This document shows, piece by piece, positions 1 to 32,890 of a DNA stretch of 32,890 nt. Within the stretch, counting starts at the first letter, position 1. Each line of letters begins with the position of its first letter. The DNA comes from a virus, in the IMG/VR virus record IMGVR_UViG_3300033153_002680, positions 1 to 32,890 of that record; one strand, given 5' to 3'. The position numbers and the translations under genes are program-made. The notes under the pieces were generated by a model. That model had not been told where the DNA came from. It worked only from the letters and a program-made list of their open reading frames with translations, and made no database searches.

Positions 1-156
1 CCTGGAGGTAAGGAGGAAACTGATAATATCGTTATGTGTAATAAATTCATACCGGACCCGGAGAAGATGAAAAATAAACCTGTTAGCACAACCCCAGCGG
101 ACAAGGGAGAAAGTGAGTCTAAGGAAGATGTCAAGGAAGATAATAGTCACGAATAA
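1..156 (+). CDS. C-terminal end of an unknown protein (partial)
   Basis: An open frame runs in from the left edge (frame 1) and stops at TAA 154-156, giving the last 51 residues of a protein that starts outside the window. The tail is very hydrophilic, rich in Lys, Glu, Asp and Ser, with no recognisable motif. The next gene starts inside this one, as is usual in this genome. Function cannot be assigned from this fragment. Confidence 0.6.
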   Translation, partial: PGGKEETDNIVMCNKFIPDPEKMKNKPVSTTPADKGESESKEDVKEDNSHE

Positions 157-475
157 AAATCATAGACTTGTCTTAGGTAAGGAAAGGATTAATACTCTTG
201 ACGAAATAGGATTATTTTTTGAAGCTCATGGAATCCCGGATAATGAATGGGATATGTCACACGGTGACAAAGGGGGAATGCATTTCAAATTTTATACCAC
301 CTGTTCGAGGGGGTTTATAACTGATATCGTTGACTCGCTTGAAAAGAAGGTTGATAGTTCCATCCATGTATCGTTTGAAATACACAGAATGCGCGGACTA
401 TTTAGGGAAGCGGTAAAAGAAATAAAATCCTTCGTTGAGTACGGCAATAACTATATTGAAAGCAATAAACTATAA
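113..475 (+). CDS. Hypothetical protein, 120 aa
   Basis: Not recognised. The frame can start at GTG 113 (AGGGAG at 104-109, close spacing) or at ATG 128 (AAGGAAG directly upstream, very close); neither spacing is ideal, so the start is uncertain. The protein is basic at the N-terminus, with a mixed alpha/beta-looking body and no membrane segment. It overlaps the end of the preceding gene and is followed by a rho-independent terminator, so it is probably the last gene of the upstream operon. Confidence 0.6.
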   Translation: MSLRKMSRKIIVTNKNHRLVLGKERINTLDEIGLFFEAHGIPDNEWDMSHGDKGGMHFKFYTTCSRGFITDIVDSLEKKVDSSIHVSFEIHRMRGLFREAVKEIKSFVEYGNNYIESNKL

Positions 476-514
476 TTTTTAATTATTTAAAATTATATCC
501 GAATGCGTCGGTAA

Positions 515-549
515 AAGGGTAAGGAGAGAAATTTCTTTACTCTTTTTTT
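515..549 (+). terminator. Rho-independent terminator
   Basis: AAGGGTAAGG (515-524) pairs with CTTTACTCTT (535-544) with two G-U wobbles, and the stem runs straight into a T-run (543-549). It lies about 40 bases after the stop at 475 and before the terminase operon, so it separates the upstream operon from the packaging genes. Confidence 0.75.
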
Positions 550-566
550 ATTCTATACTATATTAA

Positions 567-579
567 TTAGACTGTCTAA
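567..579. promoter_or_regulatory. Perfect 6-bp-arm palindrome upstream of terS
   Basis: TTAGAC-T-GTCTAA is a perfect inverted repeat about 30 bases before the terminase start. It lies just after a TATACT/TATATT-rich stretch (554-564) that could hold a -10 box, although the terminator lies where a -35 would be. The position suits an operator or activator site for the packaging and late operon. This is inference from position and symmetry only. Confidence 0.35.
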
Positions 580-610
580 CAAACTTAAAATATCATTAAA
601 GTAGGTGTAT

Positions 611-1327
611 ATGGGTAGGAAACAATGGGCGCCAAGTAAGGACGATTATGAGAAGGCGTATATTACAAGCTGTTCCCCAGGCGCCACTGATGTTGATATA
701 TGTAAAGCGTTAGGTATACGATTAGGTGTTTACAGGAAATGGAAGTCAGATTTCATTGTTTATTTTAAACAACGTGAAAACCAGAATAAAAGAAAGAAAA
801 ATAGGCAATACGACTACCGCACAGGAAGCGGTAGGCCGAAAGGCTCACGCAAGTTGACACCCGGTATGCGTGCAAAGATCTTGACACTCGCGGAACATGA
901 AATTCCTGCTTGGCAGATTGCGAAAATGTGCGGGGTGTGTAGGGCTACAATTTTCAATTGGAAAAAAGCAATTCCTAAATTTAAAGATGAAATGGAACTG
1001 GCTGCGAAAGTCGCCTCCCTACACGTCAAGCAGTCTCTTAACAAAAGAGCTAACGGCATGTATCTTAATGATGAACAGACCGTAGAACTTTTCGACCGTG
1101 ACGATAATTTAATATCCCGACAAAAGACAAAACGAAGAAAACAGATTCCACCAAGTGTACAGGCTCAACAATTCTGGCTTATTAATAAAGATAATTGGAG
1201 TAAAGATTCTGAACGTACGAAAGTCAACAACCAGGGGACTATACTTGACGCTCTTTCAAAAATGACTGGTAAGATTGATGAGGAAGAGACAGAACAATTC
1301 GGGGAGTGGGATAATGAGCTTGATTAA
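611..1327 (+). CDS. terS: Terminase small subunit
   Basis: Predicted DNA-recognition subunit of the packaging motor, 238 aa. Two helix-turn-helix-like segments are visible, about residues 12-45 and 83-118, the second with the typical IAxxxGVxxxTIFNW pattern. Between them is a basic linker with GSGRPKGS. The C-terminal third carries a K-x2-PP...A..FWL.NK...W pattern that I associate with phage small terminases and that probably mediates oligomerisation or large-subunit contact. ATG 611 is chosen because AGG at 603-605 gives good spacing; a GTG at 605 would overlap the ribosome binding site. terL follows 1.8 kb downstream, separated by small genes, which is a wider gap than usual. Confidence 0.8.
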   Translation: MGRKQWAPSKDDYEKAYITSCSPGATDVDICKALGIRLGVYRKWKSDFIVYFKQRENQNKRKKNRQYDYRTGSGRPKGSRKLTPGMRAKILTLAEHEIPAWQIAKMCGVCRATIFNWKKAIPKFKDEMELAAKVASLHVKQSLNKRANGMYLNDEQTVELFDRDDNLISRQKTKRRKQIPPSVQAQQFWLINKDNWSKDSERTKVNNQGTILDALSKMTGKIDEEETEQFGEWDNELD

Positions 1328-1355
1328 TACTAACATAAATAGAAAGGTGTCAAGT

Positions 1356-1661
1356 ATGTCAAAAGAAAAATGTGTATGCGGGGCGAATAAACCCGGAGAC
1401 GGTAAAACGTGCGGTTGTTTACAAAGTAGGGAGAAGTTCCCTGATAGCGTACCTAAATGGGAAGGCCTTACCCGTAAACATTATGGGACAAATAAGGATA
1501 ACCCGCCTAACTTACACTCACCTGCTTTCTACTGGGAAGGGAACGAACACGCATGGAATTATGGATGGAATGAATCGAATGCAGCTTTCCTCCAGCGTCA
1601 ACGAGACTTGACAGGGGAGAGGAAAGGTAAAAAGGGTAAGAAAAGTGGAAAAGATAAGTAA
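1356..1661 (+). CDS. Small CxC-CxC cysteine-rich protein
   Basis: Unknown function, 101 aa from ATG 1356 (AGAAAGG at 1341-1347). An alternative ATG at 1314 with GGGAGTGGG upstream would add 14 residues and overlap terS. The N-terminus has Cys at residues 6, 8, 19 and 21 (CxC-x10-CxC), suggesting a metal-binding knuckle. The middle is Trp/Tyr/Asn-rich and the C-terminus is a Lys/Gly-rich tail, consistent with a nucleic-acid or protein-binding accessory factor. It is the first of a series of small cysteine-rich proteins between terS and terL. Confidence 0.6.
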   Translation: MSKEKCVCGANKPGDGKTCGCLQSREKFPDSVPKWEGLTRKHYGTNKDNPPNLHSPAFYWEGNEHAWNYGWNESNAAFLQRQRDLTGERKGKKGKKSGKDK

Positions 1662-1800
1662 TGTAAAGCATGAAGGTAACGGTCTTGAACCTTGTTACGG
1701 TACGTATTTACAAGGGATAAGCTGTTTGTCATGTATAGACGTTGATAATTGCATGGAAGAGAAACGGAAATTGGACTTTGAAAACAGGAGGGAAGGGTAA
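1645..1800 (+). CDS. Cysteine-rich miniprotein, 51 aa
   Basis: A GTG-started frame overlapping the end of the previous gene, with AAGGGTAAG about 5 bases upstream. It ends at TAA 1798-1800, which overlaps the next ATG. Cys residues at about 17, 27, 30 and 36 (C-x9-CxxC-x5-C) could bind one zinc ion. The tail is charged. No family is recognised. Support comes from the ribosome binding site, the tiled start/stop overlaps and the Cys pattern. Confidence 0.5.
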   Translation: MEKISNVKHEGNGLEPCYGTYLQGISCLSCIDVDNCMEEKRKLDFENRREG

Positions 1801-1976
1801 TGCCAAAACAAACTATCGAATGTAAATTCAGTATGGATCAGAAAGTGCGTGTGAAGCATACAGAACAGGTAGGTATGATTACATGTATTAATTATTCTGA
1901 TTGCGGCGTGTCTTACTATGTAGAAACTAAGAATAATCCTACATGGCAAGTTGAACGCTATTTGGAGGATGTATAA
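1800..1976 (+). CDS. Small SH3/KOW-like protein, 58 aa
   Basis: ATG at 1800 overlaps the preceding TAA and is preceded by AGGAGGGAAGGG. It ends at TAA 1974-1976, overlapping the next ATG. The sequence has a small beta-barrel look: hydrophobic/basic strand, a Gly turn (QVGMIT), CxNY, then YYVET and a Trp-containing end. It resembles the general pattern of small phage SH3-like or Tudor/KOW-like proteins, but that is only an impression of pattern. No catalytic motif is present. Confidence 0.55.
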   Translation: MPKQTIECKFSMDQKVRVKHTEQVGMITCINYSDCGVSYYVETKNNPTWQVERYLEDV

Positions 1977-2173
1977 TGTCAAGAAAAACAAAAATCAAAA
2001 CAGTAGGCTTCTGGCGTTTATTTAAGAAACTGAGTAAGATACGGGAGTTGTTTTTCACTCTCATATCTTTACGTAAGAACATAAACCGTTTCTGGGGTAT
2101 ACTCAGTAAGGACGCTGACTTTATGCGTGATATAAAGAAGCTTGACGAATTGATAAGGGATATAACAGAGTAA
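1976..2173 (+). CDS. Hypothetical protein, 65 aa, helical
   Basis: Starts at ATG 1976, overlapping the previous stop, with TTGGAGG just upstream. The protein is short, basic at the N-terminus and probably helical throughout, with an amphipathic FFTLISL segment too short and interrupted to call a transmembrane helix. The C-terminal half has a regular spacing of hydrophobic residues compatible with a short coiled coil. Function unknown. Confidence 0.55.
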   Translation: MSRKTKIKTVGFWRLFKKLSKIRELFFTLISLRKNINRFWGILSKDADFMRDIKKLDELIRDITE

Positions 2174-2203
2174 CCGATAAACTATTTGAAAGGTGGTTTA
2201 CGA

Positions 2204-2665
2204 ATGCAACCAAACGATACAATTAAAAAAGCTATGAAAGATAATAATCATATGACCGCGATTGTTATATGTGGTGAATCTAACGGAGGTGACGACGCTC
2301 TGTTCCATAGCGCGGAACTGTTGAGCGAGGTAGCCCGGGATATAGGTTTAAAGGGTTATAATGTTTGCACTGATAAATACGGTATCTTTGTAGGTAGCTT
2401 GACGGATAATAAATATTATAACGTTGTTGATCTTATATGCGCGTTACATGGGAAAAATAAAGCCTTAGAAGAACGTTTACATAAAGTGGAACAATACTGC
2501 CTTAGTAAAGTTGAAGTTGTAGACAGTAAATATGATGTCCCGGGAAATACGCTACCTAAAGTAAAGTACCCTGATAATAAATGTACTGTTTGTAAAGAAG
2601 ATAAAAATATGTACGGCGGGTGTAGGTGTAACGGGTATACTATAGGAGAAAAAGATGAAAATTAA
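2204..2665 (+). CDS. Hypothetical protein with C-terminal Cys cluster
   Basis: Start chosen at ATG 2204 because AAAGGTGG (2189-2196) sits at ideal distance; an in-frame TTG at 2186 is less likely. The 153-aa protein has an N-terminal alpha/beta region (TAIVICGESNGGDD, then helices), a coiled-coil-like stretch near residues 85-105 and a C-terminal CxxC...CxC cluster, probably a small zinc-binding element. It overlaps the peptidase gene by 11 bases. No family is recognised. Confidence 0.55.
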   Translation: MQPNDTIKKAMKDNNHMTAIVICGESNGGDDALFHSAELLSEVARDIGLKGYNVCTDKYGIFVGSLTDNKYYNVVDLICALHGKNKALEERLHKVEQYCLSKVEVVDSKYDVPGNTLPKVKYPDNKCTVCKEDKNMYGGCRCNGYTIGEKDEN

Positions 2666-2990
2666 AGATGGCGCTATATTAGCTGGTTTACAGTTGGGAA
2701 TGAGGCAAGCTCTTATTATAGCTGAGGAGCTGTATAAAAAATACGGGCAGGAACTTGTCATTACTTGCGGTCTTGACGGTGCGCATTCTGCCGGGTCTTT
2801 ACACTATTACGGGTACGCTCTTGACTTTAGAACATATTACTTTACGTCCGGTGAGATTACCGAAATTGTTAGTAATTTATTTGGTAGGTTAAGAGCTGTT
2901 TCACGTTATTATGATGTTGTAAAGCACCAAACACATATACATGTAGAATTCGATATTATCAGGTATAAGAAAGGTAGGTGTCTACAATGA
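2655..2990 (+). CDS. M15-type metallopeptidase, candidate endolysin
   Basis: Short (111 aa) zinc peptidase of the D-Ala-D-Ala carboxypeptidase/L-Ala-D-Glu peptidase fold. The signature SLHYYGYALD gives zinc ligands His50 and Asp57, and THIHVEF gives His94-x-His96, with His96 as the likely third ligand. No signal peptide is seen, so it would act in the cytoplasm until released by a holin, or within the virion. Such small M15 proteins are common in phage genomes and are usually assigned to peptidoglycan cleavage. ATG 2655 has GGAGAA upstream and the gene overlaps both neighbours. It is the only lytic-enzyme candidate in the window. Exact bond specificity is unknown. Confidence 0.75.
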   Translation: MKIKDGAILAGLQLGMRQALIIAEELYKKYGQELVITCGLDGAHSAGSLHYYGYALDFRTYYFTSGEITEIVSNLFGRLRAVSRYYDVVKHQTHIHVEFDIIRYKKGRCLQ

Positions 2991-3160
2991 AAAAGAAGCT
3001 CGGAGATATGACAATAAGGGAAATACATGAAATGTGCTCAAATACACCGTGTACAAGCTGCGGGAATAGACACGCCTGTGACGCTGTGGAAGGTATAACC
3101 TATTTAGGTATTGACATAGGCGAAGATGAATTGAATATTGAAGTTGAGATAGGTAATTAA
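2987..3160 (+). CDS. Zinc-finger-like miniprotein, 57 aa
   Basis: ATG 2987 overlaps the stop of the peptidase gene (ATGA) and has AAGGTAGG at 2971-2978; it ends at TAA 3160, overlapping the terL start. Cys17, Cys22, Cys25 and Cys31 (C-x4-CxxC-x5-C) could form a single zinc site, followed by an acidic C-terminus. No family is recognised. Its direct coupling to terL suggests co-translation with the packaging motor. Confidence 0.6.
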   Translation: MKKKLGDMTIREIHEMCSNTPCTSCGNRHACDAVEGITYLGIDIGEDELNIEVEIGN

Positions 3161-4461
3161 TGGATTTTACAGCGAGACAGAAGTGGATGATGTCAAGAGC
3201 TAATGCCAGGCTTAACATTAGCGAAGGCGCAGTGCGTTCCGGAAAATCAGTAGGAACGGATGTTAAGTTTATTCAACAAGTTCCCCTTGCGTCAACTAAG
3301 GGGGACATACTTATTATAGGGAAGACTCTTGACAGTTTAAAAAGGAATGTTATAAACCCTATCCTTGAATACCTGGGAAATGATGCAATGTATTTCCCGG
3401 GTAAAAGGGAGTTACATTTCTGGGACCGTATCTGCTATGCTATAGGCGCCAATGATGACAGGGCGGAGGGAAAGATAAGAGGCTCCACGGTTTCCCTTGC
3501 TTATGGGGATGAGGTAACTTTATGGCCTGAAGGTTTTTTTAAGATGCTCGATTCTCGTTTGTCATTGAAAGACTCACGGGGGTATTTCACAACAAACCCG
3601 GATAACCCCAATCATTGGCTTATGACTGACTATTTGGATAGATCGGCCGACCTTGACTTATTACGATTCCATTTCGATTTAGATCATAATCTTAAATTTC
3701 TTGATCCCTCTTACGTAAAGAACATAAAACTCAACTATATAGGTTTATGGTACAAAAGATTTATACTCGGTTTATGGTGCGCCGCTGAAGGAGCTATATA
3801 CGATTTTTTCGATGAAGATGAACATGTCTTGACGAAAACGCCAAAGGCTGACTATTATGATGTTGGGGTAGATTACGGTACAGGTAATCCAACAGTATTT
3901 ATGTTATTGGGGAACTCATTCCGAAACGTCAAGCCACATATATGGGCTGAAAAAGAATATTACTATGACAGTAAGAAAAAAGAACGCCAGAAAACTGATA
4001 AACAATACGCCGACGATTTTATCGATTTTATGGCGCCAGTGACTGCGAGCTTAGATCCCGTTATTGAAAGTCTTTATGGTATGGAGGTTATGCTCCAGAC
4101 ACGTTCTAATAGGGTTAAAGCGTGCCCCCTGCATAACATCTATATAGATCCTTCGGCTGCCTCATTTAAATTACAATTAAAGCAGTACGGAGTAACAGGA
4201 TTAAAAGACGCCAAAAATGACGTACTTGACGGAATAAGAACAGTTTCAAGAATGTTACAGAATAGGCAATTCGCTATTTGTCAATGTTGTACGTATCTAA
4301 TTAAAGAGGCGTACGCCTATGTTTGGGATAAGAAAAAACAGGATATAGGAATCGATGCTCCAAAGAAAACTAATGATCATTGTTGGGATGCGACAAGGTA
4401 TCCGATATTTACTAAGTACGGTGAAAGTCACATTGACCTGGAAAAAATGACCAAAATGTAA
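3160..4461 (+). CDS. terL: Terminase large subunit
   Basis: ATP-driven DNA translocase and headful/cos nuclease of the packaging motor, 433 aa, a normal length for PBSX-type large terminases. Walker A is GAVRSGKS (residues 23-30), Walker B is VSLAYGDE (111-118, catalytic Glu118) and the coupling motif is TTNPDNP (144-150). The C-terminal RNase H-like nuclease shows acidic residues at Asp238 (DVGVDYGTGNPT), Asp330 (IYIDPS) and Asp406/Asp410 (NDHCWDATRY). The ATG overlaps the preceding stop. No truncation or missing key residue is seen. Confidence 0.95.
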   Translation: MDFTARQKWMMSRANARLNISEGAVRSGKSVGTDVKFIQQVPLASTKGDILIIGKTLDSLKRNVINPILEYLGNDAMYFPGKRELHFWDRICYAIGANDDRAEGKIRGSTVSLAYGDEVTLWPEGFFKMLDSRLSLKDSRGYFTTNPDNPNHWLMTDYLDRSADLDLLRFHFDLDHNLKFLDPSYVKNIKLNYIGLWYKRFILGLWCAAEGAIYDFFDEDEHVLTKTPKADYYDVGVDYGTGNPTVFMLLGNSFRNVKPHIWAEKEYYYDSKKKERQKTDKQYADDFIDFMAPVTASLDPVIESLYGMEVMLQTRSNRVKACPLHNIYIDPSAASFKLQLKQYGVTGLKDAKNDVLDGIRTVSRMLQNRQFAICQCCTYLIKEAYAYVWDKKKQDIGIDAPKKTNDHCWDATRYPIFTKYGESHIDLEKMTKM

Positions 4462-4476
4462 AGGCGTTATAAAGTT

Positions 4477-4722
4477 ATGAAAAATAAGATTCTGCTTGTC
4501 GTTACTATTGCCTCATGTATATTCCTCTTAGGTCTTTCCTATATGTATATTTCTCCAATGAATCAAAAGTATACCCAAGAGGTGCAATTCGAAATTGACT
4601 TAGGGAAAGCGCGAAGGACTCGGGATATAGCGGTATTCTACGCCGAAGCTGACAGTATAAGAATGTCCAGTTTAATTAATAACCATAAACGATTAATTGA
4701 CGTAATGAAAGGCGGGGATTAA
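4477..4722 (+). CDS. Small single-pass membrane protein
   Basis: 81 aa with a basic start (MKNK) and a hydrophobic helix over about residues 5-26, then a charged, probably helical, exported domain. An IASC sequence at residues 11-14 fits a lipobox, but the hydrophobic stretch continues well past the Cys, which argues for a membrane anchor rather than a lipoprotein. It could be a lysis accessory such as an inner-membrane spanin; its position between terL and portal does not settle this. It ends at TAA 4720-4722, overlapping the next ATG. Confidence 0.6.
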   Translation: MKNKILLVVTIASCIFLLGLSYMYISPMNQKYTQEVQFEIDLGKARRTRDIAVFYAEADSIRMSSLINNHKRLIDVMKGGD

Positions 4723-4925
4723 TGTTTGGGAGACCTGATAAAGAAAAACTGTTTAATAAGGCTATTACTCTTGGTGATTCTGTTGTTATCATTGAAACGA
4801 TACACCGGGATATTTTTGTTGACGCGTGCGGCCGGATAAAAGCAAAAGGCTTCACTTGTAAAGGGACTAACGTTGTAAATAAAAGGGATGTTTTCACATA
4901 TTATGCTTTGTATGAGAAGGAGTAA
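4722..4925 (+). CDS. Hypothetical protein, 67 aa
   Basis: ATG at 4722 overlaps the previous TAA. The small protein has an alternating strand-like pattern (SVVIIET, DIFVDACGRIKAKGFTCKG) that suggests a compact beta fold, with two Cys residues. The stop at 4923-4925 is just upstream of the portal start, and its last codons supply the portal ribosome binding site. No family is recognised. Confidence 0.55.
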   Translation: MFGRPDKEKLFNKAITLGDSVVIIETIHRDIFVDACGRIKAKGFTCKGTNVVNKRDVFTYYALYEKE

Positions 4926-4932
4926 CAACGGT

Positions 4933-6393
4933 ATGGAAAAGTACAGTAAGGCTACGTTGGATAAGATGTCAAAACCTGATTTAATAAAGCGGGTAACTAA
5001 GCTTGTAGAGAGAGCCGATGGATGGTCGAACCTGTTCAACGGTATGGGGGTGGAAGGTAAGGATCCGAGAGTCGCTACAAGGTTCACACCTAACAAAATT
5101 CTGGCACAAAGCGAACTCACAGACCTATTTCGCTCCAGCGGCCTGGCTCGTAGAACGGTTGAGGTAGTTGTCAATGATATGGTAAGGGAAGGCTTTACAA
5201 TTAAGAATGATCCCGAGGGTGCTATAAAAAAGAAACTCAGGGAATTGAAATATAGAACAAATAGTAAAAGCGCTTTAACCTGGGCGGATGTTTACGGTGG
5301 ATCGGTTATTATCTTAGGTGTATCGGATGGTACTGAGGATTTCACGGAACCGCTTGACGAGGAGAGAATTGACAGTATCGACTTTCTACGGGTTTATAAC
5401 CGTTTTGAGTTGTTCTTGAATAATAGTAATTTATATGATGACATTGCTTCGGATAAATTTGGGGAGCCTGAATTATACGAAGTAAGGCCGTTGACGGGTG
5501 GAGAATCTTATGAGGTGCATGAATCCAGATTATTACGTTTTGATGGTAATCTTATCCCAGACGATTTACTACAGGAACAGGAATTCTGGAGCGATTCCGT
5601 TTATCAGTCAGTATATGACAGGCTTCGGGGTTTAGATACTACGTATGGTAATGTGGAACAAATCATTAGTGAGTTTACAATAGCTAAGTTGACAATTGAT
5701 AATCTACAGAATCAATTGGATAACGGTAAAGAAAATATGATAATGAAAAGATTACATATTCTCGATATGGCTAAAAACTTACTGAATACTATTTTACTTG
5801 ATAAAGAGGAAGAGTTTGAAAGGGTAACCGCCTCACTTGCTGGACTTGAGGAAGCCGTTAACAAACTTGAAAGGGCTTATTCAGGTGTAACCGGTATTCC
5901 ATCCACTTTACTTTTCGGAGAGAATCCGAAAGGCTTAAACGCTGGAGGAGAGGCCTCTTCACAAATCAGATTATACTACGATAATATATCGGCACGTCAG
6001 GAAGAAAAATATCAGGAACAGACAGAGCGTTTAGTTTACCTTATAATGAAATCTAAGAAAGGCCCCACGAAAGGTCAGGTAGTAGAGGACTGGGCTGTGG
6101 AATTCAACCCGCTTTGGCAGATGTCTGAAAAAGAATTAGCGGAAGTAAAGAAACTGAATGCTGAGACTGATAAGATATACTGGGAAATTGGAGCCGTTAC
6201 AGCGGATGAAATCACAATGTCCCGTTTTGTCAATGCCGGTGAATACTCCACAGACACTACCATTTCAGAATCTCATATAAAAGAAATAGAGGAACGGGAA
6301 AAAATAACAGGTAAGGCCGTTAAAGAAGGGCTTATAGTAGGCGTCAAAGAAGGTACTGAGGAAGACGAACTCAAGAATAAAAAGGATGAATAA
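4933..6393 (+). CDS. Portal protein (DUF1073 / Phage_portal_3 family)
   Basis: Predicted dodecameric portal at the capsid vertex through which DNA is packaged, 486 aa. The sequence follows the DUF1073 pattern: an N-terminal LARRTVEVVVNDMVREGF segment, WADVYGGSVIILGV in the central clip/stem region, a long helical stretch after residue 240, and VTGIPSTLLFGENPKGLNAGG near residues 325-345, which is the most diagnostic motif. The C-terminus is acidic and lysine-rich. ATG 4933 with AGAAGGAG upstream is preferred over an in-frame ATG at 4888, which lies inside the preceding gene and has a poor ribosome binding site. Confidence 0.9.
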   Translation: MEKYSKATLDKMSKPDLIKRVTKLVERADGWSNLFNGMGVEGKDPRVATRFTPNKILAQSELTDLFRSSGLARRTVEVVVNDMVREGFTIKNDPEGAIKKKLRELKYRTNSKSALTWADVYGGSVIILGVSDGTEDFTEPLDEERIDSIDFLRVYNRFELFLNNSNLYDDIASDKFGEPELYEVRPLTGGESYEVHESRLLRFDGNLIPDDLLQEQEFWSDSVYQSVYDRLRGLDTTYGNVEQIISEFTIAKLTIDNLQNQLDNGKENMIMKRLHILDMAKNLLNTILLDKEEEFERVTASLAGLEEAVNKLERAYSGVTGIPSTLLFGENPKGLNAGGEASSQIRLYYDNISARQEEKYQEQTERLVYLIMKSKKGPTKGQVVEDWAVEFNPLWQMSEKELAEVKKLNAETDKIYWEIGAVTADEITMSRFVNAGEYSTDTTISESHIKEIEEREKITGKAVKEGLIVGVKEGTEEDELKNKKDE

Positions 6394-6396
6394 AAC

Positions 6397-7368
6397 ATGC
6401 CTATAGATATCACTACATCCACAGTACGTAGGTTACGTAAGAGTAAGCGCAAGCTTAAACAGCCGGCTAATATACCTGAATGGAAACCGCCTTTACAGTG
6501 GGAAAAAGATTACATGATATACCTCACCCGCAATGTAAATCTGTGGCGTGATTCGTGTATACAGAAAGTAATTCCTTTTCTTGACGATTTAGTATTATCT
6601 TCACAGGTAGTAAGGCCGCCAGAAGCTTCAAACATTAAATCCGACTCCAGCGTTAGGGTTGACGGTTGGGTAGATCAGTTAGAGCGTATAATGATGGAGT
6701 ATGAGATTACCCTCAAGGAATTACCTACCGGCCCGGATTGGAATTTTAACGCTTCACAAGTCGGGAAAGGTGTCGATGAATGGAATAAAGACCAGTGGTA
6801 TAAAATATCTGACTCTGTTTTAAGCGTGCCTCTTATACAGTCTAACCCGTGGTTGCCGGACACTATACAATCATTCGCAAAAGAGAACGTCTCTCTCATA
6901 AGTAAACTTCAAGGTAATACTGTACGGGATATTGAGGAAGTTATAAATAGGGGCATACGTCAAGGTAAAACCGCCAAAACTATAGAACAGGAATTACTTG
7001 ACGGAACAGATTTACAAAAAGGAGTATTTCATAAAACCGAAACAAGAGCCCGTTTAATCGCACGGGACCAGGTTGACAAACTCAACGGTCAATTAACAAA
7101 CCTGAGACAGACCGAAGCCGGAATTACTCAATATAGATGGCGTACGGCAATGGATGAACGTGTCAGGAAGAAACACAAATCCATGAGCGGTAAGCTGTGT
7201 CAATGGGGTAACAGTACGGTTTATAAAAATACGCCCTTCCCTAAAGAGGAATGGAAGTTGCGTTCATCAATCGGAGGTATAAGCTTACATCCGGGACAAG
7301 ATTACCAATGTAGATGTTATGCTGAGCCGGACTTCTCAACTATAGTCGAATCCCTGGAGGATATATAA
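6397..7368 (+). CDS. Minor head protein, SPP1 gp7 / Mu gpF-like
   Basis: Head morphogenesis protein, 323 aa, encoded directly after the portal as is typical. The family domain occupies the C-terminal half: a helical REVINRGIRQGKT-like segment (here DIEEVINRGIRQGKTAKTIE), TRARLIARDQVDKLNGQLT, then YRWRTAMDERVRKKHKSMSG, and a final HPGQDYQCRCYAEP motif that closes the domain. Members are internal or portal-associated proteins made in few copies and thought to help capsid assembly or DNA ejection. Spacing from the portal is 3 bases. Confidence 0.9.
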   Translation: MPIDITTSTVRRLRKSKRKLKQPANIPEWKPPLQWEKDYMIYLTRNVNLWRDSCIQKVIPFLDDLVLSSQVVRPPEASNIKSDSSVRVDGWVDQLERIMMEYEITLKELPTGPDWNFNASQVGKGVDEWNKDQWYKISDSVLSVPLIQSNPWLPDTIQSFAKENVSLISKLQGNTVRDIEEVINRGIRQGKTAKTIEQELLDGTDLQKGVFHKTETRARLIARDQVDKLNGQLTNLRQTEAGITQYRWRTAMDERVRKKHKSMSGKLCQWGNSTVYKNTPFPKEEWKLRSSIGGISLHPGQDYQCRCYAEPDFSTIVESLEDI

Positions 7369-7369
7369 T

Positions 7370-7588
7370 ATGAAGAAAGACGCGAATTTTAAGAATCTTG
7401 ATAAGATCACCAAACTCCTCTTACTGGTAAAGAGGGTTTTATTCGCACACCTCAACATGCGTATAGGTTCCAGCGGCTTTACAGGTAAGATACACATTAC
7501 TATAAATTGTAACGCCGGAGGTATTGGTAATACGAGCGTACAAGTATCTCAGGATTTTAATGAGAAAAATATTGATGCAATGATATAA
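7370..7588 (+). CDS. Hypothetical protein, 72 aa
   Basis: Starts one base after the previous stop, with TGGAGG (7353-7358) upstream. It has a basic helical N-terminal half (KITKLLLLVKRVLFAHLNM) and a Gly/Asn-rich strand-like C-terminal half. The pattern is unrecognised; a small head-associated or accessory protein is possible from context. It is the last gene before a promoter-like sequence and a strong terminator, so it ends the first late transcription block. Confidence 0.55.
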   Translation: MKKDANFKNLDKITKLLLLVKRVLFAHLNMRIGSSGFTGKIHITINCNAGGIGNTSVQVSQDFNEKNIDAMI

Positions 7589-7589
7589 T
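7581..7589 (+). promoter_or_regulatory. Candidate extended -10 promoter
   Basis: TGATATAAT is an exact extended -10 match (TGnTATAAT) that overlaps the stop codon of the preceding gene. No good -35 box is at the expected distance, which extended -10 promoters tolerate. Transcription would start near 7596 and meet the terminator at 7669-7721. TACGGTT occurs three times downstream (7616, 7625, 7656). This is based on sequence match only. Confidence 0.3.
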
Positions 7590-7668
7590 TGTGTTATATT
7601 GAAATTAACAGGACTTACGGTTTATACGGTTTACTTGATACACCTTTCAAATGTTTACGGTTAGTATT

Positions 7669-7721
7669 AAGCCCGGGGAAATCACTGCTTAAAGGTGGTG
7701 ATTCTTCCCTGGGCTTTTTTT
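7669..7721 (+). terminator. Strong rho-independent terminator inside the head operon
   Basis: AAGCCCGGGGA plus ATCAC (7669-7685) pairs with GTGAT plus TTCCCTGGGCTT (7698-7716) with one wobble and a small bulge, followed by seven or more T residues. This is the most convincing terminator in the window and it lies between the minor head protein and the next structural genes. Downstream genes therefore need antitermination, read-through or their own promoter. Confidence 0.85.
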
Positions 7722-7752
7722 ATTTGTCAAGCACTTCACAAAAGAGAAAATA

Positions 7753-8319
7753 ATGCAGACTAAATATAGAGGTAAGCCAGCACACGACGAATTTTCAGGC
7801 GCTTCACGTATGATAGGCGAAGTGTCAAGTAATATCTACGAAGGTTTAGTGTATAAAGCTTCCGGCGCATCTTTCGCTATCGCTGCCGGGGCTCACGCTG
7901 AATTTGTGTTACGTACGCCCGCCGCTCCAACACTTATACAGATCTTGGGCGCTATTCTTACCGGTCAAGGTAATCCGTGGAGGATTGAGCTTAGGGAGGA
8001 TGTAGTTGGGACACTCAACCCAGAAATAGTCGGAGCATTTAAAAATCTTAACAGGTCTTCTATTCTATCAACCAACTTAACCGTTTACGATAACGCAACT
8101 ATAACAGATGACGGGCTTTTACTTGACGAGGGAGATTTCGGAGGCACTGCCGGTCAAGGCAGTAACGCCGGAGATATTGGCGGCGGTTTAATGTTTTTCG
8201 GTTGGATGTTAAAACCGGATTCAAATTATTCTATAAGAGCTATAAATAATACCGGCACATTAGCGACGTTAGGTATTGATTTAGTAATTAGAGAATCTAC
8301 CTCACCTCAAGGGAGTTAA
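7753..8319 (+). CDS. Putative virion structural protein, 188 aa
   Basis: Not assigned to a family. It is Gly/Ala/Thr-rich with a beta-strand-rich look (SSNIYEGLVYKASG, AHAEFVLRTP, YSIRAINNTG), low in charge and without membrane segments, which fits a capsid decoration or minor virion protein. It starts at ATG 7753 with AAAAGAGAAA upstream and is coupled to a second unknown structural gene 5 bases downstream. It lies between minor head protein and protease, a position often used for head decoration or fibre proteins. The role is inference. Confidence 0.6.
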   Translation: MQTKYRGKPAHDEFSGASRMIGEVSSNIYEGLVYKASGASFAIAAGAHAEFVLRTPAAPTLIQILGAILTGQGNPWRIELREDVVGTLNPEIVGAFKNLNRSSILSTNLTVYDNATITDDGLLLDEGDFGGTAGQGSNAGDIGGGLMFFGWMLKPDSNYSIRAINNTGTLATLGIDLVIRESTSPQGS

Positions 8320-8323
8320 TAAA

Positions 8324-9100
8324 ATGCCATTGACGAAACAAACATACACTCAAAACGCTTTACCCACTTTCTGGCAACCTGTGAGTAGGGAAACGTTTAC
8401 AACTACGTTCAATCGCGTAATAGGTGCTCCTAAGACGTTGTCAACGGATGCGGTACTTGATACGTATATAGTAAACCTTAGTGCGGGACATGCCTTCGTA
8501 GCTAATGATATACTATTCATAGCACAAGACGGTAATATCTATCAAGCCGAAGTCTTATCGGTAAACGTAAACGCATTGACAATGGACACACCGTTGAATT
8601 TCCCGTACCTAACCGCTCCAGGCGTTGAAGGTCAGGCAACTACAGTATTTAAGATAGAAAATAATCTGGCAGTAAATGGGTCAGCTACCCCGCAGAAGTT
8701 TGAAGTGTCCGCACCCGGGGATCATGTATGGGCTGTAACACGCATGTTCGTTACAATGTTGACAGATGGAGCACCTGATGATGGCCTTTTCGGTGATTTG
8801 GACGCCTTAACAAGAGGCGTAATATTCAGAATACTTAACGGCCGGATATACAATAAAGGTAACTTCAAAGATAATGGCGATATAGCCGCGATATGTTATG
8901 ATTTAACTTACTCACAGAGATCCGGGCCTCACGGTAGTCATGGATTACGTGCTCGTGTATCTTTCGCCAGCGCCGGGAAATCCGGTAACGCAATTATACT
9001 TGATGGAGGTAAAAACGAAAAAGCTGAGGTTATAGTACAAGATGATTTACTCAACCTTGTTGAATTTAAAATAGCTTTACAAGGCGTAGTATTAAAATAA
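8324..9100 (+). CDS. Putative virion structural protein, 258 aa
   Basis: Unrecognised. Strand-rich and Gly/Asn-rich, with a short beta-barrel-like segment near residues 48-75 (LSAGHAFVANDILFIAQDGNIYQAEVLSV, broken here as a paraphrase of alternating hydrophobics), resembling ligand- or particle-binding modules of virion proteins. The second half contains GLRARVSFASAGKSGNAIILDGG-type turns and ends in FKIALQGVVLK. It follows its neighbour closely and probably acts with it. A head-associated structural role is the best guess from context. Confidence 0.6.
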   Translation: MPLTKQTYTQNALPTFWQPVSRETFTTTFNRVIGAPKTLSTDAVLDTYIVNLSAGHAFVANDILFIAQDGNIYQAEVLSVNVNALTMDTPLNFPYLTAPGVEGQATTVFKIENNLAVNGSATPQKFEVSAPGDHVWAVTRMFVTMLTDGAPDDGLFGDLDALTRGVIFRILNGRIYNKGNFKDNGDIAAICYDLTYSQRSGPHGSHGLRARVSFASAGKSGNAIILDGGKNEKAEVIVQDDLLNLVEFKIALQGVVLK

Positions 9101-9109
9101 GGGAAACAT

Positions 9110-10330
9110 ATGTCAAACATAATTAAGAACGTTTACAGATGTGACGAAATGTTGGAAGATATTTATCAGATAGACGACGGTATCGAATTTGTAAAGGGTA
9201 GCGCAACCCGTACAGATGAAGGCTATATTAAAGGTGTCGCGCCTGTCGCTAAAATCGGCATTTTACGCTATAGACTACCGAATGGGGATATACGTAGGGA
9301 ACTCGTAAACGCGGACACTTTATTTAATTCCGATAGTATGAAAACTTTGGAAATGAAGCCTTTCACTAATTTACACCCTAAAGAGGTTTTACTTGATAAT
9401 AGAACAGTTAAGCGTAGAAAGATAGGCACTACCGGAGAAACTGTAAAACAAGACGGTGAGCATTTAATGGTGTCGTATGTTATTATGGATAAAGATGCTA
9501 TAGACTCTATTGATTTAGGGAGAAAACAACTTTCACCCGGATATAGATGCGATTTACTTTTAGAGTCTGGCAATCTTGACGGGGAAGACTATGACGCTAT
9601 ACAAAAAAGAAGACGCTACAATCACGTTGCCTTATGTGATAATGCTCGCGGTGGATCTTCTTTACAAATAAATATAGATCACTGTGATGGTTTCGAAAGT
9701 GATGAAAATTTTACATATAATTCTTTAACAACTAAAAAGGAGAAAATCATGCCAAAAATTAACATCGACGGTATTGATTATGAAGCGTCTCAGGAAGTTA
9801 TTAATTCCCATAAAAAACTGGCTACCAAAGTCACTTCTTTACAGGGGAAAATTGACGCGCACACTGACGGCGTTTCCAGCGTAACCGCTGAACGTGATAA
9901 CCTACAAACAAAGGTAGACGGCTATGAAAAAGAAATGCCCGGAAAAATCAGAGACGGCATTAAAAACAGAATCCGTCTTGAAAGACTCGCGGAAGTCGTG
10001 CTCGATTCAAAGGATCTCGACAAGCTCGACAGCCTGGAAAACATCGACCTTAAGAAGAAAATTATCGTAGCCTCTTACCCTGATTCTACTATCAAGCTTG
10101 ACGATAGAGATGAAGCTTATTTGGATGTACGGATTGACGGCGTTCTCGACGGCTTGACAGAAAAGAAAAAAGAAGCTGTTAACAGTCAACGTCAAATTTC
10201 AGCTAAAAAATTTGATGAAAAGAAACGGGACGAGAAAGACGAAACTAAATCCCGTAACGATATGATTGACAGTCTGGAAGAAGGCTGGAAGACAGACCTT
10301 GACGACTTATATTCCAAAAAGAAAAAATAA
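9110..10330 (+). CDS. Prohead protease-scaffold fusion (DUF2213)
   Basis: Predicted capsid maturation protease fused to a scaffold, 406 aa. The N-terminal ~190 residues match the DUF2213 phage protease pattern: FTNLHP with candidate catalytic His89, GTTGETV and DGEHLMVSYVIMDKDAIDSI leading to QLSPGY with candidate nucleophile Ser142. The C-terminal ~190 residues are charged, helical and coiled-coil-like, ending in a poly-Lys tail typical of scaffolds that bind capsid protein. An internal in-frame start with a strong ribosome binding site lies at the domain junction (see separate entry). Upstream of the cement and major capsid genes, as expected. Confidence 0.85.
   Translation: MSNIIKNVYRCDEMLEDIYQIDDGIEFVKGSATRTDEGYIKGVAPVAKIGILRYRLPNGDIRRELVNADTLFNSDSMKTLEMKPFTNLHPKEVLLDNRTVKRRKIGTTGETVKQDGEHLMVSYVIMDKDAIDSIDLGRKQLSPGYRCDLLLESGNLDGEDYDAIQKRRRYNHVALCDNARGGSSLQINIDHCDGFESDENFTYNSLTTKKEKIMPKINIDGIDYEASQEVINSHKKLATKVTSLQGKIDAHTDGVSSVTAERDNLQTKVDGYEKEMPGKIRDGIKNRIRLERLAEVVLDSKDLDKLDSLENIDLKKKIIVASYPDSTIKLDDRDEAYLDVRIDGVLDGLTEKKKEAVNSQRQISAKKFDEKKRDEKDETKSRNDMIDSLEEGWKTDLDDLYSKKKK
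9749..10330 (+). CDS. Nested scaffold protein from internal start
   Basis: ATG 9749-9751 is in frame with the protease (codon 214) and is preceded by AAAAAGGAGAAAATC, as good a ribosome binding site as any in the window. It would give a separate 193-aa scaffold: helical, highly charged, coiled-coil heptads around residues 20-65, and a Lys-rich C-terminus. The arrangement parallels lambda C/Nu3, where the scaffold is translated from within the protease gene. From about 9750 the codons shift by eye towards C-ending ones (AAC, ATC, GAC, CTC), as in the capsid gene, consistent with high expression. Confidence 0.75.
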   Translation: MPKINIDGIDYEASQEVINSHKKLATKVTSLQGKIDAHTDGVSSVTAERDNLQTKVDGYEKEMPGKIRDGIKNRIRLERLAEVVLDSKDLDKLDSLENIDLKKKIIVASYPDSTIKLDDRDEAYLDVRIDGVLDGLTEKKKEAVNSQRQISAKKFDEKKRDEKDETKSRNDMIDSLEEGWKTDLDDLYSKKKK

Positions 10331-10404
10331 AGCGGTTTCAGTTATACAGTAGAGTAGTAAAAACAATTCATAAGTTTTAATAACATTTACAGGAGAGAAT
10401 TTTT

Positions 10405-10899
10405 ATGTCTCAAACATCCTACAACTTAAATAGCCCGGCTTTACAGTTGGGTATGAAACTTGATGCCGCTTTTGATCTTGTAGAAGGATCATGGGCCGCT
10501 CAAGAGGTACTACCTATAGGGCGTGTAGTGCGTAAGACTGTCGGGATCGATAATGGGGTAGAATTACCCGCTGTCGGTACTGTGGCGGCTGACCTTATTG
10601 GTGCGGTTATTTCAGAAGCAAGTCTTATCGCGGACGTCGACGGTTTAGTAGCCTATGACAAAAACGCGCCTGTCAACGTAATGCGTGACGGGAAAATGGT
10701 TCCTTGGTGTGAAACTGTTTTTGATCCTGATACAGACACAGTACATGTACGTATCGTGGCCGGCGGAGCCGGTGAACTTGTCGGACAAATAAGAAACGAC
10801 GTTGACGGTGGAAACGCTATCGCATGGCCTAACGCTACAGTACGTAATACACTGGCAAGCGCTGGTCTGGCTGAAATGTCAATCCTTTCTAAACCGTAA
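10405..10899 (+). CDS. Head cement/decoration protein
   Basis: 164 aa, encoded just before the major capsid gene. The pattern (PALQLGMKLDAA...IGRVVRKTVG...LIGAVISEAS...YDKNAPVNVMRDGKMVPWCE) is that of small structural cement proteins that sit on the capsid surface and stabilise it. It is Gly/Ala/Val-rich with beta-strand periodicity and no membrane segment. ATG 10405 has AGGAGAG upstream. Assignment to the cement family is by pattern and gene order, not by search. Confidence 0.7.
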   Translation: MSQTSYNLNSPALQLGMKLDAAFDLVEGSWAAQEVLPIGRVVRKTVGIDNGVELPAVGTVAADLIGAVISEASLIADVDGLVAYDKNAPVNVMRDGKMVPWCETVFDPDTDTVHVRIVAGGAGELVGQIRNDVDGGNAIAWPNATVRNTLASAGLAEMSILSKP

Positions 10900-10934
10900 C
10901 AGGTTCTATTTTGTAAGGTCGTATAAGTAAACTA

Positions 10935-10958
10935 AGTAAAAGTAAAAGTAAAAGTAAA
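10935..10958 (+). repeat. Four tandem AGTAAA hexamers in the capsid gene leader
   Basis: AGTAAA is repeated perfectly four times, flanked by a degenerate AGTAAACTA at 10926. It lies 33 bases before the major capsid ATG and 18 bases before its AAGGAGAAAG ribosome binding site. The stretch is A-rich and unstructured, so it could act as a translation-enhancing leader, or simply be slippage-prone spacer. Confidence 0.6.
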
Positions 10959-10990
10959 TAACTAAATTTTAAATAACAAGGAGAAAGACA

Positions 10991-11935
10991 ATGCCTGGAA
11001 AAATTATACAGTGTGTCTGCTTAGACGCAAACGAGGCAGTTTTCTTCACCAGAGAACTCGAATTTGTCAAGCGTCAAACATATGATATCCGATACCCGGA
11101 ATATCTTGCAACAATCTTGATGCCTGTTGACACAAGCGCGGGCCCCGGTGCTGAAGCTATTGTATACCATCAATTCGACGGTGTAGGAACCATGAAACTT
11201 ATGGCTTCATACGGTGACGACGCTCCCCGCTCAGATGTCAACGGGAAAGAATTCATTGGTCCCATTAAGCCTATTCGCGGTTCTTACGGTTATTCTGTAC
11301 AGGATATACGTAATGCACAGTTCGCAAACCGTCCATTAAAAACTATGAAAGCTTCTAACGCCCGCCGGGTGTATGAGCAGACACTGAATGACTGGGCTTG
11401 GTTCGCGGACGGTTCATCTAAGTATGGTGGAGTTTATGGATTCCTTTACAATCCGAACATTACGAAATCTCCAGCTCCTACAGGTGGTTGGACTGGCGGC
11501 GCTACACCTGACCAGATTATCGCGGATGTCGATTTCGCTATTAACAACATTGTAAAAGTTACTCTGAGAACAGAGAAAGCTGACACTGTTCTTATCAGTA
11601 CTGAAGGGTATTCCTATATAGCAACTACTCCCCGTTCAGGAACAAGTGATACTACCATACTTGAATTCCTCCGGAGAGTACACCCAGGCGTCTCTTTCGT
11701 ACAAGTCAATGAACTTGCTGACGTTGCTCCAGCGCCTTCAGGTGCGGCTGGCCCACTGAATTTACTTATTGCGTACAAACGCGCTTCTGATAAATTCGAA
11801 CTCGCAGTACCGCAGCCGTTTGAGCAGTTTCCTCCACAGGAACGTAATATGGAATTCGTTATTAATACTCATGCCCGTATCGGCGGCGTGTTGTATTACT
11901 ACCCTCTTTCTTGTCATATCGTAGAGGGAATATAG
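10991..11935 (+). CDS. Major capsid protein (DUF2184 family)
   Basis: HK97-fold major head protein, 314 aa. Diagnostic stretches include FTRELEFVKRQTYDIRYPEY (an N-arm/E-loop-like region), YGDDAPRSDVNGKE, SYGYSVQDIRNAQ, the A-domain segment ADTVLISTEGYSYIATTP, and FEQFPPQERNMEFVINTHAR near the C-terminus. It follows protease/scaffold and cement genes as expected. Codon use is visibly enriched in C-ending codons relative to neighbours, which fits the most abundant virion protein. ATG 10991 has AAGGAGAAAG upstream. A hairpin follows the stop. Confidence 0.9.
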   Translation: MPGKIIQCVCLDANEAVFFTRELEFVKRQTYDIRYPEYLATILMPVDTSAGPGAEAIVYHQFDGVGTMKLMASYGDDAPRSDVNGKEFIGPIKPIRGSYGYSVQDIRNAQFANRPLKTMKASNARRVYEQTLNDWAWFADGSSKYGGVYGFLYNPNITKSPAPTGGWTGGATPDQIIADVDFAINNIVKVTLRTEKADTVLISTEGYSYIATTPRSGTSDTTILEFLRRVHPGVSFVQVNELADVAPAPSGAAGPLNLLIAYKRASDKFELAVPQPFEQFPPQERNMEFVINTHARIGGVLYYYPLSCHIVEGI

Positions 11936-11950
11936 TAGCACTTTACAAAA

Positions 11951-11984
11951 GAGAGGAAGTAAGCTTTGATACTTACTTTCTCTC
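11951..11984 (+). terminator. Hairpin after the major capsid gene
   Basis: GAGAGGAAGTAAG (11951-11963) pairs with CTTACTTTCTCTC (11972-11984) with one wobble and an 8-base loop. No solid T-run follows (TTATCAACTATTT), so it is more likely a partial terminator or an mRNA-stabilising or processing hairpin at the capsid mRNA 3' end. Its left flank carries the shared CTTTACAAAAGAG element. Confidence 0.55.
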
Positions 11985-12019
11985 TTATCAACTATTTAAT
12001 AATATTTATTGGAGGCAGG

Positions 12020-12439
12020 ATGTCGAAATTAATAAGTAAAAATACTTTCATATCTACCGTACAAAACAGGCTCATAGCTCCAGGGACTAACGTAATTCCT
12101 GCGGATGAGGTAAAGCGTCTTTCTGAGGATCCTTTCATAATCGCACAGGTAAAGCTCGGTAATTATAAGCTGGAGGAAACCTCTGTTGATATTGAACTGA
12201 CGGAAGATACAGCCGATAATATGACCGATGAAGATAAGGTTGTTTTGGAAGTTTCCGAAATGAACGTAAAGGAAGCTAAGGAACTTATTCTCGGTAATGA
12301 TGAGTATGAGGGTATCCTTAATATCAAAGTTCTGAAAGCTTTACAGAATGAAGATAACAGAAAAGGCGTTCAAGATGCTGTCGAAACTCAAATAGCTATA
12401 CTTTACGCACGCGAAGATGAAGACGGAAATCCAGAATAA
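12020..12439 (+). CDS. Small acidic head protein after major capsid
   Basis: 139 aa, acidic, starting at ATG 12020 with a GGAGG ribosome binding site; an earlier in-frame ATG at 11966 falls inside the preceding hairpin and is rejected. The N-terminal part is strand-like (basic), the C-terminal part is helical with VSEMNVKEAKELI followed by an LKALQNEDNRKGVQDAVETQ segment. Many myoviruses encode a small head or connector accessory protein at this place. No catalytic motif. The stop overlaps the next ATG. Confidence 0.6.
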   Translation: MSKLISKNTFISTVQNRLIAPGTNVIPADEVKRLSEDPFIIAQVKLGNYKLEETSVDIELTEDTADNMTDEDKVVLEVSEMNVKEAKELILGNDEYEGILNIKVLKALQNEDNRKGVQDAVETQIAILYAREDEDGNPE

Positions 12440-12816
12440 TGGCTACCGTCGATGAAAATATATTAGCACGTTCAGACATCGACCCGGCTAACCCCCGGGT
12501 TGTTGCTTTGAAAACTTTGGCGGCTGAGAAGTCTTTCAATTCCTGCTATGATGAGAATACTATAAACGCTTTACAGGCGTTATGGGTATTACATTGGCAC
12601 ACTCTGGGACCTGACGGCACAGGCGCTAACGAGTCGGGCGCTGTTGGTTCTGTCAAGTCAGAAAAGGAAGGTGATCTTGCTATCTCTTACGGTAGTATGG
12701 ACATTACTAATACGAAAGATGCTTATCTGGCACAAACACAGTACGGAATGGAAATACTCTCTATCCGTAAAGCTAATATTTTCGGGCCGCGTACGAAAAT
12801 GGGTCCTTGCTGCTAA
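12439..12816 (+). CDS. Head-tail connector (DUF4054-like)
   Basis: 125 aa, translationally coupled by TAATG to its neighbours. The pattern of a short N-terminal helix, YDENTINALQALWVLHWHTLG in the central helix, then a Gly/Ser-rich loop containing GSVKSEKEGDLAISYGS, and a final YGMEILSIRKANIFGPR segment matches the DUF4054 head-completion proteins, which form a ring under the portal. It precedes the other neck genes in the usual order. It ends in Cys-Cys, which is odd but not informative. Confidence 0.75.
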   Translation: MATVDENILARSDIDPANPRVVALKTLAAEKSFNSCYDENTINALQALWVLHWHTLGPDGTGANESGAVGSVKSEKEGDLAISYGSMDITNTKDAYLAQTQYGMEILSIRKANIFGPRTKMGPCC

Positions 12817-13322
12817 TGCCTGTCAAGAATAAAATTATAGTCAAAGACTTAGGCTGGGCACGTATATTACAGGAACTCAGGAAAATTGATAATAGCTACT
12901 CTAAAGTAGGTTTCCCGGAAAACGCGGACGTCAAGCCAGGCAGTAAGAAAAAGAATAAAAAAGGGATTAAGCCTATAGGTTCAATGTCAGAGCTGGCGAC
13001 ATTAGCGGCCTGGCTTAATTTCGGAACAAAACGTAACCCGAAATCATGGCCGTTTATGTTCCTATCGTTTGTAAATAACGTCCCAGCTCTTATTAACTTA
13101 AGGAATAAGCTTTACATAAAGATAACTAAGGGAACAATGACAACAGAACAAGCTTTAATGTTAATGGGTGAATTCATGACAGCTAAATTAAAAAAAGAAA
13201 TCACAAACCTCCGTTCCCCAGCGCTGGAGCCGGAAACTGTAAAACGTAAAAAGTCAAGTAATCCATTAATTGATACAGCGGTAATGAGGAATTCAATCAC
13301 ACATGTTGAGGTAATAAAATGA
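12816..13322 (+). CDS. Neck/tail completion protein, HK97 gp10-like
   Basis: 168 aa from ATG 12816 (TAATG with the previous stop). It carries the order typical of HK97 gp10-type tail-completion proteins: an N-terminal basic strand region, AAWLNFGTKRNPKSWPFMF (E/N-x-G...P.RPF equivalent), a helix-rich middle, and a C-terminal NPLIDTAVMRNSITHVEV segment matching the PLIDTG.L..SI consensus. It probably joins head and tail. The final bases overlap the next start (ATGA). Confidence 0.8.
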   Translation: MPVKNKIIVKDLGWARILQELRKIDNSYSKVGFPENADVKPGSKKKNKKGIKPIGSMSELATLAAWLNFGTKRNPKSWPFMFLSFVNNVPALINLRNKLYIKITKGTMTTEQALMLMGEFMTAKLKKEITNLRSPALEPETVKRKKSSNPLIDTAVMRNSITHVEVIK

Positions 13323-13651
13323 TACCAAGAAAATTACTTGACGGTGAGAGAATTACAGGAGCGCGGGTGGACGGTTCATGGGTTGAAGGCGTCCCGGTAG
13401 GTTTCACTTTTCGTGCGAGTGTTCAACCTGTTGTAGGTAAAGAGCTTGATAATACACCTTCTATACGTCGCCACAAAGGCGCTGTATACAAGTTGTATTC
13501 TAATGATGAGCTGTTTACGATTAAAGAGAATACTCAACCTGATATAGTTACTCTATACGGTGTACGGTGTGAGATAGTAGAGAAACAGATTTGGCAGAAC
13601 AATATCAGACCTCATTATAAATACTACGCTGCGGAGAAATTGACAAAATGA
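13319..13651 (+). CDS. Head closure/neck protein
   Basis: 110 aa, overlapping both neighbours by four bases. It is strand-rich (GVPVGFTFRASVQPVVGKEL, YKLYSNDELFTI, VRCEIVEKQIWQN) and resembles small beta-barrel head-closure or stopper proteins encoded at this position in myoviruses. The assignment rests on size, fold-like pattern and gene order. Confidence 0.65.
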   Translation: MIPRKLLDGERITGARVDGSWVEGVPVGFTFRASVQPVVGKELDNTPSIRRHKGAVYKLYSNDELFTIKENTQPDIVTLYGVRCEIVEKQIWQNNIRPHYKYYAAEKLTK

Positions 13652-14181
13652 TAGATATTGAATTATTTAAAACTGAGCTTTATAATTGGGCTCTAACTCT
13701 CTCAGGCGGTGAGGAGTGTTATTATGTAAACGATAACGGCCCCAAACCAGATTCGCCGGCTATAAGTATGCAGATTTTAAGTATGCCTACTATCAACCAC
13801 CCGCATAAGGGCGCGCCTGATAATGCCGGTTTACGTTCTATAACGAGGGAGGCCAAACTCTGGTTAAAGCTTGATACTTATGGAGCTAACGCTATAGGCC
13901 GTTTATCTCCCTTTGTAATAGCTAATTACATAGAACCGGCTTCGGAACCTTTAAGAGCTTCGACAGGGCTGTCTATGGTTAACAATACGGATATACTTGA
14001 TATAACGGGTTTAAATGATATTGATAATGAGGAAAGAGCTACTGTGAATATAATGTTTAATTTTGGGGATAGATCTGACAATATCGACTCAGGCCTTATT
14101 GAGAATGTGGAAGGCGTAGGGACATATAAAGACCCGGAAGGCAACGAGACAAATAGGAATTTTTTAATTAATACACCTTAA
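13648..14181 (+). CDS. Neck terminator-like protein (LIC_12616 type)
   Basis: 177 aa. The N-terminal IELFKTELYNWAL and the strand region with PAISMQILSMPTI, followed by EAKLWLKLDTYGANAI and a beta segment DILDITGLNDIDNEERATVNIMF, fit the phage neck/tail terminator family that caps the tail tube and sheath. The last gene before the sheath, as expected for a terminator. A Gly/Asp-rich C-terminal tail adds nothing diagnostic. Confidence 0.7.
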   Translation: MIDIELFKTELYNWALTLSGGEECYYVNDNGPKPDSPAISMQILSMPTINHPHKGAPDNAGLRSITREAKLWLKLDTYGANAIGRLSPFVIANYIEPASEPLRASTGLSMVNNTDILDITGLNDIDNEERATVNIMFNFGDRSDNIDSGLIENVEGVGTYKDPEGNETNRNFLINTP

Positions 14182-14195
14182 CAAAAGGAAAAATC

Positions 14196-15566
14196 ATGGG
14201 AACTACAATGGCTGATATTGTAACGGTATCCATTACGCGAGAAACAAAACCAGTCTCTCAAAAAGGTTTAGGTATCACCTTAATAGTGGGACCTAATGCT
14301 TCATTTTCTGACGCTACCCGTATAAAGTACTACGGGGACTTACCCTCCATAGCGGCAGACTTGACAAATGGTGTTGACGATCCAGAATACAAAATGGCGG
14401 CTGTAATTTTCGCACAGAATCCACGCGTCTTACTTGTGGCTATCGGTAAGAAAATAGCAGGTGACGCGGATTATACAGAATCCTTGAACGCCATAAGTGT
14501 TGTATCTAACGATTTCTACGGGGTTCTTGTTGTGTCAAGAGCTGACGCGGATCAGTTAGATGTGGCTGCCTGGGTAATAGCTAATGAGAGAATTACCGCA
14601 CTGGCTAACAGTAACACATCTATCATTAATAGTTCAGAGGCTGAAGACTCTTTACAAGTTGCAAAACTTGTTTTCAGCGATGACCTGTCAACAGGTAACG
14701 CCACCGATATTTCAGTTAATTCAGTAGCTATGTTGCCCACAGTTTACTTAACAAGTCACCTTGACACTATGAACGAGATAGCGTTTAACCTATCCGCCTT
14801 AGCGAATACATCCGCTATCCTCGACCCAGCGGACGCGACAAATAGGACGTTAATAGTAACTTATACAGCCGGTAATATAATTATTAATAGCGCTACTGTT
14901 ACGAGCGGTTCTGCGGTTACTATTGCGATTGTATACGCCTCTTTACCTGTACAGTTAAAAGCAGCGGGCAATGACCGTACATCTTGCATCTTCACCAGCG
15001 ATGCCTTAAACAATTTCCCTGACGCCGGCCTTCTCGGTAAAATTCTACCGTTGACGCCTGGTAGTTATACCGGAATGTTTAAATCACTCTCAGGCGTTAC
15101 CACAGACGTTTTAACACCTACACAGACCAAGAACGCTCATGATAAGTATTGTTCTACCTATGAAACCGTAGGCGTTAATAACATGCTTATTGAGAGTTGG
15201 GTAAGTACCGGCGAGTTTATTGATATAATCGTATTCCAGGACTGGTTGAAAAATCGTATTACTGAAAACGTTTTTTCCGTTCTTGTCAATAAACCGAAAG
15301 TTCCTTACACTGACAACGGGATTGCCGATATTGAGAACGCTGTAAAACAGATTCTCCAAATAGGTTTAAATAATGGCGGTATTTCCCCGTTTACTTACAA
15401 TAAAACGACTAAAGAACAGACAGGCGGTTTTTATACTACCGTACCTCTCGCGGCTGACGTACCGGATGTGGATAAGAATGCGCGTGTATTACGTAATGTC
15501 AACTTCGTTGCCTGGCTTGCCGGTGCTATACATACAGTACAAATTGATGGCGTATTGACAGTTTAA
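14196..15566 (+). CDS. Contractile tail sheath (DUF3383)
   Basis: 456 aa sheath subunit that polymerises around the tail tube and contracts during infection. The start (DIVTVSITRETKPVSQKG) and the YYGDLPSIAADL...MAAVIFAQNPR region are characteristic of DUF3383 sheaths. A variable inserted domain covers about residues 180-290, and the C-terminal part ends in NVNFVAWLAGAIHTVQIDG, which fits the sheath core handshake region. ATG 14196 with AAAAGGAAAAA is preferred; ATG 14208 is a possible alternative. The presence of this gene makes the phage a myovirus. Confidence 0.9.
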   Translation: MGTTMADIVTVSITRETKPVSQKGLGITLIVGPNASFSDATRIKYYGDLPSIAADLTNGVDDPEYKMAAVIFAQNPRVLLVAIGKKIAGDADYTESLNAISVVSNDFYGVLVVSRADADQLDVAAWVIANERITALANSNTSIINSSEAEDSLQVAKLVFSDDLSTGNATDISVNSVAMLPTVYLTSHLDTMNEIAFNLSALANTSAILDPADATNRTLIVTYTAGNIIINSATVTSGSAVTIAIVYASLPVQLKAAGNDRTSCIFTSDALNNFPDAGLLGKILPLTPGSYTGMFKSLSGVTTDVLTPTQTKNAHDKYCSTYETVGVNNMLIESWVSTGEFIDIIVFQDWLKNRITENVFSVLVNKPKVPYTDNGIADIENAVKQILQIGLNNGGISPFTYNKTTKEQTGGFYTTVPLAADVPDVDKNARVLRNVNFVAWLAGAIHTVQIDGVLTV

Positions 15567-15608
15567 GAAAATAATTAAATTTAAAAATATTAACAAAGGA
15601 GAAAACTC

Positions 15609-16049
15609 ATGCCTGGTATAGCAACGTACGACCCATCAAAAGTCGTTCTTTCTGTTGGAGGTGCTGAGATTAACGGATACGCTGACGGGGAATTTATTAA
15701 TGTTGACCGCGCCAACGATACTTTTAATAAAAGTACTGGCGCGGATAATAGAACAGTCAGAATAAAACAGAATGATTTTTCTGGCTCTATTACAATCACT
15801 CTCTCACAGACAAGTGAATCAAATAATATTCTTTCAGCCTTTATGATACTTGACGAAACGACCAACGACGGGATAGTCCCTGTCCTTATTAAGGATCTTC
15901 TCGGATCCTCTGTCTATGTCTCAGCTTACGCCTGGGTACGTAAACCGCCTGCGGGTGCTTACGGTAAAGACGATTCAAATAGGGAATGGGTTCTTGACTG
16001 CGCAAACCTTGACATTTTTCACGGCGGAAACCCTGACTTTCAGGGGTAA
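15609..16049 (+). CDS. Tail tube protein (DUF3277)
   Basis: 146 aa inner tail tube subunit, following the sheath as usual. The strings YDPSKVVLSVGGAEINGYADG, INVDRANDTFNKSTGADN and FSGSITITLSQTSESNNIL are typical of the DUF3277 family. Strand-rich, no membrane segment. ATG 15609 has AAAGGAG upstream. A perfect 10-bp hairpin follows the stop. Confidence 0.9.
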   Translation: MPGIATYDPSKVVLSVGGAEINGYADGEFINVDRANDTFNKSTGADNRTVRIKQNDFSGSITITLSQTSESNNILSAFMILDETTNDGIVPVLIKDLLGSSVYVSAYAWVRKPPAGAYGKDDSNREWVLDCANLDIFHGGNPDFQG

Positions 16050-16067
16050 CGCTTAAACGTATAATAC

Positions 16068-16093
16068 AAGCCTTTACAAAAGAGTAAAGGCTT
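16068..16093 (+). terminator. Perfect hairpin after the tail tube gene
   Basis: AAGCCTTTAC and GTAAAGGCTT form a perfect 10-bp stem with loop AAAAGA, 19 bases after the tube stop. It is followed by only a weak T-rich stretch, so it may be a partial terminator or an mRNA 3'-end stabiliser that sets tube versus chaperone levels. It contains the shared CTTTACAAAAGAG element. Confidence 0.55.
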
Positions 16094-16118
16094 GATAACA
16101 TTTTCTGGAGGCAGTAAT

Positions 16119-16640
16119 ATGGCTAAGATAACACAGGTAAAAGAAACATACGATAGTGAAAAAGAAGAAGTAAAACTTTCATGCACTCTATTCCCTGCCC
16201 GTAAAGGTTTAAGATTACAAATAAAACTTGTAAACTTAATGCTCCCTTTATTAGGCGCGGCCGGTTCCCTCAAAAGTAAAGACAGTGAAGACAATCCCGA
16301 AAACAATGAGTTACTTACGCAATTAATGAGAAACCCGGACATCATTAAAAATATAGTCAATGCTTTACTTAATGCGCTGGACGAGAAGAAAACGGTAGAA
16401 CTTATACTGGAGCTTCTCAACATGACACGCTTTAACGGTAAAGAACTGAACAAAGAACCTATTTTCGATGTGTGTTTCCAGGGAGAGTATAAGCTTTTAT
16501 TTGAATGTTTATATTTCGTTGTTGAGGCGAACTTTAAATCTTTTTTCGGCGGGGGAGGTATTGGGAGCCTCTTAGAAAAATACCTTCCAGTAAAGGGGGA
16601 GGAGCGGGAAGCCTCACAGATAAACAGCAAGGAAAGTTAA
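16119..16640 (+). CDS. Tail assembly chaperone, short form
   Basis: 173 aa from ATG 16119 (CTGGAGG upstream); an in-frame ATG at 16092 sits in the hairpin and is rejected. Located between tail tube and tape measure, where tail assembly chaperones (lambda gpG equivalents) are found. It is alpha-helical with a PAL-type KGLRLQIKLVNLMLPLL core and an NALDEKKTVELILELLNMT segment, ending in a Gly-rich FFGGGGIGSLLEKYLP region where frameshifting can occur. It binds the tape measure during tail assembly and is not a virion part. Confidence 0.8.
   Translation: MAKITQVKETYDSEKEEVKLSCTLFPARKGLRLQIKLVNLMLPLLGAAGSLKSKDSEDNPENNELLTQLMRNPDIIKNIVNALLNALDEKKTVELILELLNMTRFNGKELNKEPIFDVCFQGEYKLLFECLYFVVEANFKSFFGGGGIGSLLEKYLPVKGEEREASQINSKES
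16541..16547 (+). other. Candidate -1 slippery heptamer T-TTT-TTC
   Basis: The heptamer is in the correct frame (X-XXY-YYZ) and lies right after the last stop in the -1 frame (TAA at 16535-16537). Slippage here would swap the end of the short chaperone for an Arg-rich stretch before the extension. Confidence 0.4.
16592..16598 (+). other. Candidate -1 slippery heptamer A-AAG-GGG
   Basis: The heptamer is in the correct frame. Slippage here keeps the Gly-rich end of the short form and joins it smoothly to the extension (VKG to GGAGSLTDKQQGK), so it is my preferred site. G-rich sequence follows immediately. Confidence 0.5.
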
Positions 16641-16825
16641 ATTTAATTCTTGACAGTATAGGGAGTGAGTTGAAAGAGGAGTGGCCTATTTGGAGAGTAT
16701 GGTTAACAGGTAAAGAATCTTTCGAGGTTATTATAAGCGACTGGACTTTTGACGATTTGGTAAGAGCTAATACAGTACTTGACATACAAGAAGCTATCAA
16801 CGAGGCATTGACAGAAGAGAAATGA
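16598..16825 (+). CDS. Tail assembly chaperone extension (-1 frame)
   Basis: An open -1 frame continues from the slippery region to TGA 16823-16825 and contains no ATG, so it is probably translated only as a fusion. The predicted fusion from ATG 16119 is 235 aa. The extension reads GGAGSLTDKQQGK, then WPIWRVWLTG, and ends in SDWTFDDLVRANTVLDIQEA, which resembles the ANxxLD-type end of lambda gpT-like extensions. It occupies the whole gap between the short chaperone and the next gene. An independent start at TTG 16672 is possible but weaker. Confidence 0.75.
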   Translation, partial: GGAGSLTDKQQGKLNLILDSIGSELKEEWPIWRVWLTGKESFEVIISDWTFDDLVRANTVLDIQEAINEALTEEK

Positions 16826-16831
16826 GAGAAC

Positions 16832-17119
16832 ATGAATAACTTAGTTATAACTTTCGGAGCTACTGTAATAGGGGCAGTTATTGGAGCCTTAATTTCCTTT
16901 TTCATAACAACCTTATCCCAGCGTAAAATGTTCACAGATATTTCACAAACTATGATTGACGTGCATGTAAAGATAGCTCACCAACACGATATGGAAGACT
17001 TAATTAAAGAACATGAAAAAGGTTGTAACGCTTCTACTGACATTACTAAATTACAGAAAGGTTTAATATTTCTCGTTGGTCAATTAGGCGGTGACCCGAA
17101 AGATATAGGTCTATTATGA
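16832..17119 (+). CDS. Small membrane protein before the tape measure
   Basis: 95 aa with one N-terminal transmembrane helix (about residues 5-27, with GxxxG-like spacing GAVIGAL) followed by a soluble region with His residues (HVKIAHQH) and one Cys. Function unknown. Genes for small membrane proteins at this place are seen in some phages, and roles in DNA ejection, lysis or exclusion are all possible. It overlaps the tape measure start by four bases (ATGA). Confidence 0.6.
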   Translation: MNNLVITFGATVIGAVIGALISFFITTLSQRKMFTDISQTMIDVHVKIAHQHDMEDLIKEHEKGCNASTDITKLQKGLIFLVGQLGGDPKDIGLL

Positions 17120-18798
17120 TAATTCAGGAATTAATAAATTTAATTGGTTTTAAAGTTAACAAACAGCAATTTAAAAACACAGAGGCTGTTTTTGATTCTA
17201 TGCTGTCAAAGATGGAGCGTAGAGGTAAACAGGCCTCACTGTTGATAACATTACCGATACTCGCTATAGGCGGCGCCATGTTAAAGGCTGCCTCTGACGG
17301 TCAAGAAACGAGAAATCGCTTTCGTCAAGTATATGGTGATCTCGCAGACGACGCGGATAAATGGAGTGAGAATTTTGCGGAAAGCTTAAAAAGGTCAGAC
17401 GTAGGTATAAAGGATTCATTGGCTAATTTCCAAAGTTTGTTTGTAGGTCTTGGGGCGGGTAATAAAGACGCTTTCGAGTTTTCACAACGTTTACAGAAAC
17501 TTGCTGTGGACTTTTCAAGTTTTCAGAATTTAAAACCTGAAGAAACTAACCAAAGATTTATTTCCGGTTTGTCAGGATCAACCGAAGTATTTAATAAATT
17601 CGGAATAGATTTAAAAGCTGGCGCTCTCGGACTTAAAGCGGTAGAAATGGGAATGACCAAATCAGTCGCTAAAATGACTGAGCTTGAAAAAGCTACCCTA
17701 CGTTTACAAATAATAGAGGACACTATGTCCCGTCAAGGCGCTGTCGGTGACGCTATTAGAACTCTTGACGATTTCGCTAATATATCAAGGTCGGCAATAG
17801 ATCAAGTCATAATATTAGCTGAGTCTTTCGGGAAACTATTAATACCTGTAGCTGAGAAAGTTTTAAGGGTGTTCGTATCTATATCAAATTACCTTTCTAA
17901 AAACCTATCTCCTGAATTAAGAGGGATTATTTTAGTATTTATGGGGCTCGCCGCTGTTGTTGGCCCTTTACTTATAGTACTTACTATGGTTGTTAAAATA
18001 GGTATGGCTGTAAAGTCTGTGTTACTATTAATGAACGCGGCGGCCGCGAAACAGAGTCTAACCTTGGCTTTACTTATAGGTAAATATCTCTTATTAGCTG
18101 TTGTTATGGGCGCTGTTTTAGTGATAACAGCTTTACTTATGGAAGATATACTAAAGTATAACAAAGGCCAGAAGTCAGCTATAGGCGCTATTATAGAACG
18201 TCTCAAGGTATTAAATGATAAGTTAAAAGCTATGGGCGTATTTACTCTTGAGTTATTAGGTAAAATGTTCACTGACATTAGCGAAATGTTTGACGGTTTA
18301 ATTGAATTTATCGTAGGCCTTTTATCAGGTAAATTAAAATTCGCCTTTAAAGGTTTATTTAAATCAGTACTTAATATGACACAGTTATTAAGTAAAAGTA
18401 TTTTAGTAGCTTTACAACCGATAGTGGACGTGTTCAACCTTATAGCTAAGACAAAAATAAATCTTAACGATTTAACCACGAATAAAGACGGGACGCCTGG
18501 AGGCGCTTCACACAATATAGGTAAACGTGCAGCAGAACTGCTTAAAACAACGCCAGCGCTTTATGGCAGTGACGGCGCATTTCATAATATAGGACAGCGT
18601 GCGGGCGCGGCTTTAAAGGATAGAATAACCACCATACAAAAAAACTTTACTATACAGATGAACAATACAATAGAGGTCCCAGCCGGTACACCTGAAACAC
18701 AGAAAGATTTTCTGGAGCAATCTGCGGAAACATTATACAGAAATAATTTAGACCGCTTGTCAAGAGAACTTGTAAACGCCTCACCGGAGACTGAATAA
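17116..18798 (+). CDS. Tape measure protein
   Basis: 560 aa, sets tail length; at about 0.15 nm per residue this predicts a tail near 84 nm. The N-terminal third is helical and contains KAASDGQETRNRFRQVYGDL and FQNLKPEETNQRFISGLSG, typical of tape measures. Two hydrophobic blocks (about residues 268-310 and 314-343) probably insert in the host membrane during ejection. Near the C-terminus there is a 24-residue duplication around HNIGKRAA/HNIGQRAG. It follows the chaperone pair, as expected. Confidence 0.9.
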   Translation: MIIQELINLIGFKVNKQQFKNTEAVFDSMLSKMERRGKQASLLITLPILAIGGAMLKAASDGQETRNRFRQVYGDLADDADKWSENFAESLKRSDVGIKDSLANFQSLFVGLGAGNKDAFEFSQRLQKLAVDFSSFQNLKPEETNQRFISGLSGSTEVFNKFGIDLKAGALGLKAVEMGMTKSVAKMTELEKATLRLQIIEDTMSRQGAVGDAIRTLDDFANISRSAIDQVIILAESFGKLLIPVAEKVLRVFVSISNYLSKNLSPELRGIILVFMGLAAVVGPLLIVLTMVVKIGMAVKSVLLLMNAAAAKQSLTLALLIGKYLLLAVVMGAVLVITALLMEDILKYNKGQKSAIGAIIERLKVLNDKLKAMGVFTLELLGKMFTDISEMFDGLIEFIVGLLSGKLKFAFKGLFKSVLNMTQLLSKSILVALQPIVDVFNLIAKTKINLNDLTTNKDGTPGGASHNIGKRAAELLKTTPALYGSDGAFHNIGQRAGAALKDRITTIQKNFTIQMNNTIEVPAGTPETQKDFLEQSAETLYRNNLDRLSRELVNASPETE

Positions 18799-18799
18799 A

Positions 18800-19456
18800 A
18801 TGGCACTAAGTTTAATTATAAACAGATTTGATCCGTATACTATAGAAGAGTTAGAGATAGACACCGCCTTAACTGAGGTACATACATACGGTAATTTAGT
18901 TACCGACTACCCTATAGAAGACGGCTCAGATATCAATGACCACGTGAAAAGAGAGCCTGAGAAATTAATGATTGAGGGTATAACCTCAAATACACCTATT
19001 GAATTTTTCAGTGGAACGTTAACCCGTTTCGTTAGAGGTGACTTTACGAATAGGGCGCAATTAGCTTTTAATACCTTACTCGGATACGCCGGGTACTCAG
19101 TACCTAAACAGGTAGGTCGGACACCTGAAAGAGTAACAGAAGCGAAATTACTATCCATAGTCACCGGTTATAAAACGTATACGGATATGATTATCACACG
19201 ACTAACTTTTCCCCGGGGACCTTTATCTGGGGACGCTGCGAAGTATACTGTAGAGTTTAAAAAGATTAAAAAAGTCCAGGCAAAAACAGCCCAAGTAATA
19301 GACCTTGACGATAGGAAAGCGGACAATATAAAAGAGCAAGCGGCGAAAACCGTTAATACCGGGAAAAATACGGTTGAAAAAGTGGATGACTCATCATTCC
19401 TTTACAAAGCGGCTACATCCTTAAGGGACGCCTTAACTACAAAGGTAGGTCAATAA
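18800..19456 (+). CDS. Baseplate hub, Dit-like protein
   Basis: 218 aa, just after the tape measure. The N-terminal domain has the Dit-like layout: strands around VHTYGNLVTDYPIEDGSDI, DHVKREPEKLMIEGI, then AQLAFNTLLGYAG and the KLLSIVTGYKTYTDMIITRL segment. The C-terminal 50 residues are Lys/Ala-rich and helical. It would form a ring linking tube and baseplate hub. Confidence 0.75.
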   Translation: MALSLIINRFDPYTIEELEIDTALTEVHTYGNLVTDYPIEDGSDINDHVKREPEKLMIEGITSNTPIEFFSGTLTRFVRGDFTNRAQLAFNTLLGYAGYSVPKQVGRTPERVTEAKLLSIVTGYKTYTDMIITRLTFPRGPLSGDAAKYTVEFKKIKKVQAKTAQVIDLDDRKADNIKEQAAKTVNTGKNTVEKVDDSSFLYKAATSLRDALTTKVGQ

Positions 19457-19791
19457 TGGTCACAATACCTATGAAAGACTTTTCATCATTCAAACAAGAA
19501 ATCACTCTTGACAATGTACCGTACATTTTCTTTTTTAATTGGATTTCGAGAGACGGTTTTTACACTTTTGATATGAACGATAGAGAAGGGAATACTCTAA
19601 TCGCTGGCGTAAAGTTACTGGTAGACTTTGAGTTTATCTCACGATACCCGGATAGAGGCCTACCGCCTGGAGAACTTTACGTAATTGACCAAACAGGTAA
19701 CAGCGATAGGATAGGTAGGTACGACTTTGTAAACGGAAGGTTGAGTTTAATTTACATAACAGAAGAAGAGGTATTAAGTGGCCTTATTTAA
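19456..19791 (+). CDS. Baseplate plug protein (Pam3 gp18-like)
   Basis: 111 aa, start overlapping the previous stop (TAATGG). It contains ITLDNVPYIFFFNWISRDG and a DREGNTLIAGVKLLVDFEFI segment, then LPPGELYVIDQTGNSDRIGR, the pattern of the small baseplate plug of cyanophage Pam3-type baseplates. It is thought to sit inside the hub below the tube. It overlaps the next gene by 14 bases. Confidence 0.8.
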   Translation: MVTIPMKDFSSFKQEITLDNVPYIFFFNWISRDGFYTFDMNDREGNTLIAGVKLLVDFEFISRYPDRGLPPGELYVIDQTGNSDRIGRYDFVNGRLSLIYITEEEVLSGLI

Positions 19792-20632
19792 TAGGGTAGC
19801 CTCTCTAACTGTAGGTAAGGCGGGCGCTGTAGGTTTACAGTTTTCAGGTTTCCGTATCTTATTTGATATCAGTAAAACAAGTTCAACGGAACCGAATACA
19901 GCTAATATACAAGTATTCGGTTTAAGCTCGGATACCAGAAGTAAAGTATCTGAGGAAGATCAAATTATTGAAATTAAAGCCGGTTACGTAGAAGACTCGG
20001 GGGAAGAGATTCTTTACATTGGAGACGTTAATAGAGTAGGTAATTCGTTTCCCCGCCCTGACGTAGTTACTAATTTTGAATGCGGTGACGGTGAGAAATT
20101 TTTAAATAATACTAAAATATCTACATCATTTAAGCCAGGCGCGTCTGTAAAGCAGATAATAAAAGACATAACGAAAAAAGCCAGCATAGCTTTAAAAACT
20201 AATTTAAATTTAATAAATATAAAAACTTTCACGTTTAATAACGGTTTCAGCTTCACAGGTATGTATAAGAAGTTGCTTGATAAATTAACAGATACCGGGG
20301 ATTTATCATGGTCGGTACAAAACAATGAGTTGAAATTTTACCCTAAGTCGGATAGCGATTCATCTACCGCGATAGTGATAAACTCCACTTCAGGTTTAAT
20401 CGGTAGCCCTGAAAAAATTAAAATTAAAGAGGGTAAAAAAACAAGTAAGAAAGAGATTGACGGCTGGAAAGTTAAGTCATTGCTACAGCCGAAAGCTGAG
20501 CCGGGCGGCAGTATCCTACTGTCAAGCCGGGATGTGGGCAACAATAAGCAGTTTAAAATCTACAGTGTTAGCCACTCTGGTGATACTGACAATGGGGAGT
20601 TTAAAACTATTATGGAGGTTATAGAAAAATGA
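19778..20632 (+). CDS. Baseplate hub protein (gp27-like)
   Basis: 284 aa with GTG start 19778 (AGAAGAAGAGG upstream). Strand-rich, with FRILFDISKTSSTEPNTANI and QVFGLSSDTRSKV near the N-terminus, DQIIEIKAGYVEDSGEEILY and GDVNRVGN, then a helical PGASVKQIIKDITKKASIAL, the usual layout of hub proteins built from two tube-like domains. It ends in a YSVSHSGDTDNGEFKTIMEV segment. The hub trimer carries the spike encoded next. The stop overlaps the spike start. Confidence 0.8.
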   Translation: MALFNRVASLTVGKAGAVGLQFSGFRILFDISKTSSTEPNTANIQVFGLSSDTRSKVSEEDQIIEIKAGYVEDSGEEILYIGDVNRVGNSFPRPDVVTNFECGDGEKFLNNTKISTSFKPGASVKQIIKDITKKASIALKTNLNLINIKTFTFNNGFSFTGMYKKLLDKLTDTGDLSWSVQNNELKFYPKSDSDSSTAIVINSTSGLIGSPEKIKIKEGKKTSKKEIDGWKVKSLLQPKAEPGGSILLSSRDVGNNKQFKIYSVSHSGDTDNGEFKTIMEVIEK

Positions 20633-21198
20633 GTGATATAGAAGGAACACCGTCTTTTCATGAGGCCTTGAAAACTGTTTTTAATTCCTTTCTTGGTGAG
20701 GAAATAAATACATGTCTTCCCGGTATCGTTGACAGTTACGATAATACAAAACAAAAAGCTACTATCACACCAGCGATCAGTAAGAAATTTCTTGACGGTG
20801 AGGTATTATCTTATAAACCTATAGAGAATGTACCCGTACTGTTTCCAGGAAGTACGTCAACAAGTATTACATATCCTATAGTAAAAGGTGATATAGTACT
20901 GTTAATATTCAGCCAAAGAGCTATGGAGAACTTCCTTGATAAGGGGGAAATAGTTGAACCAGGCGATAGAAGGAAATTCGATATTACCGACGCTATAGCT
21001 ATTCCCGGTTTTATGACTTTTAATAAAGACTCTAAGTCAACTAATAATGAGGATTTGGAGATATATCATGAAGGCGCTTTTATCGCTATTAAAAAAAATA
21101 AAGATATTGTTTTACAAAACGATAATTGTATATTAATAATGAACAGTCAAAGCGGTCAATTAGATATTAATAACGGTAATTTAACGGTGGAATCATAA
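20629..21198 (+). CDS. Membrane-puncturing spike (Gp138 family)
   Basis: 189 aa. The N-terminal OB-like domain (TCLPGIVDSYDNTKQKATI, then VPVLFPGSTSTSITYPI and VKGDIVLLIFSQRAME) and the C-terminal strand repeats (IYHEGAFIAIKK, NDNCILIMNSQSGQL) match the Gp138-like spikes, in which a trimeric beta-helix tip pierces the outer membrane. This supports a Gram-negative host. It is coupled to the next gene by a one-base overlap. Confidence 0.85.
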   Translation: MSDIEGTPSFHEALKTVFNSFLGEEINTCLPGIVDSYDNTKQKATITPAISKKFLDGEVLSYKPIENVPVLFPGSTSTSITYPIVKGDIVLLIFSQRAMENFLDKGEIVEPGDRRKFDITDAIAIPGFMTFNKDSKSTNNEDLEIYHEGAFIAIKKNKDIVLQNDNCILIMNSQSGQLDINNGNLTVES

Positions 21199-21683
21199 TG
21201 AGTGAGAAGATAGCAGTCTCTAATAATAATTTTGAGATAGAAATAACGCCGGCACTACCTCCGTCCCCTGCTATCGCTACACCGAACAACGGCACGGCTA
21301 CCCCAGCGAGCCCCGCCGCGTTTGGTGTAAACGATTGTAAAGTTATTGAGGATAATAATTGTAAAGTACAAAACGATAAAATATTAGTTGACAAGATAGA
21401 AAATAAAAGCGTTATACCCGCGCAAGGCGCTCAAATAGATTTTAGTTGTGCGCCTTTAAGTGTGTCTCCGTTTACTTTTGCGCCTGACGGTTCGTATGTA
21501 ATCCCGGCCACCGCGTTAAAAGTAAAATGTTCAAGTATAAAAGTTATGCGTGAGGGTGACGTAACATTAATACCGTGCATATGCGGGGGCTTAGACAGTA
21601 CAACACCTGTTAAGGTTGCATTCACTGGGAGTTGTATGATTAAGATTAGTAAAGCCGGTCAAGACGTAACGGAAGGGGAATAA
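21198..21683 (+). CDS. Cys-rich, putative spike-tip (PAAR-like) protein
   Basis: 161 aa directly after the spike gene. The N-terminal region is Pro/Ala/Thr-rich and the C-terminal half is strand-rich with alternating turns (VMREGDVTLIPCICGG, VAFTGSCMIKISKAGQD). It holds seven Cys residues (about 47, 55, 84, 111, 127, 129, 146), rare for virion proteins, consistent with a metal-bound tip like PAAR proteins capping gpV/VgrG spikes. No His-based PAAR signature was seen, so this is inference from position and composition. Confidence 0.5.
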   Translation: MSEKIAVSNNNFEIEITPALPPSPAIATPNNGTATPASPAAFGVNDCKVIEDNNCKVQNDKILVDKIENKSVIPAQGAQIDFSCAPLSVSPFTFAPDGSYVIPATALKVKCSSIKVMREGDVTLIPCICGGLDSTTPVKVAFTGSCMIKISKAGQDVTEGE

Positions 21684-21684
21684 G

Positions 21685-22050
21685 ATGCCTTTAGATATTA
21701 AACTTGGTGAGACGTCTCACGATTTAGAATTTGAAAATTTTGATTTATCACTTGTAAAGGATTTAGATTATCTTATACAAAAGGTAAAAATAAAACTTAT
21801 GATGTTTTATAAAGAATGGTTCTTAGATACTAAAGTGGGTATGGACTATTTTAATGTTATATTCGGGAAAAAAAGAAACTTGAATATGATTGATAATTTA
21901 ATTATCTTGACAATAACGGAAGTAAAGGAAGTTACTGAAATTCTGGAGTACAGCTCAGAATTTGATAGAGCCTCCAGAAAATTAACAGTGACTTTTAAAG
22001 CTGACAGTATTTACGGTACTTTTAGTTTAGATGAAGGGTTGACAATATGA
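21685..22050 (+). CDS. Baseplate wedge, gp25-like
   Basis: 121 aa, short distance after the tip gene and overlapping the gp47/J-like wedge gene by four bases. It has the small W/gp25-type layout: an N-terminal DLEFENFDLSLVKDLDYLIQ, a helix with KIKLMMFYKEWFLDTKVGM and a final strand region. It resembles DUF2634/gp25 family wedge proteins that connect sheath and baseplate. Assignment by pattern and gene order. Confidence 0.75.
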   Translation: MPLDIKLGETSHDLEFENFDLSLVKDLDYLIQKVKIKLMMFYKEWFLDTKVGMDYFNVIFGKKRNLNMIDNLIILTITEVKEVTEILEYSSEFDRASRKLTVTFKADSIYGTFSLDEGLTI

Positions 22051-23483
22051 CATACGGAATAACTTCAAACGGGTTCAATTTAAAACGTCAGCCGATAATA
22101 CAGGCTGAAATGGAGCAGGATTTTAGAGATACTTTTGGGGATGTCGACACCTCACCGGAAAGTGTTATAGGTCAACTAATAGGTATATTCTCAAAGCCTC
22201 ACACTGATGTGTGGGAGCAGATGGAGAACGTATACTTACAACAATCTCCGGTAAACGCTGAAGGCCTTAATCTCGACTACTTGTTGGCGTTAAACGGTTT
22301 GAGACGTTTGGCCTCTTTGTCAACTATAGTCTATGTCGGATTAGCCGGCACGCCTGGCGCTATTATACCACAGGATACTATAGTAAGCTCTACGACTGAA
22401 GGAGACACTTTCACGCAAAATGTAGATGTCGCTATTACAGATCAGAATCAAATACTATTATATGTCAGAGTAGATCAGGCCGTGGATGGCGCTACCTATA
22501 CAATTAACATAAACGCCACGCCTTACACTATCGCAGCGCCTCCAGCCACTACGGTTGAAATCATAGCCGGCTTATTGACAGATGAGATAAACGCAGATCT
22601 CGGCGCAGATGTTATAGCCACCCTTTCCGGTGACTCTGTAAAGCTTGAAACTAAAAGCGCCTCATTCAATCCTACGTTGACAGGTGATATGACCTACTTT
22701 ACACCAGCGATTTACCAGTCAACGGAAAAAGGTGAGATACTGGCTATTACTAACACTCTTACAATTATAGATACACCTACTACAGGCCTCGATGAGGTAC
22801 GGAATTTTGAGGAGGGTGTTAAAGGCAGGGGAGTAGAAGAAGATCCGGAAGCCAGAATAAGAAGGGAACAGAGTTTACAAATCTTAGGAGCCGGTACACT
22901 TCCCGCAATGGTTGCCCGCGTTCAAAGAGATATAACAGGCGTAACGACTGTGCGCGGTTTCGAGAACAGGGAAGACTATACGGTTGACGGAAGAGAGCCG
23001 CACAGTTTTGAGCTTGTAATAGTCGGAGGGGATAACCAAGAAATAGCGGATTTAATTTGGGAAATAAAACCGGCCGGAATACAAACAATAGGTAACGTTA
23101 ACGGGGGCGCTGGGATAGAGATTATTGACGGTAACAGTGATTCACAGTTCATGCACTTCTCAAGGCCTATTGATCAGTACGCACATATACAGGCTATCTT
23201 ATCTATATATGATGAGGAAACCTTCCCTATCGACGGAATCATTCAAGTGGAACAGGCTATACTTGATTACGGTAATGAATTTACAATAGGTCTTGACATA
23301 TTACCGCAACGATTCTTAGTTCCTATCTTTACAGTACCGGGAATTGAAAGTGCCGTTGTATCCGTTGACGCTACCCCAGCGCCTGGGGACGCTCCGGTAT
23401 ATCAGACAACGCCTTTCGAAATTGATGAAACAGAAATAGCCGTTTTCGCGGCTTCACGAATAACCGTAACTATTGCACCATAA
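22047..23483 (+). CDS. Baseplate wedge, gp47/J-like
   Basis: 478 aa baseplate J/gp47 protein, the core wedge subunit. Features: N-terminal KRQPIIQAEMEQDFRDTFG, TSPESVIGQLIGIFSKPHTD, NAEGLNLDYLLALNGLRR, the AGTPGAIIPQDTIVSSTTEG segment typical of the J family, and EEDPEARIRREQSLQILGAG leading to VARVQRDITGVTTVRGFEN. It is complete and of normal length. It pairs with gp25-like and DUF2612 wedges encoded on either side. Confidence 0.9.
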   Translation: MTYGITSNGFNLKRQPIIQAEMEQDFRDTFGDVDTSPESVIGQLIGIFSKPHTDVWEQMENVYLQQSPVNAEGLNLDYLLALNGLRRLASLSTIVYVGLAGTPGAIIPQDTIVSSTTEGDTFTQNVDVAITDQNQILLYVRVDQAVDGATYTININATPYTIAAPPATTVEIIAGLLTDEINADLGADVIATLSGDSVKLETKSASFNPTLTGDMTYFTPAIYQSTEKGEILAITNTLTIIDTPTTGLDEVRNFEEGVKGRGVEEDPEARIRREQSLQILGAGTLPAMVARVQRDITGVTTVRGFENREDYTVDGREPHSFELVIVGGDNQEIADLIWEIKPAGIQTIGNVNGGAGIEIIDGNSDSQFMHFSRPIDQYAHIQAILSIYDEETFPIDGIIQVEQAILDYGNEFTIGLDILPQRFLVPIFTVPGIESAVVSVDATPAPGDAPVYQTTPFEIDETEIAVFAASRITVTIAP

Positions 23484-23498
23484 CAAAGGATTGATAAA

Positions 23499-24068
23499 AT
23501 GAAAAGTATGTATATTGTAGGTAAAAAAGATGGAGAAGTTTTAATACAGACGTCCGGTATTTATTACACTAAATGCCCGCCTAACACAGACATATTGACA
23601 AATATTAAAGCAGCTCATGGCGGTAAAGATGAGGACTATTTTATTTATCATGTAGAAGATGAAGCAATCCAAGATAGGATAATGAATGGTGATTCTTACT
23701 CTTTACAATGGGATATTGGATCCATATTAGGTGTGGACTTTACCTCTGAAGACTCGAAACGATTTATCTCATTCGAGATTAACAGGGATTGGGTTGTACG
23801 TGACGGTGTTGATACAATAGAAATGATTGCTAAAATTTTATTACCTGACGGTAAAACCGTGGATGATGAATTTAACGGGTCAATTAATATGCCTGTTACA
23901 GCGCCCTACAACACATTAACTATAAGAGGTATGTTCATCAATGGGGTAATGTCGCGGGACTTTAAGCCTGAGTCATTAGGTCGATACACTTACCCGTCCA
24001 ACCCTGTAAGAATCGGGGATTTAAAAGTTAAAAATCAAATTAACATAGACGCTATTTTTGAGGTATAA
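23499..24068 (+). CDS. Putative baseplate/fibre accessory, 189 aa
   Basis: Not recognised. The N-terminal half (MYIVGKKDGEVLIQTSGIYY, then TDILTNIKAAHGGKDEDYF and IYHVEDEAIQDRIMNGDSYS) looks like a small alpha/beta domain; the C-terminal half is strand-rich and Ig-like (WVVRDGVDTIEMIAKILLPD). Position after gp47/J and before fibre-like genes suggests a baseplate periphery or fibre-attachment role. It ends two bases before the next gene. Confidence 0.6.
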   Translation: MKSMYIVGKKDGEVLIQTSGIYYTKCPPNTDILTNIKAAHGGKDEDYFIYHVEDEAIQDRIMNGDSYSLQWDIGSILGVDFTSEDSKRFISFEINRDWVVRDGVDTIEMIAKILLPDGKTVDDEFNGSINMPVTAPYNTLTIRGMFINGVMSRDFKPESLGRYTYPSNPVRIGDLKVKNQINIDAIFEV

Positions 24069-24070
24069 AT

Positions 24071-25129
24071 ATGTCTTTACAAATAGAGAGTAAACAAAAC
24101 GGTGTGGATGTTATTACGGCCGGTCAATTATCTAAAGATATAGCTATTCTCGGAGTAATAACCGCTCAATCCGTCGTATTAATACAGGTTAAAGCTAACG
24201 GCGTTTCACAGACAAACGGCAACCCAGGCCTGTTCACAGCGCAGATAACGTCTTCAACTAATATACATGTTGAAAGAGCTGTGACAGGCGGATGGGCTTG
24301 TGAAATATACTGGCAGATAATCGAGTTTAGCTCTGACGTATCTGTACAAAGGGGGTCGGATAACCTGACGACAACAGCCAACTCCACGATTATAAGTTCA
24401 GTTGATTTAGGGGAATCATATAGCCTCACTTATGCGAGAGGTCAAACACTGGACACGTTAATGGGGGAGTCACTTGTAAACGATATGTTGACGACTGCGA
24501 CAACGTTACTTATATATTTAAACTTTCCGAACGTAACGGACTGGGCGGAATGGCAAGTAATATCTATATCAGGAGCTACCGTTCAAAGTTTCGCGGGCGA
24601 TAGTATAGGGGAAACTTATAAGGATATTATCATTACCTCAGTTACTGAAAATGAATCGTTCTTAAAAGTAAACCTAACCAAATACAGCGCCTCCGGTTTA
24701 AACTCTGACATGATGCGAGGCGCCAGATTATCTGATAACGTAACTGTAAGACTGAGCGGGTATACTGCGGGGGATATCAACTATAAAGGGTATGTGATTG
24801 AACACCCTGACCTATCAGTACAGAGAGGTTGGGAAACAGCCACAGCGGCTATAACTGCTATAGCTATTTCCAGTGTATTGACAACCGACACTTTTCTATC
24901 CTCCGGGGGACATGTACAATCTTGGCAGACTACGAATTCAACAAATAATGATTATCAAGAATTCTCATTTGTCTATCGGTTTGATTCGCAAACTCAGATT
25001 TCAGTTATAAAAGATGAGGCTGTATATACGTCAACCGTATCGTGGGAAGTTATAGGAGCTACCGGCACTACGCCAGTAACTGGCGGTATACCGGATTATT
25101 ATTTCAGAATGAGAACTATACATCAATAA
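24071..25129 (+). CDS. Putative tail/receptor-binding protein with duplicated module
   Basis: 352 aa, strand-rich, Ser/Thr-rich, without charge clusters: the composition of an exposed virion protein. It contains two related modules about 158 residues apart, each with an alternating-strand approach to a VQRG motif (residues 92-95 and 250-253) followed by a Thr/Ala-rich stretch leading to ISSV and a W-containing strand. Duplication of this kind suits a fibre or receptor-binding protein. Function is inferred from context. Confidence 0.55.
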   Translation: MSLQIESKQNGVDVITAGQLSKDIAILGVITAQSVVLIQVKANGVSQTNGNPGLFTAQITSSTNIHVERAVTGGWACEIYWQIIEFSSDVSVQRGSDNLTTTANSTIISSVDLGESYSLTYARGQTLDTLMGESLVNDMLTTATTLLIYLNFPNVTDWAEWQVISISGATVQSFAGDSIGETYKDIIITSVTENESFLKVNLTKYSASGLNSDMMRGARLSDNVTVRLSGYTAGDINYKGYVIEHPDLSVQRGWETATAAITAIAISSVLTTDTFLSSGGHVQSWQTTNSTNNDYQEFSFVYRFDSQTQISVIKDEAVYTSTVSWEVIGATGTTPVTGGIPDYYFRMRTIHQ

Positions 25130-25155
25130 TCATAATTTACAAAAGGAAATTAATT

Positions 25156-26319
25156 ATGTTACCTTTACCACAAAGTACAGCCTCAACGGTTATAGTAGGT
25201 CCCATAGTTGAAGCGGACGGTTTAACACCTGTTACAGCTTCAAAACAGTTTAGGATATCAAAAAACGGCGGAGCGTACGGAGATACAACAAACATGACAG
25301 TATATAGGGAGAACGGTGAACACGCTCTTATCCTGTCAACGTCTGACTTGAATACGCTGGGTAGGATCCGCATTAGTTACTGGACTTCCCCTAACGGGAC
25401 GAGCCCTTTACATGTATTCCATGACTTTCAGGTTATGACTTTAAATGCTTATAACGCGTACTACGGCGCGGATGGTGTAGGTAAAATTAAGTTAGAACAA
25501 TTATCCGCTATCAGCAATACGTCAAGTGAGGCGGCTTTCGAAGCTAAAAATACAGTACTCGGTATAGGCTTTAACTGTGAAGGTAAAGGATCCGCTCAAC
25601 CGGGTATGCAGGTATCTAATATAGATAGTGGCGGCGTAGGTCTTGGGATAGTATCCGGTAATATCGCTTTAAAAATTTCACCCGGTATATCCGCCGACAG
25701 TCACGGTATACAAGTACTGTCCCCCAACGGGAACGCTATTAAAGCCGAAGCTACAGGCGGCGCTTATTCAGGTATTGTGGCGAGAGGTCAGGGAGTCGGT
25801 AAAGATATTGACGCGGCGGAACTCGCAGAACTCGCAGCGGAACATGACACTTTATTCGCTGAACACTTTACACTTGTAGTAAATCAACAAGATTTATCAA
25901 CCGAACATGATACCCTACAAGATCAACACGGGGATATCATAACAGCTATAGGAACAAGCACTGGAGACTTAAATGATAGTACAGTTAATAAACAGATAAT
26001 AGCCAAAGCCTTCAGATCAGAAGATGTCAGCTCTACCCCAGCGGTAGCCGGTTCCAATTTTGAATCTATTGACACTGAGCTACAAAAAATTATAGGTAAA
26101 TTACCGAGCGGGACTTTATCTGATTTCAATCTGTCAAGTGTAGTTGACGGCATAACTGTGGATATGATTCTACAATTGTCTATGGCTATGATGGACGGCC
26201 GTATCCGTAAAGATACGCCTAACGTGGGTGATTTAACCTTTTACAAAAGGGATAACACATCTATTTTGACTATTACCAGATCTACTGAAACAGAACGTTC
26301 AAGAGTTGTAATTCCTTAA
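25156..26319 (+). CDS. Putative tail fibre, 387 aa
   Basis: Starts at ATG 25156 with AAAAGGAAA upstream; an ATG at 25042 in the same frame lies within the previous gene and is rejected. The N-terminal ~95 residues form an Ig-like domain (LTPVTASKQFRISKNGGAYGD), common at the base of phage fibres. A Gly/Ser/Ala-rich beta region follows, then a coiled-coil stretch (LAELAAEHDTLFAEH...LSTEHDTLQDQHGDI) near residues 233-270, and a compact C-terminal LTFYKRDNTSILTITRS end. Fibre role is likely; the ligand is unknown. Confidence 0.65.
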   Translation: MLPLPQSTASTVIVGPIVEADGLTPVTASKQFRISKNGGAYGDTTNMTVYRENGEHALILSTSDLNTLGRIRISYWTSPNGTSPLHVFHDFQVMTLNAYNAYYGADGVGKIKLEQLSAISNTSSEAAFEAKNTVLGIGFNCEGKGSAQPGMQVSNIDSGGVGLGIVSGNIALKISPGISADSHGIQVLSPNGNAIKAEATGGAYSGIVARGQGVGKDIDAAELAELAAEHDTLFAEHFTLVVNQQDLSTEHDTLQDQHGDIITAIGTSTGDLNDSTVNKQIIAKAFRSEDVSSTPAVAGSNFESIDTELQKIIGKLPSGTLSDFNLSSVVDGITVDMILQLSMAMMDGRIRKDTPNVGDLTFYKRDNTSILTITRSTETERSRVVIP

Positions 26320-26331
26320 CAAGGGGTATTA

Positions 26332-27027
26332 ATGCCAAATATAAATAATATAGCTCTTTACGGTCAAACAATACCTTTACGGATGGGGTTAATAGCCTCA
26401 TTCGGTTATTTTGATTTCGTCGGTCAACCTGACGATTCCATACCTAACCATGTTGAAAGAGCTTTAAATCTATTAGTGGAGCAGTTTACAGATAGGGAAC
26501 AGCTTAAAGCCGCTGCCGCTATATTTGTAAAGGAAACTCAGAATATAGAAGATGTTCTCAGTACTTTAAAACTTCTAAAAGATTTGGATACACAGACAGG
26601 GGACCAGCTTGACATGATAGGGGAGCTTGTAGGTGAGGAGCGTAATTTTAGAACAGACGATAATTATAGAGAAGCTATACGATTACGTATTTTTGTCAAT
26701 AAGTCAAGCGGAGAGCCTGAAACAATTATAGAAGCTTTCCAGGCTATAATGAATCCGACGGAAATGCATTTAAGGGAAATAGGTAACGCTACTTTATTAA
26801 TAAATTTCAAATCAGTTTTTACACCTCCCTCAGATTTACGGGAAAGAATTGAATTAATTGCCTCTTCAGGCGTTAAGATAATTCTCACTTGGTCAATTGA
26901 TGACGACCCGGATTTCGCTTTTGATGGTGAAGGCGGTTATCCTCCGGAGGCTAATACGCTGGGGTTCGGTGAAACGGGTGTAGGTAATGTACTTGAAGGC
27001 GGACGTTTCGTTGAGTTAATAACTTAA
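26332..27027 (+). CDS. Baseplate wedge (DUF2612 family)
   Basis: 231 aa. The signature LDMIGELVGEERNFRTDDNY with REAIRLRIFVNKSSGEPETI is that of DUF2612, the gpI/gp53-type wedge that bridges gp47/J to fibres. The C-terminal part ends in an acidic GFGETGVGNVLEGGRF region. It is normally adjacent to gp47/J, but here two or three probable fibre genes lie between them. It follows the fibre gene by 12 bases. Confidence 0.85.
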   Translation: MPNINNIALYGQTIPLRMGLIASFGYFDFVGQPDDSIPNHVERALNLLVEQFTDREQLKAAAAIFVKETQNIEDVLSTLKLLKDLDTQTGDQLDMIGELVGEERNFRTDDNYREAIRLRIFVNKSSGEPETIIEAFQAIMNPTEMHLREIGNATLLINFKSVFTPPSDLRERIELIASSGVKIILTWSIDDDPDFAFDGEGGYPPEANTLGFGETGVGNVLEGGRFVELIT

Positions 27028-27061
27028 TTTACAAATAATAATTTTCATAGGAGATAAGAAT

Positions 27062-27898
27062 ATGGGACTAATTTTTCCAGACCCACCCGCAGACTTGCCG
27101 GAATTCGCGAGGACAGATCAGATAGACCCAACAACAGGGGAAAATAATGTTGTAGAAGCTTCGGCCACTCAAAAACTTTTCGGATGGATTCCTTTCCGTA
27201 AACGGCCTGAACGTAACGTAATGAACTGGCTGCACAGGTTGACTTATGAACAGCAAAACTATGTTGTGAATTCTTTGTTCCCTTCCCTTGACGGATGGGC
27301 AGACTCAGCTCAGAACGCTATAAATTCTTTAAGTACTCAAGTGGGTGATTTACAAAGCCAAATGGCGGCCGTAATATCCGGTTCCATTGTCGGTACTGTA
27401 TCCGCTTCATTAAAATTAAACCCGCAATTTATAGGGCGCGGTTGGTCAGGCCTCATTGCTGGCAGTGCTGGAACTATTCGGGGACCTATCGACGTAGGCG
27501 GTGTGAGTGATTTATCGCATTACTTGGATTTTGATATGCCTTACGTTAGGTATAGAGATATTCTTTTATTAACTTTCCCCGACCCGTTCTTAATAGGAAC
27601 AGCTAACGCCGGACAGCTTGACGGGTGCGTACTTGAAATTTTAGCTCAACCCGCCAATTGGGATCTACCTAATGAACAGCATGCGAATATTAGATGCCAA
27701 CAATTTAACGGTGAGATTAACGGTAGGGTAATCGCCGGTAACGGAAACGCCTGGGATATAAAGACCGCCGATTCCACCGGAGTGGCTGTTCAGAATTATT
27801 GCACTGATTGGATATTTCAACACAGTATTGCAGCTTCTGGGATAATGGGACAGACTATTACTCTCAAAAGTAAAACAGATTTAGGCTGGCCTACCTAA
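27062..27898 (+). CDS. Tail fibre protein, 278 aa
   Basis: Last gene of the tail block. It carries the tail-fibre N-terminal pattern: LPEFARTDQIDPTTGENNVV, then FGWIPFRKRPERNVMNWLHR and LTYEQQNYVVNSLFPSLDGW, typical of collar or baseplate-attaching fibre N-termini. A short helical stretch with STQVGDLQSQMAAV follows and then a strand-rich C-terminal domain (about residues 115-278). It is short for a full-length fibre and could be an attachment or receptor-tip subunit. ATG 27062 has AGGAGATAAG upstream. A structured RNA end follows the stop. Confidence 0.75.
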   Translation: MGLIFPDPPADLPEFARTDQIDPTTGENNVVEASATQKLFGWIPFRKRPERNVMNWLHRLTYEQQNYVVNSLFPSLDGWADSAQNAINSLSTQVGDLQSQMAAVISGSIVGTVSASLKLNPQFIGRGWSGLIAGSAGTIRGPIDVGGVSDLSHYLDFDMPYVRYRDILLLTFPDPFLIGTANAGQLDGCVLEILAQPANWDLPNEQHANIRCQQFNGEINGRVIAGNGNAWDIKTADSTGVAVQNYCTDWIFQHSIAASGIMGQTITLKSKTDLGWPT

Positions 27899-27904
27899 TG
27901 TCAA

Positions 27905-27962
27905 CAGCCTTACGGCTGCCTCCGGGAGTGTCTGCCTGTTGTCAAGGACAGGCTTTCGCTCC
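27905..27962 (+). terminator. Structured RNA end of the tail operon
   Basis: Two stems follow the fibre stop: CAGCC/GGCTG (27905-27909 and 27914-27918) and a nested structure with GCCTGT (27934-27939)/ACAGGC (27948-27953) enclosed by GGAG (27925-27928)/CTCC (27959-27962). A T-rich stretch (TTATTTATTTG) follows. It is a plausible terminator, though not of the classic stem plus T-run form. Confidence 0.55.
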
Positions 27963-27973
27963 TTATTTATTTG

Positions 27974-27995
27974 AAACGCAATACAAACGCAATAC
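27974..27995 (+). repeat. Tandem 11-bp direct repeats AAACGCAATAC
   Basis: Two perfect copies of AAACGCAATAC (27974-27984, 27985-27995) are followed by a partial third (TAACGCAT, 27996-28003). An 11-bp period places the units on one DNA face, as in iteron or operator arrays. TTGAAA at 27971-27976 overlaps and could be a -35 box with a weak -10 near 27993. An exact inverted copy lies at 28561-28571. Confidence 0.65.
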
Positions 27996-28040
27996 TAACG
28001 CATGGCGTATACGTATATATAACTACCTTCATATATAATA

Positions 28041-28218
28041 GAACAGTGTTTATTTTACTCAAGAATACAGGTTTTAAGCTGTAAGTGTATAATTTATAGT
28101 TATATATATTATTATTTGTAAATTTTTATTATTAGTATAGGTATACACCCCATGCGTGAAGGTGCATAATTATTGCATTATTATATCTTTTTTATTGCTT
28201 TTATTCTGGAACAGTGTT
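28041..28218 (+). repeat. Direct repeat GAACAGTGTT, two copies
   Basis: GAACAGTGTT occurs at 28041-28050 and 28209-28218, 168 bases apart. The first follows TATAAT (28034-28039) by one base and the second precedes a TATATTTAA run. They may be paired promoter-proximal or protein-binding sites; this is only sequence repetition. Confidence 0.4.
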
Positions 28219-28274
28219 ATATTTAAGTAGTAGTTAATAATTGAACTTATCACGTAAGAAGGAGATTTTTAAGA

Positions 28275-28517
28275 ATGATACCTTTCACAGCTACAATAAG
28301 AACTAAACTCGATACAGTGTCCGTATTCACAATACACGCCACAAGCCACAGGAAGGCTATGGAGGAAATGTATAAGCATGTCTCATTGTCATCTACTATA
28401 AATACTGTATCCTTCAGCCTGAAGAGAGACAAGCAGAATTACCTTACAGCCGTTTCCCAGCGTGTGAAAGCTACACGTTTAAAAAATTTTAAAAAAGTAG
28501 GTGCTGTAAGTTGTTAG
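28275..28517 (+). CDS. Hypothetical basic protein, 80 aa
   Basis: First gene of the next module, with AAGAAGGAG upstream of ATG 28275. It is basic, with a strand-like N-terminus (FTATIRTKLDTVSVFTIHAT) and a helix (RKAMEEMYKHV), then a Lys/Arg-rich tail ending in a Cys. No family is recognised. It is bracketed by copies of the AAACGCAATAC sequence on both sides, so a regulatory relation is conceivable but unproven. Confidence 0.55.
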   Translation: MIPFTATIRTKLDTVSVFTIHATSHRKAMEEMYKHVSLSSTINTVSFSLKRDKQNYLTAVSQRVKATRLKNFKKVGAVSC

Positions 28518-28560
28518 TTTTAAACGACTTAAAAGGACGGAAAATAAAAATATAAAAAAA

Positions 28561-28571
28561 GTATTGCGTTT
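28561..28571 (-). repeat. Inverted copy of the 11-bp repeat
   Basis: GTATTGCGTTT is the exact reverse complement of the tandem unit at 27974-27995. It sits in the 111-base gap upstream of the DUF932 gene. Together with the tandem copies it flanks the 80-aa gene, as expected for shared operators. Confidence 0.6.
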
Positions 28572-28643
28572 AAAGATTACATCAATTATTTTATTTAAGT
28601 ATTAAGTGACAGAACAACACTTTAAAAAATGAAGGGAGCTCTT

Positions 28644-29585
28644 ATGAGCCGTACAAAAATTCACAATTTAAAAGATTTCCAAAGATCAAATTTAAACTGG
28701 GATGTTGAAAAACGTCCTATCTATGATTCTAAAGGTAAAGTATTACCGGTTAAAGGTACTTTTAGGACAGACAATAATGATTTCCTGGGTGTAGTTACTA
28801 ATAACTACAAAGTAATTCAGAACAGGGAGATTTTTAATTTCATTGATCGTTTACAAGAAAACGGTTTAAACATGGAATGTTTAAGGTCGGATAGTTTTCA
28901 AGGCGGGCGCTCTGTTTTTGCTGAATTCGATTTAAAAGACTTCTCTCTCGATGTCGGGAACGTTGGTGATATTGTAAACACTTCTTTAATAGTCCGCGCC
29001 ATGCACGACGGTAGCGGGTCTTTTTCATTAGGCCTTAATACTAAACGTTTAATATGTACTAACGGTATGACATTACCTACAAAACATTCTATTGATTATG
29101 TCAGGCATACACAAAACGCTCCCTTAAAGATAGAAGGTATGTATGATACCGTAGGCCTGTTAAGTTCTGAGATAGAAAACTTTTTCGCCCTTCTTAATTC
29201 ACTCGCTAAAATAAAATTATCTGTTCCTGTTGTCGGTAAAATAGTTAATAATATTTTTCAAAATGATGAGGGTATTATGTCGAACGTGGCTGAGAATAAA
29301 GCTTTGACTATCCTTAATAATTTTGAAACTAATGATAATAACACTTTTAAGAAACAGTCTGGTACCGCGTACGCCTTACTAAATGCTGTCACAAATTATA
29401 CAGACCATTCTGTCAATTACCGACCCTCAAATAATGAAACAGCACAACAGGGAGCATTGAGGGGAATGTTATTCGGCACTGGTGAAGTTTTAAAAATGAA
29501 AGCTCTGTACGAAATTACAAAAATTATTACTTCGGAAATGCCGTCCGCTAAATTACCTGTAAAATCTTTGAAAGGTATTTTATAA
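28644..29585 (+). CDS. DUF932 family protein
   Basis: 313 aa, a phage/plasmid protein of the DUF932 family. Recognisable strings are FLGVVTNNYKVIQNREIFNF, then GRSVFAEFDLKDF, SLIVRAMHDGSGSFSLGLN and KRLICTNGMTLPTKHS, in the usual order. The C-terminal domain holds the ALLNAVTNYTDHSVNYR segment typical of the family. The molecular role of the family is not established; members often sit in accessory or replication regions. ATG 28644 is preferred (AAGGGAGC upstream) over ATG 28629. Confidence 0.85.
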   Translation: MSRTKIHNLKDFQRSNLNWDVEKRPIYDSKGKVLPVKGTFRTDNNDFLGVVTNNYKVIQNREIFNFIDRLQENGLNMECLRSDSFQGGRSVFAEFDLKDFSLDVGNVGDIVNTSLIVRAMHDGSGSFSLGLNTKRLICTNGMTLPTKHSIDYVRHTQNAPLKIEGMYDTVGLLSSEIENFFALLNSLAKIKLSVPVVGKIVNNIFQNDEGIMSNVAENKALTILNNFETNDNNTFKKQSGTAYALLNAVTNYTDHSVNYRPSNNETAQQGALRGMLFGTGEVLKMKALYEITKIITSEMPSAKLPVKSLKGIL

Positions 29586-29872
29586 TGCATTTAATATCTA
29601 AAGACTATACTAAAAAATGCACTGAGGAAATGTCATTTATGTGGATGTTGTATTCCTCTATCTCTGAAGTACCGAAATTTGAGGCATATACTGTACTGAA
29701 TGAATTCTTTTCCCGCGCTTTCGGCGTGTTCTTAAATGATAGTGATTTGGATGTAAATTTGATAAAGAGAATACGCGTAAAGCTTTTAGAGAATTCCGGG
29801 ATTAATAAACCTATCTTAAAACAGTCCACCATATGGAATAGAATTGAAAAGAATATAATTTTTGAGGGTTAA
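29585..29872 (+). CDS. Hypothetical protein, 95 aa
   Basis: Start overlaps the previous stop (TAATG). Helical and hydrophobic in the middle (FMWMLYSSI, FEAYTVLNEFFSRAFGVFL) but with no clear transmembrane segment, and a basic C-terminal half. Probably co-translated with the DUF932 gene, suggesting a partner role. No family is recognised. Confidence 0.5.
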   Translation: MHLISKDYTKKCTEEMSFMWMLYSSISEVPKFEAYTVLNEFFSRAFGVFLNDSDLDVNLIKRIRVKLLENSGINKPILKQSTIWNRIEKNIIFEG

Positions 29873-29914
29873 AATAACTAACTAAATTCATGTACTAATT
29901 TTTGGAGGTATGAT

Positions 29915-30463
29915 ATGGCCGTAAAGATTAAAAAGAAAACAGTGATAAAAAAACCAGTTAAGGATCCCGCTGAAAAGATCAATAAGGTTACAGAAAAAGC
30001 TATTAAAAAAGCTACTAAAAAAGACATCAAGGAACCTATTGACAAAACGGAAACTGAGGAGCTTACAGGTAAAAAAGCTCAAAGAAAATACGTAACCGAT
30101 TTGATTACCGCACAGATACATACTGATACTGATATCTCTAAGTTGACTGAAAAGAAGTTCATAGAACTTGGGGAGTATAAACCAGGCAAGGTTTCAGGAG
30201 TACGCTGGCATATAAATAATGGTACTAACTGTTTTGTATCTAAACAGGAAATACCTTACGAAAGAATCGTAATAGTAGATGACTTACCTGTACCAGCTTC
30301 TACAGTACCGAGAAAGCCGAAAAAACCGTCAGTAAAAAAGAGCCCTATTAAAAAGGCTTTAAAGGCGAAATATGATATAGGAAGCACGCCTGAAAGTAAA
30401 GAGGAGAAAAAAGAAGAGGCTCCTATTGAAAAAGTTAAAAAGCTGAAAAAAATTAAAAAATAA
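29915..30463 (+). CDS. Lys-rich protein with small central domain
   Basis: 182 aa. The first ~55 residues and the last ~65 are low-complexity Lys/Pro/Glu-rich and probably disordered; a globular segment of about 50-60 residues lies between (RKYVTDLITAQIHTDTDISK, then EYKPGKVSGVRWHINNG). The histone-H1-like layout suggests nucleic-acid binding. ATG 29915 has TTGGAGG upstream and a strong hairpin follows the stop. Function is inference. Confidence 0.6.
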   Translation: MAVKIKKKTVIKKPVKDPAEKINKVTEKAIKKATKKDIKEPIDKTETEELTGKKAQRKYVTDLITAQIHTDTDISKLTEKKFIELGEYKPGKVSGVRWHINNGTNCFVSKQEIPYERIVIVDDLPVPASTVPRKPKKPSVKKSPIKKALKAKYDIGSTPESKEEKKEEAPIEKVKKLKKIKK

Positions 30464-30472
30464 TTTCAATAA

Positions 30473-30500
30473 TTTAGGGTACTTATTTAAGTACCCTAAA
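30473..30500 (+). terminator. Perfect 13-bp hairpin between genes
   Basis: TTTAGGGTACTTA and TAAGTACCCTAAA form a perfect 13-bp stem with a 2-base loop. No T-run follows, so intrinsic termination on the + strand is doubtful. It could be an RNA-processing or stabilising hairpin, or a dyad protein-binding site in DNA. Confidence 0.55.
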
Positions 30501-30522
30501 TATAAAAGGATTTAATTTACTT

Positions 30523-31878
30523 ATGAGAATACTGGCTAAACATCAACGTACGGCGTTTTACTATAGTAAAACCGTTTCTCACCCAGCGTATTTCCTCGAT
30601 ATGCGTTTAGGTAAGGCACGTTTAACTATCTTCGACATACTTAGTAATAATACTTTACCGGCGTTAATTGTGGGGCCTTACTCAGCTCTGTACGGATGGA
30701 AACAGGAATTAATTAACACCTTTAACGTAGATAAAAATGATATACATTTGATACATGGAACAAAGAAACAACGACAGGAAAGCCTATTTAATCAAAGCCC
30801 TTTCCAACTTGTCAATAGGGAAAACCATTTATCGTTTCCAGAAATTGTAAATAAAAAATTTAAGTCTGTAGTGTATGATGAATCTACGAGTTTAAAAAAT
30901 CCAACGACAAAAATGTCGCAACATTACACAAAGGGATATAGAGACGTTAACAGGCGGTATATATTAACTGGCACACCTATGCCGGAAAGTGAACTTGATA
31001 TTTTCCAACAATTAAAATTTCTTGATCCTAAAATTTTAGGATTTAAAGATTACTGGCATTTTAGACATGAATTATTTATAAAATATGATGCACATAGTTA
31101 TTGTATATCGGAAACAGGTTTGAAATTCTTGACGGATAGGATAAGTAAATTTTGTATTACTATCTCCCAAGCTGACGCCGGTCTATATAATAAGGTTGTT
31201 TATGAGAGAAGAGTGTTCAGATTATCAAATAAGACAATGAAAGCTTATAAAAATTTATGTAAAAATTTTGTCCTACAGTATGATAATATTATGGTAGCTA
31301 CTGATTACAATGTAAGTAAATATTCCCTATTACGTCAATTATGTTCAGGCTTTATACTTAATAAGTCAGTGTATGGAGATACTATTAAACCTATTGACGG
31401 CACAAAACTTGAAGTTTTAAAAGACCTCTTATTAGGTGAATTAAAAAATAATAAGATTATTATATGGGCTGTGCATACTTTCGAGCTTCATCATATAGGG
31501 TTATTACTTGACAGATTAAAAATAAAAAGTGGTATGATAAGCGGAACCGTAAGTATAAATGAGAGGGATTCTTTAATAAATAATTTCCAGGGTAATAAAA
31601 TACAGGTTCTTTACTGTCAACCTGAATGCTTAAAGTACGGAGCTACTATTAATAAAGCTGACGTTACGGTATATTTCAGCTCCCCTCTTGGATTAGAAAC
31701 ACGTTTACAGACTGAGAAAAGGATGAATAATCCATACGTGGCTGAAGTCGATTTGATCATAGACTTAACGGCTGAGGGTACTATAGAAGAGGTCATAGTC
31801 AATTCCATCATAAGAAAAGAAAGTAAACAAGAAACCTTACTGAACATGTCAAAACATATTAGAGGAAAGGCCGAATAA
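30523..31878 (+). CDS. SNF2-like helicase with altered Walker A
   Basis: 451 aa, DEAD/SNF2-type superfamily 2 ATPase. Walker A region reads DMRLGKA (residues 26-32) instead of G-x-GKT; Walker B is VVYDES (116-121); motif III is ILTGTPMPES (147-156). The C-terminal domain shows a KADVTVYFSSPLGLETRLQ segment and an RLQTEKRM string at the place of motif VI, where an R-rich GQ motif is usual. The fold is clear but catalytic residues are partly degenerate. Role probably in DNA replication, repair or transcription of the phage. Confidence 0.8.
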   Translation: MRILAKHQRTAFYYSKTVSHPAYFLDMRLGKARLTIFDILSNNTLPALIVGPYSALYGWKQELINTFNVDKNDIHLIHGTKKQRQESLFNQSPFQLVNRENHLSFPEIVNKKFKSVVYDESTSLKNPTTKMSQHYTKGYRDVNRRYILTGTPMPESELDIFQQLKFLDPKILGFKDYWHFRHELFIKYDAHSYCISETGLKFLTDRISKFCITISQADAGLYNKVVYERRVFRLSNKTMKAYKNLCKNFVLQYDNIMVATDYNVSKYSLLRQLCSGFILNKSVYGDTIKPIDGTKLEVLKDLLLGELKNNKIIIWAVHTFELHHIGLLLDRLKIKSGMISGTVSINERDSLINNFQGNKIQVLYCQPECLKYGATINKADVTVYFSSPLGLETRLQTEKRMNNPYVAEVDLIIDLTAEGTIEEVIVNSIIRKESKQETLLNMSKHIRGKAE

Positions 31879-32156
31879 TGTCTACGAGAAAACGTTTAAA
31901 GGATCCGGAAGAAATTAAGAAACATGTAGGCAAGGCTTCTTTATTCCTACAAGGTGAGTTCAACCTTACACGCGCTGGCGTGCCCAGGATTATAGTAAAA
32001 ACTAAAACATGTACCTACTCTATAGTTTATTTAGCACGTGCCGACAAATGGAAACTTTTCTACCCGTTTCCAGGAGAGCCGTTAAGTCAAAAAAAGAAAT
32101 ACTTTGAATCTTTACAGGATGTGAAAACTTTTTTGGAGGGTAATCGTGATTCCTAA
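31878..32156 (+). CDS. Hypothetical protein, 92 aa
   Basis: Start overlaps the helicase stop (TAATG). Basic N-terminus, then strand-like AGVPRIIVKTKTCTYSIVYL and a DKWKLFYPFPGEPLS segment that looks like a small beta domain. It overlaps the RuvC-like gene by 11 bases. Coupling to helicase and nuclease suggests a role in DNA metabolism, but no family is recognised. Confidence 0.55.
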   Translation: MSTRKRLKDPEEIKKHVGKASLFLQGEFNLTRAGVPRIIVKTKTCTYSIVYLARADKWKLFYPFPGEPLSQKKKYFESLQDVKTFLEGNRDS

Positions 32157-32652
32157 AAACGAATTATTCGTGGATACCGGCATACATACCGGATACGCAC
32201 TATTCAACGGAACAGTAAACCCGTTAACAGGTATAATAAATCATGAGGCCGCTTTACGTAAGACAAAAGAGAATTATATAAGATTCGCCGGGGAAACATT
32301 TGCAAACTTGCTTGACAGTCTCACTCCAGCGCATGTAACACTTGAGGAGCCTGAACTTTGGAGCGGTTCCCTTAAGAGTCAAGTAGCCGGTGAGACAGGC
32401 GCTTTGTTCCATCTTCAAACGTGTGTCATTACTTACGCGGATAGATGTGCTATAAAGAATATACCTTTTACTCTCGTATCTCCTGGGGCTTGGAAAGGTC
32501 AATTGACAAAGGAAGCTACTGATTATAGGATTAAATTGATAAGCGGTAAAGTGTACGATAATGAACACATAGCCGATTCTGTAGCCATGGGATTAAGGAG
32601 GGATAACGATTTATGGATGTTAAGACGCCCGTTAGAAAAGTACGAAAAGTAA
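32146..32652 (+). CDS. RuvC-like nuclease (RNase H fold)
   Basis: 168 aa, GTG start at 32146 (TGGAGGG upstream). The RuvC-type pattern is clear: ELFVDTGIHTGYALF with Asp10, VTLEEPE with Glu67/Glu68, FTLVSPGAWKGQLTKE, and EHIADSVAMG with Asp144, the catalytic acidic set of RNase H-like resolvases. Probably resolves branched DNA or processes packaging substrates. Length is right for a stand-alone RuvC-like domain. No missing acidic residue is apparent. Confidence 0.8.
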   Translation: MIPKNELFVDTGIHTGYALFNGTVNPLTGIINHEAALRKTKENYIRFAGETFANLLDSLTPAHVTLEEPELWSGSLKSQVAGETGALFHLQTCVITYADRCAIKNIPFTLVSPGAWKGQLTKEATDYRIKLISGKVYDNEHIADSVAMGLRRDNDLWMLRRPLEKYEK

Positions 32653-32816
32653 AGAGGAAGATATCCAAAGTAAAGCGTGTAGAGAAACCTGATTTAACAA
32701 TGGGGCGTATAATAGAAGAGCGTTGCCCTGAAAATTGCGGCTGTAAATTAGCTACTAATTATAGATATTATTGGTGTTCTTCTATAACTTGTGATTATTG
32801 GAGGGAAGGAAAATGA
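32613..32816 (+). CDS. Zinc-ribbon-like miniprotein, 67 aa
   Basis: ATG 32613 with TAAGGAGGG upstream, overlapping the RuvC-like gene by 40 bases. The N-terminal half is Lys/Arg-rich (KVRKVKRKISKVKR); the C-terminal half has RCPENCGC then YWCSSITCDYW, giving a C-x3-CxC...C-x4-C metal site. The layout suits a nucleic-acid-binding accessory. The stop overlaps the next ATG. Confidence 0.6.
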   Translation: MDVKTPVRKVRKVKRKISKVKRVEKPDLTMGRIIEERCPENCGCKLATNYRYYWCSSITCDYWREGK

Positions 32817-32890
32817 GCGATAGATTACCGAACTTTATTAGAGATATCCGTGAGTGTGACGACTGCCTACTGCATACTACCCGTAAAGCC
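32813..32890 (+). CDS. N-terminus of uracil-DNA glycosylase-like protein (partial)
   Basis: ATG 32813 with GGAGGGAAGG upstream opens a frame that runs off the right edge (26 codons). The sequence IRECDDCLLHTTRKA matches the start of family-4-type uracil-DNA glycosylases, which begin with a C-x2-C-x-L...TR pattern carrying two of the iron-sulfur ligands. The rest is outside the window, so assignment is tentative. It fits the DNA-processing context. Confidence 0.55.
   Translation, partial: MSDRLPNFIRDIRECDDCLLHTTRKA

Follow-up and report, generated by a model that had tools for sequence, protein, structure and literature searches.

A predicted nested in-frame scaffold gene inside the DUF2213 protease gene of an IMG/VR virus and its relatives

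From the virus record IMGVR_UViG_3300033153_002680 we analyzed a stretch of 32,890 nucleotides, called the window in the following. The protease gene of its head module in all likelihood yields two co-terminal proteins from one mRNA, a protease-scaffold fusion of 406 aa and an independently initiated free scaffold of 193 aa. From the comparison of related sequences, the nested start is real and conserved, and it is very probably functional. The features concerned are as follows.

9110-10330, + strand: protease-scaffold fusion gene, 406 aa (DUF2213 and phrog_530 matches)
9200-9679, + strand: predicted assemblin-type protease domain, residues 31-190, with the invariant residues His89, Ser142 and His172 (AlphaFold2, fold matches, alignment)
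9683-9742, + strand: disordered linker, residues 192-211, whose DNA also holds the nested ribosome binding site (pLDDT <50)
9734-9742, + strand: nested ribosome binding site AAAAAGGAG (sequence; anti-SD energy -8.7 kcal/mol)
9749-10330, + strand: predicted nested in-frame scaffold gene, 193 aa, ATG at 9749 (conservation, codon-usage step, long-helix fold from residue 228)
10405-10899, + strand: cement (decoration) protein gene (Phage_cement PF22758, E=1.2e-11)
10991-11935, + strand: major capsid protein (MCP) gene of the PF09950 family, the expected scaffold partner (PF09950, E=1.8e-44; phrog_264)

The Pfam scan matched residues 34-188 of the 406-aa product to DUF2213 (E=1.4e-31), and a PF09979 score of 110.2 bits against a curated cut-off of 22 places the protein in this family. 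The PHROGs family phrog_530, "head maturation protease", covers residues 18-397 (E=2.9e-71). PF10123, the family of Mu I, is absent from the fusion, for which Pfam shows just DUF2213 and a sub-threshold coiled-coil match; likewise, the scan gave no Peptidase_S49 match (lambda C type) at E up to 0.1. Ordered by their starts, the genes of the head module are the large terminase (3160), portal (4888), Mu F-like (6397), protease-scaffold (9110), cement (10405) and MCP (10991) genes, which by their sequence matches is a normal arrangement. Directly upstream of the protease gene lies a gene of 258 aa (8324-9100) with a strong Shine-Dalgarno sequence (SD), whose product matches no Pfam or PHROGs family.

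Codon 214 of the open reading frame 9110-10330 is an in-frame ATG at 9749, from which 193 codons remain up to the shared stop codon. Upstream of it lies AAAAAGGAG (9734-9742), separated from the ATG by the 6-nt spacer AAAATC. The duplex energy of this site with the anti-SD is -8.7 kcal/mol, the strongest value among the 123 internal in-frame ATGs of the 30 genes of the window, compared with -8.5 kcal/mol for the MCP gene and -5.3 kcal/mol for the protease's own start. The raw mRNA folding energy is also weakest at the nested start (-4.9 versus about -10 kcal/mol 90 nt upstream). However, synonymous shuffles reproduce this value (z 0.1), and since the amino-acid content explains the low structure, mRNA folding was not counted as evidence. 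As expected for a nested pair, the protease-scaffold junction thus holds an in-frame start with its ribosome binding site, and the two starts share one stop codon.

The position of this start was compared with an AlphaFold2 model, built on 52 sequences from the window and the scan loci only. The protease domain (residues 31-190) is modelled confidently with a pLDDT of about 96. It is followed by the disordered linker (192-211) and, further downstream, by a short hairpin (216-225) and then a series of helices, the first of which spans 70 residues (228-297). Because protease, disordered linker and long-helix region follow each other in this way, Met214 starts just at the scaffold domain. Sequence and model therefore bear out the earlier note, which had placed a ribosome binding site and ATG at codon 214, at the junction of protease and scaffold. 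The closest solved fold to the protease domain is T4 gp21 (Z 12.5, rmsd 2.7 over 139 residues, VIA-align), and the herpesvirus proteases (assemblins) reach Z 6-9; Foldseek with the whole fusion gave weak herpesvirus protease matches only. Across 64 sequences His89, Ser142 and His172 do not vary, and the order His-Ser-His is the catalytic order of the herpesvirus enzymes. According to the model, the DUF2213 domain is a predicted protease of assemblin-type fold with conserved His, Ser and His. The fold of the C-terminal half, the gene order and the interpretation of phage Pa193 discussed below point to a scaffold role for this half.

Single-protein scans of viral and genome contigs gave only one near relative, whose sequence occurs in IMG/VR as a contig and also in a Falkowbacteria MAG. 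Its DNA is 96.7% identical to the window over the aligned contig, and its 24 substitutions in the fusion gene leave the protein unchanged. A stretch free of substitutions, 9623-9843, includes the nested ribosome binding site and ATG; taken alone, this gap is only suggestive. The MAG sequence (L003, QMNH01000066.1) is a 5.75-kb contig binned in Candidatus Falkowbacteria, which aligns to window positions 6307-10882, carries about 200 additional bases at window position 6393 and is identical to IMG/VR 3300013101_000606. Falkowbacteria may be the host, or the contig may be misbinned.

Because these scans returned a single near-identical sister, an alignment-based scan of viral contigs and named phages was used, and the relatives were thinned to 68 with <80% mutual identity. 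The junction, defined as the region from the end of the protease core to the scaffold motif (window residues 184-220; mean 35 codons), is poorly conserved as protein. Nevertheless, 67 of the 68 non-redundant relatives have an in-frame ATG in it, and the only relative that lacks one (L046) has GGAG and then an in-frame GTG at the equivalent place. An SD of -5 kcal/mol or stronger precedes the junction ATG in 91% of the 67. Among 411 other in-frame ATGs of these genes the proportion is 14%, and it is likewise 14% among 93 ATGs that lie out of frame in the junction. The earlier note had made its claim depend on the conservation of these two elements in related phages, and this they show. After synonymous-codon shuffling the mean SD energy is -5.43 (sd of means 0.26) compared with -7.30 observed, and none of 200 shuffle sets was as strong. 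About 57% of the shuffles likewise attain -5 kcal/mol, so the SD is partly due to the Lys/Glu/Gly-rich linker itself. Since picking the best of several ATGs inflates such figures, the analysis was repeated with the single ATG nearest to the scaffold motif. This ATG is the strongest internal one in 45 of 67 genes, where 12.5 would be expected; with the relatives thinned to 50% identity, the same holds for 30 of 43 (8.4 expected). The nested SD exceeds the protease's own SD in 54 of 66 relatives. Which codons and residues form it differs from one relative to another, and the linker varies freely. One relative (L034:2950-4437) has about 100 additional residues inserted in the linker and retains the SD and ATG downstream of them. 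The nested start is conserved beyond what the protein sequence requires.

Further named phages were inspected for the same elements. All 15 have a junction ATG and 13 of them a recognisable SD, namely Pseudomonas phages PB1, Banzai and KLEP17-4, Serratia phage SMP, Escherichia phages FEC19, SRT8 and Rtp, Burkholderia phage Bm1, Vibrio phages 1.263.A and Rostov M3, Klebsiella phage Call, Pantoea phage AAS23 and Bordetella phage IFTN8. In Rtp the nested start corresponds to Met210. The SD is weak or absent in the other two, one Lactobacillus phage and one cyanobacterial phage. In the latter, Aphanizomenon phage CL131 (L099:2168-3631), the junction ATG lies at codon 186 without SD (+1.6 kcal/mol). 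Cyanobacteria make little use of SDs, which fits this finding.

Codon usage also changes at the nested start. In the window, the third-position ratio C/(C+T) rises from 0.33 before to 0.50 after 9749 (p=0.011, and again p=0.011 when stratified by codon box). The shift towards C-ending codons claimed by the earlier note is thus present but modest. Its likeness to the capsid gene is weak here, because the MCP gene has a ratio of 0.40, lies between both halves and differs significantly from neither; the shift in MCP-likeness in the window alone is small (+0.03). This likeness is convincing only family-wide: in 51 of the 56 relatives with a findable capsid gene, the part behind the nested start has the higher amino-acid-stratified likeness to capsid codon usage (p=3.7e-10). 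The change point that fits best falls 0 to 20 codons after the ATG, with a dip in the linker just before. Control genes of the same loci, compared between first and second half, show no step (29 of 56 positive; comparison p=4e-9). Such a step is the trace expected from extra translation of the 3' part of the gene.

These data were weighed against other explanations of the junction. If only the fusion were made, the Met and the Lys/Glu/Gly-rich linker could be conserved for the sake of the protein, for example as a cleavage site or a domain cap, with an incidental SD. The composition of the linker speaks for this, as it gives fairly strong SDs by itself in synonymous shuffles. However, the observed SDs are stronger than all 200 shuffle sets, within a freely varying linker they arise from different codons and residues in each relative, and the codon-usage step begins at the nested ATG, so that production of the fusion alone seems improbable. 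Still less probable is a free scaffold that originates from autoproteolysis of the fusion near the linker instead of internal initiation. A protease fold with invariant His-Ser-His and a disordered, easily cleaved linker would suit such a cut, which leaves the conserved ATG, the SD and the codon step unexplained and would yield protease and scaffold in equal amounts. Autoproteolysis might operate alongside internal initiation.

As in the case of herpesvirus UL26.5, the scaffold could also have a transcript of its own, here started from a promoter within the protease gene. A sigma-70-like match of 10 of 12 positions indeed ends at 9721, 28 nt 5' of the ATG. Such matches are as frequent as in shuffled sequences (5 found, mean 4.5), and without an excess over shuffles the internal promoter was rejected. 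It is also unneeded if the late operon mRNA spans the gene, and the start codon would be the same anyway; we regard this origin as extremely improbable.

Internal initiation on a shared mRNA is therefore the preferred reading, and its working can be proposed as follows. Ribosomes starting at 9110 would produce the 406-aa protease-scaffold fusion, while ribosomes initiating separately at 9749, with the stronger SD, would produce the 193-aa scaffold without protease. Of the two products the free scaffold would predominate and form an internal core for the assembly of the capsid protein. Few copies of the protease would be carried into the procapsid by the shared C-terminal scaffold half, and once inside the protease may degrade or trim the scaffold. 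A nested gene would be a simple answer to the question of how the scaffold-to-protease ratio is set in DUF2213 phages.

None of 25 annotated DUF2213 regions that were opened lists a nested CDS, in agreement with the earlier note that nested scaffolds are little noted in annotation, and among the matches listed no feature name suggests a nested gene. Searches of open-access papers turned up no report of a nested scaffold in the DUF2213 family. A "scaffolding protein" annotated in Hafnia phage Pocis76 (ORF34, L011:4142-4978) was considered as a rival scaffold and rejected; it has a cement-like phrog_1989 match and Ig-like domains. The fusion protein has matches in more than 1,300 sequenced phage records, and its Pa193 homologue in about 300 records of Pbunavirus type. 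Provided that the nested gene is real, these records lack an annotated capsid scaffold gene, and the entry "head maturation protease" conceals two products. The codon-usage step offers a means to seek other hidden in-frame genes from sequence only. A Tn-seq study of Burkholderia cenocepacia found insertions in BCAM1066 solely in the C-terminal part and on this ground named DUF2213 a putative essential bacterial domain (PMC8770471). Given the role of the family, BCAM1066 may be a prophage protease-scaffold gene.

Several known systems resemble the gene described here. In phage lambda, the protease gene C contains the nested in-frame scaffold gene Nu3. Lambda C is an S49-type (SppA-like) protease and in this differs from the window protease with its assemblin-type fold. 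The parallel to C/Nu3 drawn by the earlier note holds as an analogy, but the closest documented precedent is Mu I/Z, which is recorded as nested in the Mu record. There, the scaffold gene Z starts in-frame inside the protease gene I and both end at the same stop codon (annotated, 361 and 183 aa). Used as a positive control for the SD scoring, Z reached -7.4 and I -2.0, so that in Mu, as in the window gene, the outer SD is weak and the nested SD strong. Mu I differs in belonging to PF10123, and similarity to the DUF2213 fusion was not detected by sequence, including profile comparison. The strategy itself is thus known, and the DUF2213 nested scaffold is a new, family-wide instance of it, not a new kind of system. 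For phage PaMx73, too, an internal start of this sort has been proposed (PMC4378225).

T4 gp21, despite being the nearest fold, shares only 8% sequence identity with the window protease. In T4 the scaffold proteins have separate genes. Herpesvirus UL26/UL26.5 also combines an assemblin-type protease fused to a scaffold with a separate co-terminal scaffold. UL26.5 is made from its own transcript, in contrast to the window gene with its predicted internal ribosome binding site; the nested start would extend this parallel to the DUF2213 phages. Another comparison is provided by gp24 of the Pbunavirus Pa193 (PDB 9B40), a DUF2213 protease-scaffold homologue, which has a longer scaffold (about 283 aa) and another C-terminal part. 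The deposited structure names it a putative scaffolding protein. The authors observed its residues 286-326 at the five-fold vertices of the mature capsid and interpreted them as a putative scaffold; they were unable to say whether gp24 is cleaved, and their paper makes no mention of a nested start or of a protease (0 occurrences) (PMC11042391). In PB1 and Banzai (L094/L095), close relatives of Pa193, the junction ATG with a GAGG SD lies at codon 182/195, which locates the 286-326 fragment within the predicted nested product. The annotated start of the PB1 gene lies 13 codons downstream of that of Banzai, and neither start has an SD. With the nested gene predicted, the question of gp24 cleavage becomes directly testable. 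We consider it more probable than not that a separately initiated nested scaffold is ancestral and near-universal in the DUF2213/DUF2184 head module (T1-like phages, Pbunavirus, Jedunavirus, marine Vibrio phages and many uncultured phages), as the internal-RBS counterpart of UL26/UL26.5, and that gp24 at the Pa193 vertices is the free nested product and not a remnant of the fusion.
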